Source of the DNA: Neptunomonas sp.
GTDB taxonomy: Bacteria > Pseudomonadota > Gammaproteobacteria > Pseudomonadales > Balneatricaceae
DNA: 60,985 nt
Assembly: GCF_016744175.1 (NCBI RefSeq)
Contig: NZ_JADGEV010000024.1
Span: 1 to 60,985 of the forward strand
Direction of reading: 5' to 3'
Shown: one piece after another, positions 1 to 60,985 of the stretch
How positions within the stretch are numbered: position 1 is the stretch's first letter
How the letters are laid out: every line of letters starts with the position of its first letter
The notes under the pieces: generated by a model
The model's database searches: none
What the model saw: the letters and a program-made list of their open reading frames with translations, nothing else
What the model was told of the DNA's origin: nothing
Translations under genes and position numbers: made by a program

Positions 1-1181
1 ACGTAGTCAGCGTCTTTATCGCCACGACCAGAAAGGTTCACTAAGATGCTTTGTTCAGGAGTCAGTGTCGCTGCTTTACGAATGGCCCACGCAACTGCAT
101 GAGCACTTTCTAGTGCGGGGATGATCCCTTCAACTCGCGATAGCATCATAAAAGCATCAAGGCACTCCTCATCACTTGCTACGTCGTACTGAACGCGGTC
201 AAGGTCTTTAAGGTGGCAGTGCTGCGGACCAACACCTGGATAATCTAGTCCTGACGCAATCGAATGGACCGGCAGTGGCTCGCCGTTACTGTCTTGCAGG
301 ACATAGCATTTAAAGCCGTGAATCTCACCCGGTGTGCCTTTAGTCATGGTGGCAGAGTGGTGCGGTGTGTCTATGCCTTTGCCGGAAGGTTCAACACCTA
401 CGATGTTTACACTGTCATCATTTAAAAACTCGGTGAATAACCCCATAGCATTGGAGCCGCCGCCGACACATGCGGTGATGAAGTCGGGTAGTTGGTTTTC
501 TTTCGCTAAAAACTGCTCACGGGCTTCACGCCCAATAACACTTTGAAAATCACGAACCATTTTAGGAAAAGGATGTGGACCAACAACTGAACCGATGGCG
601 TAGATAAAATTAACAGGGTCCTTAAGGTACTCTTCAAAAGCACTATCAACAGCATCTTTAAGTGTTGCAGTTCCGCGTGTTACAGGAATGAGTGTGCATC
701 CCAAAATTTTCATTTTAGTGACGTTCGGGTGCTCTTTCTCGATATCAACCTGACCCATATGTATTTCACAGGGGATGCCTACTAATGCGCATGCTGTGGC
801 TAAGGCTACACCATGTTGACCAGCACCTGTTTCTGCAATGACCTTGGTTTTACCCATAAATTTTGCAAGTAAAGCTTCACCTAGGCAGTGGTTGATTTTG
901 TGTGCGCCTGTATGGTTTAAATCTTCACGTTTAAGGTAAATCTTTGCTCCGCCGATTTTATCAGAAAGACGACGGGCATAATAAAGAGGGCTAGGGCGGC
1001 CTACATAGTCAGTTAAAAGCATTTCTAGCTCTTTCTGAAACTCGGGCATCTGTCGGATTTCTTCGTATGCTTGGTCTATTTCATCCATAATGGCTTTGAG
1101 CTCAGGAGGAATTATCTGGCCACCGTATTGTCCAAAAAAACCGTCTTTATCAGGCATAGGGCCAAAGTCAATATTGCTCAT
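1..1181 (-). CDS. trpB: Tryptophan synthase beta chain (3' end beyond window)
   Basis: This PLP enzyme condenses indole with serine to make tryptophan. Translating the minus strand from the ATG at 1181 gives an open frame of 393 codons to the window edge. It carries the beta-chain signatures: GGQ near residue 20, GRPSPLY at 61-67, the Schiff-base lysine in HTGAHKIN (Lys95), [23 protein letters not shown], the phosphate loop CVGGGSNA, and [10 protein letters not shown] just before the edge. Family length is about 400, so only a few residues are missing. AGAG lies before the ATG. No trpF or other trp gene lies upstream; the gene before it on this strand is a small WGR-like ORF. Whether trpA follows cannot be seen. 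It may be a stand-alone paralogue. Confidence 0.93.
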
Positions 1182-1313
1182 ATTACATCTCTCTTGAAAA
1201 GTGCCGAATTTTTGTATCGTTATAAAAGAGACTATAAAAGAGAGTGAAGCAGGAATCTACGATAAGGGTTAATAATTACTACTAAATAATCTAGTGACCA
1301 CTACGGATTTAGT

Positions 1314-1565
1314 TTAATCGAACTGAAACCCTAGTTGTGTTTCAGTGATCCCCATTGTTTTGTAACCTAATTTACGCTGTTGTTTATTCAGTGTAAGTAC
1401 TAGAGTACGTGCTTCGATATATGTTGGAAGAATGGATCGATTGTATTCTTGCTTAATGGTTGACTGCAGACGGCCACGACTCTGAGAAACGATCCAATCA
1501 CCCACAAGGTCTTGATAGAGTCGTATCACGATGTATTCTTGATTTTTTCGCCAGTGGACGATCAA
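1314..1565 (-). CDS. Small WGR-domain-like protein
   Basis: The 83-residue product has the pattern of a WGR domain: W at residue 5, then a strand ending in LYQDLVGDW, an SRGR in place of WGR, an EAR helix, and a closing RKLGY. WGR domains occur in PARPs and in many small bacterial proteins and are linked to nucleic-acid binding; the role of bacterial stand-alone copies is unclear. The start used is a TTG. No ATG lies between it and the upstream in-frame stop, so the true start could be a few codons further upstream. It lies about 130 nt upstream of trpB on the same strand and is divergent from pdxB. The assignment rests on pattern only. Confidence 0.55.
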   Translation of the reverse strand: MIVHWRKNQEYIVIRLYQDLVGDWIVSQSRGRLQSTIKQEYNRSILPTYIEARTLVLTLNKQQRKLGYKTMGITETQLGFQFD

Positions 1566-1670
1566 CGCGGCTGTACCATTTAATGAGTTCTGTAATGAGT
1601 TGTTTCAAGGATTTATAATGGCGCGAATTGAGCCTTAATCTACCGCATTTGTAAAGCGCAGGAGCTAAAG

Positions 1671-2828
1671 TTGTCAAAGAACACAGTAAAAATAGTGGCC
1701 GATGAGAATATTCCCGCACTGGAGGCTATGTTTGGTGCCGATACTAATATGAATATATCTATTCAGCGAGTGGCAGGGCGAGAGTTAACAGCAGAACAGG
1801 TTACAGATGCTGATGTCCTTTTAGTACGTTCAATCACGCAAGTCAATGAAGCGCTATTATCGACGGCTCTGCAGCTCAAAATGGTCGGTACCGCTACTAT
1901 AGGGGTTGATCATATTGACCAAGTATATTTACAAAGTAGAGATGTTCCTTTTTTCAATGCTCCGGGATGTAATGCGGATGCGGTCGTTGAGTATGTGTTG
2001 AGCATTATATATAACACTTTATTTGAGCGTAAACTGGCATTACAGGAGCTAACCGTAGGTATTGTCGGTGTAGGAAATGTTGGAGGACGCCTTTATGAAC
2101 GGTTACGTTCGCTCGGTGTTTCCCTATTGATTAATGATCCTCCACGACAGAAAAAAGGAGAGGAAGGTTTTGTTGATTTAGATATTGTTATGCAACACGC
2201 CGATATTCTTTGTTTGCACACGCCGCTCGTTCAGCATGGAGAATACCCGACATATCATCTACTTGCAGAGAGAGAATTGCTGGCGCTTAAACAGAATGTA
2301 TTATTAATAAATGCCGGTCGAGGCCCCGTTATCGATAACGGGGCCTTGCTTACCTGCATGGAGGAAAGAAATGATATAACCGTGGTGTTGGATGTTTGGG
2401 AGCACGAGCCGCAGTTGAATACTTCTCTGGTTGCTAAAGCCATGCTGGCTACACCGCATATAGCAGGGTACAGCTATGATGGGAAATTGCGTGGCACTCA
2501 TATGTTAAGGTGTCGTTTTAGTGAAGTGTTTGGGATCCCTCAACCGAGGCCTCTAGCGGATTATTTACCGCAAGCCACAATTAACAAAGTGAAGGTGACA
2601 AATGATGTGGCTATTCATGATTTGATGAACCTTGTCTATGATCCTTATCGAGATGACCGTGCGTTGCGCAAGACTTTAGTAGAAAAAAATCAACCCCAGC
2701 TATTTGATTTATTACGTAAAAATTATCCTATTAGGCGTGAGTTTTCTTCATTGAGTGTACAAGGCGTTACTGATAATGAGAAGGCTAATGTATTGAAAAA
2801 CCTCGGATTTACGATTGATATAACGTAA
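1671..2828 (+). CDS. pdxB: Erythronate-4-phosphate dehydrogenase
   Basis: PdxB oxidises 4-phosphoerythronate in the DXP-dependent vitamin B6 (PLP) pathway. The 385-residue protein matches the family length (about 380). It has the D-isomer 2-hydroxyacid dehydrogenase layout: an N-terminal catalytic half, a Rossmann loop GIVGVGNVGG at 130-139, the catalytic-site segments NAGRGPVIDN (214-223) and WEHEP (243-247), and His263 in TPHIAGYS. A C-terminal PdxB dimerisation extension follows. The start is TTG, supported by an AGGAG six bases upstream. The PilZ gene follows after 27 bp on the same strand, so they are probably cotranscribed. Confidence 0.93.
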   Translation: MSKNTVKIVADENIPALEAMFGADTNMNISIQRVAGRELTAEQVTDADVLLVRSITQVNEALLSTALQLKMVGTATIGVDHIDQVYLQSRDVPFFNAPGCNADAVVEYVLSIIYNTLFERKLALQELTVGIVGVGNVGGRLYERLRSLGVSLLINDPPRQKKGEEGFVDLDIVMQHADILCLHTPLVQHGEYPTYHLLAERELLALKQNVLLINAGRGPVIDNGALLTCMEERNDITVVLDVWEHEPQLNTSLVAKAMLATPHIAGYSYDGKLRGTHMLRCRFSEVFGIPQPRPLADYLPQATINKVKVTNDVAIHDLMNLVYDPYRDDRALRKTLVEKNQPQLFDLLRKNYPIRREFSSLSVQGVTDNEKANVLKNLGFTIDIT

Positions 2829-2855
2829 GCTAAGTTTATTGATATAGAGGTTAAA

Positions 2856-3554
2856 ATGCTCCCGACAACGAATGACCGCCAAAATGAAAAATCACTCAAA
2901 GACTTAATGCCTGCTGTTGGCGAGGTTGTTTCTATTCAGTTCCAGAGCCCACGCAAAAAGTTTTCATTAAAGCTATTAGGTTATAGAGAAAATGGTGGTG
3001 TAATTGTGTCAGCGCCTTCAGGCAGTGTGAATACTCTAAATCTTGAAGGTGCTAGATTAACAGCTACATTCATGGCGGGAAGTAGGCGCTGTGTTTTCGT
3101 TAGTCGACTATTGAAGGCTCAACCGTTTCCATACCCTCATTGGCACTTGGCATACCCCGATACAGTTGAGTATCAGCAAATAAGAAAGCATAAGCGCATC
3201 CCTGTTAATTTAGCTGTATCGATTGATCATCAAAATGAAATGGTAAGTGTAAAGTTGGGAATGCCTAGAATTTTACATAGCCAAGATGTGAGCCTCGATG
3301 GAATTTGCCTTGATGCTCCTTGCGCTCTTGGCCAAGTGAATGATAAATATTTTATAACGTTGCGGTTTCAGGTTGGTGGTTTTGATCAGGTGATTTTGCT
3401 GCCAACAGTATTACGTAGCATTCATAATATTGAGCCAGGCGTAGTGCTTCATGGTATGGAATTTGATGATTTAGAAGAAGATACGCAAGTGTTAGTAACG
3501 GCATTTGTGTACCAGCAGTTTTTAACAGAATTAGGTTATCTTGATGATGAATAA
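2856..3554 (+). CDS. PilZ domain protein, c-di-GMP binding, YcgR-like
   Basis: The 232-residue protein has an N-terminal beta-rich domain (about 20-100) like the PilZN/YcgR-N module. A C-terminal PilZ domain follows. Both c-di-GMP motifs are present: the arginine switch RKHKR at 110-114 and DVSLDG at 144-149 (the D/NxSxxG motif). Proteins of this build tie c-di-GMP level to flagellar braking or to other envelope machinery; the specific target here is unknown. GAGG five bases before the ATG supports the start. The 3' end overlaps the next gene by about 11 bp. A diguanylate cyclase lies close by on the other strand. Confidence 0.85.
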   Translation: MLPTTNDRQNEKSLKDLMPAVGEVVSIQFQSPRKKFSLKLLGYRENGGVIVSAPSGSVNTLNLEGARLTATFMAGSRRCVFVSRLLKAQPFPYPHWHLAYPDTVEYQQIRKHKRIPVNLAVSIDHQNEMVSVKLGMPRILHSQDVSLDGICLDAPCALGQVNDKYFITLRFQVGGFDQVILLPTVLRSIHNIEPGVVLHGMEFDDLEEDTQVLVTAFVYQQFLTELGYLDDE

Positions 3555-4677
3555 TAAGCCACGGGTTTTTAAGTTAGGACTGTTAATTAACCCTTTGGCA
3601 GGGCTTGGTGGAAGCGTTGCTTTAAAAGGTAGCGACGGCGCAGATACTGCTCGTAAAGCATTGGCATTAGGTGCAGAACCTAAAGCCCAACTTCGGACGT
3701 TAGCAGCGCTATCCGTACTCAAGGGGTTAGAAATAGAGATCTTGGCTTATCCTGATGAGATGGGTGAAAGTGCAGCAAAAGCGGCTGGTTTTGTGCCACA
3801 GGTAATCGGAAGCATTGAAACAGGGCATACAACGGCGCAAGATACTGAGGAAGCTGCTTTAGCGCTCTATAACGCTGGGGTTGATTTGATTTTATTTGCA
3901 GGGGGAGATGGCACTGCTCGAAATATTTGTAGCGCACTGCCTGAGCAGTTCCCGGTTTTAGGTATTCCTGCGGGTGTGAAAATTCACTCAGGTGTTTATG
4001 CCGTCACACCAAAAGCAGCTGGAGAAATAGTTGCAATGCTTGTAAAGGGTGAGTTAGTGACTCTAGCTGATCAAGAAGTGCGTGATATTGATGAAGCACA
4101 GTTTCGTGAGGGAAGAGTGCGTGCTAAATATTATGGGGAGTTACTCGTGCCACAGGAGCATCGCTATCTTCAGAATGTAAAAAGTGGGGGCAAGGAAGTA
4201 GAAGAGCTTGTTGTTGCAGATATTGCTGCCGACCTGATTGAACGAATGGAGGCGGGTGTACGTTATATTATAGGATCAGGAACGACGGTCCAGACTGTTA
4301 TGCATGAGCTAGGTTTGCCCAATACGTTACTTGGGATTGACCTGATAGAAGACGAACAGTTAATAGCAAGCGACTGTACCGCACAAGAGTTATTGGCTAA
4401 AACGGAAGGTTATACAACTAAGATTATTATTACTGTTATTGGTGGGCAAGGTCATATTCTGGGACGAGGAAATCAGCAATTAACTCCTGAATTGATCAAT
4501 CGTGTTGGAAAAGATAACTTAATAATAATAGCAACTAAAACTAAGCTGGCCGAGTTGAAGGGTAGGCCATTGATTGTTGATACGGGTGATACTGAATTGG
4601 ATAAAGCGTTATCTGGCGTAATACCTGTTATTACCGGATATCATGATGCTGTTTTATATCGTATTGCAGAGATTTAA
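3544..4677 (+). CDS. ATP-NAD kinase-like protein (COG3199/AcoX-related)
   Basis: The product (about 377 residues) belongs to the NAD-kinase-like fold. It has NPLAGLGGSVALKGSDG near the N-terminus and the kinase signature GGDGT at about residue 120. The long second half (IGSGTTVQTV, VIGGQGHILGRGNQQ) is characteristic of the COG3199/AcoX branch rather than of canonical NadK. The likely activity is phosphorylation of NAD or a related small molecule; the substrate is not proven for this branch. The start is the first of two tandem ATGs; a TTG one codon earlier is also open. The reading frame begins inside the 3' end of the PilZ gene, suggesting translational coupling. A perfect terminator hairpin follows. 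Confidence 0.8.
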   Translation: MMNNKPRVFKLGLLINPLAGLGGSVALKGSDGADTARKALALGAEPKAQLRTLAALSVLKGLEIEILAYPDEMGESAAKAAGFVPQVIGSIETGHTTAQDTEEAALALYNAGVDLILFAGGDGTARNICSALPEQFPVLGIPAGVKIHSGVYAVTPKAAGEIVAMLVKGELVTLADQEVRDIDEAQFREGRVRAKYYGELLVPQEHRYLQNVKSGGKEVEELVVADIAADLIERMEAGVRYIIGSGTTVQTVMHELGLPNTLLGIDLIEDEQLIASDCTAQELLAKTEGYTTKIIITVIGGQGHILGRGNQQLTPELINRVGKDNLIIIATKTKLAELKGRPLIVDTGDTELDKALSGVIPVITGYHDAVLYRIAEI

Positions 4678-4680
4678 GGT

Positions 4681-4708
4681 GAAAAACGCAAATCTCTTTG
4701 CGTTTTTC
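4681..4708. terminator. Bidirectional intrinsic terminator
   Basis: There is a perfect 12-bp inverted repeat, GAAAAACGCAAA with TTTGCGTTTTTC, around a 4-nt loop (TCTC). A-runs and T-runs on the two arms let it end transcripts from both the NAD-kinase-like gene (+) and the diguanylate cyclase gene (-). Confidence 0.85.
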
Positions 4709-4746
4709 AGTTTGGAGGAGCTAGAACATTGCACCTTATAAGAGCA

Positions 4747-5760
4747 TTAGGCTATCTGGACTCGGTTTCTTCCACTTGATTTAGCAAGGTAAAGTGCTTT
4801 ATCGGCTCTTTCAATCATTTGTTCAGCGTCTTCGTTATGTAGCCTATGGCTGATACCAAATGAGGCGGTAATAGAGCTAATGACTTTTCCTGATCGTTTC
4901 TGTTTAATTCTAATAGCTTGAATTTTCTTACGTAGATTCTCAGCAAGATTGTGAGCTGCTTCTTGATGTTGACCAATCATAAGAATTGCAAATTCTTCAC
5001 CGCCAAAACGCACAGGAAGTATAGGCTTTTGGCATTCTGTCTTAAGTAATTTTCCAAAGTATTGAAGAACTTTGTCGCCCATCAAGTGACCATACTCATC
5101 GTTAAATTTCTTGAAGTTATCAATGTCAATCATGATCAATGTAGCTTCCGCGTGTTTGGGTGACCCTATGATCTGGTCTAGTTCTGAATCAAAAACACGG
5201 CGATTAAACAAACCTGTCAAAGGGTCTACACGAGCATCTTGTTTCGTTTTTTGTAATTCTTCTTTGAGAGAAGCTATTTCAGCTTGGGCATCAGCAATTT
5301 GCTTTTGAAAGAGATTGGTTGATTCAGTAATTGAGGCTGTATTTTCAGCGAGTCGATTAATAATACTGGTGATCTCTTTGTCATTCTCTGATTCATTTAG
5401 GTCTTTTAGGCTGTTTTCAAGCACACATCCAAAATCAGATGTATGTTTGGCTGCATGGTCAACTTGGGTATTGAGGGTGTTAGTTAAGGCTATTATTTGG
5501 TTTTGAGCTTCTTCTGAATCAGTAATTTCATCACTGATGACATGCTCCCGAAAAAGCTGCTCACCTAATAATGTTGGGCAGGTTCCATAGGTATCAAGTG
5601 TTTGATCAATTTTATAGTTTAGATTTGGTACACGATTAGATACGTAAGTATACCAAAGTGCATAATTCAATGGGTTGGGAGGAATATTGTACTTTACCAT
5701 TAATGGTATGGCTTGACGCAAATACTCTGCAGATTGTGTTGAATTTTCGGCAAACTTCAT
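4747..5760 (-). CDS. Diguanylate cyclase (GGDEF)
   Basis: This enzyme makes c-di-GMP from two GTP. The C-terminal GGDEF domain (about 178-337) has an intact active-site GGEEF at 253-257, plus DPLTGLFNRR and IDIDNFKKFND. No RxxD inhibitory site precedes GGEEF, so product inhibition at the usual I-site is not expected. The N-terminal about 175 residues have no recognised sensory domain. They look helical, with a coiled-coil stretch around 135-175, and the N-terminal segment resembles that of other soluble GGDEF proteins with a 'PPNPLNYALWY' motif. No transmembrane segment is seen, so it is likely cytoplasmic. It is monocistronic, with a terminator after it. Confidence 0.9.
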   Translation of the reverse strand: MKFAENSTQSAEYLRQAIPLMVKYNIPPNPLNYALWYTYVSNRVPNLNYKIDQTLDTYGTCPTLLGEQLFREHVISDEITDSEEAQNQIIALTNTLNTQVDHAAKHTSDFGCVLENSLKDLNESENDKEITSIINRLAENTASITESTNLFQKQIADAQAEIASLKEELQKTKQDARVDPLTGLFNRRVFDSELDQIIGSPKHAEATLIMIDIDNFKKFNDEYGHLMGDKVLQYFGKLLKTECQKPILPVRFGGEEFAILMIGQHQEAAHNLAENLRKKIQAIRIKQKRSGKVISSITASFGISHRLHNEDAEQMIERADKALYLAKSSGRNRVQIA

Positions 5761-6098
5761 ACATCCCCTTCGCTTATCTAAACTTTAGCAGTTCAGTATT
5801 ACAAGCATGATTTTTGTACAACTTAACTCAAAAAACGCAACATAATATAGCGCTTTTTGATGAGTAATCAAACGCTTGTTTAAGCTGCCGCTTTGATTCT
5901 ACTCTCAGCAAGTAAATTATCGGCTTCTATCCACTAAACTTTACATTGTTTGAGTATAGTTCATTTTGTAAACAAGAAATGAAGGCTGTTTGTTTTTTTA
6001 TTGTCTTGTAACTCTTTGAGTGGCGACTAAAAGCTACTTGACTGTGTTTGGTTTAGCCGACAAGTTCGTAAGTAAAATTACCGCATGGAAATGCAAGT
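5761..6098. other. Intergenic region between divergent genes
   Basis: This stretch separates the diguanylate cyclase gene (-) from the SulP gene (+) and must hold both promoters. It contains an imperfect stem (AAAACGC with GCGCTTTT near 5832-5868) and AT-rich tracts. I see no ORF, no clear operator and no RNA gene in it. Confidence 0.4.
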
Positions 6099-7751
6099 AT
6101 GCAATGGTTATTCGGTTTACATTTCAATAACTTTAAGGGAGATCTTTTTGGTGGGTTAACGGCGGCAGTCGTTGCTCTACCTTTGGCACTAGCGTTTGGT
6201 GTATCTTCTGGTGCAGGCCCTGTAGCAGGAATGTACGGCGCAATTTTTGTAGGCCTGTTTGCTGCTTTGTTTGGTGGCACTCCTTCGCAAGTATCGGGTC
6301 CTACGGGCCCCATGACTGTCGTTATGGCGGGTATTTTCACTCATTTTGTTTCACTGGATCCTGTAAGCGGACCTGCAATGGCTTTTACTGTTGTAATGCT
6401 TGGTGGGGCGTTTCAAATACTATTTGGAGTCTTTCGTTTAGGGCAGTTTATTACTCTAATGCCGTTTCCTGTCATTTCTGGTTTTATGACGGGGATTGGG
6501 ACAATTATTATCTTACTGCAACTGCCTCCATTATTAGGAGCTGCCAGTGAAGCAAATGTGCTCAGTGTAGTTAATCATCTACCTGTTATGATGAAGTCAA
6601 TTAATCTAAATGCTTTGTTATTAGGGTTAGTAACATTAGGTATTGTTTTCTTTTGTCCAAAAAGCATCAAAAGGTACACCCCTCCTGCATTACTAGCGTT
6701 AATTGCAGGCACGGCTTTTTCTTTTGCTCTTAATGTTGTGGATACCATTGGTGAGATACCGACTGGTTTACCTTCTATACATTGGCCTGAGTTTGAGGTG
6801 AGCTTAGTAAAAGATATGCTCATCTCATCTTTGATACTTGCGACATTGGGTTCGATCGACTCATTATTGACTTCACTAGTAGCAGATAATATGACACGTA
6901 CGCAGCATAAATCCGATAGGGAGCTGATAGGGCAAGGCATTGGTAACATAGTGGCTGGTTTTTTTGGCGGCTTACCAGGCGCAGGAGCCACCATGAGGAC
7001 AGTGGTAAATATTCGTGCTGGTGGTAGAACACCGATATCAGGTTGTGTCCATGCGATTATTTTATTATCTGTCGTATTAGGTGCAGGTTCTTTTGCTGCT
7101 CATATCCCTTTAGCCGTTCTCGCCGGTATATTGATTAAAGTCGGTATTGATATTATCGACTGGCGCTTTCTTATGCGTATTCATCAAGCGCCACTGTTCG
7201 TTATCTTTTTAATGGTAACGGTATGGGGCCTCACAGTATTTGTTGATTTGATTACAGCGGTTGCTGCGGGTGTTTTTCTCGCTAATATTTATACAGTCAA
7301 ACGCTTGTCGGAAACTCAGCTTGAATCGGTACGTATCATTCAGGACGATAAAAGTGATCATCATTTCTTAAGTGAGCATGAGAGTAATATTTTGATAGCT
7401 GCTGGAGGCAGAATTTTACTTTATCAACTGAATGGTCCATTAAGTTATGCTGCTGCGAAGGGTATTTCGAATAAACTCATGGCCTGCACAAATCATGAAA
7501 TACTATTGTTAGATTTTAGCAATGTGCCACATATCGATGTATCAACAGCAATGGCTTTAGAAGAGGTTATTTTGGACTCTCATTTAGCCGCTCAAAATGT
7601 CCTAATAGTTGGCGCTAAACCTGAAGTAGAAACAATCTTGCATCGTATGAGAGTGGCCACATTGATTCCTAACCAATTTCATTTTCCTAATAGGGAGGCG
7701 GCACTTAATGCCGCCTCAGTTCTATTGACGGTTCCAAATGGTAAGCGTTGA
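6099..7751 (+). CDS. SulP family anion transporter, BicA-like (probable Na+/bicarbonate symporter)
   Basis: The 550-residue membrane protein has the SulP layout: about 10-14 hydrophobic segments to roughly residue 400, then a cytoplasmic STAS domain (about 430-540). Segments such as GDLFGGLTAAVVALPLALAF, GTPSQVSGPTGPMTVVM, ELIGQGIGN and GGLPGAGATM closely resemble cyanobacterial BicA. BicA is a low-affinity sodium-dependent bicarbonate importer, so bicarbonate is the most likely substrate; sulfate or another anion cannot be excluded. The ATG has only a weak GGA upstream. The last 30 bp overlap the convergent CDF gene, so the two 3' ends are antisense to each other. Confidence 0.85.
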   Translation: MQWLFGLHFNNFKGDLFGGLTAAVVALPLALAFGVSSGAGPVAGMYGAIFVGLFAALFGGTPSQVSGPTGPMTVVMAGIFTHFVSLDPVSGPAMAFTVVMLGGAFQILFGVFRLGQFITLMPFPVISGFMTGIGTIIILLQLPPLLGAASEANVLSVVNHLPVMMKSINLNALLLGLVTLGIVFFCPKSIKRYTPPALLALIAGTAFSFALNVVDTIGEIPTGLPSIHWPEFEVSLVKDMLISSLILATLGSIDSLLTSLVADNMTRTQHKSDRELIGQGIGNIVAGFFGGLPGAGATMRTVVNIRAGGRTPISGCVHAIILLSVVLGAGSFAAHIPLAVLAGILIKVGIDIIDWRFLMRIHQAPLFVIFLMVTVWGLTVFVDLITAVAAGVFLANIYTVKRLSETQLESVRIIQDDKSDHHFLSEHESNILIAAGGRILLYQLNGPLSYAAAKGISNKLMACTNHEILLLDFSNVPHIDVSTAMALEEVILDSHLAAQNVLIVGAKPEVETILHRMRVATLIPNQFHFPNREAALNAASVLLTVPNGKR

Positions 7752-8870
7752 AAACCACGGAAGCACTTGTAATGACTGGTTTAGTCGCAAGGTTAATTCT
7801 GAAATAGGGAGTGATAACGCGTTGTCTGCTTCAGCGTGATCAAATTTGAGCTCTATCTCAATTAAGTCGTGTAAGTAATGCAGTGTGACATAGTATTTTT
7901 GGATGCCAGGGGCATGAATACTCATCTGTTCTGATAGTGTTTCTTCTATTTCTTTCCTTAAAGGAAGAATTCGGCAAAAGCTTTCTTCTTCATCATCATA
8001 AGTATCGATGTGAAAGATGACATGGCCAATATCGTCAAAGCGTTGTAATAGTTTAATGACAGCAGTATCACCTATCCAGTGACCTTCCGAAGCACTACAG
8101 TAAGGTGCTACCTGAATATGCATTTCAAGCAGACTTTTACTTCCCATATTGCGGCTTTTGAAATTGTGTACGCTGATGATCCCATCGACTTCTTCTATTG
8201 ACTCTTTAAGCTCTTTCACTCGCTCTTCAGGTAGAGCAGTATCGACAAGCTCTTTTATGCTATTCCAAGTAAGATCCCAACCGATCTTTCCAACAAAAGC
8301 AGCAACAATCACAGCGGCTAATATATCTAGCCATGCATAACCTGCCATCGCCCCAAGAATACCAAATAGAACTACGATTGATGAAAATGAGTCAGTACGG
8401 CTATGCCAAGCATTTGCTATTAGTAGGTCTGATTTAAGCCTTTTTCCTGCTGCCAATGTATATCGATAGATCCATTCCTTGCTGGCGATAGATAGGAAGG
8501 CAACTAATAAAGCAGGCCAGCCGGGTGTGGGTACTGTTGTAGAAATCCAAAACTCACGAATACTTTCAAATGCCATTGCTCCTGCAACAGCAATAAGAAC
8601 ACAGCCAAGAAAAACAGTACCGATAGTTTCAAAGCGTGCATGACCCCATGGGTGTTCCTCATCAGGCTCTTCATGAGAGAAGTGAAAGATGATAACAACC
8701 ATAAAATCTGTCAACAGATCTGAGAAAGAGTGTATTCCGTCTGCGATCAAGGCGTTGGAGTTGGATGCCATACCAACAATAACTTTGGCAAAACCAAGCA
8801 AGGCATCAAGGATGGCACCGATAATAGTAACTTTTTGTGCTTCTTTGTTTCTATTTGCAGACATAGACAT
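7722..8870 (-). CDS. Cation diffusion facilitator (CDF) metal exporter
   Basis: The protein is a proton-coupled divalent metal exporter (Zn2+, Fe2+, Mn2+ or similar) of 382 residues. Six transmembrane helices are expected in residues 12-200. Metal-site motifs are visible: ADGIHSFSD (D44, H47, D51) and HSRTD (H156, D160). The cytoplasmic C-terminal domain is longer than in FieF (about 300 residues), with an added acidic/His-containing extension after residue 290. The HxxxD pairing in both helices points to Zn2+ or another borderline metal, but selectivity is not assignable by eye. Its stop region overlaps the SulP gene tail-to-tail. Confidence 0.88.
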   Translation of the reverse strand: MSMSANRNKEAQKVTIIGAILDALLGFAKVIVGMASNSNALIADGIHSFSDLLTDFMVVIIFHFSHEEPDEEHPWGHARFETIGTVFLGCVLIAVAGAMAFESIREFWISTTVPTPGWPALLVAFLSIASKEWIYRYTLAAGKRLKSDLLIANAWHSRTDSFSSIVVLFGILGAMAGYAWLDILAAVIVAAFVGKIGWDLTWNSIKELVDTALPEERVKELKESIEEVDGIISVHNFKSRNMGSKSLLEMHIQVAPYCSASEGHWIGDTAVIKLLQRFDDIGHVIFHIDTYDDEEESFCRILPLRKEIEETLSEQMSIHAPGIQKYYVTLHYLHDLIEIELKFDHAEADNALSLPISELTLRLNQSLQVLPWFSTLTIWNRQ

Positions 8871-9295
8871 GTTTTACACCGATCATTTTGAACCAACGGC
8901 ATGTTAACCTTACGGAAAGATTCGGGCTAGTTAAAAGCTAGAAAAAAGATATTTTTTTCATGAAAATAAGCTTGACACGAAAAAACACCAAAAATATCTA
9001 TTTTAATTGAGTATTTTTTAATCACGCTGCATATTGTCTTTAAATGAATATGTAACTCATTGAAATTAAAAAGAAAATACATATGGTTAAAAAATGATCA
9101 ATGTGAGTGAAAGCTCATTAAATGGGCTCTGTAAGACGTTTTTCTTACAGAATCCACAGGGTTATCCACAAGATATGTGTGTACCTTGCTCTAGCCCATA
9201 TGGCGCGTAGGATTGAGGGTTATTTTGATAGGTTGTTTCACTTTGTAGAAGAAATTAGACTGCTTTTTTCTATGCCAAATAGGATTGACATTTAG
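8871..9295. other. AT-rich intergenic region with hairpin and a DnaA-box match
   Basis: This region separates the divergent CDF and BASS genes. It contains A/T tracts around 8941-9030 that suggest curved DNA, and a TTGACA at 8972-8977 that could be a -35 element. A perfect 7-bp hairpin lies at 9129-9150 (CTGTAAG/CTTACAG). An exact DnaA-box consensus TTATCCACA lies at 9162-9170, with a weaker copy (GAATCCACA) at 9150-9158. No ORF of substance is seen. Confidence 0.45.
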
Positions 9296-10195
9296 ATGGA
9301 AAATACATCGATAACGCAGGTTATTTTACCCATTGCTCTGTTCTTTATCATGTTCGGTATTGGTTTGTCACTGGTGGTTGCGGATTTTTTAAACGTGAAG
9401 TCTAAACCTCTTGCTATTGTAGTAGGAAGCTTAATGCAAATGGTCGGCTTGCCTGTATTGGGGTTTAGCATTGTGGTGTTATTAAAAGTTCCTGCTGAAT
9501 ATGCTGTCGGAATAATGATACTGACATTTGCACCTGGGGGAGCTACTTCAAATATGGTTAGTTACCTTTGTCGAGCTGATACTGCTCTATCTGTTAGCTT
9601 GACTATTGTTGCTAGCATTTTGACACCATTTACACTCCCACTGTTTTCTTATATGGCTGTTTCTCATTGGCTTTCACTTGATGCAATAATTACTTTTCCC
9701 ATTGTATTCACTATTTTAAAATTATTGGGGATCGCATTACTTCCTGTTTTACTAGGTATGTGGCTGAACAATAAGGCCCCGTGGTTTTCAGCTAAATTGC
9801 AACCTATTATTAGATGGTGTTCTTTGCTGTTTATGGTTTTTGTTGTTGTTGGGATAGTAGCAGGGAATAAAGCTGAGTTATCGGGTATTCTGCTAGAGGC
9901 TGGGCCTGCAGTCGTGTTGTTATCTTTGAGTGCAATGTTGGCAGGGTGGTGGGCCGGAAGGCTTTTTAATTTACCTACACAGCAGAGCCTAACTTTAGCA
10001 ATTGAAACCGGTATTCAAAACGCAGGGTTAGCTTTAATGATAACTGGAGTTGTATTGCACAACACTGAAATGTCAGGTGTTGTGCTGCTTTACGGTGTGT
10101 TGATGCAAATACCGGCTGTGTTACTAATTATCCGTCGCCACTGGCAGTGGAAAAAATCAGCGATGATTGATCGTATGCAGCACTTTACTCGATAA
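9296..10195 (+). CDS. Bile acid:sodium symporter (BASS) family transporter
   Basis: The 299-residue protein is almost wholly hydrophobic, with 9-10 predicted membrane segments. It carries the BASS signatures APGGATSNM (residues about 80-88, crossover region) and ETGIQNAGLA (about 240-249). Family members import bile acids, pyruvate, pantothenate or other organic anions with Na+. The substrate here cannot be deduced, and bile acids are unlikely for a free-living marine bacterium. AGGA lies about 10 bases before the ATG. It is convergent with queE with a 17-bp gap and has no operon partner. Confidence 0.88.
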   Translation: MENTSITQVILPIALFFIMFGIGLSLVVADFLNVKSKPLAIVVGSLMQMVGLPVLGFSIVVLLKVPAEYAVGIMILTFAPGGATSNMVSYLCRADTALSVSLTIVASILTPFTLPLFSYMAVSHWLSLDAIITFPIVFTILKLLGIALLPVLLGMWLNNKAPWFSAKLQPIIRWCSLLFMVFVVVGIVAGNKAELSGILLEAGPAVVLLSLSAMLAGWWAGRLFNLPTQQSLTLAIETGIQNAGLALMITGVVLHNTEMSGVVLLYGVLMQIPAVLLIIRRHWQWKKSAMIDRMQHFTR

Positions 10196-10212
10196 TGTAA
10201 TACAGCAACGGA

Positions 10213-10842
10213 TTAATCTATTCCAATAACTTTGTGAGTTTGAAGGCTCATTTTCCAGCGCGGGTGCCTTAAACAGTATTCAATAACCTGCTGTGTGCTT
10301 TTTTTATGTTTTTCACTATCTAATGGCTGTAAGTAAAAGTTATCAAACTCTAGAGAAGTAAACCTTTCAGGCATTGCATCTGGCTGAGGGTAAACTAATT
10401 TTAGTTCATGGCCTTTATTAATGACTAAGGGTGCAGAAGCTTTTGGGCTGACACAGATCCAATCTATACCTTCAGGTAAAGGTTTGGTGCCGTTGGTTTC
10501 TACTGCAATTTCAAAGCCTAGATGGTGTACGGCGGTTATGAGTTCTTGTGTTAGTTGTAGTGCAGGTTCACCGCCTGTGAAAACGACGTAAGGCTTGCCT
10601 TCTGGTGTAGGCCAAAAGCTATTAATTGCATCTGCTAGCGCCTCTGCATTAAGGAACTTAGCACCATTTTGACCATCGGTTCCAATGAAATCAGTGTCAC
10701 AAAAATCACATATAGCAGAAGCTCTGTCCTGTTCTCGGCCTGACCATAAATTGCAGCCCGTGAAACGGCAAAATACAGAGGGCCGGCCAGCATGAGCACC
10801 TTCTCCCTGCAATGTGTAGAACATCTCTTTTACGCTATACAT
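10213..10842 (-). CDS. queE: 7-carboxy-7-deazaguanine synthase
   Basis: QueE is a radical-SAM enzyme that contracts 6-carboxytetrahydropterin to 7-carboxy-7-deazaguanine on the way to queuosine. The 209-residue protein begins with YSVKEMFYTLQGEGAHAGR, typical of QueE. Its cluster cysteines are spaced C30-X14-C45-X2-C48 instead of the usual CX3CX2C, a recognised QueE variant. The SAM-binding segment VVFTGGEPALQ and the substrate segment ETNGTK follow. No queC/queD lies beside it here, so the pathway genes are scattered. Confidence 0.93.
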   Translation of the reverse strand: MYSVKEMFYTLQGEGAHAGRPSVFCRFTGCNLWSGREQDRASAICDFCDTDFIGTDGQNGAKFLNAEALADAINSFWPTPEGKPYVVFTGGEPALQLTQELITAVHHLGFEIAVETNGTKPLPEGIDWICVSPKASAPLVINKGHELKLVYPQPDAMPERFTSLEFDNFYLQPLDSEKHKKSTQQVIEYCLRHPRWKMSLQTHKVIGID

Positions 10843-11089
10843 TTTTGTATTATTTCTCTAATCAAGAAGGTAGTTAGGACGTTAGTTTAGATACATATAA
10901 GGTATTTTCTCAGAAGTAGCAGAGTCTACAGAGGATTAAAATCATATCAAGTGGTTATCACTTCATTTATTAGCCCTAAGTTGTATTCATTGCTATAGAA
11001 GAAAAGCTAGAGGTAATGTATAAATTAAAATGTACTAAATTAACATCCTCTAAACAAAAGATTCCTTATAATAAAAAGATAGGTTACCT

Positions 11090-11731
11090 ATGTTTCTTAA
11101 AACGATTTCATCACTTGCACTAACAGGTATGTTAATGGCAGCGCCATTAGCGTTCGCAAAAGATAAACCCAAAGCCATGATTGCTCCAAGCCTATTCTCT
11201 TTCGAAGTGATGCATGATGGGGAAATGGTTGAGATTAAACGTAATCAAAACCCTGATAATGTAATTACCGAACTATATTCCACAACATTTAGGGGCATGC
11301 CACAAGCGATGCATCCCTTTGAACCATATGATGTTGAGACGGTTGCTGAGCGGGAATTTGTGCAGTACATGATTGCTGCTCAGAGCACAAAAAATATTAT
11401 GATTGTTGATACACGTACCATAGGATGGCACCAACGTTTAACAATTCCTGGCGCGGTTAGTTACCCTTATACGATGATGGATGACGCTGATGATAGAGAT
11501 TGGGCAATGGATGATTTTGGAGCTGTGAAGCAGTCCGACGGAAGCTATGATTTTACGAAAGCAAAAACGCTAGCAATGTTTTGTAATGGTTACTGGTGTG
11601 GGCAAACTCCATCCATGGTTAGAGCAATGCTTGAGCATGGGTATCCTGCAGAAAAAATCAAATATTACCGCGGTGGTATGCAGGCATGGACCAGCTTAGG
11701 CATGTCAGTAGTGGGTGAGGCAGTCGAATAA
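11090..11731 (+). CDS. Exported rhodanese-domain protein
   Basis: The 213-residue protein has a signal peptide (residues 1-23, ending APLAFA), so it is probably periplasmic. A single rhodanese domain spans about 85-208, with IVDTRTIGW and the sulfur-accepting loop beginning at Cys165 (CNGYWCGQTPS), then YYRGGMQAW. The second cysteine (Cys170) in the loop is unusual against the common CxxGxRS and could allow an internal disulfide. The role is likely sulfur or redox handling in the periplasm; the substrate is unknown. It is a single gene ended by a strong terminator. Confidence 0.8.
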   Translation: MFLKTISSLALTGMLMAAPLAFAKDKPKAMIAPSLFSFEVMHDGEMVEIKRNQNPDNVITELYSTTFRGMPQAMHPFEPYDVETVAEREFVQYMIAAQSTKNIMIVDTRTIGWHQRLTIPGAVSYPYTMMDDADDRDWAMDDFGAVKQSDGSYDFTKAKTLAMFCNGYWCGQTPSMVRAMLEHGYPAEKIKYYRGGMQAWTSLGMSVVGEAVE

Positions 11732-11762
11732 ACAATAAGGTTTTTGGAAGTATTATTGATTA

Positions 11763-11793
11763 GAAAAGGGTTTATTTTAAATAAACCCTTTTC
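11763..11793. terminator. Bidirectional intrinsic terminator
   Basis: A perfect 13-bp stem (GAAAAGGGTTTAT with ATAAACCCTTTTC) surrounds a 5-nt loop and is followed by T-rich sequence on both strands. It serves the rhodanese gene (+) and rdgC (-), which converge here. Confidence 0.88.
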
Positions 11794-11803
11794 TTTTACT
11801 TGG

Positions 11804-12712
11804 CTAGCGCTGTACTTGTCCACCAAAAGCTTCTAAGACTTGTGGGAAGAGGCGTTGGCACTCAAGTGCTAGGCGTGAAACATCACTGTCTAATCTTACT
11901 AGAGGGTCTTCGGATGACTCCTCATTCAACGTCTGAGTTAATTCATCGGTTGGTTTTACACGCTTTATTAGCAAATCATCTTGTAGAATAAAACTAAGAG
12001 TTTCATCCCACTGTAAAGCTAGTTTGGTGACTTGTTTTCCCGTTTCCAAATGGGCGATGACTTCACTGCTATGTAGATCGTGTCCTTTAATGCGAATAAC
12101 ACCACCTTCTTCTGTTTGATCTTTTAATTCACATTCATCCAAGCACGTGAAGGCAGGAGATGAGCTTGATTGTTGCAACCATTCCGACATTACAACACCC
12201 GGTGAGTGAACAGTGTCCGGCAAAGCAACAGGTAAGGTAGTTAGGCTATTACGCAGGAGGTTAAGTAGCTCTTCAGCACCTTTGTGGCTGGAGCTGTCGA
12301 CAACGATAAAACCGGCGCGAGGTAGAATAAGTGCACTTGTTTGTGAGAAGCGACTAAAAGCACGCGGTAATAAATCAATAATGATTTCATCTTTTAATTG
12401 AAGTTGTTCTTTGCGGTATACCTTTCTTGCCTGCTCGCGTTCAATCATGCCAACGCGTTCATTCAAATTTCTTTTAATAACATTTGCAGGTAAAAGTTTT
12501 TCTTCTTTTTGAGCGGTAATTAAATACGCTCCAGAGGAAGCAAATACAGTTTGTTCATCAAGTGCTGAATGCGGAGCAACCCAACCATAGCGGCTAAGTT
12601 CTTGGCTACGACATGGTTCAAATAAGTGTTCAGAGAAAGCGGCTTCTAGCTGTTCCTGTGTGTAATCTTGTTGCTCTGTAAACCGGTAAAAAACGAAATT
12701 TTTGAACCACAT
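11804..12712 (-). CDS. rdgC: Recombination-associated protein RdgC
   Basis: RdgC is a ring-shaped DNA-binding protein that restrains RecA filament formation and helps replication-fork maintenance. The 302-residue product has the family's usual length (about 300). It also has its N-terminal signature MWFKNFVFYRF and the conserved GWVAP segment at about 43-47, with no insertions. It is nucleoid-associated in other species. The gene lies downstream of hrpB on the same strand with a 120-bp gap and ends at the shared terminator. Confidence 0.93.
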   Translation of the reverse strand: MWFKNFVFYRFTEQQDYTQEQLEAAFSEHLFEPCRSQELSRYGWVAPHSALDEQTVFASSGAYLITAQKEEKLLPANVIKRNLNERVGMIEREQARKVYRKEQLQLKDEIIIDLLPRAFSRFSQTSALILPRAGFIVVDSSSHKGAEELLNLLRNSLTTLPVALPDTVHSPGVVMSEWLQQSSSSPAFTCLDECELKDQTEEGGVIRIKGHDLHSSEVIAHLETGKQVTKLALQWDETLSFILQDDLLIKRVKPTDELTQTLNEESSEDPLVRLDSDVSRLALECQRLFPQVLEAFGGQVQR

Positions 12713-12832
12713 AAAGCTTCCACTATAAGAAAATTAAAATCGCTGCTAGCTTAGAGGGAAATTAGCTTGAGTGACAGAGCAAAAAGCGCAACAAGATAAA
12801 TATTTGTTGTCGGGCCCCTTGTTACGTCTGCC

Positions 12833-15388
12833 TTATGGGGTATTTCTTAGGTGGCGCTTAGTCTTGTGAGTAGCAACGGCGCAAGACGGGTCATCTGGCC
12901 AAGGATGCTTAGGATAGCGGCCCTTCATTTCCTTTTTGACCTGAGGATATACATGTTCCCAGAAGTTCTCCAGGTCTTGTGTGACCTGCAAAGGGTGGCC
13001 TGCTGGTGAGAGTAAATGGATTATTAGCTTCACATTGTTAGCAATAGTAGGGGTAGATGTAGCGCCAAACATCTCTTGAAGCTTAACACCAAGCACGGGT
13101 GGGGTTTCACTATAGTCAATCTGAATTCTAGAGCCAGAAGGTACAGTGATGCGTTCGGGAGCAAGTTCGTTGAGTTGTTGTGGTAGTGGCCATGGAAGCA
13201 GGTTTTGCAGGATATGGTGTATATCTAGTTTGGCAAAATGATTAATATGGCTAACCTTGTTAAGGTATGGTGCTAGCCAGCTATCCAGTGTTGTTAGCAG
13301 TGCTGAATCTGATAAGTCAGGCCATTGGTTTTGTGCTTCTTTGGTTTTATTAGCTTCGTATAAAAAAGTGACGCGCTGACGCCACTGGATAAGTGCTTTT
13401 GTGTGAGTGAAAACAGTGAGGCCTTTGTTTGCTACAAGCCCTAACAAAGCGCGTGTCCGGGCATCCTCTGACGGTGATGTCAGCGGCTTTCGCTTAATGA
13501 TGAGAGCTGCGCAGTAAAATTGTTCTTCGGCAATGAGCTTTTGTTGTTTGTCGTTCCATTCAACCAAGTCACGTTGCTTTATCATATGTGCAAGAGGGCC
13601 CTCAAAAAGAGATGGACTAAACTTAGCGGCAAGCCAAATGTTATCGCTTGCTTGCCCCTCCTTCCCACCTAGTTGAGCGACAGCTAGCCACGTTGATTTA
13701 CTAAGATAATCGTTTTCGTGGGTGCTTGCTGCTCGTCCATTAGCCAGTTGAAAACGTGAATGTTCTCCTATGCGTTTTGCGATACGGTCTGGCCAAGCAC
13801 TGGCTATTAATAGTCCAAGCTGGTCTTCGGTACTAATAGTTATTTGCTGTGGTGTTTGTTTGCTTGCTGGGAGTTTCTGGCAAAGTGTAACGTAACGTTG
13901 GCATTGTTGTTTTATTCGGTAGAGTTGACCCTGAAGGGAAGGGGAGCACTTATTAGGTTCTCGAAGCCAGTCAAGGCGAATCTGTAAGTCGGTTTGTCGT
14001 GTGTTTAATGGATCTCGTTCTGATAGTAGTGCGGCTAATTCACATGCTTGATACTCCAGTTGGTACACTCGAGCAGTCAGTATCATGTGAGCCAAGCGAG
14101 GATGTACAGGTAGGCGCGCCATCTGTTCGCCTTGCGCAGATAAATGGTATTCATTATTACTGAGTTCTAGGGCTCCTAATTGGCATAGCAGCTCACGTGC
14201 TTGCTGGCACGGCGCGAGGCTGGGAGAGTCTAGCCATGCTAGTTCAGCAGGGTCGTGGCAGCCCCAGTGGTACAACTGCAATATAAGAGGCGTTAGGTCT
14301 GCTTGTAGAATTTCAGGTGATGTGAAAGAGGGCAGTTGTTCTTGTTGCTCTAACGACCAGAGTTTATAGCAAACCCCTGGAGCCGTTCGGCCTGCTCGTC
14401 CAGATCTTTGTGTGCTGGCTGCGCGTGATAATCGTCGAGTTTGTAATCGAGTCATACCTGTATTGGGGTCATAGATCGCTTGACGACTGAGGCCACTGTC
14501 GATAACTACAGTGACTCCGTCAATTGTAAGGCTCGTTTCAGCAATGGAGGTTGCCAAAACTATTTTTCGTAAACCATCAGGAGCCGGCGTTATCGCTTTT
14601 CGTTGCTGTTCTAAGTTTAAATCCCCAAACAACGGGGTGATGAGCAGCTCTTGTATACCTGTAGGGTAAAGTGATTCGTGAAGTAGTCTTTCGACACGAC
14701 GTATTTCGGCTTGCCCTGGCAGAAAGACCAGCAGGCTTCCTGAGTGATTGCTAAGAGCGGTTTTTATGGTAGCAACAATACGGGGCTCTATTCGTTCTTT
14801 GTACTTCCAAGGGGCGCCGTAAATCAGTTCAACAGGGAAGCTCCGGCCTTGGCTTTTTATTACTGGGGCGTCGTCAAGTAATTCCGCTATAGCTAGACTA
14901 TCTAGGGTAGCGGACATGATGAGAAGCTTTAAAGGGTCATCGTCCCGAAATAGAAGGCGGCCTTGCAAGATTAAAGCAAGACCTAAGTCTGCATCTAGGC
15001 TGCGCTCATGGAATTCATCGAAGATAACCAAGCCGATATCATCTAAGCTTGGGTCGGTTTGTAGCATTCGCGTTAGAATTCCTTCAGTAACAACCTCAAT
15101 TTTAGTTTTATTGCTAACCTTGGTGTCCATGCGAACACGGTAGCCGACGGTTTCTCCAACGGTTTCACCTAATGACATGGCCATACGTTCAGCGGCTGCA
15201 CGAGCTGCCAACCGACGCGGTTCTAACATAACTATTTTTCGGCCACCAAGCCATGATTGATCAAGTAATGCTAATGGTATAACGGTGGTTTTTCCTGCGC
15301 CGGGAGGGGCTTCTAATACGGCTTCATGTCGGGCGTTGAGAGCGGTTGTCAGGCTAGGGATTATCGAATGAATAGGCAGTGTTAACAT
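12833..15388 (-). CDS. hrpB: ATP-dependent helicase HrpB
   Basis: HrpB is a DEAH-box (SF2) helicase of uncertain physiological role. At 851 residues it is slightly longer than E. coli HrpB (about 820). Visible motifs: Walker A APPGAGKTT (28-36), DEFHERS in motif II, SATLD in motif III, and QRSGRAGRTAPGVC in motif VI. The HrpB-specific C-terminal domain ends in the P-K-HPWPDDP segment. Transcription runs toward rdgC. Nothing in the sequence suggests a specialised role. Confidence 0.93.
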   Translation of the reverse strand: MLTLPIHSIIPSLTTALNARHEAVLEAPPGAGKTTVIPLALLDQSWLGGRKIVMLEPRRLAARAAAERMAMSLGETVGETVGYRVRMDTKVSNKTKIEVVTEGILTRMLQTDPSLDDIGLVIFDEFHERSLDADLGLALILQGRLLFRDDDPLKLLIMSATLDSLAIAELLDDAPVIKSQGRSFPVELIYGAPWKYKERIEPRIVATIKTALSNHSGSLLVFLPGQAEIRRVERLLHESLYPTGIQELLITPLFGDLNLEQQRKAITPAPDGLRKIVLATSIAETSLTIDGVTVVIDSGLSRQAIYDPNTGMTRLQTRRLSRAASTQRSGRAGRTAPGVCYKLWSLEQQEQLPSFTSPEILQADLTPLILQLYHWGCHDPAELAWLDSPSLAPCQQARELLCQLGALELSNNEYHLSAQGEQMARLPVHPRLAHMILTARVYQLEYQACELAALLSERDPLNTRQTDLQIRLDWLREPNKCSPSLQGQLYRIKQQCQRYVTLCQKLPASKQTPQQITISTEDQLGLLIASAWPDRIAKRIGEHSRFQLANGRAASTHENDYLSKSTWLAVAQLGGKEGQASDNIWLAAKFSPSLFEGPLAHMIKQRDLVEWNDKQQKLIAEEQFYCAALIIKRKPLTSPSEDARTRALLGLVANKGLTVFTHTKALIQWRQRVTFLYEANKTKEAQNQWPDLSDSALLTTLDSWLAPYLNKVSHINHFAKLDIHHILQNLLPWPLPQQLNELAPERITVPSGSRIQIDYSETPPVLGVKLQEMFGATSTPTIANNVKLIIHLLSPAGHPLQVTQDLENFWEHVYPQVKKEMKGRYPKHPWPDDPSCAVATHKTKRHLRNTP

Positions 15389-15565
15389 GTGAGAGAGGTA
15401 TGCCTTTCGCTAATGGTTCATTAGTGGGGGTTTTTTAGTATAACGTGAACCGTGTTGGATGTTGATGTTCACATATGTAAAAGTATTTTTTCTTTGTATA
15501 AGTCACTATTTTTAAAATCTTTGCTACGATTATATTATTTAAGATTGTCGGGCGGGGAAGTTGTT

Positions 15566-16039
15566 TTGCGTTGCTTATTGAAGTTATTTGTCGCTAGTGT
15601 GTGTTGTATTTTTTCCGTGTTAAGTCTGGCTGTTTCTACACTGTCGTTCGCACAAGGTATAACCCCGGCTGTGTGCAATGCCATCACAAAAAAAGTGGAT
15701 CGAGAACTATGTATTTTACGTTATCAAAGTCAAGAAGTTCGAAAGGTTCAGGCGGATGGTGCACGTGATAAAGCAGAAAAAGAAGCCGCTTTTAGACAGC
15801 GCCAAGAGCAAGTAGCTAGCCAAAAGGGATTCGGTATGCCGCGTATAGAGAGATACTCGCGTAATAAGTTAAAAGTTGTCTTTGATCCCGTACTTCGTCG
15901 TCAAAGAGTTAAATGTATTGGTTATGATGCCCAGGGTGAATACGTGTATAGCCGCTCTTTTCATTTGCGACCACCCGCTGATCATGGCTTAATGAGAACG
16001 AGGGATGCATCAAAAATTACTAGATTGGTGTGTAGGTAA
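15566..16039 (+). CDS. Exported protein of unknown function
   Basis: I do not recognise this protein. Starting at the TTG preceded by GGGGAA (six bases upstream), the product is about 157 residues. It begins with a clear signal peptide (RCLLKLFVASVCC through LSLAVSTLSFA), giving a periplasmic or secreted mature protein. The mature part is basic and rich in Arg/Gln/Glu, with four cysteines (two soon after cleavage: AVCNA and ELCIL; two later: VKCIG and the C-terminal VCR). These could form two disulfides. The open frame extends 38 codons further upstream to 15452, but those residues lack a better start context. No partner gene is adjacent. Confidence 0.6.
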   Translation: MRCLLKLFVASVCCIFSVLSLAVSTLSFAQGITPAVCNAITKKVDRELCILRYQSQEVRKVQADGARDKAEKEAAFRQRQEQVASQKGFGMPRIERYSRNKLKVVFDPVLRRQRVKCIGYDAQGEYVYSRSFHLRPPADHGLMRTRDASKITRLVCR

Positions 16040-16044
16040 GACGT

Positions 16045-16527
16045 TTATTTAGAACTATCTTTGAGTACTTTGATGGCTTTATCAATTGATTGGTCTAAAT
16101 AATATCCATAAAACTCAGGTGTATTTACTCCTACCATATTAGGTACAAGGGTTTTTCCTTTTCGGTCCAGAAAAAGTAGGGTGGGTGTCAAGTTAGCGCT
16201 ATAGCGGCGTGCAAAGCGTTTTGGTGAAATGTCTTGCCCATTGGCATCAGTTATAACCCTATTTGAATCAATCATTACTTCTCTAAAAAGAACTTTCTTT
16301 GCGTAATGTCCGCCTTTGTACATAGGATCAAGAAAGTCATTATGAATCAGTTCGCAATAGCTACAATCACGTTGGCTTATCATCACAATAGAGACTTGGT
16401 ATTTTCCTTGAGTTTTTGCGTCCTCAAGGAAATTGTTGGCTGCAGGTAGTTCACCGGCCTGTGTAACAGAGAGGGCTGCACAGCTCACGAGAGCTGTAAT
16501 GTAATGTATGAGTTTATTCATGGTCAC
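16045..16527 (-). CDS. Periplasmic thioredoxin-fold protein (SoxW-like)
   Basis: The 160-residue protein has an N-terminal signal peptide (about 1-24, ending VTQA) and a thioredoxin-like core. The redox motif is C55-S-Y-C58 in ISQRDCSYC, and the cis-Pro region is in LTPTLLFLDRKGK (about 113-125). Such SoxW/thioredoxin-related proteins act as periplasmic disulfide reductants or oxidases; the client is unknown. Its ATG overlaps the stop of the alpha/beta hydrolase upstream by 4 bp, so the two are translationally coupled. Confidence 0.8.
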   Translation of the reverse strand: MTMNKLIHYITALVSCAALSVTQAGELPAANNFLEDAKTQGKYQVSIVMISQRDCSYCELIHNDFLDPMYKGGHYAKKVLFREVMIDSNRVITDANGQDISPKRFARRYSANLTPTLLFLDRKGKTLVPNMVGVNTPEFYGYYLDQSIDKAIKVLKDSSK

Positions 16528-17408
16528 TTTTGGTTTTCCAAAAATTCGACCAAAAGGTCAATAACTTCATCAGCGTATAGGTCTCTGAAATAATGATCGG
16601 CACCTTCAATAATACTGTGTCCGACTTGTGCATTAGAAACTTGAGCCATCATTTCGGGAAGCGCTGCTACCGTTTTATCCTCAGAGCCACTAATGACGAG
16701 TGTCTGTACCTCGATATTATTTAAGATATAAGGTGTATTAAAGCGTTTATCGGGTTGATAGTAATTTACGAAAGATTCGGTAGTAACTGTACTCTTGGGG
16801 CAGTAAATAAAGCCTGTGTTTTCAAGCCATGTGTCCTTATCGATTAGCTTAGCTTTAGCCAGCACTTCTGTTAGTGATTGGTTGTAACGTTGTTCGTAAT
16901 TTCTCTTTTCATCTTGCTCATTCCACGTGGCGGGAGCGAGTAATATTTGAGCTCTTACTTTTTCTGGATTATTGGCTGAGAACCATGCGGTTTGGTTTCC
17001 GCCTCGAGAATGCCCCATTAAGAATATATCTTGTGCGCCCTTATGTTTAAGCCAATCAATCCAGGTCGATATTTCATTAAGTGCATCGGTATGTTTGTGC
17101 TGATGTGGTATCTCACAATCATACATACCGTGTCTGTTATCGACTCCGAGGCTTAAGTTGATCGCTAGTGAGCTGATACCAGAGTCGACTAATAAGTCTT
17201 GTAGTGTGCTAATGAGCTCCATCTTGTTATGAGCAAGAGTGCCATGTGTAATGAGTACTATACCGTCTGCTAAGGAGGTGCCTTCGGCGAGTAATAGTTC
17301 TGCATTTAAAGTGTGGTTATTGTATGAGGTAGTGACTTCTTTTGCATATAGCGCTTGGTTTGCAAGTAGTAAGGATAATGATAATGCGCAGAAAATAAGT
17401 TTAATCAT
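16524..17408 (-). CDS. Exported alpha/beta hydrolase
   Basis: This is a serine hydrolase of the alpha/beta fold with a signal peptide (MIKLIFCALSLSLLLANQA), so it is probably periplasmic. The nucleophile elbow is GHSRGG, the oxyanion region is LITHGT, and the C-terminal acid/His region reads SGSEDKT...EGADHYF. The ATG at 17408 is preferred over the upstream open start because GAGG sits five to six bases before it and the signal peptide begins there. The substrate is unknown. It is coupled to the thioredoxin-fold gene that follows. Its ribosome site lies inside a large inverted repeat. Confidence 0.8.
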   Translation of the reverse strand: MIKLIFCALSLSLLLANQALYAKEVTTSYNNHTLNAELLLAEGTSLADGIVLITHGTLAHNKMELISTLQDLLVDSGISSLAINLSLGVDNRHGMYDCEIPHQHKHTDALNEISTWIDWLKHKGAQDIFLMGHSRGGNQTAWFSANNPEKVRAQILLAPATWNEQDEKRNYEQRYNQSLTEVLAKAKLIDKDTWLENTGFIYCPKSTVTTESFVNYYQPDKRFNTPYILNNIEVQTLVISGSEDKTVAALPEMMAQVSNAQVGHSIIEGADHYFRDLYADEVIDLLVEFLENQK

Positions 17409-17412
17409 GCAA

Positions 17413-17461
17413 ACCTCTATTATTGTTATAAGCTTATAATAAACCAAACAATAACAGAGGT
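17413..17461. promoter_or_regulatory. Nested inverted repeat over the hydrolase leader
   Basis: Two 15-nt arms, ACCTCTATTATTGTT (17413-17427) and AACAATAACAGAGGT (17447-17461), pair with one mismatch. They enclose a perfect 14-bp palindrome TTATAAGCTTATAA (17426-17439). On the minus strand one outer arm contains the GAGG ribosome site of the hydrolase gene. It could be a protein operator or an RNA structure that masks translation; no T-run follows, so it is not a standard terminator. Confidence 0.5.
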
Positions 17462-17473
17462 CTCTAATTTAGG

Positions 17474-18016
17474 CTACAGACCTTCGTAGGCCAGCATGGT
17501 ATAGACAGGAATGCCCGCTTCCTGAATACGGGTCGAGCCATGTAGATCAGGTAAGTCTACAAGTGCCGCGCTCTCTATAACGTCAGCGCCAAGTTTTTTG
17601 ATGAGAGTGCAAGCGGCTAAGATAGTCCCGCCAGTAGCAATTAAATCATCAAAGACTAGTACTTTGTCGCCAGGGCCTACAGAGTCGATTTGCATCTCTA
17701 CCGCAGCACTTCCATATTCAAGGTCATACTCTTGGTGAACAGTTTCTCCAGGAAGTTTGCCTTTTTTGCGTACCAGAACCAAAGGCTTCTGCATTTGGTA
17801 GGCCATAATTGAAGCAATGAGAAAGCCTCTAGCATCGATACAAGCGATGTGTGTCAGCTCTGAATCCATATATCGTTGAATAAAAGCATCAGCGACCATG
17901 CGTAATGCTTTTGGGTCTTTGAAAATTGGCGTGATGTCACGAAAGACAACACCTGGTTCAGGCCAGTCAGGAAGTGAGCGGATCACTGATTTGACATAAA
18001 ATTCGTCGTAAGACAT
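17474..18016 (-). CDS. apt: Adenine phosphoribosyltransferase
   Basis: Apt salvages adenine to AMP using PRPP. The 180-residue product has the family length and the PRPP-binding motif VLVFDDLIATGGT at 119-131. It also has the PGVVFRDITP segment near residues 21-30 and GETVHQEY (90-97). In pseudomonads apt also lies next to the FNR-type regulator gene anr, and the same neighbourhood is seen here, although a candidate small RNA gene separates the two. Confidence 0.95.
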   Translation of the reverse strand: MSYDEFYVKSVIRSLPDWPEPGVVFRDITPIFKDPKALRMVADAFIQRYMDSELTHIACIDARGFLIASIMAYQMQKPLVLVRKKGKLPGETVHQEYDLEYGSAAVEMQIDSVGPGDKVLVFDDLIATGGTILAACTLIKKLGADVIESAALVDLPDLHGSTRIQEAGIPVYTMLAYEGL

Positions 18017-18054
18017 GTACTAATAGCTCCTCAATCAAGTCGGAACGTCAACGC

Positions 18055-18096
18055 TTGATATGGCTCAATGTTTACAAAAAGAATATACGGTTTAAT
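18055..18096 (+). promoter_or_regulatory. FNR box with class II promoter geometry (rightward)
   Basis: TTGATATGGCTCAA at 18055-18068 matches 9 of 10 fixed positions of the FNR consensus. Exactly 22 nt later comes a -10-like TTTAAT (18091-18096), so the box is centred at -41.5 relative to a start near 18103. That is the spacing of an FNR-activated class II promoter. Read the other way it would give a start only about 4 nt before apt, which is less plausible. Confidence 0.65.
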
Positions 18097-18102
18097 CACT
18101 GT

Positions 18103-18180
18103 GTTGGGTTACACATAGAGATGGCTACTTCTTTGTGCAACTATTTTTAGCGCCGTTCAATTATTTGAACGGCGTTTTTT
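18103..18180 (+). ncRNA. Candidate FNR-activated small RNA
   Basis: About 78 nt run from the predicted FNR-dependent start to an intrinsic terminator (10-bp GC-rich stem and T run). No coding frame with a ribosome site is present. The terminator is oriented rightward, yet no protein gene lies upstream of it on this strand, so something else must use it. The single-stranded U-rich stretch before the stem (CUAUUUUUAG) would suit Hfq binding. By analogy with enterobacterial FnrS and pseudomonad PhrS it could repress aerobic genes when oxygen falls; the sequence itself is not recognisably either. Confidence 0.6.
18151..18180 (+). terminator. Rho-independent terminator of the candidate sRNA
   Basis: The stem CGCCGTTCAA / TTGAACGGCG is a perfect 10-bp pair around loop TTAT, followed by TTTTTT. 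On the opposite strand the stem is followed by CTAAAAATAG, which lacks a U run, so the element faces rightward and is not the fnr terminator. Confidence 0.85.
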
Positions 18181-18198
18181 TATGTGCAGCATCTTGTT

Positions 18199-18981
18199 TT
18201 ATAAAGAGAGCTGTTGGATGTCGCTATCTTTATCGATATCTTTGCCAGGACACTCACCTGAAACTTCATATAAACCGTCTAAATCAAGAAGGTCCAGTTC
18301 TTTACCATCAACTTGAATCAGATTGTTTTTCTGAAAGCGGGTAAAGATACGGCTAACGGTTTCTACTGCTAATCCTAAATAATTACCTATTTCATTACGC
18401 GACATAGATAATCTGAATTTATGAGCAGAATAGCCTCGTGCTTGAAAACGTTGTGATAGTTTTACGAGGAAAGTGGCAACTCGCTCTTCTGCATTCTTTT
18501 TAGAGAGAAGGAGCATCATTTGTTGGTCATCTCTAATCTCTTTGCTCATAGTTCGCATCACTTGGCGGCGCAGTTCTGGTAGCTGGCCACAGAGTGTATC
18601 TAAATTCTCGAACGGAATTTCACATACCGTTGTTGTTTCCATGATTTTAGTAGAAACCGGATATTGTTGGCTATCATATCCACTTAGACCAACCAGTTCT
18701 CCTGGGAAGTAAAAGCCAGTGATTTGTTCTTCCCCTTCGTTTGTTATTGTGTAGCTTTTTACGCTCCCTGCGCGGATAGCAAAAACCGATTCAAAATTAT
18801 CACCTTGGTGAAATAAGTGATCTCCCTTTTTTAAGGGACGGCTTTTTTCAATAATATTATCAAGACTGTCCATCTCAGTGTTGTTTAAAGACACGGGAAG
18901 ACAAAGTGAGCTTATGCTGCATGTATTACAATGAGCTTGTTGCAGGCTATGTAGTTTCCCTTCTTTTTTTATATCGCTCAT
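18199..18981 (-). CDS. fnr: FNR/ANR-type oxygen-sensing transcriptional regulator
   Basis: This is a CRP/FNR-family activator that binds an oxygen-labile 4Fe-4S cluster and controls low-oxygen respiration. The 260-residue product keeps all four cluster cysteines: C18, C21 and C27 in the N-terminal [11 protein letters not shown] segment, and C120 in [10 protein letters not shown] cyclic-nucleotide-like barrel, a long dimer helix and a helix-turn-helix follow (about 194-217). The recognition helix [12 protein letters not shown] predicts the FNR site TTGATNNNNATCAA, which is found upstream of ccoN, hemN and the sRNA locus. It could equally be named anr. AGGA lies eight bases before the ATG. Confidence 0.95.
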
Positions 18982-18997
18982 GGCCGGTTCCTGTGTT

Positions 18998-19039
18998 TGT
19001 TACATAATGAGAGGCTACTCAGCCGCTAATTATGTAACA
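18998..19039 (-). promoter_or_regulatory. Long symmetric stem-loop in the hemN-fnr gap
   Basis: Two perfect 11-nt arms, TGTTACATAAT and ATTATGTAACA, enclose a second 4-bp stem (GGCT/AGCC) with symmetric 4-nt internal loops. As RNA on the fnr strand this is a two-tier hairpin ending 16 nt before the fnr ATG, leaving AGGA free. As DNA it is a pair of inverted half-sites about three helical turns apart. No U run follows, so it is not a normal terminator. Confidence 0.5.
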
Positions 19040-19064
19040 TTTCGAGGGAGGCGTGAAGCATCTA

Positions 19065-20456
19065 TTAGATGATACGGGAAAAACCTTGTGTCGGTTGTTG
19101 CTTGGGAATATAGCGATCGAAGGCCATGCAGATGCGTCTAATGAGCAAGCGCCCTGCCGCGGTAACAACTATTTTCTGCTCATCGAATTCGATTAAACCG
19201 TCGTTGGAAAAGTGTTGTAACTCTGCTTGTTCATCAGAAAAATATTCTTTAAATTCAATACTAAACAACTCTTCTATAGGTTTCGGGTCTAATTCAAAAT
19301 GGCAAATAAGTTGTGTGATTACAGCACGTCTTATGAGGTCATCTGTACTGAGTTGAACGCCGCGGCGAATAGCACTAGCTCGTGTTTCAACGGCCTCGGA
19401 ATAGGCGTTAATGTCATGTTCATTTTGATAATAAACATTACCAATTTGACTAATGGCTGATACGCCCATAGCAACTAAATCGCAATCTGAGTGAGTTGTG
19501 TACCCTTGGAAGTTGCGGTGAAGGTGTCCGCTTTCCTGAGCGAGTGCAAGTTCGTCGTCTGGTTTTGCAAAATGATCCATGCCTATATAGACATAACCCG
19601 CAGCAAGTAATTTGTTTATAGTCGACTCAAGAATGGCTAGTTTTATTTCAGGGCTTGGTAAATCTGCTTCATTGATATGCTTTTGCGAACGAAAGCGATC
19701 AGGCATATGCGCGTAATTAAACACGGATAAACGATCTGGACTCATATCGATAACAGTATCCAAAGTAGCGTTAAAGCTCTCGAATGTCTGGTGTGGGAGT
19801 CCGTAGATGAGATCCATATTAATCGACTTGAAACCAAGTTCACGTGCAGCATTAAGCACGGCTTCAGTTTGTTCTGTTGGTTGGATACGATTGACAGCTT
19901 TTTGTACTTGCGGGTTTACATCTTGAACACCTAGGCTGATTCGGTTAAAGCCAGCTTTTCTAAGCGTGCGCATTGTTTCTAGTGATGCTTCGCGTGGATC
20001 AATCTCAATGGAGTAATCGCCGCTATCGTCATCCAGCAGATTGAATTCTTGTTTGAGTTTATTCATCAGCTCAGTCATTTGTTCATCGCTGATGAAAGTA
20101 GGAGTGCCGCCGCCCCAGTGAAGTTGGTTAACAATTCGGCCGTCACTATACCATTTTGCTGCTTGTTCAATTTCTTTATATAAGGTGTCTAAATAAGGCT
20201 GAGCTTTTTTTCTGTTACGGCTGATAACTTTATTGCAAGCACAGAAGTAGCATACGTGGGCACAAAAAGGAATGTGAACGTAAAGCGATAATGGTGCCGT
20301 TTTATCGGTGGTTGTTTGCCCATTTAAAACCAATTGCTCTTCAGAAAGAGAGGCATCAAATTGAATGGCAGTAGGGTATGAGGTATACCGGGGACCTGAT
20401 AAATCATAACGTTTAATTAGGTCCAGATCCCATGAAATGGTTTTTTCCAGGCTCAC
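19065..20456 (-). CDS. hemN: Oxygen-independent coproporphyrinogen III oxidase
   Basis: HemN is a radical-SAM enzyme that converts coproporphyrinogen III to protoporphyrinogen IX without O2, supplying haem under low oxygen. The 463-residue protein matches the family length. It has the cluster motif C65-X3-C69-X2-C72 in HIPFCAHVCYFCACNK, the SAM glycine motif WGGGTPTF, and the HemN-specific N-terminus GPRYTSYPTA. A perfect FNR box lies upstream, overlapping the end of the preceding gene, so oxygen-regulated transcription is expected. It is followed by fnr. Confidence 0.95.
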   Translation of the reverse strand: MSLEKTISWDLDLIKRYDLSGPRYTSYPTAIQFDASLSEEQLVLNGQTTTDKTAPLSLYVHIPFCAHVCYFCACNKVISRNRKKAQPYLDTLYKEIEQAAKWYSDGRIVNQLHWGGGTPTFISDEQMTELMNKLKQEFNLLDDDSGDYSIEIDPREASLETMRTLRKAGFNRISLGVQDVNPQVQKAVNRIQPTEQTEAVLNAARELGFKSINMDLIYGLPHQTFESFNATLDTVIDMSPDRLSVFNYAHMPDRFRSQKHINEADLPSPEIKLAILESTINKLLAAGYVYIGMDHFAKPDDELALAQESGHLHRNFQGYTTHSDCDLVAMGVSAISQIGNVYYQNEHDINAYSEAVETRASAIRRGVQLSTDDLIRRAVITQLICHFELDPKPIEELFSIEFKEYFSDEQAELQHFSNDGLIEFDEQKIVVTAAGRLLIRRICMAFDRYIPKQQPTQGFSRII

Positions 20457-20485
20457 GATAATTTCCTCATAGTATTAAGCGCTGC

Positions 20486-20526
20486 AGTATAGCATTTGGT
20501 ATAGATATTAATTTGATGCGTATCAA
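20486..20526 (-). promoter_or_regulatory. FNR box and -10 element of hemN
   Basis: TTGATGCGTATCAA at 20513-20526 matches the FNR consensus at every fixed position and is palindromic to TTTGATGCGTATCAAA. On the minus strand a -10-like TATACT lies at 20491-20486, 21 nt downstream, close to class II geometry. The box overlaps the last codons of the upstream TauE/SafE-like gene. Confidence 0.85.
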
Positions 20527-21182
20527 ATGCCAATGATTCCATTAAATGGAATGGTGTAAAAGCCGAATATAATAATCATCAGGCCTGCAATATGTTGAAC
20601 GTTACGATTTGATAGTAAGGCTTGCATCTGCTTGGCAAGCATTCCGGTACTGAGCATCGCGGGAAGTGTGCCGATACCAAATGCAAACATTAAACTGGCA
20701 CTTTTCACAGGATCGTTTGCTGTAGCGGACCAGATTAGAGTGCTATATACAAGCCCGCATGGAAGCCAGCCCCAGAAAAAGCCTAATAAGAGTGCTTGTT
20801 TGATATTTTTGACGGGTAATAGTTTGCTAGCAGCAGGGCTAATAAACGTCCACAACTTGCTGCCCAATCTTTCTACATGAGTTAGTCCTTTCCACCATTG
20901 AGCGACGTATAGACCCATTGCGATAAGTAGTAGTCCGGCAATAGTTCGAAGCATAATGGCAAGAGAGCTATCTTTTACCATCACACCTATGGAGCCTACT
21001 AATGCCCCAGCCACCGCATAACTGAGCAATCTTCCAAAATTATAGCCAATAAGGTTTGGAATTCGGTTTTTCTGCTGCCCGAGTGCGATAGTTGCAGCGA
21101 TACCGCCGCACATGCCTAAGCAGTGAGCGCTGCCAAGCAAGCCAAGTAAAATGGCTGTAGAGATGGATAGGGACTCAATCAC
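20523..21182 (-). CDS. TauE/SafE (UreH-like) membrane protein, cytochrome oxidase maturation
   Basis: The 219-residue protein has six or so membrane segments and the metal-ligand motif HCLGMCGG at 20-27. This motif marks the 'sulfite exporter TauE/SafE' subgroup that regularly accompanies ccoGHIS. It is thought to take part in copper handling or cbb3 oxidase maturation, but its reaction is not firmly established. The start overlaps the 3' end of ccoS by 8 bp, so it is translated as part of the cco maturation operon. Confidence 0.85.
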   Translation of the reverse strand: MIESLSISTAILLGLLGSAHCLGMCGGIAATIALGQQKNRIPNLIGYNFGRLLSYAVAGALVGSIGVMVKDSSLAIMLRTIAGLLLIAMGLYVAQWWKGLTHVERLGSKLWTFISPAASKLLPVKNIKQALLLGFFWGWLPCGLVYSTLIWSATANDPVKSASLMFAFGIGTLPAMLSTGMLAKQMQALLSNRNVQHIAGLMIIIFGFYTIPFNGIIGI

Positions 21183-21369
21183 GTGTCGTGGTTACTTTTT
21201 CTTGCTTGGCGTCATCAGGAATTAAATCATCATCGTCATCAAATAAGATACTGTGGGCCGGTGAATCAAGATCATCATACTGACCTGTGTTAACACTCCA
21301 GAAAAAAGCCCAAATGGCAAACCCCAGCAAGATGATGGCTATAGGTATTAATACGAAAAGAATTTCCAT
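21175..21369 (-). CDS. ccoS: cbb3-type cytochrome oxidase assembly protein CcoS
   Basis: CcoS is a small single-span inner-membrane protein needed for cofactor insertion into cbb3 oxidase. The 64-residue product has one N-terminal helix (about 3-25) and the FWSVNTGQYDDLDSPAHSIL segment typical of CcoS. An acidic Asp-rich stretch (about 44-53) follows. It lies between ccoI and the TauE/SafE-like gene. Confidence 0.93.
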   Translation of the reverse strand: MEILFVLIPIAIILLGFAIWAFFWSVNTGQYDDLDSPAHSILFDDDDDLIPDDAKQEKVTTTRD

Positions 21370-21396
21370 GGAGAATTATCTCGAATATTGAAGAGG

Positions 21397-23862
21397 CTAT
21401 TTTACAGGATTACGGCGAACAAGTTTAGTCAGACGAAGCGCATTACCAACAACGATCAGTGAGCTGACAGACATACCAATGGCTGCCATGTAAGGCGCAA
21501 TAAAGCCCATAGCTGCTAAGGGTAAGGCAATTAGGTTATACAATAGCGCCCAGGTCAGGTTTTGTTGAATAATTGACTGAGTTTTTCGTGAAAGCAAAAT
21601 AGAATCCGTTAAGCGTATGATATCACTGCTGATTAGTACGGCATCGGCATTAGTTTTTGCAAGATCGGTTGCACTACCCATAGCAATAGAGGTCTGGGCA
21701 CCGGCTAATACAGGGATATCGTTAATGCCATCACCTATCATGACAACTTTGGCTCCTTGGTTTTGGAGCTGCTGGATGTAGGCAAGTTTATCTTCGGGGG
21801 AGGTATTAGCTATGACCTTATCTATACTAAGTTCTCTGGCTACCTCTTGAACAGCGCCGGAGTTGTCTCCCGTCAACATTTGAATTTCAAGCCCTAGTCG
21901 GCGCAGTATTGATAAGGTTTGATGAGTTCCTTTACGGATCTGATCATTTAAGCAAAACCATGCTAATGGCTCTTTTGTACTGCAAAGGAGTAGCCATTGC
22001 CCGTCGAGGTTAGGTGCATTGTCATGAGTTAGATGTTGCTGGCAAAGCGCAGAGGCAAATTGAGGTTTGCCTATTCGGTAAACATCAGTACCTATAGTGC
22101 CCTCTAAGCCTTGGCCGAGTTCGCTATGCATTGTTTCAGCTGTTCGAACTTGGTATTTGCGAAAAGCTTTAGCGATGGGATGCTCCGAGTGAGCCTCAAG
22201 TGCTGCAGCAATTTCTAACACAGATTGAATATCATGGCTGCCACAAGCTTGTGTGTCATTGAGCGACAGGTTTCCTTCAGTAAGTGTGCCTGTTTTATCA
22301 AAAATAATGTGTGTTGCTGTTGCAAGGCTTTCAAGAACATGACCACGAGTGATAAGTAGCCCGTGCTGTCTAAGCGTACCTGTTGCTGCGGTAAGGGCTG
22401 TCGGTGTTGCTAAAGATAGGGCGCAAGGGCAGGTAACCACAAGCACTGATAGGGTAATCCAAAAAGCATTTCCCGGATCTATTTGCCACCATGTAACGCT
22501 AACAACAGTGGCTGTAATGAGCACGGCAGCAACAAAGTAGCTGGCAACACTATCGGCAATTTTTGCAACAGCGGGTTTTTCTTCTTGGGCTCTGTCGAGA
22601 AGGCGTACGATGGCGGAAAGTTTTGTATCTGCACCTACTTCTGTAATTTTTAATCGAAGAGGACTTTCTACATTTATAGTGCCGCCAACAACAAGGTCAT
22701 CAACTGTTTTATTAATGGGGCGATATTCGCCTGTAAGAGCTGATTCATCAACTGAAGAGTAGCCTGTAATGATGATTCCATCTGCAGGAATAGTGTGGCC
22801 TGGTTTGACTAAAACAATATCATTGATAGCAAGCTCTGTGGCAGGAATAAGCACTTCTTGAGCATCTTTTATTTTTATAGCGCTGGCTGGGATTAGGTTT
22901 AATAATGCATTACCAGCACGACCTGTTCTGTGTCGGGCTTGCATCTCCAAATAGCGGCCAATTAGAAGAAAAAAAGTAAACATTGTTACTGAGTCAAAGT
23001 AGACTTCGCCGCTTTGTGTAATGGTGGCCCAAGCACTCGCTAAATATGCGCTTCCTACAGCAATAGATACGGGGACATCCATGCTGAGGTGTCTGGATTT
23101 TATGTCGCGTATAGCTGCAGTAAAAAAAGGTCGAGCAGAATACAGTAGTACAGGTGTTGCAATAATGAGGCTAGTCCAGCGTATAAAGGTTTCAAACTTA
23201 TCTTCGATCCCTTGAAGAGCACCTGCGTACAGAGCAATAGACATCATCATTACTTGCATCATGCCAAGCCCTGCAACCCCTAAACGACGAAATGCACGCT
23301 TTTTTTCTAGTGTCAGTAGCTGCTCTTCTTTATCTGGGTGGTAGGGATGTCCTTGGTAACCAATATGATAAATCGCCGCCATGATGCTACTCAGAGAGGT
23401 TTTATTATCGTTCCAGCGAATGCGAGCCCTATGGTTAGTTAGGTTTACGGAGGCTTGATCTACACCGGTTTGTTTTACTAAATGATGTTCCAATAGCCAT
23501 ACGCAAGCGGCGCAAGTAATGCCCTCAATAACCAGTGTTGCTTCTTTAGAGTTGTCTTCTAAAGTAACAACGAAGGCTTGTTGAATGGATGGATTGTCAT
23601 AGAGTTTTAATTCATCTTGAACGGTACTTGGTAACTCTGTACCTGAAAGCTCAGGGACGATAGCTGAGTCTCCCTGACGATACTTATAATAGTGCTCTAG
23701 TCCACTAGATATAATGGTTTCAGCCACTGCCTTGCAGCCAGGGCAACACATAGACTGTGCTGTCCCTTTAATATTAGCTACAAAATGAGTGCCATTGGGT
23801 ACATCCTGGCCACAATGAAAACATCTTTCAAGACGATGTTGGCTATTAAGATTACTGCTCAT
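21397..23862 (-). CDS. ccoI: Copper-translocating P1B-type ATPase CcoI/FixI
   Basis: This ATPase pumps copper toward the periplasm for cbb3 oxidase assembly. The 821-residue protein has an N-terminal cysteine-rich segment (C14-X2-C17, CCPGC at 39-43) and a heavy-metal-associated domain with CAAC at 117-120. About eight membrane helices follow, including the transport motif CPC in TCPCALSLATPTAL. The actuator TGE, phosphorylation DKTGTLT and hinge GDGINDIPVL motifs are present. These features separate it from detoxifying CopA. It sits between ccoH and ccoS. Confidence 0.95.
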   Translation of the reverse strand: MSSNLNSQHRLERCFHCGQDVPNGTHFVANIKGTAQSMCCPGCKAVAETIISSGLEHYYKYRQGDSAIVPELSGTELPSTVQDELKLYDNPSIQQAFVVTLEDNSKEATLVIEGITCAACVWLLEHHLVKQTGVDQASVNLTNHRARIRWNDNKTSLSSIMAAIYHIGYQGHPYHPDKEEQLLTLEKKRAFRRLGVAGLGMMQVMMMSIALYAGALQGIEDKFETFIRWTSLIIATPVLLYSARPFFTAAIRDIKSRHLSMDVPVSIAVGSAYLASAWATITQSGEVYFDSVTMFTFFLLIGRYLEMQARHRTGRAGNALLNLIPASAIKIKDAQEVLIPATELAINDIVLVKPGHTIPADGIIITGYSSVDESALTGEYRPINKTVDDLVVGGTINVESPLRLKITEVGADTKLSAIVRLLDRAQEEKPAVAKIADSVASYFVAAVLITATVVSVTWWQIDPGNAFWITLSVLVVTCPCALSLATPTALTAATGTLRQHGLLITRGHVLESLATATHIIFDKTGTLTEGNLSLNDTQACGSHDIQSVLEIAAALEAHSEHPIAKAFRKYQVRTAETMHSELGQGLEGTIGTDVYRIGKPQFASALCQQHLTHDNAPNLDGQWLLLCSTKEPLAWFCLNDQIRKGTHQTLSILRRLGLEIQMLTGDNSGAVQEVARELSIDKVIANTSPEDKLAYIQQLQNQGAKVVMIGDGINDIPVLAGAQTSIAMGSATDLAKTNADAVLISSDIIRLTDSILLSRKTQSIIQQNLTWALLYNLIALPLAAMGFIAPYMAAIGMSVSSLIVVGNALRLTKLVRRNPVK

Positions 23863-23872
23863 ACTGCGTGCC

Positions 23873-24406
23873 TTATAAATTTGGCTTTAGTTCAAAGCTG
23901 CGTTGCTCATAAGGTGGCAGAACCTCTTTGCGGAGATGCCAGTTTTCATCAGCAGGAAATAGGAAAAGATATCGCTTTCCCTTAAGTGGGTTGGCTAATG
24001 AACCGGAATACAGTTGCTGGGAACCAATTGCTTTAAGAGTAATTTCTTGGTCATATTTTTGGTGGGTAGGGTGGACAATATCTAATGTTAGGAATTCAGG
24101 AACAGTAGTCAGTTGCCCATTTAATTTTACCATGATATCGCCGGTCAAATCATCCAGACTGAGCTCTGCAATAATATTCTGGTCAATGGCGTTTTGATTT
24201 TTCTCGGTGTTGAGTTCATAGCCTCTGGCTATGCGGTAGTAGTCATCTTTGACAACGCCGTCCATTGTGACAATAGACAGGTAAAGAAAGCCAAAACCGT
24301 AAAATACTACAGCGAATATTGGCGTTAGAATAAAAAGAAGCCAAGGTTGTTTGTACCAAGGTTTTGCTGCTTGAATTTCATCTTCAGTCATATTTATTTC
24401 TGTCAT
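23873..24406 (-). CDS. ccoH: cbb3 oxidase assembly protein CcoH/FixH
   Basis: CcoH is a single-span membrane protein with a periplasmic domain that stabilises cbb3 assembly intermediates. The 177-residue product has one membrane helix (about 25-50), preceded by a KPWYKQPWLLFI segment usual for this family. The domain outside the membrane has the FixH pattern (GxVVKDDYYRIARGYE near 50-65). The start codon is an ATG 62 bp downstream of ccoG. The order ccoG-ccoH-ccoI-ccoS is the classical one. Confidence 0.92.
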   Translation of the reverse strand: MTEINMTEDEIQAAKPWYKQPWLLFILTPIFAVVFYGFGFLYLSIVTMDGVVKDDYYRIARGYELNTEKNQNAIDQNIIAELSLDDLTGDIMVKLNGQLTTVPEFLTLDIVHPTHQKYDQEITLKAIGSQQLYSGSLANPLKGKRYLFLFPADENWHLRKEVLPPYEQRSFELKPNL

Positions 24407-24467
24407 AAAAATAGCTGCTGTCTTTGCAGAGAGCAGCTATTGTAACTTAATTTAATGCGCGGGTCGG

Positions 24468-25886
24468 CTATCGACGTGGCGCAGGGCCAATGAATCTATT
24501 GTCTTCGGTAATCGAGATACTATCGTTGTCGAGTGCTTGAACATTGATCTGAATATCATAATTTGGACGTTTGATATTCTCTTTTTTTACATGAATTCGG
24601 ATATTGTAATCAAGTAGCTCGCCAGCCTTAATAGTGACTACTGGTTCAGAAATTAGTTTCAGTCCCTCAATACCAGTAATGGTTATTCGATAGTCATGGT
24701 CTCGTTGCTCTTTATTAGCGAGCTTAAGTTTGTAAACGTTTTCAATAAGACCGTCGGAAGTTTCGTTATATAGTTGTCCACGGTCACGCAATATATCGAG
24801 CTCAAGAGGAATACGGCTGAAAATCGTATAGCTAAAGGCAATACACATTGCTATGAGCACTAAGAAATAGCCAATTAGATTTGGTCGCAATAAATGAGTC
24901 GTGTTGCCGTCAAGTTGATGTTCCGTTGTGTAGCGAACGAGGCCTTTCTCATATCCCATACGGCCCATGATGTCATCGCATGCATCGACACATGCGCCAC
25001 ATGCTACGCATTCATATTGCAGGCCATCACGTATATCAATACCGACAGGGCAAACATTTACACAGAAGCCACAATCAATACAGTCTCCCATACCTTCTGC
25101 TTTGTAGTCTGCATTCTTTTTGCGTTTGCCGCGACTTTCTCCGCGTTTTTCATCATAAGAAATGACGAGAGTGTCTTGGTCAAACATAACACTTTGAAAA
25201 CGTGCGTAGGGGCACATATAAATGCATACTTGCTCGCGAAGCCAGCCAGCATTTGCATAGGTAGCTACCGCAATAAATCCAATCCACCACATTTCCCATG
25301 GGCCGAGTGAGAACGAGGCTAAGTCACTAACTAACTGACGGATAGGGGAGAAGTAGCCAACAAATGCTATCGCTGAAGTAATGGCTATAAATAACCATAA
25401 TGCATGTTTAAGCGTTCGTTTACGGAGTTTGGAGGCACTCCAGGGTGCTTTGTCGAGTTTGATGCGTTGATTGCGGTCGCCTTCAGCGATACGTTCGGCC
25501 CAAATAAATAACCAAGTCCAGACAAACTGTGGACATGCATAGCCGCACCACAAGCGCCCTGCAAATACGGTTACAAAGAAAAGAGTGAATGCGAGAATAA
25601 TTAAAAGCCAAGATAGCAACATGAAATCTTGAGGCCAAAATGTCATTCCAAATATATGAAATTGGCGGCTGGGTAAATCAAAGAGAATGGCTTGTCTTCC
25701 GTTCCATTCAATTAACGGAAACGCATAAAACATGAGCAGCATTATTGAACCGGAGATAACGCGAAAGTTCTTAAAGATTCCTTTGTAGAACTTCACGTGA
25801 ATATGTTCACGGTTTGCGTAGAGTTCGTAAGTCTCTTTCTTGCCACTTGCTGGAGGTGTGACGTCTTTAACAGGTATCTGATTCAT
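24468..25886 (-). CDS. ccoG: cbb3 oxidase accessory ferredoxin-like protein CcoG/FixG
   Basis: CcoG is a membrane protein with 4Fe-4S centres that acts as a Cu(II) reductase during cbb3 oxidase maturation. It has about five membrane helices and a conserved CGYACPQFVW segment. Two ferredoxin-type clusters follow (CIDCGFCVNVCP and CVACGACVDAC), then a C-terminal Ig-like periplasmic domain. I prefer the ATG at 25886 (protein begins MNQIPVKDVTPP, with GAG seven bases upstream). The family usually starts there; the frame is open from an ATG at 25937 that lacks a ribosome site. A terminator separates it from ccoP. Confidence 0.93.
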   Translation of the reverse strand: MNQIPVKDVTPPASGKKETYELYANREHIHVKFYKGIFKNFRVISGSIMLLMFYAFPLIEWNGRQAILFDLPSRQFHIFGMTFWPQDFMLLSWLLIILAFTLFFVTVFAGRLWCGYACPQFVWTWLFIWAERIAEGDRNQRIKLDKAPWSASKLRKRTLKHALWLFIAITSAIAFVGYFSPIRQLVSDLASFSLGPWEMWWIGFIAVATYANAGWLREQVCIYMCPYARFQSVMFDQDTLVISYDEKRGESRGKRKKNADYKAEGMGDCIDCGFCVNVCPVGIDIRDGLQYECVACGACVDACDDIMGRMGYEKGLVRYTTEHQLDGNTTHLLRPNLIGYFLVLIAMCIAFSYTIFSRIPLELDILRDRGQLYNETSDGLIENVYKLKLANKEQRDHDYRITITGIEGLKLISEPVVTIKAGELLDYNIRIHVKKENIKRPNYDIQINVQALDNDSISITEDNRFIGPAPRR

Positions 25887-25973
25887 GTCTGTGCTCGCAA
25901 GCTTATTGTTGGGTATTAGCCTACTGGGCCAACTCATCCATTAGAGAAGTTGAATATTATAATCTTGTCTATA

Positions 25974-26009
25974 AAAAAGGCGATATGAATTTCTTCATAT
26001 CGCCTTTTT
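25974..26009 (-). terminator. Terminator after ccoNOQP
   Basis: The stem GGCGATATGAA / TTCATATCGCC pairs perfectly around TTTC, flanked by A5 and T5 runs, just beyond the ccoP stop. The symmetric A/T flanks let it act on either strand, but the minus-strand ccoNOQP transcript is the only candidate. It uncouples ccoNOQP from ccoGHIS. Confidence 0.88.
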
Positions 26010-26024
26010 ATTGATAGTTGTCAA

Positions 26025-26918
26025 TTACTTGTTAGACAAACTATACACGTAAGCAGTAATCAGCTGAACTTTGTCTTTGCTAAGCAAGTCTTTATGAGCC
26101 GGCATTACACCATTACGTCCAGAGCGGACAGTGTGTGCGATTTGCTCAAATGAACTTCCGTAAAGCCAAGTGTTGTCAGTCAGGTTAGGAGCACCAAGTG
26201 CTAGCATTCCTTTACCGTCAGCACCATGGCAAGCGGTACAAAGTGCCTGGAACTGGGTTTTCCCACGGGCAGCTCCATCAGCGTCAGCTTCCTGACCGCT
26301 GAGTTCTTGCACATAACTAGCTACGTCACGTACACCTTCTTCTCCTAATACAGCACCCCATGCAGGCATAGCGCCTTGGCGACCATTTAAAATAGTCTGG
26401 GTTAGTGCATCCGGAGATCCGCCGTACAACCAGTCATTATCTGTTAGGTTAGGGAAGCCGTGAGCACCTGTTGCAGCTGTTCCGTGACAAACAGAACAGT
26501 TATTAGCAAACATGCGCTGCCCCATTTTAAGGCCCGCTTCGTTTTCTGGTTTTTGCAGGTCTTCTACAGACAAGGTGGCGTACTTAGCGAAGACTGGTTT
26601 ATACACTTCATCAGCGTAAGCCATTTCTTCTTCCCACTGGTTTGTGGAAGTCCACCCCAATAATCCTTTGAAGTTACCTAGGCCTGGATATAGCGCTAAG
26701 TAAACTAAACCAAAAATAACAGTGCCCATAAACATCTGGAACCACCATTTTGGAAGAGGGTTATCTAATTCTGCAATGCCATCGAACTCATGCCCGACAG
26801 TTTCTTCAGTTTCTTCTTTATAGGTTTCACCCTTACGTGTCTGTAAAAGCAACCAAGTACAGCCAAAAATTACTGCTAGGGTAATAATCGTTACCCATGC
26901 GCTCCAGAAAGCACTCAT
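26025..26918 (-). CDS. ccoP: cbb3-type cytochrome c oxidase subunit III (dihaem)
   Basis: CcoP is the membrane-anchored dihaem cytochrome c that feeds electrons into cbb3 oxidase. The 297-residue protein has two membrane spans (about 5-25 and 60-80) and two haem-c sites, CSVCH at 141-145 and CTACH at 227-231. Each is followed by a distal methionine region (GAMPAW, GVMPAH). Its start overlaps the ccoQ stop by 4 bp. Confidence 0.96.
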   Translation of the reverse strand: MSAFWSAWVTIITLAVIFGCTWLLLQTRKGETYKEETEETVGHEFDGIAELDNPLPKWWFQMFMGTVIFGLVYLALYPGLGNFKGLLGWTSTNQWEEEMAYADEVYKPVFAKYATLSVEDLQKPENEAGLKMGQRMFANNCSVCHGTAATGAHGFPNLTDNDWLYGGSPDALTQTILNGRQGAMPAWGAVLGEEGVRDVASYVQELSGQEADADGAARGKTQFQALCTACHGADGKGMLALGAPNLTDNTWLYGSSFEQIAHTVRSGRNGVMPAHKDLLSKDKVQLITAYVYSLSNK

Positions 26919-27100
26919 TTTTCCACTCTCCTGTTCGGGGTCGATTCATCCGAATTACCGTTTGCTTCATCAGCGAAGGGTAGTTGAGATGCATCATCAA
27001 ATCGTTTCTTATTACCGGGTAGTAACACCCAGATAAAAAGTCCGATAAAGGTGATGAGCATAATCACCGGTATGAATGGGCCGTAAACATCGTAACTCAC
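26915..27100 (-). CDS. ccoQ: cbb3-type cytochrome oxidase subunit CcoQ
   Basis: CcoQ is a small single-span subunit that stabilises the cbb3 complex. The 61-residue product has one helix (about 8-28) followed by the LLPGNKKRFDDASQLPFADE segment typical of CcoQ. It lies 6 bp after ccoO and overlaps ccoP by 4 bp. Confidence 0.94.
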   Translation of the reverse strand: MSYDVYGPFIPVIMLITFIGLFIWVLLPGNKKRFDDASQLPFADEANGNSDESTPNRRVEK

Positions 27101-27106
27101 TAGTGA

Positions 27107-27727
27107 TTACCGTTTATTGTTATAGACAGAATGGGTTTTGCCCAGTGCTTGTAGATATGTAACCAGTGCCTCGATTTCATATTTACCTGCAACATCGTCC
27201 TGAGCACTTGCGATTTGTTCGTCAGTGTAAGGGACACCCAATTTACGCATAACACTCAATTTGGCAGCCGTATCCTTACCCGTTAGCTTGTCTTCGAACA
27301 ACCAAGGGTAAGAGGGCATTTTCGACTCTGGTACAACATCACGAGGGTTGTACATATGAGCACGATGCCAGTCATCGGAGTAACGACCTCCAACACGAGC
27401 TAGATCTGGCCCGGTACGCTTAGAGCCCCATAGGAACGGATGCTCCCATACTTGCTCATTTGCAGTGGAGAAGTGGCCATAGCGCTCAGTTTCAGCACGG
27501 AATGGACGAATCATCTGAGAGTGACATACATGACACCCTTCGCGTATATATATATCACGGCCTTCTAGCTCAACAGCGTTGTAAGGGCGTAGACCCTCAA
27601 TAGGTTTTGTTGTTGATGCTTGGAAGAATAAAGGTACGATTTCAGCTAGACCACCACCGCTGATAACGATGATGATTAACAAAACCATTAGGCCGATATT
27701 CTTTTCTACTGTTTCATGCTTAATCAT
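27107..27727 (-). CDS. ccoO: cbb3-type cytochrome c oxidase subunit II (monohaem)
   Basis: CcoO is the monohaem c subunit of cbb3 oxidase. The 206-residue protein has an N-terminal anchor helix (about 10-32). The haem-c site is CHVCHS with C65, C68 and H69, followed by [17 protein letters not shown] and MPSYPWL. The order N-O-Q-P and the 17-bp gap to ccoN show one transcription unit. Confidence 0.96.
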
Positions 27728-27744
27728 TATTCTGCTCCTCAGCC

Positions 27745-29175
27745 TTATGCAGCCTGCGCAGCAGCATCAGCCGCTGGGGCTTTGCTGTCCTTACGAACAG
27801 TTTGCCAAGTGTTATAAGCCATCAGAAGCATACCTGTCAGCCAGAATATACCGCCTAACCAGCGAACGAAGTAACCTGGGTGAGATGCTTCGAGTGCTTC
27901 AACGAAGCTGTATGTTAGCGTGCCGTCTTCATTAACTGCGCGCCACATTAAGCCTTGCAGGATACCGTTGACCCACATCGCGCAGATGTAAAGAACAGTA
28001 CCTACAGTTGCTAACCAGAAGTGAGTATTAATTAGGGCAACGCTCCACATCTGTGTTTTACCAAATAATTTTGGAATCATGTGGTATGTCGCACCAACAG
28101 AAATCATTGCAACCCAGCCCAATGCGCCGGCGTGTACATGACCAACAGTCCAATCTGTGTAGTGAGATAGTGCGTTGACAGTTTTAATAGCCATCATAGG
28201 GCCTTCAAAGGTAGACATGCCGTAGAAGGATAGAGAAACGACTAAGAAGCGAAGTATAGGATCTGTGCGTAATTTATACCAAGCACCAGACAGTGTCATC
28301 ATACCGTTAATCATACCACCCCATGAAGGCGCTAATAGAATCAATGACATAACCATTGCTACAGATTGAGTCCAATCTGGAAGAGCAGTGTAGTGAAGGT
28401 GATGTCCGCCGGCCCACATGTAAGTAGCAATCAATGCCCAGAAATGCACGATTGATAGGCGGTAAGAGTAAATTGGACGCTCTGATTGCTTAGGAACGAA
28501 GTAATACATCATTCCTAGGAAGCCCGCGGTTAGGAAGAAACCTACCGCATTATGGCCGTACCACCACTGAACCATGGCATCAACGGCACCAGGGTATATT
28601 GAGTAAGATTTCCACATAGTAACAGGCATAGCCATGCTGTTAACAATGTGTAGAACCGCTACCGTAATGATGAAGGCCATGTAGAACCAGTTACCTACAT
28701 AGATATGTGAGGTTTTACGGTTCTTTACAGTGCCTAGGAATACAATTGCATAGGAAACCCATACAACAGCAAGCAATATGTCAATTGGCCACTCTAGCTC
28801 TGCGTATTCTTTAGAAGAAGTTAAACCCATTGGTAGGGTTATCGCTGCTAAAAGAATAACCGACTGCCATCCCCAGAATGTGAAGGCCGCTAAACCGTCT
28901 GAGAAAAGACGCGTTTGGCAAGTACGCTGAACTACATAATAAGATGTAGCAAATAGCGCTGATCCACCAAATGCGAATATAACCGCATTGGTGTGTAACG
29001 GGCGTAAACGTCCGTAGGATAACCATGATGTGTCAAAGTTTAGTGCCGGCCATACAAGTTGTGCGGCAATTAAGACGCCAACTGTCATTCCGACTATACC
29101 CCATATCACCGTCATAATGGCGAACTGGCGCACAACCTTGTAATTATAAGTTGGGTGTTCAGTTACAGTGCTCAT
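27745..29175 (-). CDS. ccoN: cbb3-type cytochrome c oxidase subunit I (catalytic)
   Basis: CcoN is the catalytic haem-copper subunit, reducing O2 with high affinity and pumping protons. The 476-residue protein has about 12 membrane helices and His-containing metal-site segments such as [28 protein letters not shown] and [15 protein letters not shown] perfect FNR box lies about 305 bp upstream of the ATG, indicating induction when oxygen is scarce. Only one cco operon is present in the window. Confidence 0.97.
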
Positions 29176-29551
29176 GTCAGGCTCTCATCCAAAAGCTTGG
29201 TTTGATAGTACAGTTCCGCAGGCAATTATCTTGGAATAGCCTTGCGTTTTCAACGAGGTTCAGGCGTTGAGTGTGGCGCATTGTCGCATAATTTGATCAG
29301 TAAATATATTTTATATCCATTTTAGTTAAGTGTTTATTTTGCGTGTATCTAATTGATTTTATTTGAAATAAATTTTACTGGCGATGCTATTCTACAATCG
29401 TCTACAGTGGTCTTAAGCATGAAATTGTCTTTTTTATGCTACTTTAGGCTTGCTTTTATCTTTTGTTAATTGTCAATTGCTTGATATAGATCAAGCTCTA
29501 AATTAGCGATAAATATCCTTAAGTAAGTTTTTTTTTGTTGAGGTGACTTTT
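29176..29551. other. ccoN / hydrolase divergent intergenic region
   Basis: The stretch separates ccoN (-) from an alpha/beta hydrolase gene (+). It is AT-rich and contains the FNR box annotated separately. A long ccoN leader of roughly 270 nt would result if that box drives ccoN. I see no ORF, terminator or RNA gene in the leader. Confidence 0.45.
29481..29494. promoter_or_regulatory. FNR box upstream of ccoNOQP
   Basis: TTGATATAGATCAA matches the FNR consensus at all fixed positions. For ccoN (minus) a class II start would fall near 29446, with a weak -10 (GATAAA/TAAAAG around 29453-29460). For the rightward hydrolase no good -10 lies at class II spacing, so ccoN is the likelier target. Confidence 0.85.
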
Positions 29552-30196
29552 TTGAATGTTTTGATCGATGGTGAGCCTATTCTTGGGCGGCTATTATTGG
29601 CGCATGGGGCTGGCGCTGGTATGGAAAGTGACTTCCTAATTGACGTTTCTCAGTATCTAGCGGGCTGTGGTTTGCAAGTTATTCGGTTTGAATTTCCATA
29701 TATGCAAAAGAGGCGCCTTGATGGTAAGAGAAGGCCTCCTGATAGAGCAGATAAGTTGTTGATTGCTTATAAAGAAGTAATAAATGAATTTTCGGGAGAG
29801 GAACCATTATTTTTGGCTGGGAAATCTATGGGAGGAAGAATTGCCTCTATGGTTATGGAGGATACACAGGCAAGAGCATGTTTTGTATTTGGCTATCCTT
29901 TTCATGCGGCCGGTAAGTTGTTAACAACGCGAATAGACCATATGCATAGATTATCAAAGCCTTTACATATATTCCAAGGGGAAAGGGATTCTATGGGGAC
30001 AAGAGGAGAGGTTATAGAGTACCCGTTGCCTCCTGCTGTAAGAATGCACTGGTTGGTAGATGGCAATCATGATTTAAAGCCACGAAAGGTATCCGGGTTT
30101 ACACAACAAGGCCACATGCGATCCAGTATGGATAAGATGATTGAAGAAATCCAATCTCTTAATCATCACCTTGCAATCAATGCTCAAGAACCGTGA
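29552..30196 (+). CDS. Alpha/beta hydrolase of the KANSL3/TEX30 family
   Basis: The 214-residue cytoplasmic-looking protein has the alpha/beta-hydrolase core: LAHGAGAGMESDF near the N-terminus (oxyanion region), nucleophile elbow AGKSMGGR, and the catalytic His in DGNHDLKPR. It lacks a signal peptide. The substrate is unknown; family members are small esterase-like proteins of undefined role. I prefer the TTG at 29552 because GAGGTG sits six bases before it; an in-frame GTG at 29543 is also open but overlaps that site. Its 3' end overlaps the convergent monooxygenase-domain gene by 20 bp. Confidence 0.78.
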   Translation: MNVLIDGEPILGRLLLAHGAGAGMESDFLIDVSQYLAGCGLQVIRFEFPYMQKRRLDGKRRPPDRADKLLIAYKEVINEFSGEEPLFLAGKSMGGRIASMVMEDTQARACFVFGYPFHAAGKLLTTRIDHMHRLSKPLHIFQGERDSMGTRGEVIEYPLPPAVRMHWLVDGNHDLKPRKVSGFTQQGHMRSSMDKMIEEIQSLNHHLAINAQEP

Positions 30197-30458
30197 ACTT
30201 TTCTTCTTGGTCTAGCATTGGCTTTAATTGTTCCATCATTTCTTTGCGTTCTGGAGAGCTTAGCCAATGTTGCCAGTCATTTATCGTTCTGTAATTAGCA
30301 ATAACCACTCTGTGGTTTGGGTCATTTGAATCCCTCAGTGCCTCACCAGAAATAAATCCGTGTGCTTGCATTGCTTTTTGAAGTGTTGCTTTAGCTGCCT
30401 TTTCGTAGTGTTCCCCTAGTTCATCAGCGATATGACGTTCAATTATTACTTTAATCAT
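30177..30458 (-). CDS. Antibiotic biosynthesis monooxygenase (ABM) domain protein
   Basis: The 93-residue product is a single ABM/dimeric alpha-beta barrel domain. It begins with MIKVIIERHI and contains the NYRTINDWQHWLSSPER segment that shapes the active-site wall in this fold. Members include small cofactor-free monooxygenases and haem-degrading enzymes, but most stand-alone copies have no known substrate. It is monocistronic and overlaps the hydrolase tail-to-tail. Confidence 0.8.
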   Translation of the reverse strand: MIKVIIERHIADELGEHYEKAAKATLQKAMQAHGFISGEALRDSNDPNHRVVIANYRTINDWQHWLSSPERKEMMEQLKPMLDQEEKFTVLEH

Positions 30459-30599
30459 GGTTTCCCCCTAAGAATTTATCGCTATTCACTAATAATAAAC
30501 CTAGTTATTGAAATCACAAACTCATACTTTGGCAAGTACCAGCTTTCGTTACTGTGTTTTATTTGAGACAATAGAGATGTTTATAGATCGAGATGTGAA

Positions 30600-30845
30600 A
30601 TGGCTGGTATTAAAGAAGATCATTTGCTGGATGCTACAGGGCTATATTGTCCCGAACCGGTAATGATGCTGCATAACAAGGTACGTGAAATCGAGACGGG
30701 TGAGGTTTTGCTGGTGTTAGCCACAGATCCATCTACTCAGCGAGATATACCAAAGTTCTGTACATTTCTTGGACATGAGCTGGTTGAACAGGTCAATGAA
30801 TGCGAAAATGAAACATTCAGCTATTATATTCGAAAAGGCAGCTGA
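30600..30845 (+). CDS. tusA: Sulfur carrier protein TusA
   Basis: TusA accepts persulfide sulfur from a cysteine desulfurase and passes it on, for example for 2-thiouridine in tRNA. The 81-residue protein has the family's [14 protein letters not shown] motif, with the active Cys in CPxP at about residue 16. The [12 protein letters not shown] segment follows. It lies just upstream of a ProQ/FinO-domain gene, whose probable start is only a few bases past its stop. Confidence 0.92.
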
Positions 30846-30849
30846 TATA

Positions 30850-31419
30850 GTGTTTGACGATATAAATGCCGCAGTGGAAAAAACATTGCGGGTAGTTGAT
30901 GAGTGCGAACGGTTAATTAGCGATTTTGAGCTGAAGAAAAACCGTTCGAATATCAAAGTGATCGAGAGAAATGTTGTGAACGACGTAGTGATACCAAAAA
31001 GTAAAAGTAAAGCGAAGAATCGAGCTGCAAATCAGGCTGCACTTCAGCTTTTGATGGAAACATACCCACAGGTCTTTAACCGTGAAAACGTGCGACCTTT
31101 AAAAATTGGTATTCAGGACGACTTGATCGCTGATGACAAAGTTGCAAAAAATAAAATTAAGAGAGCGTTAGCTTCATATGTACGTTCTCCTCAATATTTT
31201 CGATCCTTACAAGAAGGCGTCGATAGGGTTAATCTGCAAGGTGAGGGCCAAGGACAGGTTACAGCTGAAGAAGCAGAACATGCCAAAGGTAAGCTAAAAG
31301 AATTTCATCAGCACCGACGTGAGCTTCAGAAAGAAAAAGAGAAGCAGCAACGTGAAGCTGAAAAAGCTGATCGCTTGCACAACAAGTTGGATCAGTTGGT
31401 TGCGCTAAATAAACGTTAA
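30850..31419 (+). CDS. ProQ/FinO-domain RNA-binding protein
   Basis: This is a predicted RNA chaperone of the ProQ/FinO family. The conserved domain runs from about AALQLLMETYPQVF through RPLKIGIQDDL to RALASYVRSPQYFRSL, and then to a charged, probably coiled C-terminal tail rich in Glu, Lys and Gln. The N-terminal about 55 residues look helical. The start is uncertain: a GTG at 30850, five bases after tusA, gives about 189 residues. In-frame ATGs at 30769 and 30808 lie inside tusA and lack ribosome sites. ProQ proteins bind structured small RNAs and mRNA 3' ends. Confidence 0.85.
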   Translation: MFDDINAAVEKTLRVVDECERLISDFELKKNRSNIKVIERNVVNDVVIPKSKSKAKNRAANQAALQLLMETYPQVFNRENVRPLKIGIQDDLIADDKVAKNKIKRALASYVRSPQYFRSLQEGVDRVNLQGEGQGQVTAEEAEHAKGKLKEFHQHRRELQKEKEKQQREAEKADRLHNKLDQLVALNKR

Positions 31420-31443
31420 GCGGGCCTTGTAATCCCTTCAAAG

Positions 31444-31481
31444 CACCTTATATAGTTACTAGCTTATATATAAGGTGTTTT
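31444..31481 (+). promoter_or_regulatory. Hairpin masking the trxC ribosome site (also terminator-like)
   Basis: Perfect 11-nt arms, CACCTTATATA and TATATAAGGTG, surround a 12-nt loop and are followed by TTTT. The only ribosome-binding sequence of trxC, AAGG six bases before its ATG, lies in the 3' arm. The element could end the tusA-proQ transcript, hide the trxC ribosome site, or both. Its low GC content would make it melt easily, as in RNA thermometers. Confidence 0.55.
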
Positions 31482-31916
31482 ATGTCTCAAATAAAGTTAA
31501 TTTCTTGCCCTTCCTGTCAAACACAGAATCGTGTACCTGCTGATAAGCTTGCTGCTAAACCAATTTGTGGTCGATGTCGTGTGCTGCTTTTTCAAGGCAC
31601 TTCTGTTGAGCTAACAATGGTTCAATTCGATAAGTTTGTTAAGAGAAGTGATGTTCCTGTTGTTGTAGATTTTTGGGCGTCTTGGTGTGGGCCATGTAAA
31701 ATGATGGCTCCAGTTTTTGAGCAAGCAGCAAGGCAGTTGGAACCACGATTTAGATTTGTGAAGGTTAATACAGAAATTGAACAAGCGCTTGCTGCGCGTT
31801 ATTCAATTCGTAGTATTCCAACACTTATTATACTGAAAGGTGGAGTAGAGATTGCTCGTCAAGCTGGAGCTTTAGATTTAACGAGCATGTCCCATTGGTT
31901 GGAGCGCTACCAATAA
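31482..31916 (+). CDS. trxC: Thioredoxin 2 (zinc-binding)
   Basis: TrxC is a cytoplasmic disulfide reductase with an extra N-terminal zinc site, induced by oxidative stress in E. coli. The 144-residue protein has two CxxC pairs before the thioredoxin fold (C9/C12 and C29/C32), the active site WCGPC at 68-72, and the cis-proline region SIRSIPTLIIL. The start ATG is preceded by AAGG inside a strong hairpin, suggesting control of translation. Confidence 0.95.
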   Translation: MSQIKLISCPSCQTQNRVPADKLAAKPICGRCRVLLFQGTSVELTMVQFDKFVKRSDVPVVVDFWASWCGPCKMMAPVFEQAARQLEPRFRFVKVNTEIEQALAARYSIRSIPTLIILKGGVEIARQAGALDLTSMSHWLERYQ

Positions 31917-31935
31917 TCTATATGCAATAAATTAT

Positions 31936-33879
31936 TTAGATAAGCGCTTCCGGCCTACCGTGTAGGAAGCCTTGTGTACCATCTATATTTAACGTGCTGA
32001 GTTGCTCGCTTTGGCCTTCTCTTTCTATACGCTCTGCATAAGCTTGTATGCCTAGGCTGTGTGCAGCTGTGATTAAGCTACTCACAAAGAAGCGGTCTTC
32101 AGCACTGTTATCAATTTCACGGCAAAGGGAGCCGTCAATTTTAATATAGTCAGGTTGTACTACATACAAGTAACTAAACCCACTGGGATGAATGCCAAAG
32201 TTATCTACTCCGAAGCCAACGCCATTTTGTTTTAGTAAATCTCGAAACTGAACTATGTGCTCAATATCATTAAGAACAGCTGTTTCGTTGATTTCAATAT
32301 TTAAGCGACCTTTGAGTTTTTGTTTGCGTAGCTTTTTATTTATCCACGCCGTGAAGTTTTCAGAATGGATTGCCTGTTGGCTAAAGTTAATAGTCAGGGG
32401 AGGGCATGAAGGGTGCCCCTGAATGTATTCGATAGCACGTTCCAGCACGGCTTTGTCTAATGCTTCAATTAATCCTAGTTCTTTAACAACTTGTATGAAC
32501 TCAATAGCAGAGCAAGGCATGTTTTCTCTATTGAGAATACGTGCTAATAACTCTCTTTGTATGACGGTGTTGCCGGAGTTTGAAATAACTTTCTGATATT
32601 GCAGAAAGACTTGTTTGTTATTGATGGCGTTAGCAACATGTGACTGCCATGAATTCGACGTTGTCTGAACTCCAGTAAATTGCTCGGGGTATTGTATATC
32701 TACGTTATTTAAGGATGCTTGCCTTAGGAGAATGCGCGCTTCTGAGAGTAACTGAGCAGCAGTGGTGTGCTCATTGCTTTGCGTTACTGCTATATGTATA
32801 GGTAGTTGGTTTTGGGCGATTTCTTGCGAGTTGGCATTGATTTTTATTGATTCTTTGAGTTGGTTTATAGTGCGTTTTACTGTCTCTTCATCAGTAACAG
32901 GAATCAAAGCTATAAAGTCTGAGCCGGTTAAGCGTCCTACTATATTCTGCTGGTATTGTAAGGCTAAATTGCTCAATTGAGTTCCTACATAACAGAGGAA
33001 GTTATTTATTCTCTCTTCTCCTGCCTGTTGGTTGAGCGATTGTAGGTTGGGGATGTGTAGGTAGATGCATGTGCCGGGCCCAAAATCTTTACGATAGTCT
33101 AACCAGTCGCTGAGTTGTGCTTGTGTGGATCGTTGATTGGCAAGGCCTGTTAGATTGTCTTGATATGCAGTTTTTCGCAGTTCTTCTATATGGCGTGTTT
33201 GTTCGTCAAAGGTTCTTTGCACGCGACGTACCATTTTGTTCATCGCTTCGACGACTGTTTTCAGTTCTTGAGTTTTTGGTATGTGCTTTTGTTCAACATA
33301 TTTTCTTTCCGATAGTGCGGATGCTTGTTCTGCAACGCCTTTAAGTGGACGTAAGATAAATCTAAGGAGGTAGCTAAGTGAAAAGACCGCGATAAGAGAA
33401 AGTGAAATAAACCAAATGAGAGTTTTTTCGGCACCTTTCCATAACTGTTCATAAGCATATCCTGCACGACCCTGGACTTTAACTTTGCCTACTTTACGCC
33501 ACTGGTGGCTTATTTCACGTTCCATAGACGGTGGGGTGAATTGAACGAGCTTAAGAAACCATTGAGGTACGTTTTGAGGGGTAGGAGGTGGGCTATCAGA
33601 AGTAAACAGTGTTTGTCCTTGAGCATCAAGTACTTCAATCTTTTGGTAAAATCCGCTATCAAAAATGGCGTTGATAGTTGTCTCGATAGTTGCTGTGTCT
33701 TGCTCGGCAATATAAGGCGCTAGGTAAAGCCCTAAGTGAGTAGCAGTGTCTTGGCCGTGAGATTCTAATTGGTGAGACAGCATGTCTTTTGAGCTGTCTG
33801 ACATAATGTAAAGAGTGCCAGACACCAAGCCAATCAACACGGCAAAAACCGCAGCAATCAACTGATTGAGTAAAGACAT
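31936..33879 (-). CDS. lapD: LapD-type c-di-GMP receptor (degenerate GGDEF-EAL)
   Basis: LapD is an inner-membrane receptor that sequesters the LapG protease when it binds c-di-GMP, holding surface adhesins in place. The 647-residue protein has a membrane helix (about 7-27), a periplasmic LapD/MoxY-N domain, a second helix (about 151-172) and a HAMP region. The GGDEF domain is inactive (GSDF where GGDEF should be) and the EAL domain is degenerate (ELLARI in place of EAL). The layout matches LapD. AAGGAG precedes the ATG. lapG lies immediately upstream, the usual pairing. Confidence 0.92.
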   Translation of the reverse strand: MSLLNQLIAAVFAVLIGLVSGTLYIMSDSSKDMLSHQLESHGQDTATHLGLYLAPYIAEQDTATIETTINAIFDSGFYQKIEVLDAQGQTLFTSDSPPPTPQNVPQWFLKLVQFTPPSMEREISHQWRKVGKVKVQGRAGYAYEQLWKGAEKTLIWFISLSLIAVFSLSYLLRFILRPLKGVAEQASALSERKYVEQKHIPKTQELKTVVEAMNKMVRRVQRTFDEQTRHIEELRKTAYQDNLTGLANQRSTQAQLSDWLDYRKDFGPGTCIYLHIPNLQSLNQQAGEERINNFLCYVGTQLSNLALQYQQNIVGRLTGSDFIALIPVTDEETVKRTINQLKESIKINANSQEIAQNQLPIHIAVTQSNEHTTAAQLLSEARILLRQASLNNVDIQYPEQFTGVQTTSNSWQSHVANAINNKQVFLQYQKVISNSGNTVIQRELLARILNRENMPCSAIEFIQVVKELGLIEALDKAVLERAIEYIQGHPSCPPLTINFSQQAIHSENFTAWINKKLRKQKLKGRLNIEINETAVLNDIEHIVQFRDLLKQNGVGFGVDNFGIHPSGFSYLYVVQPDYIKIDGSLCREIDNSAEDRFFVSSLITAAHSLGIQAYAERIEREGQSEQLSTLNIDGTQGFLHGRPEALI

Positions 33880-33900
33880 AAAACACTCCTTGGTTCTAAA

Positions 33901-34617
33901 TTAATTAACATTAACACGATTGTTCTCTATTCTTGATTTGAGTTTTACCCAGGGCCCTAGGCGGTCTGAAGTGCCTACTAAAGTGGTTCTTCGTCCTTTT
34001 TTTGACAACCAGAGATTGTCACCATTGAAGCTGTATACATGTAAAAGATCTGTTCTTTGGGAGGCCGGTTTAATCTCAGGAATGAGGTTATCAAGTACAA
34101 CAGGCATTGCGCTTGGTTTTTTATAATATGTGAGTACCATGTGCGCTTGATTGAGCTTAAGAGCTTTAACGTAGGATATGCTTAATTTACTCACATCCAC
34201 CCCAACTTCCTTAAGCGTGTAATATTTTGCAATTGAAAAATCTTCGCAGTCCCCACCATTACTGATGAGAAATTCAACGGGGGTTGCCCAGTAATCTTTT
34301 TTCCCCCAGTGGTCGATATCATCTAAAAATCTAACTTGATTAAAAAAATCATTTACCTGTGCTAGCTTTTCACTTTCTGGCAAGTTTGCTATGTCGGTTA
34401 TTAGTGTTTGCCACGCTTGTAATCGGAGTTTTGCTTGCGGCCCATATTTTTGCCCGAGCTTTTGAATATAAGCATTGTTAAGACGAATACTTATATCACT
34501 CAAGGCGAACATAGATATTGATGCGCAGAAGAAAGCGACGCATACATAAATTAAGCTATTGATTTTTAGTGACTTGGACCGTCTTTTTTCAGCGATGCAA
34601 GAGCGGTTTTTAAGCAC
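33901..34617 (-). CDS. lapG: LapG periplasmic cysteine protease
   Basis: LapG is a transglutaminase-like, calcium-dependent protease that clips the N-terminus of LapA-type adhesins to release biofilm cells. The 238-residue protein has an N-terminal hydrophobic export segment (about 20-40) and the catalytic triad C124 (GGDCEDF), H159 (NQAHMVL) and D176 (PVVLDNL). The start is GTG with AAGG six bases upstream. It is followed by lapD after 21 bp. No LapA adhesin or LapBCE secretion genes are in the window. Confidence 0.93.
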   Translation of the reverse strand: MLKNRSCIAEKRRSKSLKINSLIYVCVAFFCASISMFALSDISIRLNNAYIQKLGQKYGPQAKLRLQAWQTLITDIANLPESEKLAQVNDFFNQVRFLDDIDHWGKKDYWATPVEFLISNGGDCEDFSIAKYYTLKEVGVDVSKLSISYVKALKLNQAHMVLTYYKKPSAMPVVLDNLIPEIKPASQRTDLLHVYSFNGDNLWLSKKGRRTTLVGTSDRLGPWVKLKSRIENNRVNVN

Positions 34618-34690
34618 AAGCTACCTTAAAGCGCAGGAGTAATGCATGCAGCATGGTAGAAGAATGCTATTTTTTCAAGGTTGAAGCTAT

Positions 34691-35761
34691 TTACTTGTTA
34701 TTGTTTGGCATTAAATTGCATTGACTCAGAATTTCTTGCCAGGCATCGGTGTGTTTGTTGCGTGCGTTGATATATCGATTCCAAATACTTTCATTAGAAT
34801 CCCTTAAAAACACTTGAGATACATAGGGCGCCACTTGTGAAGGAATAGGTAAAAATTTTAGCGTTTGTTCATGAATACCAAACCACTGTTCACCAATGAA
34901 GTGTACATTAGCCAAATAGGGCTGTAGCTGGCGTGCATAGTATTCAGTGAAGACGTTTTTTAATATATTTGCTTTAGGGTTTGTCATGCCTTGAAAACAT
35001 AGTGGTCTTCGCATGAGTCTAGCGTTTATTAAGTCGGCGGCTCTATTTAGTGTGGACTCTAATAGCAAAAGGGACTTTAGCAACGGAGTACCAAGCGGGT
35101 CGTGATATAGAGCTGCATAGCTCTCTTCTAGCTTCTTTAAAGAGTGTGAGTCGGGAGGGATCTGTTTGCCTAGCGTCATTTCAGTGACTGAAAAAAGCTT
35201 ACGCATCGCTCTAAAATAGTTGCTATGATTTTTTTTATTTAAAGAAAGAGGCGAAAGATTTAAGGCAAGTGAGGCTTCTATTTCTTGTCCGGTATAGAGA
35301 GCGTTCCAAAAAACTGCAGGTAAATTTTGTTCTTTTATTTCGTATATAGCAAAAATACGTAGTTTGGATTTTTGGGATAGGCTGTCGTCTTTCTCAATGC
35401 TTGGTAAGCAGCGTTTAAGTAGAGTGTGAAATTGTATTTCGTAACTAAGCCGTTGAGAGGGAGGTGCTACTGCTCCGAGTGAGCTATTTCTAGCGGCGAT
35501 CAGTGAAAGCAGATTGCATCTGCCTAAATCTAGAACATCAAACATGCCTTCTTTGATGGTTGTGATTTCACGGTAGCGAAGCCGTTGAGGGGGTAAGGCC
35601 GGTAATGAAGAAGTCAGTATAGGTTCTTCTATTTTCTCGCCTAATACATTCTCTATACGCTGGATATAGTCGTTTGTCAGCTGTTGTTCGGGCGTTTCAT
35701 TACTGCAGCCCATGACGAGAAGCAAAATAGCACAGTAGAGGTATGTGCTAAATACATGCAT
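34691..35761 (-). CDS. DUF3080 family lipoprotein
   Basis: The 356-residue protein begins with a signal peptide ending in a lipobox (LVMGC, Cys19), so it is probably a lipoprotein. The rest resembles the DUF3080 family of gammaproteobacteria, with features such as LPPQRLRYREI and the EIKEQNLPAVFWNAL segment. No function is known for the family. Its ATG overlaps the end of the MATE gene by 14 bp, so it is translated as a second cistron. This suggests, but does not show, a link to export or the envelope. Confidence 0.75.
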   Translation of the reverse strand: MHVFSTYLYCAILLLVMGCSNETPEQQLTNDYIQRIENVLGEKIEEPILTSSLPALPPQRLRYREITTIKEGMFDVLDLGRCNLLSLIAARNSSLGAVAPPSQRLSYEIQFHTLLKRCLPSIEKDDSLSQKSKLRIFAIYEIKEQNLPAVFWNALYTGQEIEASLALNLSPLSLNKKNHSNYFRAMRKLFSVTEMTLGKQIPPDSHSLKKLEESYAALYHDPLGTPLLKSLLLLESTLNRAADLINARLMRRPLCFQGMTNPKANILKNVFTEYYARQLQPYLANVHFIGEQWFGIHEQTLKFLPIPSQVAPYVSQVFLRDSNESIWNRYINARNKHTDAWQEILSQCNLMPNNNK

Positions 35762-37097
35762 GTTTAGCGACCCGTCGTAACCTTATCATTAATAATATGG
35801 CTGAGACGGAGAGACCTATTACAAGTCCATACCAAAAGCCTGCAGCGCCCATTGCGGGTAAAATAATATCGGTTAAGCTAAGTACATAGCCAAGTGGAAG
35901 GCCTATTACCCAATAGGCAATGAAAACGATAACGAGAGGGATAGTGGTGTCTTTGTAGCCACGTAATGCTCCCGCAGCTGTTACTTGAAGCGCGTCAGAT
36001 ATTTCAAAGAGAGCGGCGATTAGTAGTAAGCTTGCCGCGAGTTCAATGAGATATTGTTCTGTTGTAAATATTTGGGCAATGTGGGTGGCAAGAAGCCAGA
36101 TGACGACACTAGTAAGTAGAGCAATACTGGTAGTAACTAATATGCCAGCCTTTGCGCTAAACCACGCTTCCTTCGGTTTTTTGGCTCCTGTTAGCTGACC
36201 TATTCTTATCGTGCAAGCCATGGCGATACTCAAAGGGATCATGAATATTAAACCAGAAAAAGTCATTGTGATTTGATGAGCTGCAACAACGAGCGTACCT
36301 AAAGGAGCAAGCAAAAGCGCAATAACAGAAAACATGCTAGTTTCAATTAAAATAGCAAAGCCCATTGGGATGCCGAGTTTTAAATAATTAAATAAAGCGT
36401 GGAAATCTATCCAGCAAGGTTCGGTTTCTTCAGGTAGTTTTAGTTGCGGATTACGTTTTATTGCTGTGGTGCCGAGCGCAAGCATTACCCACATTACTAA
36501 TGCGCTGGCCCAGCCGCATCCTGCAGCCCCTAACTCTGGAAAGCCCATTTTACCAAAGACAAATATATAGTTAAGAGGAATATTAAGTAATAAAGCAAGA
36601 AATGCGATGCGCATTGCTGGACGGGTTTTGCCCAATCCCTCGAAATAACTTCTTAACAGCTGATAGAGTAAAAGTGCTGGAAAGCCCCACGAAATAGCGT
36701 GTAGATATTCTTTTGTTTTGGTAGCTAAAGACGGCTCAACCCTCATGAAGTCGAGAATCCATGTCGTGGAATTCAATATGAGTACGCTGAGTATACCCAG
36801 AGCAAGAGCAACCCAAAGCCCTTGTCTGAAAATGCTGAGAACCCCATGTGTTGTCTGTGATCCGGATGCAAAAGCAACTAAAGGCGTTGTTGCCATGAGA
36901 ATACCCGTAGCGGCGAGGTAAATAGGTAGCCATATACTTGAACCTAGGGCGACGGCTGCTAAGTCGAGGGTGCTGTATTGTCCGGCTATTAGTGTGTCGA
37001 CAAAGCCCATGGAGGCTTGTGCTAATTGCGTGAGCATAATAGGGAAGCCAAGAGCAAGAAGGATTTTAACTTCCTTCCAAGTGCGGTGTTGCGTCAC
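35748..37097 (-). CDS. MATE family multidrug efflux transporter (NorM-like)
   Basis: This is a Na+ or H+ coupled exporter of cationic compounds. The 449-residue protein has 12 predicted membrane helices in two halves and MATE signatures: FPIMLTQLAQASMGFVDTL near the N-terminus, PLNYIFVFGKMGFPELGAAG around residue 175-195, and AAHQITMTFSGLIFM near the middle. It is closest in style to NorM/YeeO-type proteins; the natural substrate is unknown. The lipoprotein gene downstream overlaps its stop. Confidence 0.9.
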   Translation of the reverse strand: MTQHRTWKEVKILLALGFPIMLTQLAQASMGFVDTLIAGQYSTLDLAAVALGSSIWLPIYLAATGILMATTPLVAFASGSQTTHGVLSIFRQGLWVALALGILSVLILNSTTWILDFMRVEPSLATKTKEYLHAISWGFPALLLYQLLRSYFEGLGKTRPAMRIAFLALLLNIPLNYIFVFGKMGFPELGAAGCGWASALVMWVMLALGTTAIKRNPQLKLPEETEPCWIDFHALFNYLKLGIPMGFAILIETSMFSVIALLLAPLGTLVVAAHQITMTFSGLIFMIPLSIAMACTIRIGQLTGAKKPKEAWFSAKAGILVTTSIALLTSVVIWLLATHIAQIFTTEQYLIELAASLLLIAALFEISDALQVTAAGALRGYKDTTIPLVIVFIAYWVIGLPLGYVLSLTDIILPAMGAAGFWYGLVIGLSVSAILLMIRLRRVAKHACI

Positions 37098-37165
37098 AGA
37101 TTGGTTCTCTTAAAGAATGAGTGTAGTGCTATTGGTTTCGAGTAAAACGTATAACTCGTAGAAAG

Positions 37166-37195
37166 CAAAAAGCCTCTGCAATACAGAGGCTTTTA
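37166..37195 (-). terminator. Terminator of phaC
   Basis: The stem AGCCTCTG / CAGAGGCT pairs perfectly around a 5-nt loop and is followed on the minus strand by TTTTTG. It lies about 30 bp past the phaC stop and upstream of the MATE gene. Confidence 0.85.
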
Positions 37196-37223
37196 ATGTT
37201 ACAGATTATTGTTCTAAAAATCG

Positions 37224-38966
37224 TTAGTCGATACGCACTGTTACGAAACGGCCTGGAGCTGCTTCAATCGCTTTGTTGTCTGCGTTTCCATAATCTGCAG
37301 GAGCGGCAACCTTTTTACCGCCACGTTTTTTCTGCCACTCGGACCAGTTTGGCCACCAAGAGCCTTCAACGCGTTCAGCTGTTTCTAGCCAATGATCAGA
37401 TCCTTTTCCTTGCTCGCCTTTGACCCAGTAGTTACGACGGTTTTTAGAAGCAGGGTTAATAACCCCGGCAACATGACCGCTGCCACCGAGAACAAACTCC
37501 ACATTATTGAAGTTTTCTGCGCCTGTGAAAGTGCCTTTCCATGGAGCAATATGATCATCAATAGTCGACAAGAAGTAGCACGGAATTTTAATGCGGCCCA
37601 AATCAATTGGAGATCCGCACATGGTCAGAGCATCTTTCTCAACAAGTTTATTTTCTAGGTACATGTTGTTGATGTAATAAGTGTACATCTCAGCTGGCAG
37701 GTTAGTAGAATCGCCATTCCAGTATAGGATATCAAATGGAGGCGGTGTCTGGCCTTTCAGATAGTTGTTAACAACATATGACCAAATAAGGTCATTAGAG
37801 CGAAGCATGTTGAAAGAGGTTGCTAGTTCTTTGCCCGATAGGTAGCCCTGATTGTTCACCTTGTCTTCTAGTTTTTTGACCTGCTGTTCATCAAGGAACA
37901 CGCAAAGATCGCCTGGATCTCTGAAATCAGTTAGCGTAGTCAAGAACGTTGCCGATGCAACACTGGCGTCTTTACGGTGCGCTAATACTGCCAAGGCTGA
38001 TGCAAGCAGAGTTCCGCCTATACACCAAGCGACGGCATTGACTTTAGGAGATGCTGTGATCTCTTTAACCTTGTCAATTGCAGTGATGACACCTTTGCCA
38101 ACGTAATCGTCCCAGCTGATATCGCCTTGCTCAATACTTGGATTAATCCAAGAAACTAAGAAAACAGTTTGGCCTTCATCAACGCAGTATTTAACGTAAG
38201 AGTTGTGTTCTTGGAGATCCAGAATATAAAACTTATTAATACATGGAGGCACAATTAGAGTTGGCTTTTCATAAACCTGCTCTGTTGATGGCTTGTATTG
38301 AATAAGCTGGAACATATCATTTTCAAAAACAACAGCTCCTTTTGACGTGGCAATGTTTTCGCCAAGCACAAAAGCGCTTTCATCTGTCATCGAGATACGA
38401 CCTTTCTCGATATCGCCCAATAGATTTTGCAAACCATCTACTAAGCTTTTACCTTTGGTTTCTAAGGCTTGCTGTAGTACTTCAGGGTTGGTGATTGCAA
38501 AATTAGTAGGAGACATAGCATCGATGTACTGTTGAGTATAAAACTCAAGCTTACGTTGCTCTGTATCTGACAAGTTGGCATTTGAAGCCATGTTCTGAAG
38601 CATTCCAGAACCCAAAAGGTAAGATTGCTTTATATAACTAAAAACTGGGTTTTGAGACCACTCTTCCGCATTGAAACGACGATCACCTTGCACCGGTGCA
38701 GCAACAGGTTTTACATCGCTTTGGCCTGTTAACAGATTTTTCCAGAGGTTCATTTGAGCCTGCTGGTAATCTGTAATCGCTTTGATCCAGACAGTCGGGT
38801 CTTCTAGAGAGCGAGTGGCTAGTTCTGACCAAGATTGAGTGAACTGGCTAAATACATCATCTCCACCCGCGCTAGTGTAGTTTTCGAGGAGCTTTTGGGT
38901 TTCCTGGTTAACGTAGTTGATGAACTCTTGAGGGTTCGTAAGCTTGTCGTTACTATTTTTTTCCAT
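37224..38966 (-). CDS. phaC: Class I polyhydroxyalkanoate synthase
   Basis: PhaC polymerises 3-hydroxyacyl-CoA into PHA storage granules. The 580-residue protein has the class I size and layout: an N-terminal domain, then an alpha/beta-hydrolase catalytic domain with nucleophile Cys315 in AWCIGGTLLAS. The catalytic Asp lies in STIDDHIAPW and the His in GGSGHVAGV. The lipase-like box has Ala where class I enzymes usually have Gly before the aromatic residue (GFCVGG type). No phaA, phaB or phasin gene is adjacent. A 16-bp palindrome lies upstream. Confidence 0.94.
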   Translation of the reverse strand: MEKNSNDKLTNPQEFINYVNQETQKLLENYTSAGGDDVFSQFTQSWSELATRSLEDPTVWIKAITDYQQAQMNLWKNLLTGQSDVKPVAAPVQGDRRFNAEEWSQNPVFSYIKQSYLLGSGMLQNMASNANLSDTEQRKLEFYTQQYIDAMSPTNFAITNPEVLQQALETKGKSLVDGLQNLLGDIEKGRISMTDESAFVLGENIATSKGAVVFENDMFQLIQYKPSTEQVYEKPTLIVPPCINKFYILDLQEHNSYVKYCVDEGQTVFLVSWINPSIEQGDISWDDYVGKGVITAIDKVKEITASPKVNAVAWCIGGTLLASALAVLAHRKDASVASATFLTTLTDFRDPGDLCVFLDEQQVKKLEDKVNNQGYLSGKELATSFNMLRSNDLIWSYVVNNYLKGQTPPPFDILYWNGDSTNLPAEMYTYYINNMYLENKLVEKDALTMCGSPIDLGRIKIPCYFLSTIDDHIAPWKGTFTGAENFNNVEFVLGGSGHVAGVINPASKNRRNYWVKGEQGKGSDHWLETAERVEGSWWPNWSEWQKKRGGKKVAAPADYGNADNKAIEAAPGRFVTVRID

Positions 38967-39068
38967 GAAACTACCTTATTTTGCTGAAATCTGGTTGCTG
39001 CCCGGCTAATACCTAGGTATCGATTTGACGTTATTCAGATTAGAGTTAACAGTTTACGATTATCGATT

Positions 39069-39084
39069 CTGAACTTAAGTTCAG
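39069..39084. promoter_or_regulatory. 16-bp perfect palindrome upstream of phaC
   Basis: CTGAACTTAAGTTCAG is a perfect palindrome about 100 bp upstream of the phaC ATG and 45 bp past the end of the chemotaxis transducer gene. Its size and symmetry suit a TetR- or GntR-type operator; the regulator is not identifiable here. Confidence 0.45.
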
Positions 39085-39129
39085 CATATCCTTGCCGCTG
39101 CGAGGCTTGCAAGTGATGATGATAGAACT

Positions 39130-40632
39130 TTAGCCTTGTTTTTGGTTATGATGCTCATCAACCATACCGTCAATATATTGCAAAACCTTGTCACTTGCAT
39201 TTTCTGCGCGCTGCATTGAGTCAGTTATTTCTTTTCTGATCGATGGGTTATTCCCCCAGTCAGCGTCGCGCAGTGCCACAGCATTTTGTATTGCAAGGTG
39301 AACCGCTTCATGAGGAGCTTCAAGTTTTGCATAGGCTGTCGTATTGCTAAAGAGCTCCGCACCAGGTCCCTTATAGTACCATTTTCCTAAGCGGCAGTTA
39401 TGGTGGCTTACCGATGTTGCTTCGATTTCGTTGGTACGATCCATTGATCCATCAAGTGCGATATAACCGTTTTGTTTAAAAATAACATGATCGGCTTTAA
39501 CTAAGGAACCAAATGCTTGGCTTCTTGCATGGGTTATAGCCCGCAGTGTTTCGTCGGCGCCTATTGCAAACCCGTCGAACTGTGTCTGGAACTCAGCGAC
39601 GATACCATTCACGTCTGCTGCCATCTTATTCGAGCTTTCTGCTTGCTCAATCATTTCGTTAACGTGAAGACTGAAATCTGAAATAGTGGACGTTACTTCG
39701 ATAGCAGCTTCTTTAGTGCGGCGAGAGAGCGCTTTTACTTCATCGGCAACCACTGCAAACCCGCGTCCTTGTTCTCCGGCTCTCGCCGCTTCAATAGCGG
39801 CATTCAGAGCGAGTAAATTTGTTTGGTCTGCAATGTCCGTGATAATAGATAAAGAGTCAGTGATTTTGGCGCTATCTTCTCCTAATTTACTAACGTTAGT
39901 TGCAATAGAGTTAATAGTGGAAGAAATATTATCAAGTGCAGTGATCATTTGACTTACAGATTGCTGGCTTTGTTTAGCGGCTGTTCCGTTGTCTTGAACG
40001 ATTGATTCCACTTTTATCATATCTTCGCTGATCTGTAATAGATCATTTTGGGTTTGGCGTAAATTGGTGATTAAGTGCTTCCCATTGAGGGAATGGAGTT
40101 CTGAGTGTAGTGCGTTTGCTGCGACTGTTTCATTACCCTTTTTCATTTCTATAAGAGCAAAATTGATATTCTTTAGCGACTGTTTTAGAAGGCCGGGTAG
40201 CCCTTGATGGAGTGCAGGTCTGTCGTACTCGCCTCTGGCTACATGCGTGAAACATGAGTCAACTTCTTTAAAGTAAGATTCCACTTTATCGAGGAAGTCA
40301 TTGACTTCCCATGCTATTTTACCAACTTCGCCTAGTTTTTTTGTGCGCGTTATTCGTGCATCAAACTCCCCACGGTTTGCTTTCTCCAGTGTTTGATGTA
40401 TTTGTTGCAAGGCATGAAATACATAACCGGTGTTTACCAGTAGTCGATAAACTATGTAGCTGGTTAGTAAGGGAGGAATTAGCCAAATCGCATTAATTTC
40501 ATAAGCATAAGTAATATAGAAGGAGCTGATAAGTGAAATGCCAATAAAGCTATAGCAGTAAGTTTTAATTCTGGCATCTAAAAATGGAGCTCCAGCGCTG
40601 ACACCCGATTGCTGAGGATTACGTATACTCAT
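39130..40632 (-). CDS. Methyl-accepting chemotaxis transducer with C-terminal CZB domain (CetA-like)
   Basis: The 500-residue transducer has two closely spaced N-terminal membrane helices (about 27-66) with almost no periplasmic domain, then a HAMP-like region. The MCP signalling domain carries the invariant hairpin tip ([20 protein letters not shown]). A C-terminal CZB zinc-binding domain (about 385-495) has the [10 protein letters not shown] core and flanking histidines. Lacking a sensor of its own, it resembles CetA of Campylobacter, the transducer half of a split Aer. The PAS partner is encoded just upstream with a 4-bp overlap. CZB domains sense zinc or oxidants such as HOCl in other MCPs. 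Confidence 0.88.
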
Positions 40633-41168
40633 GTTTGCTCCTCCATATCATTCAGGCTCAGCATTAAATGAGAGTATGTAGTGTTCAGTGATAATAGTGT
40701 TTCGTTCAGGTAGGCTTGTGAAGCTGCCATCGCCTCTTTTGTGGAGCTGCTTTTCTCTATTTCTAGCATTTTTTTATAAATTGGTATAATCGTATTAATT
40801 GCGCGGCGTGAGGGTTTTCTTCGAACAGAATAGTAACCTCGTAATTGTCCGTTTCCGTCATAGTCATGGGTGATATTAGCGAATACCCAATAGTAGCTGC
40901 CGTCTTTACATAAATTTTTCACATAAGCAAAAAATTCGTCTCCTTGTTCTAAAGTGTCCCATAGAAGCTTAAATGCGCCTCTTGGCATGTCTGGATGGCG
41001 AATAATGTTGTGTTGTTTGCCTAATAATTGAGATTCTGGATACCCTGAAATACTCATAAAGGTGCGGTTTACATAGGTGACGATGCCTTTTTTATCCGTT
41101 TTGCTGACAATAAACTCATTTTCAGTGAGTGAAACTTCATGATCGATAGGTGTTATTTTGGGCTTCAT
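40629..41168 (-). CDS. PAS domain redox sensor (Aer/CetB-like)
   Basis: The 179-residue soluble protein has one PAS domain (about 15-125), closest in pattern to the FAD-PAS of Aer. It keeps the R-H-x-D motif (IIRHPDMP) and the downstream Trp (LLWDTL) that contact FAD in E. coli Aer, as well as KNGxYYWV-type residues. A helical tail (about 130-179) probably contacts the transducer. It overlaps the MCP gene by 4 bp, so sensor and transducer are separate but coupled, as in CetB/CetA. The likely function is energy or oxygen taxis. Confidence 0.87.
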
Positions 41169-41297
41169 AGACAGCGTCTCTATAAAGAAGTTGATTAAAT
41201 GTTCATTTACTTAGGATATTTAAGATCCTCATTAGGGTTTATGTTAGCAGAGATGCCATAATCTGCATGAAAAACCATAAAGACCTTGGTATATATT

Positions 41298-41540
41298 ATG
41301 ATGCAAAAATTTGTTTTTTTTACGACAACAGGCTGCCATTTGTGTGAGTTAGCAGAGGCTTTACTTGTCACAAATCTGAACCCGGAGCAACATCAAGTAG
41401 ATGTTATTGATATTGCTTATAATGACCAATTACTTGGATGCTATGGTGAAAAGATTCCCGTCATAAAAAATGAAGATACCAGCGAAGAATTGTTTTGGCC
41501 CTTTGATGCAGAGAAGCTAGTAAAGTTTGTGTCCTTATAG
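41298..41540 (+). CDS. Glutaredoxin-like protein (DUF836 type)
   Basis: The 80-residue protein has a glutaredoxin-like fold with CHLC near the N-terminus (FTTTGCHLCELAEALL), a cis-Pro segment GEKIPVIKN, and the short form typical of the DUF836/glutaredoxin-like family. The role is thiol-disulfide exchange with unknown partners. The tandem ATGs at 41298 and 41301 are preferred over an in-frame TTG at 41286; none has a strong ribosome site. It is divergent from the PAS gene and convergent with tatD with a 16-bp gap. Confidence 0.8.
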   Translation: MMQKFVFFTTTGCHLCELAEALLVTNLNPEQHQVDVIDIAYNDQLLGCYGEKIPVIKNEDTSEELFWPFDAEKLVKFVSL

Positions 41541-41556
41541 GAATGTGTCTTGCTAT

Positions 41557-42345
41557 TCAGATCCCGAAAAGCCGGCGGGTATTTGTGACCGTTTGCGCTG
41601 AAAGTTCATCGAGAGATACATTACGTAGTTTTGCAATTGTTGATGCGACGTGTTGAAGGTAGGCGGGTTCGTTTCGACCTTTTTTTGCTTTAAAAGGCAA
41701 ATCCCTAGGTAATAAATAGGGTGCGTCAGTTTCAATTAAAAGTTTGTCACTAGGTATTTCTTTTACTAGAGACTGCAGCTCCAGCCCTCGGCGTTCATCA
41801 CAGATCCATCCAGTAATACCAATAAATAGCCCTAAATCTAGATAATTAAAGAGAGCTTTTTTATTGCCTGTGAAACAATGTAATACTGCGCCTTCAAGTT
41901 GTTGCATTGCTGGCGTAAGTAAGCTTATTTGTTTTGATGTGGCTTCTCTATCGTGAAGGAATAGTGGAAGCTTGGTTTTCTGAGCTAGTTCAATGTGGCT
42001 TTCGAAGGAGCGTATTTGTTCTTCGGGCGTTGAGAAGTTGCGATTAAAATCAAGCCCGGTTTCTCCAATAGCAACAACACAAGGTTGTTGGCTAAGTATA
42101 TAGAGCTGATCGAGCATCGAGTCAGTCAGTACTGATGCGCCGTGAGGATGAACCCCCACAGTGGAATATAAATATTCTGAGTGATGCTTACATAAATCTG
42201 CAGCTTTTAGTGATGACTCTAAAGATGTTCCAGTTAACAGCATTGCACGTATCTGCGAGTCTTTCGCTCGCTGAATAACCTCCTCTGTATCGTTACGAAA
42301 ACGCTTGTCAGTAAGGTTAACACCAATATCTATCAGTTCAGCCAT
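41557..42345 (-). CDS. tatD: TatD family metal-dependent deoxyribonuclease
   Basis: TatD is a TIM-barrel metal-dependent 3'-5' exonuclease linked to DNA repair. The 262-residue protein aligns by eye with E. coli TatD: IDIGVNLTDKRF at the start, GVHPH, IGETGLDFNRNFSTPEEQ, LHDREA, LHCFTG, GWICDERRGLEL and IETDAPYLLPRDL. All metal ligand segments are present. It lies 6 bp downstream of slt, so the two form an operon. Confidence 0.94.
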   Translation of the reverse strand: MAELIDIGVNLTDKRFRNDTEEVIQRAKDSQIRAMLLTGTSLESSLKAADLCKHHSEYLYSTVGVHPHGASVLTDSMLDQLYILSQQPCVVAIGETGLDFNRNFSTPEEQIRSFESHIELAQKTKLPLFLHDREATSKQISLLTPAMQQLEGAVLHCFTGNKKALFNYLDLGLFIGITGWICDERRGLELQSLVKEIPSDKLLIETDAPYLLPRDLPFKAKKGRNEPAYLQHVASTIAKLRNVSLDELSAQTVTNTRRLFGI

Positions 42346-42350
42346 AGTAG

Positions 42351-44327
42351 TTATAACGTAGGGCCGCTATTATTTTTTTCATCTTGATTTAGTGCAAGCA
42401 AATCAGATTCTTGCTTACTGAATAAGCTAGCTTTTTTGGAAGCCATTACGTCATAAATGACACTGAATGCTAAAACATTTTGCACATAGTTACGTGTTTC
42501 ATCAAATGGGATAGTTTCAATCCACACGTCCAAAGGAACATTTCCGCGTGCTTTTAGCCATTTTTTAACACGATGTGGGCCTGCATTGTAAGCTGCTGTT
42601 GCATATACACGATTTCCTTTGAATGTCCCCAGGACCTCTGCAAGATACGCTGTACCCAATGAGATATTGGTACGAGGGGTGAATAGCTGATTAACGCCGT
42701 TGTATTTAATATCATATCTTTTGGCAGTCATCTTTGCAGTGGCGGGCATTAATTGCATTAGTCCGCGAGCGCCCACTCTAGAGCGTGCGGTCTGATGCCA
42801 AGCGCTTTCTTGGCGAGCGACAGCGACGGCCCATGTTTGGTATATCCCACGCTTGGCTGATAGCTCCTTAAATAAGGACTGATGAGGGTTCGCAAAGCGG
42901 ATATCCAAATCATCCCAAGCCTTTATTCGTGCAGCACCTCGAATGGCTTGATCATACCAGCCCCAGTCATAAGCAATATGAGCCATAGCCAATTTATCAT
43001 TTTTTGATAGCTGCTTGCTTAAATGATTCCACTCAACACGTGCAGCGTATTGGTAATCAAGCGCCAGTAACTCTTTAATTCTTTTAAAAGCGGGCAGGTT
43101 GCTCACTTTGTTTTTATGAGCCGTTGTGATGCCCGATGGACGATGGTTTAGGTAGAAAGCGTTGTTAGTAATCTCTGATGCGAGAAAACCGTAAAAACTT
43201 CTTTCTTTAGAGATCTCATCATAATTAGGTTTATGGCTTTGAGGGTTTAATCTATGTGTCGTAGATTCCTTCCAGTATGCCCAACGGCCTTCGCTTTGAA
43301 GTTTCTCCGGGAGTTTCTCAATAAGTGCTAATGCACCTTTCCAATCTTGCTTGGCGAGCTTCAAGCGAATACGCCATTCTGTTAGTTTTTCATAAGTAAA
43401 ATTAGGGTCCAGCTTGCCCAGCACCTGTTCGGCATTTTTACGATAGCCTTTGGCGTAGCGCATCCCGAAATATAAATTAGTTTTATCCACTACCTTTTGA
43501 CTAAACATCAACCGATTGCGATCACGGAGCCATAAGTTAGCTGCTTTATTAATGTCCTTGCGTGCAATTTTGCGAATAGCATATGCTGCTACTACGCCAT
43601 GGTGAGGCAGTTTTTCTTTGAGCAACTTGGTATTTTCGATTAAGTCTGGTTTATTTTTCACATCCCAGAAAAGCATGGTTTCTTTAGTATGTGTAGGGTT
43701 GTTTATAAAGCGGGCAAGGTACTTCGCGAGATCAAAGTTTTTGTTTTCAATGGCAAGCCAGAAGCGTTTGCTCGCAATGGAAGATGTTACGTTACCTTGC
43801 TTAATCCATTCTACAAATAAGGCATTACATGCAGAGTCTTGTGAATAACCTACTAGCCATAGTTGTTGTGCTGCAATAAACGCTTGCTTCTTCTGCCCAA
43901 GTTGAAACGTAGCATTAGCTAGCTCGCATCTATAACGTTTACTGTTTATGGGGAATTCGGCATAGGCTTTGTTAAACGATTGCCATTTTTTTTGCCGTAG
44001 TAGTTTATTTAGTCTTACTTTCTGTACATCATCAGCATAGGGTGTTGTTTTGTTCGCTTGAATGAAACTGCTCACAAATGCATCATCAAGCTTTGCAATA
44101 TCTCTTTTAATTTGTCTGGTGTGTAAATAAGGAGCGAGAGGATAATTTTTTAGTTGATCGGTTAGTTTATCCGCTAACGCAGTGTTTTTTTTCTCAAAGG
44201 CTGTTTTGGCTTTTAGATAAAGTTGGCGCTCGGGTGTGCTTGCATAGGCAGAAAAAAAAGGAGAGCTGAAGCCTATAGCTACACCGATGATTGCTACCGC
44301 AGATAACAGTTTTCTTCTTTTTAACAT
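42351..44327 (-). CDS. slt: Soluble lytic murein transglycosylase
   Basis: Slt is a periplasmic enzyme that cleaves peptidoglycan to 1,6-anhydromuramyl products. The 658-residue protein has a signal peptide (about 1-29, ending FFSAYA) and a long superhelical alpha-solenoid (about 30-480). The catalytic SLT domain has its glutamate in ARQESAWH, followed by GARGLMQLMPATA and AAYNAGPHRVKKW. The length is normal for the family. It is upstream of tatD. Confidence 0.93.
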   Translation of the reverse strand: MLKRRKLLSAVAIIGVAIGFSSPFFSAYASTPERQLYLKAKTAFEKKNTALADKLTDQLKNYPLAPYLHTRQIKRDIAKLDDAFVSSFIQANKTTPYADDVQKVRLNKLLRQKKWQSFNKAYAEFPINSKRYRCELANATFQLGQKKQAFIAAQQLWLVGYSQDSACNALFVEWIKQGNVTSSIASKRFWLAIENKNFDLAKYLARFINNPTHTKETMLFWDVKNKPDLIENTKLLKEKLPHHGVVAAYAIRKIARKDINKAANLWLRDRNRLMFSQKVVDKTNLYFGMRYAKGYRKNAEQVLGKLDPNFTYEKLTEWRIRLKLAKQDWKGALALIEKLPEKLQSEGRWAYWKESTTHRLNPQSHKPNYDEISKERSFYGFLASEITNNAFYLNHRPSGITTAHKNKVSNLPAFKRIKELLALDYQYAARVEWNHLSKQLSKNDKLAMAHIAYDWGWYDQAIRGAARIKAWDDLDIRFANPHQSLFKELSAKRGIYQTWAVAVARQESAWHQTARSRVGARGLMQLMPATAKMTAKRYDIKYNGVNQLFTPRTNISLGTAYLAEVLGTFKGNRVYATAAYNAGPHRVKKWLKARGNVPLDVWIETIPFDETRNYVQNVLAFSVIYDVMASKKASLFSKQESDLLALNQDEKNNSGPTL

Positions 44328-44490
44328 GATGCTATGAGCCTACGGTTGAGTCATATGTTTTTTTAAGTGTAAAACAGCTTTTATAAAAAGGGTAATATAT
44401 TGATAAGTTTTTATTTCAGAATAATATAACGTTATAAAAGCGAAACTATGACATATCTGTTTACGTTAAGTTCGTTTTAATTTGTTTTTG

Positions 44491-44523
44491 GGAACACAGC
44501 AGAAGTTACCTCCCGTGTGTTCC
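44491..44523 (-). other. Stem-loop downstream of the dioxygenase gene
   Basis: GGAACACA and TGTGTTCC form a perfect 8-bp stem 22 bp past the dioxygenase stop. On the minus strand it is followed by CCCAAAAAC rather than a T run, so it is a weak candidate terminator or an mRNA-end stabiliser. Confidence 0.4.
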
Positions 44524-44544
44524 GCTTGACATAGGTAAATAGTT

Positions 44545-45336
44545 TTAAACGTTGTTTAACACGGCATTGGGATAATGTTCTTGAAGAACTTTATTTTGAA
44601 ATTTGTCGTTGAAACGGCTATTTATAATAATGATGAACCGTTCGAATGGGATGTCACTGCTAATGGGATGGACTTGCGAAACATTATGAAATACCTCGTT
44701 ATCCCTAACATGCAGAATTTCTCCAGGCTCTAGAGTGACCTCAGTTAAAGGGTGCTTCCCTGTTTTGTCTTTATATAGTGCATTGCTTCCGCCAGCCACA
44801 TTGCTTCTATTTAATACTAAGATGCTAAGGAATTGACTGCCATCCTGATGAATACCCTGACCTTGTAATGGGTCAAGTAATTGTTGGCCTCTGACACCAT
44901 TAATTTGCATCAAAATAGGCTCATGAGGACCGATATTCCATAAACTTGCCCAGTTTTTAATAAACACTTGTACATCTTGGCGCTTAAGAAACTGTTGTTG
45001 TAGTTGGGGGTAATAACGTAACTTATCTGCCATTGTTGCAGCATCATTGTACTGGCTTCCTTGTGCCATCGGGCATTCATTTATAATTTGTAATTGGTTG
45101 TCATCATCTAAAAATAGCCATGACATTCGTTTCCAGCGTGTATCGACATAAGGATCTTTAGGTAAGTATTTCAGGTAGTCTTGCCACTCTTCTAAATCAA
45201 TATGTTCTTCTATATTGGCTTTACTCCATGAACCTTGTGATAAATCCTGGCGTACGCTGGACTCCCAGTAAGGTATTCCTCCATGAATAAGAGGGGGTAA
45301 GGTAGGTTGTAAGAAAGAAATATTAGAACTTTTCAT
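44545..45336 (-). CDS. 2-oxoglutarate/Fe(II) dioxygenase family protein (PF10014-like)
   Basis: The 263-residue protein has the 2OG-Fe(II) core of the family that includes Bacillus L-isoleucine dioxygenase. The iron ligands are H and D in HQDG and a distal His in EVFHNVS, and the 2OG-binding Arg is in PFERFIIII. Segments VAGGSNALY and LEPGEILHVRDNE fit the same family. It probably hydroxylates a free amino acid; which one is unknown. I prefer the ATG at 45336 (GGAG six to seven bases upstream) over the ATG four codons earlier. An Lrp/AsnC regulator gene lies upstream on the same strand. Confidence 0.82.
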   Translation of the reverse strand: MKSSNISFLQPTLPPLIHGGIPYWESSVRQDLSQGSWSKANIEEHIDLEEWQDYLKYLPKDPYVDTRWKRMSWLFLDDDNQLQIINECPMAQGSQYNDAATMADKLRYYPQLQQQFLKRQDVQVFIKNWASLWNIGPHEPILMQINGVRGQQLLDPLQGQGIHQDGSQFLSILVLNRSNVAGGSNALYKDKTGKHPLTEVTLEPGEILHVRDNEVFHNVSQVHPISSDIPFERFIIIINSRFNDKFQNKVLQEHYPNAVLNNV

Positions 45337-45396
45337 TGTTGACTCCATTCACATTAAATGAGCTTGATAGGCTATTTGCCTTATCTGGAGGTAACA

Positions 45397-45510
45397 ATGA
45401 AAGTGTTACAGGGATTGAGTCAATACTCTGATTGTTTTTTGTGCTGGCTTTATTTGGCGTTAATGTTAAAACTAATTAACATAGAAAGTATATTATTTAA
45501 CAAACTATAA
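45397..45510 (+). CDS. Candidate 37-residue membrane microprotein
   Basis: A 37-codon ORF begins five bases after a consensus ribosome site (GGAGG) in the gap between the dioxygenase and Lrp genes, on the opposite strand. It ends just inside the 3' end of the Lrp gene. The product has a probable membrane helix (CFLCWLYLALMLKLI) and a short polar N-terminus. I do not recognise it. The strong ribosome site is the main support; chance occurrence cannot be excluded. Confidence 0.35.
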   Translation: MKVLQGLSQYSDCFLCWLYLALMLKLINIESILFNKL

Positions 45511-45963
45511 GGGTATTTGGGTTGAGAATTTATTCCTTCTCATTGAAATTAGGGTGCGAAACTTCCTCATGTTTGGTTCTGCATATAAAACTTTTTCTGC
45601 AAACATTTGAAATGCGTTCATATCAGCGACATTAACAATCAAAACGAAGTCGACTTCCCCAGTTACTTGGTAACATTGAGTAACTTCTGTGCTGTTGGCT
45701 ATCCGTTTGGCAAAGACTTGGTTGAGGTCCACGCGATCGCGTTCCATTTCGACTTCCACAATTATGGTAATACCAATACCGCTAAGCTTAGGGTTTAGTA
45801 TGGATACATCTTGCTCAATAATTCCTTTTGCCCGTAATGCTTTTACTCGCTTAAGGCACGCAGGTGCAGATAATCCGACCGCTTCTGCCAAAGCAAGATT
45901 GGTGATGTTGTTATCTGTTTGTAATAAGCGAAGGATTCGCTTTTCTGTATCGTCTAGTTTCAT
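45505..45963 (-). CDS. Lrp/AsnC family transcriptional regulator
   Basis: The 152-residue protein has an N-terminal helix-turn-helix (LDDTEKRILRLL ... NLALAEAVGLSAPACLKRVKALRA, about 3-48). A C-terminal RAM/AsnC effector domain (about 65-145) follows, with VTGEVDFVLIVNVADM. Such proteins sense amino acids. Its position 170 bp upstream of the dioxygenase gene on the same strand makes regulation of that gene, in response to an amino acid, a reasonable inference. Confidence 0.9.
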   Translation of the reverse strand: MKLDDTEKRILRLLQTDNNITNLALAEAVGLSAPACLKRVKALRAKGIIEQDVSILNPKLSGIGITIIVEVEMERDRVDLNQVFAKRIANSTEVTQCYQVTGEVDFVLIVNVADMNAFQMFAEKVLYAEPNMRKFRTLISMRRNKFSTQIPL

Positions 45964-46119
45964 ATCTGGAACACCAAATGTCGATCGTGACTAAGTGGTT
46001 AATATAATTAACTAATATATTAAAATACAAAATATAATTAGTTGAAAGCTCTTCATAAAGAATTTTTATAAGGTTCTGTCTCGTTATCATATACCGACTA
46101 GCTAATTATGGGTGGCTTC

Positions 46120-47085
46120 ATGAAATTGTTTTTTACTGAACTGGGTCGAGATATTTTCCAAGTTTCTTTTACGCTTTTTAAATTGATGATTCCTGTCATT
46201 ATTGTCGTGAAAATATTTGAAGAGCTGGGTGCTGTTGAATACCTAGGTTTCATGCTTAGCCCGGTGATGCATACCGTAGGCCTGCCAGAATCTATGGGGT
46301 TTGTGTGGGCAACCACAATGTTAACCAATATATATGGTGGCATGCTGGTATTTTTCTATGTCCAGCAAGGAGAAGTGCTAACCATTGCACAAGTAACAAT
46401 ATTATCTATTCTGATGCTACAGTCACATGCTCTTCCGATTGAAGCTCGGATTGCGCAGCAAGCCGGAGTTCGCTTACGTGTAACCTTGTTGCTCAGGGTG
46501 GGTGGAGGATTAGTTTTAGCTTTTATCATGCATCATATTTATCAGTTTTATGATCTCTTACAGGAACCAATGACCTTAATTTGGCAGCCAGAAATGCCTG
46601 AGCCTGGTTTGCTTGCATGGGGAGTTAGCCAAGTAGAAAGCTTAATTATGATTCAAGTTATAATTGTGATCTTACTGACCGTATTAAAGTTATTGAAAAT
46701 AGCAGGGATAGAGCGCTTGATGGCACTACTGTTACGCCCTGTTTTGCGTTTGGTGGGCATTGGTCGTGAGGCAACAACAATTACCATTGTGGGTGTAACG
46801 CTAGGATTATCCTTTGGCGGTGGCTTATTGATAAAAGAAGCTCGAGCAGGGCACGTAGCCAAACGTGATATTTTTGCTTCTATGAGCCTCTTAGCGCTGT
46901 GTCATAGTATTATCGAAGATACATTGCTGGTAACCGTTTTGGGCGCTGATCTTTCAGGGGTTTTATGGGCGCGTTTATTGTTTACATTCGTCTTTATCGG
47001 TGTCCTGACTCGCGTGCTAAATGCTTGTCCTGACTCATTCTGGAAGACCCATCTCGTTAATAAGCATGTTGAACCATTAGGCTAA
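46120..47085 (+). CDS. Nucleoside-recognition (Gate) domain membrane protein
   Basis: The product (about 321 residues) is an integral membrane protein with 8-9 helices and two Gate-type repeats, recognisable as MIPVIIVVKIFEELGAVEYL and LRPVLRLVGIGREATTITIV. Conserved segments WATTMLTNIYGGM and LGLSFGGGLLIKEA match the family of YjiH/SpmA-like Gate proteins. The transported molecule is unknown. The ATG at 46120 is preferred because GGTGG precedes it; another ATG lies four codons upstream without a ribosome site. Confidence 0.8.
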   Translation: MKLFFTELGRDIFQVSFTLFKLMIPVIIVVKIFEELGAVEYLGFMLSPVMHTVGLPESMGFVWATTMLTNIYGGMLVFFYVQQGEVLTIAQVTILSILMLQSHALPIEARIAQQAGVRLRVTLLLRVGGGLVLAFIMHHIYQFYDLLQEPMTLIWQPEMPEPGLLAWGVSQVESLIMIQVIIVILLTVLKLLKIAGIERLMALLLRPVLRLVGIGREATTITIVGVTLGLSFGGGLLIKEARAGHVAKRDIFASMSLLALCHSIIEDTLLVTVLGADLSGVLWARLLFTFVFIGVLTRVLNACPDSFWKTHLVNKHVEPLG

Positions 47086-47169
47086 GTCGCTCGCACTTAA
47101 AGAATCAGCTATATTGCTACCGTTAAATTCGGTAAAATGCCGGCTCATTTTTCCCGTATAGAGAATACC

Positions 47170-49038
47170 ATGCCCCTGATTCGCCTTGATAAAGCCTCCG
47201 TCGCGTTTGGCTCGCGCCCTCTACTTGCTGATGTAGGTCTTAACATTGAGCCAGGGGAGCGTATTGGTTTGGTTGGGCTTAATGGGGCTGGTAAGTCGAC
47301 CTTGTTAAAAGTCATTACTGGACAAGTTCATCTAGATAATGGCGAGTTATGGATTGATCCTTCGTGTCGTATTGCTGAGCTCGCTCAGGCTTTGCCGGCT
47401 GCTGATGAGCGAAGAGTATGGGATGTTGTTGCTTCGGGATTACAAGAAGTTGTTGATATGCGTGCCGAATACGACAAGCTATCATCAAATACAGATGCTA
47501 AATCTCTCGCTAAGCTTGATCATTTATTACATGAAATGGAAGCGGTAGATGGTTGGGGGTTAGAGCAACGGGTGGAGCGGGTACTCACTCGTCTAAAGCT
47601 TAACGGCGAAGCGCTTATGTCTTCGTTGTCTGGAGGGTGGCGCCGACGTGCGGCACTGGGTACCGCCTTGGTACAAGAACCCGATTTATTATTACTTGAT
47701 GAGCCGACAAACCATCTGGATATAGATACTATTGAATGGCTTGAAAAACAGCTGTTAGAGTTTCGTGGTGGCGTGTTATTTATCTCGCATGACCGTGCTT
47801 TGGTTGATCATCTTGCGACACGTATTATCGAATTAGATCGCGGGGTTTTAACCTCATTTGTTGGTAATTATACGTCTTACACTGAGCAGAAGCAGATATT
47901 GCTAGAGCAGGAAGAGCGCCATAATGCTCTTTTTGATAAAAAACTTGCGCAAGAAGAAGTATGGATTCGCCAAGGAATTAAAGCTCGTCGCACCCGAAAT
48001 GAAGGCCGTGTTCGTGCGCTGGAGTCATTACGACGTGAGCGTTCAGACCGTCTTGGCCGTCAAGGCAAAGCCAGTTTTAACCTTGAGGCAGCACAGCGTT
48101 CAGGTAAATTGGTAGCGGAGCTTGAAAATGTGACTGTTGGCTTTAACGGCACTCCGGTTATTGAGAACTTTACGGCCGCTATTCAGCGTGGCGATAGAAT
48201 CGGCCTGATTGGCCCCAATGGTGCTGGTAAAAGTACCTTGCTTAAATTGATACTAGGCCAGCTTAAGCCTGATAGTGGAAGTGTTTCTCACGGTACCAAA
48301 CTTGAAGTAGCGTATTTTGATCAGTTACGTGGTCAGTTAGATCCAGAAAAATCAGTTATCGATAATATTTCTGAAGGACGTGAGGCGATTGAAATAAACG
48401 GCCAGCGGCGTCATATCATTAGCTATCTTCAAGATTTCTTGTTCGCACCTGAACGAGCACGGACACCCTTAAAAGCATTATCAGGTGGAGAGTGTAACCG
48501 TGTGTTATTAGCGCGACTGTTCAGCCAGCCTGCAAACTTGCTGGTATTGGATGAGCCAACAAATGACCTTGATGTAGAAACACTAGAGCTGCTAGAAGAG
48601 ATTTTGATGGACTTTAAGGGTACGGTTTTACTCGTGAGTCATGACAGGGCATTTTTGGATAATGTGGTAACCAGCTCATTTGTGTTTGAAAACGGTGGGG
48701 TATCAAGTTACATCGGTGGTTATCAAGATTGGTTAAGACAGCGTCCTACTGTTGTAAAAGAAAAGCCGCCTGCTAAAGCCGGATTGAGCCAAGCGGGGGC
48801 TGTTCCTGTGAAAAAAGCCTCAAAGCTTAGCTATAAGTTACAGCGAGAGCTTGAGCAAATGCCTGCTTTATTAGAGTCTGCAGAAGCTGAGCTTGATGCG
48901 CTAATGACAGAGACTAGCGCAGCAGGTTTTTATGAAAGCGATCATTCACTAGTCACGGAAAAGCTTGCGTTACTGCAAGAGCAGGAACGCAAGATTGAAG
49001 TGCTAATGGAGCGTTGGGTAGAGCTGGAAGCTATGTAG
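47170..49038 (+). CDS. uup: ABC-F family ATPase Uup
   Basis: Uup is a soluble tandem ATPase of the ABC-F group, linked to ribosome function and to suppression of transposon excision. The product (about 622 residues) has two nucleotide-binding domains: Walker A NGAGKSTLL twice, signatures LSGGWRRR and LSGGECNR, Walker B LLLLDEPTNHLD and LLVLDEPTNDLD. The Uup-type C-terminal coiled coil (about 545-620) follows the linker. MPLIRLDKASVAFG at 47170 is the usual start; the frame is open 11 codons further upstream. Confidence 0.93.
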   Translation: MPLIRLDKASVAFGSRPLLADVGLNIEPGERIGLVGLNGAGKSTLLKVITGQVHLDNGELWIDPSCRIAELAQALPAADERRVWDVVASGLQEVVDMRAEYDKLSSNTDAKSLAKLDHLLHEMEAVDGWGLEQRVERVLTRLKLNGEALMSSLSGGWRRRAALGTALVQEPDLLLLDEPTNHLDIDTIEWLEKQLLEFRGGVLFISHDRALVDHLATRIIELDRGVLTSFVGNYTSYTEQKQILLEQEERHNALFDKKLAQEEVWIRQGIKARRTRNEGRVRALESLRRERSDRLGRQGKASFNLEAAQRSGKLVAELENVTVGFNGTPVIENFTAAIQRGDRIGLIGPNGAGKSTLLKLILGQLKPDSGSVSHGTKLEVAYFDQLRGQLDPEKSVIDNISEGREAIEINGQRRHIISYLQDFLFAPERARTPLKALSGGECNRVLLARLFSQPANLLVLDEPTNDLDVETLELLEEILMDFKGTVLLVSHDRAFLDNVVTSSFVFENGGVSSYIGGYQDWLRQRPTVVKEKPPAKAGLSQAGAVPVKKASKLSYKLQRELEQMPALLESAEAELDALMTETSAAGFYESDHSLVTEKLALLQEQERKIEVLMERWVELEAM

Positions 49039-49039
49039 T

Positions 49040-49483
49040 CTAGTTTTCAGGTTCATAAACGCGAACAGCGAGGACATCGCAAGGTGCTCCATGTAATACG
49101 CTGTTTGCGGTTGAACCCAGAAGTAACGCCAGGCCGTGACGGCCGTGACTGCCAACAATTATTAAGTCGCACTTTTTCTCTTCGGCCATGCGATGAATTT
49201 CAGATTCAGTATGGCCTGTGATCACTTGTTGAGACTCAACAGGGTAGTTGAGTTTTTCAGAAAAAGCCGAGAGTTTGGTTCGAGCGTGCTCGTCGAGTTG
49301 GTCTTGAACAGTGGTAAGGTCCATTGGGACATCGCCACCATAAGCGAAGCTAAGCGGCTCGATAACATGTAGTACTGTTAATTCTGCTTGGTTATTCTGC
49401 GCAATAGTACGGGCTTTCTCAATGAGCTGGTCTGATTCCTCAGACAAGTCTACAGCCAAGAGAATTTTGGAATAAACGGCCAT
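49040..49483 (-). CDS. Universal stress protein (UspA family)
   Basis: The 147-residue protein is a single Usp domain. It begins with ILLAVDLSEES and carries the ATP-binding signature G-x2-G-x9-G(S/T) in GSHGRHGLALLLGSTANS. The C-terminal VLAVRV is typical. Usp proteins act in survival under growth arrest or low oxygen. An FNR-like box lies about 60 bp upstream of the start, suggesting induction at low oxygen. It converges with uup, the stops being one base apart. Confidence 0.9.
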   Translation of the reverse strand: MAVYSKILLAVDLSEESDQLIEKARTIAQNNQAELTVLHVIEPLSFAYGGDVPMDLTTVQDQLDEHARTKLSAFSEKLNYPVESQQVITGHTESEIHRMAEEKKCDLIIVGSHGRHGLALLLGSTANSVLHGAPCDVLAVRVYEPEN

Positions 49484-49513
49484 TGGGTTAATCCTCTTTA
49501 TTGAATTTACTTC

Positions 49514-49556
49514 AGTCTAGCATATAGAAACGTTATGAAATTGTGATAACCATCAA
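49514..49556 (-). promoter_or_regulatory. FNR-like box and -10 upstream of the usp gene
   Basis: GTGATAACCATCAA (49543-49556) matches 9 of 10 fixed positions of the FNR consensus. On the minus strand a -10-like TAGACT follows 23 nt later (49519-49514), close to class II spacing. The sequence also resembles half of a CRP site, so CRP is an alternative. Confidence 0.5.
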
Positions 49557-49588
49557 TAGAATATGAGTCCTTCAAAGGAAATTTTAAG

Positions 49589-50095
49589 ATGAAAATTTTT
49601 ATTATCGTTGTTGTAGTAATGTCCCTGCTAGGCTCATTTATGTGGATGATGCCAACGCAGCGAGAAAAATTTCAGGCACAATTGCGTTTAAGAGCAAAAA
49701 AAGAAGGCTTTATGGTGCAGCTCGTTAGGTTAACAGCACCAAGGGCTGAAGGTGAACTGGACGAAAAAGTCCGCAATACACCTGCTTATCGTTTGCCTAG
49801 AACGAACCTTGGTAAAAGAGAAGTGGCTGAAATGCTTCCTTGGCAAGTTTTTAAAGTTACGGCGATAGCAAATGAAGGTCTGCCAGAAGGCTGGTGTTGG
49901 AAGTTGGGGGAAAGGTCTTTGTCGGATGCTCAGTTAAGTGTGTTAAATGAAGTTATTGCACTTTTGCCTTCTGATGTTGTTGCATTGGAATCAACCCCTG
50001 TTCATGTCACCGCCTTTTGGAATGAGCGAACCGGAGAGGAGCAATTGGAAACACTCAAAGTTGCTTTAGGAAAATTGATTGAGGAAAAACTATGA
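49589..50095 (+). CDS. Conserved membrane-anchored protein of unknown function
   Basis: I do not recognise a domain. The 168-residue protein has one N-terminal membrane helix (about 3-22) and then a soluble, probably cytoplasmic or periplasmic domain. That domain is rich in charged residues, with a conserved-looking GLPEGWCWKLG segment and an alternating helix near the C-terminus. It overlaps the next gene by 4 bp (ATGA), so it is cotranslated with the DUF1653 protein and, further on, rlmF. Confidence 0.65.
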   Translation: MKIFIIVVVVMSLLGSFMWMMPTQREKFQAQLRLRAKKEGFMVQLVRLTAPRAEGELDEKVRNTPAYRLPRTNLGKREVAEMLPWQVFKVTAIANEGLPEGWCWKLGERSLSDAQLSVLNEVIALLPSDVVALESTPVHVTAFWNERTGEEQLETLKVALGKLIEEKL

Positions 50096-50325
50096 ATCAG
50101 GACCTATCACTTAAGCCTTCATTTCAGGCCGGCAAATACCGTCATTATAAGGGTAATGAATATGATGTGACTGATCTGGTAAGACACTCCGAAACGGAAG
50201 AGTGGATGGTGCTCTATCGACCTTTATACGGTGATGCTGATCTTTGGGTTCGCCCTTTTGATATGTTTTTTGAGCAAGTTACCTTGGACAATGGTCAGCT
50301 TGTTGAACGGTTTGAGAAGTTATAA
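50092..50325 (+). CDS. DUF1653 domain protein
   Basis: The 77-residue protein fits DUF1653: KYRHYKGNEYDVTDLVRHSE and VLYRPLYGDADLWVRPFDMFFEQV are close to the domain consensus. The fold is a small beta barrel; the function is unknown. The start overlaps the previous gene, and the last base of its stop is the first base of the rlmF start, giving a tightly coupled three-gene unit. Confidence 0.88.
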   Translation: MNQDLSLKPSFQAGKYRHYKGNEYDVTDLVRHSETEEWMVLYRPLYGDADLWVRPFDMFFEQVTLDNGQLVERFEKL

Positions 50326-51263
50326 TGAGTGGTAAATTACATCCCAAAAATCTTCATCAGGGTCGCTATGATTTAGTTGCGTTAAGTCTTACTTGCCCTG
50401 AGCTTACTGCGTTTCTTAGGCCGAACCCTAAAGGAGATCAAACGATCGACTTTAGCGACGAAAAAGCAGTGCTTTGTTTAAATAAAGCGTTGTTAGCTCA
50501 TTACTATCATGTTCAACATTGGCAGATTCCCCCCGGCTACTTATGTCCTCCCATTCCAGGGCGCGCAGATTACATACATTACATAGCTGACCTGTTAGCT
50601 ACAGGTAATGAAAAACAATGTCCGACAGGAAAAAAAGTTCATGTGCTGGATATTGGCACGGGTGCTAACTGTATTTATCCGATTATTGGTAGTCAAAGCT
50701 ATGGTTGGCAGTTTGTAGGGACTGATATTGACCCCTTGGCAGTTAAAACAGCGGGTTTAATTATTCAATCAAACAGTGCTCTTAATAAACTTATTAAGGT
50801 GCGACAGCAAAAAGAGAGTGCGTGTATTTTTAAAGGCATTATTAAGCCTAAGGACAGATTTGATCTAACACTTTGTAATCCTCCTTTTCACGCCTCAATG
50901 AAGGAAGCTCAAGCGAGCAGCCAGCGGAAGTGGCAAAATCTTAACAAAGGAATAAAAGAAAATTCATCTGAATTGAATTTTGGTGGGCAGCAGTTTGAGT
51001 TATGGTGTCCCGGTGGAGAGTTAGCTTTCTTGGAATGTATGGTTAAAGAGAGCGTTGATTATGCTGAGCAAATTTGTTGGTTTACAAGCTTAGTTTCAAA
51101 GAAAGACAATATTAAGCCATTACAGCAAATACTTAAGCGCTTAGGGGCAAAGCAGTGTGAAGTTATTAACATGAGCCAAGGACAGAAAGTGAGCCGATTG
51201 ATCGCTTGGAGCTTTCTTACTAAGGCTGATCATGCTCAATGGGCTAATATGTACTGGCATTAA
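50325..51263 (+). CDS. rlmF: 23S rRNA (adenine(1618)-N(6))-methyltransferase
   Basis: RlmF methylates A1618 of 23S rRNA using SAM. The 312-residue protein has the family size. The SAM-binding motif is LDIGTGANCIYPIIG and the catalytic NPPF motif is LCNPPFHAS. The N-terminus LHPKNLHQGRYD is characteristic of RlmF. It is translationally coupled to the DUF1653 gene. Confidence 0.94.
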   Translation: MSGKLHPKNLHQGRYDLVALSLTCPELTAFLRPNPKGDQTIDFSDEKAVLCLNKALLAHYYHVQHWQIPPGYLCPPIPGRADYIHYIADLLATGNEKQCPTGKKVHVLDIGTGANCIYPIIGSQSYGWQFVGTDIDPLAVKTAGLIIQSNSALNKLIKVRQQKESACIFKGIIKPKDRFDLTLCNPPFHASMKEAQASSQRKWQNLNKGIKENSSELNFGGQQFELWCPGGELAFLECMVKESVDYAEQICWFTSLVSKKDNIKPLQQILKRLGAKQCEVINMSQGQKVSRLIAWSFLTKADHAQWANMYWH

Positions 51264-51305
51264 TACCTCGTCCAATTTTCTTCTATCTTTCTTTAGGCGC
51301 TTAAC

Positions 51306-53285
51306 ATGCTTTCGGATTTGCATACTTCATTAAAAGAAGTGTTTGGTTTTGATCAATTTCGTTCAGGGCAAGAGCAAACTATTTGTCAGTTGTTAAAGGG
51401 TGACTCGTCGTTAGCAATTTTTCCCACCGGTTCTGGAAAGTCCTTGTGTTACCAGTTAGCTGCAATAAAGTTACCGCATCTAACACTTGTTGTGTCGCCC
51501 TTGTTGGCGTTAATGAAAGACCAGTTATTATTTCTTAGGCATAAAGGTATTGCTGCAGCGAGTATAGATTCTACGTTGACAGCAGAGCAAAGCAAAACTG
51601 TAATGTCTGAGGCTCGTTCCGGAAAAATAAAAATATTAATGGTATCAGTTGAGCGCTTTAAAAATGAACGCTTTCGGAATTTTATTCAATCAATCCCCGT
51701 ATCTATGTTGGTCGTCGATGAAGCGCATTGTATTTCTGAATGGGGGCATAACTTTCGGCCTGATTATCTAAAGCTTCCTGCTTATCGTGATGAGTTGCAA
51801 ATACCCCTGGTATTGTTATTGACGGCAACAGCAACGCGTAAGGTTAAAAGGGATATGGCTAAAAAATTTGATATCGCTGAAACTGATATTGTCCAAACCG
51901 GATTCTACCGCCCCAATTTAGACTTGTCTGTGGTACCTGTGAGCGCAGCGCTCAAAGATAAAAAACTTATCGATGTTGTTTGCGAGCAGCAGGGGCCAGG
52001 AATTGTATACGTCACGCTTCAGCAGAGTGCAGAGCGGGTGGCAGAATATTTGAGAAGTAAAAAGGTTAATGCAAAAGCCTATCATGCGGGGTTACCAAAT
52101 GACCTTCGCCAGCAAATACAGTCTGATTTTATGCAGGGTGAAACTCAAGTTGTTGTTGCCACTATTGCCTTTGGCATGGGTATTGATAAATCAGACATTC
52201 GTTTTGTCATTCATTATGACTTGCCGAAGTCAATTGAGAACTATAGCCAAGAAATTGGCCGTGCAGGTCGTGATGGTTATCTTTCTTACTGTGTCACACT
52301 GGCCAACTTAGATGGATTAAATACAGTCGAAAACTTTGTCTATGGTGATACTCCCGAGCTGAGCGGTATTGAGTATGTAATTAATAGTATTAAAAATGAG
52401 AGCCAGAACAGTCAGTGGGAGTTACAGGTACTTGGTTTGTCCAATGACAGTAATATTCGCCAGTTACCGTTAAAAACCTTATTAGTGCAGCTTGAATTGC
52501 TCGGAGTATTGCGACCTCTGTATGCCTATTTTGCTGATTTTAAATTAAAGCTGCTGAAGTCTGAAGACGACATATTGAGTATGTTCACAGGAGAGCGGCA
52601 AGATTTTATTGCTGCTATTTTTGCTTACACATCTTTCAAAAGAGTGTGGGGAAGCCCAGATTTTGACGCGTTATTTCAAAACTACCAATGTGAACGTTCA
52701 CGCGTGGTATCAGCATTGGAGTACTTGCAAGAGCAAGATTGTATTACGCTAGAGACTAAACGTATTACTGAAGTGTTTGCTGTTAACTCCAAAGTGTTGG
52801 CTGAACCTGATTTAGCGATGAAACTACACAATTATTTTGTTGAAAAAGAGCAAAAAGAGATAGCGCGTATAGCAACCTTAGTGCGATTTTTTGAACTGTC
52901 GCGTTGCTTAAGTCACCATCTAGCAATGTATTTTGATGATGTGCAATCTCCTGAAGTGTGCGGTCATTGCTCTGTATGTAAAGGAGAGGTAGCTCAACTA
53001 GAATATTCTTCTCTTGTTAAATGGCCTGATGATACGGAGGTCTCTCGTATTACAGGCACTTTGGTTGATCATCTAGCAGAAAAAACATCAGAATGCTCTT
53101 TATTAGAACGAAAAATCACGCTTTCACAAGAAAACATCAGCAGGTTTTTGGCGGGAATTAGTGTGCCGGTATTCAATCGATATAAAGTAAGAAAGTTGCA
53201 AGGGTTTGGGCTATGCGAGCATTTACGTTACGAAGATATTCGTAACAAGGTTCGGAGTTTAAGGGCCATAGAAAGCTATGAGTAA
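51306..53285 (+). CDS. RecQ family ATP-dependent DNA helicase
   Basis: This is an SF2 3'-5' helicase for recombination and replication repair. The 659-residue protein has Walker A FPTGSGKSLCYQL (about 37-49), DEAHC, TATATRKV, and motif VI QEIGRAGRDGY. A zinc-binding region (SRCLSHH ... CGHCSVC) and a winged-helix region follow. The C-terminal end is not an obvious HRDC. The domain between motif VI and the zinc site is longer than in E. coli RecQ, so it may be a paralogue rather than the principal RecQ; I leave the symbol open. Confidence 0.88.
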   Translation: MLSDLHTSLKEVFGFDQFRSGQEQTICQLLKGDSSLAIFPTGSGKSLCYQLAAIKLPHLTLVVSPLLALMKDQLLFLRHKGIAAASIDSTLTAEQSKTVMSEARSGKIKILMVSVERFKNERFRNFIQSIPVSMLVVDEAHCISEWGHNFRPDYLKLPAYRDELQIPLVLLLTATATRKVKRDMAKKFDIAETDIVQTGFYRPNLDLSVVPVSAALKDKKLIDVVCEQQGPGIVYVTLQQSAERVAEYLRSKKVNAKAYHAGLPNDLRQQIQSDFMQGETQVVVATIAFGMGIDKSDIRFVIHYDLPKSIENYSQEIGRAGRDGYLSYCVTLANLDGLNTVENFVYGDTPELSGIEYVINSIKNESQNSQWELQVLGLSNDSNIRQLPLKTLLVQLELLGVLRPLYAYFADFKLKLLKSEDDILSMFTGERQDFIAAIFAYTSFKRVWGSPDFDALFQNYQCERSRVVSALEYLQEQDCITLETKRITEVFAVNSKVLAEPDLAMKLHNYFVEKEQKEIARIATLVRFFELSRCLSHHLAMYFDDVQSPEVCGHCSVCKGEVAQLEYSSLVKWPDDTEVSRITGTLVDHLAEKTSECSLLERKITLSQENISRFLAGISVPVFNRYKVRKLQGFGLCEHLRYEDIRNKVRSLRAIESYE

Positions 53286-53287
53286 AA

Positions 53288-53334
53288 GCCGACACCCTCA
53301 ATAACTCAGTGAGTTACCCCAAGAGGGCGCCGGC
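53288..53334. repeat. Composite inverted repeat / terminator-like element
   Basis: GCCGACACCCTC (53288-53299) pairs with GAGGGCGCCGGC (53323-53334) apart from two positions. Inside lies a second perfect stem TAACTCA/TGAGTTA. The GC-rich nested structure just past the helicase stop could end or protect its transcript. It lacks a T run, and whether it is a dispersed repeat cannot be told from one copy. Confidence 0.45.
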
Positions 53335-53440
53335 CGTGCAGAGTGTAATTAAAGATTGAGGTTAAAACTCTCCTCTTCTTTATTAATTACCTTCAATTGA
53401 TTCAACGAGAGCCTGAAAGTTCCCTCTGATTCGCGCATAG

Positions 53441-53602
53441 TTCGGTTTACTAGAGGCTTACAAACCTTGGGTGGGGCGTGCGGAGCAAAATTTAGCCTAT
53501 GCTTCAATAGAGCGCATTAGCCCAGAGCAGCAAAAAAGGCTTAAAGGGTGTCGATTACGAGAGAACATACGCCACTCATATTCCATCTTGCTTGCTTTGT
53601 GA
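53441..53602 (+). pseudogene. Possible gene remnant, 53 codons without a start
   Basis: This open stretch of 53 codons lies between two stops and has no plausible start codon or ribosome site. Its translation looks protein-like (KPWVGRAEQNLAYASIERIS, then a basic segment ending ENIRHSYSILLAL). I cannot name the family; the IRHSYS piece faintly recalls the LRHTFAT box of tyrosine recombinases, but that is a guess. It may be a decayed gene. Confidence 0.25.
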
Positions 53603-53676
53603 TAATTAACCTAGGCAGGGCCGGGCGTTATTACAGGAAAAACTTCAGCAAGTGTTTGGTTTCATATGTATGAGCG

Positions 53677-53901
53677 TTAGCGGCGTGAAATTTCACGCAT
53701 TAAGCTACTGAGGTCAAGTCCCATTTGGTCAGCCATTTTTTCAACATCGCTGGTTTTACGAGGAGGAACTTTCATAGCGGCTTTTCGTTTTTCGACTTTA
53801 CGCTTTTTGTCTTGGACTTTTAATTCGAGGTTCTTCTGTATTTTGTCTAACTGTTCAAGACTGAAAGAACGTAGTAGTGAAACAAATTCTTCTTCTGTCA
53901 T
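53677..53901 (-). CDS. Small charged protein of unknown function
   Basis: The 74-residue product is highly charged and predicted helical throughout, with a coiled-coil-like stretch (EQLDKIQKNLELKVQDKKRKVEKRK) and a C-terminal short helix (DLSSLMREI). It faintly resembles the oligomerisation part of H-NS-like proteins but lacks their DNA-binding motif. An inverted repeat GAATAC-N5-GTATTC lies about 75 bp upstream. There are no operon partners. Real but unassigned is my best reading. Confidence 0.5.
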   Translation of the reverse strand: MTEEEFVSLLRSFSLEQLDKIQKNLELKVQDKKRKVEKRKAAMKVPPRKTSDVEKMADQMGLDLSSLMREISRR

Positions 53902-53973
53902 TAGTGGTACAAACGCCTATTTACGAAATAATAATCAGATATCATTATGGATGTAGATGCTATTTATCTGGAG

Positions 53974-53990
53974 GAATACAGAATGTATTC
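53974..53990. promoter_or_regulatory. Small inverted repeat, possible operator
   Basis: GAATACAGAATGTATTC has perfect 6-bp arms around 5 nt. It lies between the end of the TetR-family gene and the start of the small charged protein, in a position to control the latter. Confidence 0.3.
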
Positions 53991-54018
53991 AATACCATTC
54001 TAGCATAAGTAACCTTTA

Positions 54019-54639
54019 TTATTTGATTTCTACTAAATTTAATCCGCAACCTTTGAGTACTAGTCGAGTAATGAGCTCGGTTGCTGTTTGATAATCGTGA
54101 TTATCGAGTGTTTTTTTTCCTGTTACTTGGCCTATTTGCCAATCAAAGTCCGCATAGGTTTGGGTTGAGGCCCAAATGGTAAATAATAAATGCTGGGCAT
54201 CAATAGGTTCCATTTTCCCATCACTTACCCATTGATCAATACGTGTTGTCATATGCTTTGTTTGTGACATTAATTTATCAGAAATATCTTTTGTTAAATG
54301 GGGAGCTCCATGCATTATTTCACTGGCAAAAACTTTTGATGCATGTGGATGTTCTTTTGAAATCCTGATTTTTGTGCGGATATACTCTCCAAGTGCGATA
54401 GCTGGGTCTTCATATTGATCAAAGGGTGCTGAAGCTTCCAATAATGGTTCTATGATGGATTCAAGCACGCAACGGTAAAGGTTTTCTTTGCTTTGAAAGT
54501 AGTAGTAAATATTAGGCTTAGGTAAACCCGCTTTCTTGGCAATATCAATTATTTTTGTTGCCGAATACCCCTTTTCGGCAAACTCGATACAGGAGGACTC
54601 AAGAATACGTTCACTATTTATTTCGCGGATTCTACTCAT
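54019..54639 (-). CDS. TetR family regulator (RutR-like)
   Basis: The 206-residue regulator has an N-terminal TetR helix-turn-helix (ILESSCIEFAEKGYSATKI ... GLPKPNIYYYFQSKENLY, about 11-57) and a ligand domain. The segment SKVFASEIMHGAPHL resembles RutR, the uracil-responsive regulator of pyrimidine and purine use. It is downstream of allA on the same strand (110-bp gap), so it probably regulates nucleobase or ureide catabolism genes. ATACC-N7-GGTAT just upstream is a possible autoregulatory site. Confidence 0.85.
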   Translation of the reverse strand: MSRIREINSERILESSCIEFAEKGYSATKIIDIAKKAGLPKPNIYYYFQSKENLYRCVLESIIEPLLEASAPFDQYEDPAIALGEYIRTKIRISKEHPHASKVFASEIMHGAPHLTKDISDKLMSQTKHMTTRIDQWVSDGKMEPIDAQHLLFTIWASTQTYADFDWQIGQVTGKKTLDNHDYQTATELITRLVLKGCGLNLVEIK

Positions 54640-54749
54640 ACGTTCTTCTTATGTAAGATACCTTAGGCCGGTATGTTCATTATTGCTTGCACAGGGTGGT
54701 GCATGTTTATCAATATTTCATGTAATCCTAGCGGGCTTCTGATATTTGC

Positions 54750-55244
54750 TCAAGGAGACAATAAAATAGATTGTCCTTGTGGAAAGTAAAACTCATCACA
54801 GTTATCGCCAGGGCCTGTACGGTCGACGACTAAGAAGTCATCATTGTCATTAAGCGCGAGTATCGGGTGATGCCAGACATTTCGCCGATAGTTAATACCT
54901 TGTTTGTCGTGGCTAATGAAAGCTTTGATTTTGGTCGGATCAATGAACTCACTTTCAGGTGCCACTACGATCAAAAAGGCAGCATCTTGCATGGGAATAA
55001 ATGCTTGGCTACCCATTGGATGTTTTTCAAGCATTATAATGGGTAGCGGCATTGTTAATGCTGAGGCTTTAAAAATGCTAATGATGGCTGAACCTTGCTC
55101 ATCTAGGCTAACAGTAGTGAGCTGGTGGTAGCGTTGAGTCGAGCCATTGTTAATAAGAAAGAAATCTCGGTCTTGGGTTTCAATAACATCGCCAAAGGGA
55201 GCAAACGCTTCTGCCGTTAATGGTTGCGGTGTAAGTGTAATCAT
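54750..55244 (-). CDS. allA: Ureidoglycolate lyase
   Basis: AllA splits ureidoglycolate into glyoxylate and urea, the last step of the allantoate branch. The 164-residue protein has the family length and signatures: LTAEAFAPFGDVIE at the start, EKHPMGSQAFIP in the metal/substrate region, and GINYRRNVWHHPI near residue 115. It follows alc after 43 bp on the same strand. Confidence 0.94.
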   Translation of the reverse strand: MITLTPQPLTAEAFAPFGDVIETQDRDFFLINNGSTQRYHQLTTVSLDEQGSAIISIFKASALTMPLPIIMLEKHPMGSQAFIPMQDAAFLIVVAPESEFIDPTKIKAFISHDKQGINYRRNVWHHPILALNDNDDFLVVDRTGPGDNCDEFYFPQGQSILLSP

Positions 55245-55287
55245 CGGTTGCTCTCTTTATTGTGGTGAGAATTTTATAACAAAGTGT

Positions 55288-56289
55288 TTATGGCGACGTT
55301 TTATGTAAGAGCCCAAGCACGCGTAATCGGCTAATGCCACCATCAGGGAATATGTTGAGTTTGATGTGGCTTACTTTTCCTAAGTCATTTAGTTCTGTAG
55401 AAAATTGGTGCTCGCTATCCATCTGTAATTTTTGTGAAGGTAGTAATTCGCGCCAGAATAAGCTACGAGTTGCTATTTGCTCATCAGTGCCACTGTCTAC
55501 AAAAGCGGCTTGAATTGAGCAACTATCCGGATAATTCCCTTTAAAATGGCAAGTGTCAATGAGCACTTGCTTAACATCGCAAGGGTGAGCTAATGCAACT
55601 ATAACCCAATCATTACCGGGTACCCTTCGCCTTGCTGTTTCCCAGCCATCTCCCATGTTAACGCCACGTCCAGGGTTTAGGATATTGCTTTTGTTGCCGT
55701 AGTGTTCATTACTACACACTAGAGCTCTCGCGCCGTTAACAGCAGCAGCAAAATCGATCTCTTCATCATGACTGTGGCTACTCCAGTCACGATGTGGCAT
55801 ACCATAAAGCCTTAAACGAGCAATACCGCCATCAGGGAAAATATTAAGGCGAATATGAGTCCAAGGGCGCTCGTCATCTATTGGAAATAAGTTATGGCTA
55901 TTACCGCTCAAGCTGACAGGGCTTAAAATACTTTCCCATGCAGTGTGTTCATCAGGCTCTTTATCGGGAGAGAAACAGGCTTCTATAGATGCAGATGGGG
56001 GGTAGTTGCCAGTAAAGTAAGAGGTATCAATATCAACCCCTTTGAATATGCCTGCAACACCTAAACGAACAATAGCGTAATCATACCCTTCAAAGCGTTT
56101 GCGGCGAGATTCCCATCCATCCATCCATTTTCCGTTGTCATCATAAATATCATCTTTCCATACAGGCGCTTCAGGTTGAAGCATGCGATTGACCTCTGCG
56201 AACCAATCATCGGTTACAAAGGTAGCGGTGCTTCCTAGTCGACTATCAGCAAGGTTTAGAAAGTGGGTGAATTCAGTGGGTAGGCTCAT
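55288..56289 (-). CDS. alc: Allantoicase
   Basis: Allantoicase hydrolyses allantoate to ureidoglycolate and urea. The 333-residue protein consists of two repeated jelly-roll halves; each ends with the conserved segment LNIFPDGGI(A/S)RLR, and each carries an [11 protein letters not shown]-type motif. The length is normal. It lies 18 bp downstream of uraD and upstream of allA, in pathway order. Confidence 0.95.
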
Positions 56290-56307
56290 AAGTGTTTCTC
56301 AGAAAGG

Positions 56308-56820
56308 TTAGAGGGCTTCAAGCCGAAACAGTGCAATTTTGTTGATTTCTGTTATCGCCTGTTTAAATTCAGTTTCTACATCGTTGTGGATACGTATTTC
56401 AAATGCATCAAGTATTTGTAATCGATTACTTCCCTTCACCGCCATGATAAATGGAAAGTTAAACTTGGTTTTGTACATCTTGTTTAGCTCTGTGAAGCGT
56501 GCAAACTCCTGTGGGCTACATTCATGGATACCTGCTCCCGCTTGTTCAGAGGATGAGGAGGCAGTCAGCTCTCTGGATATAGCTGCTTTACCGGCTAAGT
56601 CGGGATGAGCGTTAATGAGGGTGAGTTGTTGGCTTTTAGAGGTGTTTAATAAGACATCAGACATTAACTGGTGTAGGTGTCGTATATCATCAGCATTAAT
56701 CGATGATAAGTGTGCATAAGCGCGCTCAGCCATCCAGGGGGAGTGTTCGTAAATATCTTTGAAGTGCTCTATAAACGAAGCTTTAGTCATTGTGCTGGGG
56801 TGCAGAGTACTAAACCTCAT
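56308..56820 (-). CDS. uraD: OHCU decarboxylase
   Basis: UraD decarboxylates 2-oxo-4-hydroxy-4-carboxy-5-ureidoimidazoline to S-(+)-allantoin. The 170-residue protein has the family pattern: HFKDIYEHSPWMAERAY, INAHPDLAGKAA with the catalytic His, SSSEQAGAG, and FPFIMAVKG. Its ATG overlaps the puuE stop by 4 bp, so the two are translationally coupled. Confidence 0.95.
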   Translation of the reverse strand: MRFSTLHPSTMTKASFIEHFKDIYEHSPWMAERAYAHLSSINADDIRHLHQLMSDVLLNTSKSQQLTLINAHPDLAGKAAISRELTASSSSEQAGAGIHECSPQEFARFTELNKMYKTKFNFPFIMAVKGSNRLQILDAFEIRIHNDVETEFKQAITEINKIALFRLEAL

Positions 56821-57752
56821 GATGTCGTCTGTTTTTGAGTTTTATACGGCGCTTTATAAGGGTGGTGCTCATGCCAGTGGCGTGCAATATCAATTCGACG
56901 AGCATACCAGACCTTTTCAAACTGCTGTGTATAAGTAATAAAGCGCTTAAGTGCAGCGATACGGCCAGGGCGGCCTATTAATCGACAGTGGAGACCGATG
57001 GATAACATTTTAGGCGCGCTTTCGCCTTCTTCGTAGAGAGTGTCGAAGCTGTCTTTTAAATAATTAAAGAACTGTTCACCGCTGTTAAAGCCTTGCGATG
57101 TCGAAAAGCGCATATCGTTTGTATCAAGTGTATAGGGGATAACTAAGTGCCCTTTATCTTGATTCGCTACCCAGTAGGGTAGGTCGTCATCGTAAGCATC
57201 TGAGTCGTATAAAAAACCACCTTCTTCCATGACCAGCTGGCGCGTGTTGACACTATTACGCCCGGTGTACCACCCTAAAGGACGCTCGCCGGTGATGGCA
57301 GCTAGAATGTTAACGGCTTGATTAAGGTGCGTGCGTTCCTCTTCAAGGCTCATAGGCTGATAATCTATCCAGCGATAACCGTGACTGCAGATTTCATGAC
57401 CCGCAACCGCCATGGCTTTAATAACATCAGGATGGCGTTCAGCTGCCATAGCAACAGCAAATATGGTGAGCGGGATTTGATGCTTATTGAAAAGGTCCAG
57501 AATTCTCCATACGCCAGCGCGGCTGCCGTATTCGTAGATAGACTCCATACTGATATGGCGTGCGTGGCGAAACGGCTGAGCAGAAGGTATTTCAGAGAGA
57601 AACGCTTCAGATTCTTCATCACCATGTAGTATGCAGCGCTCTCCACCTTCTTCATAATTTAAAACGAAGGACAGTGCTATTTTAGCATCGCTAGGCCAGT
57701 GCGGGTGCGGTGGATGTCCAGCATAGCCAATAAGATTGCGAGGATAACTCAT
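56817..57752 (-). CDS. puuE: Allantoinase PuuE (polysaccharide deacetylase family)
   Basis: PuuE is the metal-independent allantoinase of the polysaccharide-deacetylase fold, turning allantoin into allantoate. The product (about 311 residues) starts YPRNLIGYAGHPPHPHWP and has the NodB-like domain with FVLNYEEGGE, GHEICSHGYRW and SIGLHCRLIGRPGR. The ATG at 57752 is chosen over an in-frame GTG three codons upstream. It is the first gene of the minus-strand ureide operon and divergent from uraH across two palindromic operator-like sites. Confidence 0.94.
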   Translation of the reverse strand: MSYPRNLIGYAGHPPHPHWPSDAKIALSFVLNYEEGGERCILHGDEESEAFLSEIPSAQPFRHARHISMESIYEYGSRAGVWRILDLFNKHQIPLTIFAVAMAAERHPDVIKAMAVAGHEICSHGYRWIDYQPMSLEEERTHLNQAVNILAAITGERPLGWYTGRNSVNTRQLVMEEGGFLYDSDAYDDDLPYWVANQDKGHLVIPYTLDTNDMRFSTSQGFNSGEQFFNYLKDSFDTLYEEGESAPKMLSIGLHCRLIGRPGRIAALKRFITYTQQFEKVWYARRIDIARHWHEHHPYKAPYKTQKQTTS

Positions 57753-57808
57753 ATCGTTCACTCTTTTTTATGGGTATAAGAAGTCTATGTGTGAATATTT
57801 ATTATCTA

Positions 57809-57820
57809 ATTGTATACAAT
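57809..57820. promoter_or_regulatory. GntR-type operator, copy 1 (puuE side)
   Basis: ATTGTATACAAT is a perfect 12-bp palindrome fitting the FadR/FCD-subfamily pattern TNGTNNNACNA. It lies 57 bp upstream of puuE. Confidence 0.7.
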
Positions 57821-57892
57821 AAAATATGACTTATTTAAAGATAAAAGGCATCGATAACGGGTTTTTATAATTATGAAGTGTCATTAATGGTT

Positions 57893-57912
57893 AATTATTG
57901 TATACAATAATT
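57893..57912. promoter_or_regulatory. GntR-type operator, copy 2 (uraH side)
   Basis: AATTATTGTATACAATAATT is a perfect 20-bp palindrome containing the same 12-bp core as copy 1, 88 bp away centre to centre. It lies 30 bp before uraH. Two identical cores in a divergent promoter region suggest coordinated repression by one dimeric regulator. Confidence 0.75.
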
Positions 57913-57941
57913 GTGTGTGGTTTCTTTTGATGGGGTAATGA

Positions 57942-58295
57942 ATGGGGTTTTTAACAACACATGTACTCGATACGGCGCATGGGTGTCCGGGCAATGCTAT
58001 TCGAGTGCAATTATTTCGGTTCAGAGATAATCGCCGAGAACTGCTGAATGAAATGATTACGAATGCTGATGGTCGTACTGATTCAGCTATATTGCCTGAA
58101 AGTGAGTTTTTGGTAGGTAAATACGAACTTGTATTTGCTGTAGGAGATTATTTTAAGGCGAAGGGTGTCGAATTAGCTGACCCCGCATTTATTGATGATG
58201 TTTCCATTCATTTTGGGATAGCGGATGAAGGCTCGCACTATCATGTTCCGCTGCTGGTATCACCCTATAGCTATTCGACGTATAGAGGCAGTTAG
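57942..58295 (+). CDS. uraH: 5-hydroxyisourate hydrolase
   Basis: UraH is a transthyretin-like enzyme that hydrolyses 5-hydroxyisourate, the product of urate oxidation, to OHCU. The 117-residue protein has the N-terminal LTTHVLDTAHGCPG and the C-terminal YRGS signature of true HIU hydrolases. The residues match a cytoplasmic form, with no signal peptide. GGGG about six bases upstream supports the ATG. The GntR gene follows on the same strand. Confidence 0.96.
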   Translation: MGFLTTHVLDTAHGCPGNAIRVQLFRFRDNRRELLNEMITNADGRTDSAILPESEFLVGKYELVFAVGDYFKAKGVELADPAFIDDVSIHFGIADEGSHYHVPLLVSPYSYSTYRGS

Positions 58296-58399
58296 CAAGA
58301 TAAGAGCAGATGGGTAATAAATGATCATGTACCCGTTTTTATATTTCAAATTACAAATACACGTACTATAAAAGCCACTTTTTAAAAGGTTGTCGCTAT

Positions 58400-59089
58400 A
58401 TGGCTTCGCACAATAAGGCCTCTCAGGGTGAGGTTATTTATGGTCATATCTTTGATGCCATCTTGGAACAGAGGCTCTCTCCAGGCACTAAGCTAAGTGA
58501 GGAATCACTTGGCAGTATCTTTGGGGTTAGTCGAACAGTTATTCATCGAGCGTTATCTCGATTAGCCCATGAGAAAGTTGTCGTAATCCGTCCTAATCGA
58601 GGTGCTATAGTTGCTAGCCCTACAGCAGCAGAAGCAAGGGAAATTCTTTTTGCACGGCGGGTTATTGAAAAAACGGTGATTGAGCTGGCAGTAGAACAGC
58701 CTGTAAAAAAACAGTTAGATGAATTACGTCAGCTCGTTAAAAAAGAGCACAGCTGTTTTGCTAGAGGAGATCGTGCAGCGGGTATCCGTTTCTCTGGTGA
58801 GTTCCATTTATTATTAGCGGAAATGGCAAATAATTTACCCTTACTGAGTTTTTTGCGTAGCCTCGTGTCTCAGTCTTCATTAATCATTGCACTGTACGAA
58901 AATAATACTCAAAACCATTGCTCTTATGATGAGCATCTCGCATTAATTGATGCTGTCGCTGCTAAAGATAAGGTTCGAGCGGTACAGTTAATGGAGCGTC
59001 ATCTAGACCATATTGAACAAAAACTAACATTGAATAATGATGATTCAAAAGATGGTTTAAAAGCGGTGTTCTCTAAATTACATACATAA
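58400..59089 (+). CDS. GntR/FCD family regulator, probable controller of ureide genes
   Basis: The 229-residue protein has an N-terminal winged helix (SPGTKLSEESLGSIFGVSRT and HRALSRLAHEKVV, about 27-60) and a C-terminal FCD ligand domain (about 80-210). The metal-ligand-like residues D/H..H..H are visible in the FCD region (FSGEFHLLLAEM, ERHLDHIE). It lies 104 bp after uraH. Its subfamily binds TNGTNNNACNA-type sites, which occur twice in the puuE-uraH gap, so local control by a purine-derived ligand is a strong inference. Confidence 0.88.
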   Translation: MASHNKASQGEVIYGHIFDAILEQRLSPGTKLSEESLGSIFGVSRTVIHRALSRLAHEKVVVIRPNRGAIVASPTAAEAREILFARRVIEKTVIELAVEQPVKKQLDELRQLVKKEHSCFARGDRAAGIRFSGEFHLLLAEMANNLPLLSFLRSLVSQSSLIIALYENNTQNHCSYDEHLALIDAVAAKDKVRAVQLMERHLDHIEQKLTLNNDDSKDGLKAVFSKLHT

Positions 59090-59174
59090 AACATCCATGT
59101 AAGTAATAACTACGATGTTTTGACTCCCTTTAATAAAAATCTTATAGTCGTTTTCCGGATGAGTCATCCGGCTT

Positions 59175-59355
59175 CGTTCTCGGGGCGGGGTGCAATTCCC
59201 CACCGGCGGTAAAAATAGGGAGTAACGCATGTTATTTCCTTATTTGAGCCCGCGAGCGCCTTTTATTCTTAGAGCTGTTATAGCCTCTGATAAAAGGGTC
59301 AGCAGATCTGGTTAAACTCCAGAGCCGACGGTTATAGTCCGGATGATAGAGAGCG
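59175..59355 (+). ncRNA. FMN riboswitch (RFN element)
   Basis: The conserved RFN core is clear: CTCGGGGCGGGGTGCAATTC, then CCCCACCGGCGGTAA, CCCGCGAG, a long variable arm, GGTCAGCAGATCTGG, and AGCCGACGGTTATAGTCCGG followed by GATGATAGAGAG. The closing P1 arms are CGTTCTC and GAGAGCG. It controls the lumazine synthase gene that starts about 120 nt downstream. I see no clear terminator in the expression platform; TTATTTCAG/CTGAATAA forms a stem in the gap. Confidence 0.95.
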
Positions 59356-59477
59356 TGTCAGACAAGATCACACCACTGTTATTTCAGTGAGCTGAATAAT
59401 GCCCATTAGATTTTCTGTTATGGTCATTAATTGCCTGCCCGTTCGCCCTGATTCAGTCATTTTTATGGGTTTTACCA

Positions 59478-59975
59478 ATGAATCAGAGCTCAACGAATAC
59501 ACCATTATTAGATATAAAAAACCAACGCATTGCATTTGTCCATGCTTCTTGGCATACCGATATTGTTCTTAATAGCCTAGAAGGTTTTCAGGCTGTCATG
59601 TCTGAGTGTGGATATGATATTAGTAAAGTTGATGTTTTTTCAGTACCGGGAGCTTACGAAATACCCTTGCAAGCTAAGCTGTTGGCTAAATCTGGCAAGT
59701 ATGTAGCTATTGCTTGCAGTGGTTTAGTTGTTGATGGAGGAATATATCGCCATGAATTTGTTGCACAAGCTGTTTGTACTGGATTGATGCAAGTACAGCT
59801 TGAAACTGAAGTGCCAGTATTAACGGCTGTATTAACGCCACATCACTTTCATGAGACTGGCGAACATATTGAATATTTCTTACGACACTTCATCAAAAAA
59901 GGCCGTGAGTTAGGCAGGGTATGTGATAGTGCTATTCGCTTAACGGCTGTATCGAAAGCCCAGCTTGCTGAATGA
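59478..59975 (+). CDS. ribH: 6,7-dimethyl-8-ribityllumazine synthase, type II (RibH2)
   Basis: This enzyme makes the penultimate intermediate of riboflavin. The 165-residue protein has the RibH2 (Brucella-type) features: FVHASWHTDIV, FSVPGAYEIPL, VVDGGIYRHEFV and VLTPHHFHE, where type I enzymes have different loops. The FMN riboswitch directly upstream confirms the pathway. The ATG lacks a strong ribosome site (only GGG eight bases before). Its location inside a purine-catabolic cluster is unusual; flavin supply for a flavin-dependent urate or xanthine oxidase is one possible reason. Confidence 0.92.
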   Translation: MNQSSTNTPLLDIKNQRIAFVHASWHTDIVLNSLEGFQAVMSECGYDISKVDVFSVPGAYEIPLQAKLLAKSGKYVAIACSGLVVDGGIYRHEFVAQAVCTGLMQVQLETEVPVLTAVLTPHHFHETGEHIEYFLRHFIKKGRELGRVCDSAIRLTAVSKAQLAE

Positions 59976-60003
59976 ATAAGTGGCATCAATAAGGAACAAC
60001 TGT

Positions 60004-60984
60004 ATGAGCAACTCGAAGACAGTACCGGAGCCCAATTTAATCGCTTTTGTTAGCCGTATTCCTTTTGTTGAAGTACAGGAATGGATATCGATTCTAAATG
60101 AGCTGTTGCCCGACAGCGATATCTGTTTATTTGATAGGTTGACGGACCTGCAGAAGACGCAATGTACACTCGCTGTTGTGGCTAATCCAGATCCAGAAGA
60201 ATTACGTCAATTACCAAATCTTAAATGGGTGCATAGTACATGGGCTGGTGTTGAACGTATGGTCGCTGAGCTTTTTGTTACAGGAAGTGAAGTGCCATTT
60301 CAAATAATTCGTTTAGTAGACCCTGAGCTTGCGCGCACTATGGCAGAGGCTGTGTTGGCTTGGACACTCTATTTGCACCGTGATATGCCACGTTATCGTA
60401 TGCAACAAGAAAGTGTCCAATGGATACAGCTTCCTTATGTTGCTGCAAAAGATCGAACAGTTACTGTATTAGGCTTGGGTAAGTTAGGCGCTCTATGTGC
60501 TAAGCGGCTTCAGGCTAATGGGTTTAGGGTGTTGGGCTGGAGCCGGAATGAGAAATTCTTAGAGAACATTCAATCATTTTCTGCTGAAGACGGGTTAAAA
60601 ACTGTACTCTCACAAAGTGACATCGTGGTTAACTTACTGCCCTTAACTAATGATACACGAGGCTTACTAAATGCCGCATGTTTTGCTCAATGTCTACCGG
60701 GTGTGTCCATTATTAATTTTGGCCGTGGAGCGACAGTGAACGAGGCCGATTTAATCGCTTCGCTGGATACTGGCCTAATTTCACATGCCGTTTTAGATGT
60801 TTTTGAAGAGGAGCCTTTGTCTGTGAATCATCCCTATTGGGCACATGAAAAAGTCACAGTACTGCCACATATTTCAGCGCCTACCAATATTAGTAGTGCC
60901 AGCAAAATTGTCGCTAATAATATACGTGAATATTATAGATCTGGATTAGTACCTGAAGCCGTGAATCATAATCTGGGGTACTGA
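60004..60984 (+). CDS. D-2-hydroxyacid dehydrogenase (glyoxylate/hydroxypyruvate reductase-like)
   Basis: The product (326 residues) has the GhrA-like layout: a Rossmann motif VLGLGKLGALCA, the active-site Arg in NFGRGATVNE, the Glu in DVFEEEPL and the His in LPHISAPTN. GhrA-type enzymes reduce glyoxylate and hydroxypyruvate with NADPH. The ATG at 60004 is chosen because AAGGA lies seven bases upstream; the frame is open for eight codons before it. It lies 28 bp after ribH and could dispose of the glyoxylate released by AllA, an inference from position. Confidence 0.88.
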   Translation: MSNSKTVPEPNLIAFVSRIPFVEVQEWISILNELLPDSDICLFDRLTDLQKTQCTLAVVANPDPEELRQLPNLKWVHSTWAGVERMVAELFVTGSEVPFQIIRLVDPELARTMAEAVLAWTLYLHRDMPRYRMQQESVQWIQLPYVAAKDRTVTVLGLGKLGALCAKRLQANGFRVLGWSRNEKFLENIQSFSAEDGLKTVLSQSDIVVNLLPLTNDTRGLLNAACFAQCLPGVSIINFGRGATVNEADLIASLDTGLISHAVLDVFEEEPLSVNHPYWAHEKVTVLPHISAPTNISSASKIVANNIREYYRSGLVPEAVNHNLGY

Positions 60985-60985
60985 A

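Follow-up and report, generated by a model that had tools for sequence, protein, structure and literature searches.

Introduction

FNR is the textbook example of an oxygen switch, and its abundance is treated as being set mainly at its promoter. Oxygen- or ANR-responsive small RNAs (sRNAs) include PhrS of Pseudomonas aeruginosa, and the gonococcal sRNA of the FnrS type is AniS. FnrS has its own intrinsic terminator, like the putative sRNA described here, while its gene lies between ydaN and dbpA, unlike the apt-fnr locus of this study. Feedback of a comparable form is known for OmrA/OmrB and ompR, where sRNAs made under a regulator act back on the mRNA of that regulator. Both the regulator and the RNA are different there.

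FnrS of the enterobacteria is activated by FNR from a class II site at -41.5, according to the part of PMC3032703 that deals with its promoter, and the promoter sequence of the putative sRNA described here has a site of this class at the same position. The two RNAs have no detectable sequence homology. As summarized in a section of PMC8139620, FnrS represses more than 30 mRNAs, whereas the conserved predicted target here is fnr itself. The gonococcal FnrS-type sRNA is a functional equivalent outside the enteric bacteria. It is anaerobically induced, a class II FNR site is predicted for it, and it forms a 5′ stem-loop as well as a terminator, but it is encoded antisense within a coding region, and the passages of PMC3032703 that describe it mention neither an fnr neighbour nor a feedback target. 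PaiI of P. aeruginosa, an oxygen- or ANR-responsive sRNA of a gammaproteobacterium, depends on NarXL in the portion of PMC8139620 devoted to it. ErsA, also of P. aeruginosa, is alike in acting on the mRNA of an FNR homologue, anr. In the sections of PMC8575079 on this interaction, however, the predicted pairing falls within the anr coding sequence (+28 to +49) and is activating, and ErsA is not presented there as an Anr-driven gene beside its target.

The window analysed here is a 60,985-nt contig of Neptunomonas sp. (NZ_JADGEV010000024.1). An earlier note, made from its letters alone, had proposed an FNR-activated sRNA gene next to fnr. The open-access literature searched on sRNAs of Neptunomonas, Marinobacterium and Neptuniibacter and on feedback at the fnr mRNA contained no report of this sRNA. 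Our analysis indicates that the locus is real and conserved, is unmatched in Rfam, is FNR-activated as judged by its anatomy, and is probably a feedback regulator of fnr. If this is true, a conserved FNR-activated sRNA beside fnr that pairs with its mRNA would extend the FNR switch with an RNA arm, and FNR-dependent sRNAs would appear to arise anew in different bacterial groups.

Results and Discussion

Anatomy of the sRNA locus

The features of the locus are listed in Table 1. The FNR box and the -10 element are present where the earlier note had placed them, and the class II start near 18103 that it proposed agrees with the box centre and with a spacing of box, -10 and start that is fixed across copies. 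The rightward terminator is a strong stem, and since apt and fnr are both on the minus strand, the plus strand upstream of it is indeed free of protein genes. Two other statements held in part. An AUG in the loop (18121) opens a frame of nine codons, though it has no Shine-Dalgarno sequence. The window does have a U-rich stretch ahead of the stem, a feature that bears on possible dependence on Hfq or another chaperone, but it is not conserved in other genera. The predicted transcript from 18103 has a folding energy of -28.5 kcal/mol (z -6.2), and 0/200 shuffles were equally stable.

Table 1. Predicted features of the sRNA locus and of the genes discussed in the text (window positions unless a genome is given).
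Feature	Position	Strand	Remarks
FNR box TTGATATGGCTCAA	18055..18068	+	9/10 to TTGAT-N4-ATCAA; centred at -41.5 (class II)
-10 element TTTAAT	18091..18096	+	exactly 22 nt past the FNR box
Putative small RNA, ~79 nt	18103..18182	+	start set at 18103, the first nt of the conserved block
5′ hairpin, sRNA nt 6-39, conserved apical loop GAGAUGGCUACUUC	18108..18141	+	fold and alignment
Intrinsic terminator, GC-rich stem and U tract	18149..18182	+	stem 18149-18176, 12 pairs including G-T; seven T at the end
apt, adenine phosphoribosyltransferase	17474..18016	-	flank, divergent from sRNA; NCBIfam NF002634
fnr, predicted activator and predicted target of sRNA	18199..18981	-	NCBIfam NF008365, 333.7 bits, cut-off 228
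hemN, next gene after fnr			NCBIfam TIGR00538
Predicted fnr promoter TTCACG-17-CATAAT	19029..19057	-	promoter scan
First 14 nt of predicted fnr mRNA, TGAGTAGCCTCTCA	19008..19021	-	complementary to sRNA loop
Second pairing segment of fnr leader	18995..19004	-	UGUAAC with sRNA nt 6-11, AAC with nt 1-3; co-fold
hvfA-like peptide gene	G002:C1:54315-54722 (inside L178)	minus	G005 orthologue is L297

The predicted fnr promoter comes from a scan that on its own gave 7 promoter-like sites against 7.7 in shuffles. The earlier note had placed the sRNA beside its predicted activator, and the neighbour is a true FNR by its family score and its cysteines: CX2CX5C and a fourth Cys at position 120, read off the sequence, as in oxygen-sensing FNR. 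It also contains the recognition-helix motif ETVSR. Four further CRP/FNR-type matches in the window's genome are much weaker than the fnr neighbour, so a DNR-type activator may act at the sRNA promoter instead. The box was also considered as a site serving apt. This was rejected because the -10 and the plus-strand start are conserved and the 22-nt spacing from box to -10 is fixed, whereas copies differ in how far the sRNA start lies from the apt match (72 to 140 nt). Sequence comparison strongly supports the existence of the putative sRNA and its class II promoter anatomy, and from it we infer both FNR dependence and fnr targeting.

At gathering score, no Rfam family was found at the sRNA locus of the window or at 13 related loci. 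PhrS and PaiI are covered by this result only so far as the library contains them. The earlier note had seen no likeness to FnrS by eye, and the model search concurs: RF01796 stayed below the cut-off in 9/9 sRNA-bearing genomes, none of its weak matches there fell at the sRNA locus, and FnrS was not among the Rfam matches of 17950-18260 up to an E value of 10. Homology to FnrS was rejected on this basis. The same model exceeded its cut-off in 1/14 control genomes. Set beside the functional kind, the FNR-activated base-pairing sRNAs, the locus has, at the level of sequence, its own FNR-site promoter, a non-coding structure and an intrinsic terminator, and its pairing with an mRNA in trans is a prediction. 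It defines an RNA family with a model, a seed alignment and one clear predicted target. The sole Rfam match over threshold in the window is an FMN riboswitch at 59172-59358 on the plus strand (RF00050, 106.1 bits), which is ordinary.

Conservation and distribution

The 182-nt region was recovered in 7/8 genomes of the window's genus. A covariance model was built from 13 sRNA copies and used to search the family, order and class. In the window's family the sRNA was identified in 45/116 genomes and 8/16 genera, in single copy each, the bearers including Neptunomonas, Marinobacterium, Neptuniibacter and Pontibacterium. The order and class searches used stricter filters, with which weak copies can be lost. 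The model matched 12 of 390 genomes of the order, 11 of them from the window's family, and in 369 genomes of the class it matched none but the window's own. The one match outside the family in the order search (L073 in G324) was judged to be chance because the terminator alone matches and the FNR box is absent. A pattern scan of a contig collection of 84,980 species, which would miss diverged copies such as L106-L108, generated 32 stretches. Neptunomonas, Marinobacterium, Neptuniibacter and Pontibacterium account for 31 of these and an Oceanospirillaceae MAG for the other. The earlier note had raised conservation and synteny in Oceanospirillales; the conserved locus is narrower than that, with 45/116 genomes of a single family.

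The order apt (minus), sRNA (plus), fnr (minus) is kept in 45/45 copies, and in this arrangement box, -10 and terminator are conserved throughout (45/45), in agreement with the comparative predictions of the earlier note. The FNR box was found in 44 copies by one pattern and in the remaining copy, L111, by separate reading. Box and -10 are separated by 22 nt in 43/45 copies and by 23 nt in 2/45, and the -10 ends 6 nt (38/45) or 7 nt (7/45) before the conserved GTTGG block. The sequence between box and -10 is poorly conserved. In 2.4 Mb of G002, another genome of the genus Neptunomonas, the box-gap-(-10) pattern, which was derived from the copies themselves, occurs once on both strands together, at the sRNA promoter.

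Only 19 forms of the first 40 nt occur among the 45 copies, one of them in 15 copies. The 5′ end, GUUGGGUUAC, is identical in 43/45 copies and is kept in L106, L107 and L108 despite a changed loop. Taken together, the fixed promoter spacing, the near-invariant 5′ half and the pairing kept in a changing terminator mean that conservation of the putative sRNA is beyond chance.

Two copies are strongly diverged (L107 in G024 and L108 in G065). They retain the promoter and the 5′ end, and the hairpin is now of a GGCC-GGCC type. G006, a genome of the window's genus, is a different case: the searches recovered neither the sRNA nor an apt gene beside fnr (L015), and the fnr leader element is missing. 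This is perhaps a natural loss of the entire circuit. A single origin was examined with an Fnr tree of 30 rows and was not adopted. Seven changes would be needed, 16/27 inner branches were open, and the tree was mostly unresolved.

Predicted structure of the transcript

Covariation was examined in an alignment of 43/45 copies, L046 and L061 being omitted as identical rows. The alignment was fitted to the model and is therefore biased towards that structure; in it 95.1% of helix cells are paired, whereas shuffles reach 77.4% and slid controls 34-44%. The fraction of cells paired and the covariation score both exceed all 500 shuffles, while pairs with changes on both sides are not above them (11 versus 9.5; 69/500 equally high). 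In the terminator, 9/9 modelled pairs have changed on both sides and 96.0% of cells are paired. The 5′ hairpin has 94.4% of cells paired, both-sided changes in 2/12 pairs, and an A-U/U-A exchange at columns 15/31. A fold of the ~79-nt transcript into a 5′ hairpin and a terminator is supported by these comparisons, with covariation mainly in the terminator.

The fnr leader as a predicted target

Reading of the fnr upstream region revealed that the leader carries a complement of the sRNA loop. This complementarity is new with respect to the earlier note. In the window, the duplex between the loop and TGAGTAGCCTCTCA has a predicted energy of -18.3, or a net -9.2 kcal/mol once both RNAs are opened. 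The fnr -10 reads CATAAT or GATAAT in 45/45 leaders. When leaders are anchored on it, the element begins a few nt from the predicted mRNA start and ends at about +14 in most of them; exceptions include L049, L051, L052, L066, L106 and L108.

The loop-leader duplex was compared with dinucleotide shuffles. It reached p≤0.05 in 33/45 loci and p≤0.01 in 21/45, the 45 loci being related and not independent. All leaders of four genome groups passed at 0.05 (g1 7/7, g8 5/5, g16 10/10, g9 4/4), and the others passed in part or not at all (g5 3/8, g7 4/8, g3 0/2, g11 0/1). Values of 0.05-0.2 were obtained for L051, L052, L055, L068, L106 and L107, and values above 0.2 for L049, L058, L060, L061, L063 and L108. 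In L058, L060 and L061 it is the sRNA 5′ end that has a match to the leader, of 8 bp. A 26-nt window set solely by the fnr -10 was favoured over other windows of the same locus in 34/45.

Loop and 5′ end tested jointly gave 31/45, versus 9/300 random G002 leaders, for which 65-nt instead of 75-nt windows were used, and 1/14 genomes without the sRNA (L034, 0.017). The difference between genomes with and without the sRNA has a Fisher p of 8.5e-5, which ignores kinship. The set without the sRNA holds 14/15 genomes (L033 has no readable fnr leader and was omitted), several of them distant, with start codons picked by a simple rule. The loop alone, with letter shuffles, gave 0/14 in these leaders, the lowest p being 0.063. 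At L015 of G006, the Neptunomonas genome without the sRNA, the fnr element is absent by this measure as well (p 0.70).

Co-folding showed a gain in 30/45 loci and extends the predicted loop-leader pairing towards the fnr ribosome site. In the window, sRNA nt 1-3, 6-11 and 16-28 co-fold with leader nt 25-27, 18-23 and 2-13, respectively. A second contact through the sRNA 5′ end is significant (p≤0.05) in 15/45 leaders, distributed as g16 8/10, g5 4/8, g7 2/8, g8 1/5 and g1 0/7. In the window's genome, sRNA nt 1-10 alone gave no significant match to the leader (p 0.51). The fnr element of the window (19008-19021) is also an almost perfect inverted repeat (TGAG-N6-CTCA). A 5′-terminal hairpin of the fnr mRNA could form from it, so the first sRNA contact may be loop to loop.

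Among 2104 leaders of G002, that of fnr ranks 3rd by loop duplex and 18th by co-fold gain; with such single-genome ranks, the case for the target rests on conservation. Swapping loops among loci gave a weak result over all pairs (0.58 of foreign loops were worse). In L070 and L107 the own loop fits the own leader clearly better than the other loops tried, while L106 gains hardly. The own loop of L109 scores -15.6 on its leader and is no better than most others (-16.0, -16.0, -15.5, -16.0 and -14.0), and in L072 and L113 the loop has changed in ways that make its pairing with the own leader weaker. Pairing in trans with the fnr mRNA is put forward as a strong comparative prediction.

Feedback model and alternative explanations

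We consider it likely that the locus is a gene for a trans-acting sRNA in a feedback circuit that runs from FNR through the sRNA to the fnr mRNA, most likely as repression. We also lean towards a dedicated autoregulatory RNA, driven by FNR from the neighbouring gene, whose whole 5′ half would be selected for pairing with the fnr leader and which would be gained and lost together with its site. At low oxygen, [4Fe-4S] FNR would bind the box at -41.5 and activate transcription from 18103, as the class II anatomy suggests. The ~79-nt transcript would fold into the 5′ hairpin and the terminator. Its loop is predicted to pair with the very start of the fnr mRNA, and the sRNA 5′ end with a segment further down the leader, in the direction of the ribosome site. 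After active FNR has accumulated, the sRNA would lower FNR synthesis or shorten the life of the fnr mRNA.

The loop AUG raises the question of a short coding RNA in place of an sRNA. An AUG is found within sRNA nt 13-24 in 42/45 copies, and its frame reads MATSLCN in 28/45. It has no Shine-Dalgarno sequence, however, and is absent in L072, L113 and L114. The length of its frames ranges from 2 to more than 25 codons, indels shift them in Neptuniibacter, and the hairpin cells are paired to the extent given above. We give this reading almost no credence, and a coding function was rejected for want of a Shine-Dalgarno and of a constant frame. The sequence common to the sRNA loop and the fnr leader could also be a DNA site for one repressor, with no contact between RNAs. 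Several fnr elements are near-palindromic at +1 (TGAG-N6-CTCA; AAGT-N4-ACTT), as such a site might be. Palindromy is not evident by eye in the g5, g7 and g9 leaders, of which 11/20 nevertheless pass the loop test. Moreover, the sRNA copy sits within an RNA hairpin (again with 94.4% of cells paired), and the pairing runs on into a second, non-palindromic part of the leader. A shared DNA site is very unlikely on these grounds.

For the RNA feedback model, negative feedback on fnr is most likely, and the sign is its weakest step. Repression is favoured because the mRNA 5′ end lies within the predicted duplex, which extends in the direction of the ribosome site. When the element was masked, the ribosome site became easier to open in 21/42 distinct leaders and harder in 5/42, so a plain block fits poorly. 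The leaders that open more easily would suit the opposite sign, in which the sRNA activates fnr by freeing the ribosome site or protecting the mRNA 5′ end, giving positive feedback. Several Neptuniibacter leaders fold the element against the start-codon region, where masking cuts the opening cost (in L111 from 6.8 to 2.6 kcal/mol), and ErsA raises Anr in P. aeruginosa according to the part of PMC8575079 on that pair. The change in opening is less than 0.5 kcal/mol in 4/7 Neptunomonas leaders, though (2 easier, 1 harder), and opening is harder in the three distinct g9 leaders shown. Second-site pairing, in the leaders where it is significant, precedes the start codon and falls on the same side as the ribosome site. 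On balance we regard activation as unlikely.

Other candidate targets

An FnrS-like sRNA, activated by FNR and acting through its 5′ end or loop on many mRNAs of aerobic metabolism, with fnr as one target or none, is a possible reading that we find somewhat doubtful. The near-invariant 5′ end, retained where the loop has changed, would fit it, as would a candidate target, hvfA: in G002 and G005 its leader can form 11 and 12 bp with the sRNA 5′ end, immediately before the ribosome site. Genome-wide counts of seeds with at least 9 pairs, in which shuffled controls were tallied on one leader in four and scaled up fourfold, stayed within the shuffled range for the 5′ end (17 versus a mean of 12.4, range 0-28) and the loop (17 versus 22.6, range 4-64). 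Accessibility-corrected duplexes over the 2104 G002 leaders showed no excess over six shuffled sRNAs. The top-10 mean energy was -16.6, compared with -16.1 to -19.3, and the top-50 mean was weaker than for all six. The arrangement of seed complement, ribosome site and ATG was not enriched over a reversed control (9 versus 47 and 28 versus 41). Exact complements of the 5′ seed produced 72 matches in 8 genomes, of which 30 were examined as loci.

The eno match was the sole 5′-seed complement, besides the sRNA gene, common to more than two genomes. It occurs in five, including G006, which lacks the sRNA, and was discounted because it lies in eno codons, where the protein sequence accounts for it. 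The mtnD leader, with the best G002 loop match (11 bp), was also rejected. In the 10 orthologues read, several of whose starts are doubtful, the match is no longer than 7 bp.

The hvfA-like gene encodes a peptide with EGKCG repeats and is followed by a DUF692-type gene. Its leader has 8 bp to the sRNA 5′ end in G066, but 7/10 hvfA leaders have no 8-bp match near the start, and the hvfB-type partner has no match in the window's genome at E≤1e-15. Within the genus Neptunomonas, a close hvfB-type partner (E<1e-45) occurs in two genomes, G002 and G005. As an sRNA target, hvfA is a weak lead suggested by sequence matches. The DUF692/hvfB-type gene itself (E<1e-45; L296-L305) was found in 10/19 tested genomes with the sRNA and 0/7 without it, a co-occurrence that may be plain kinship.
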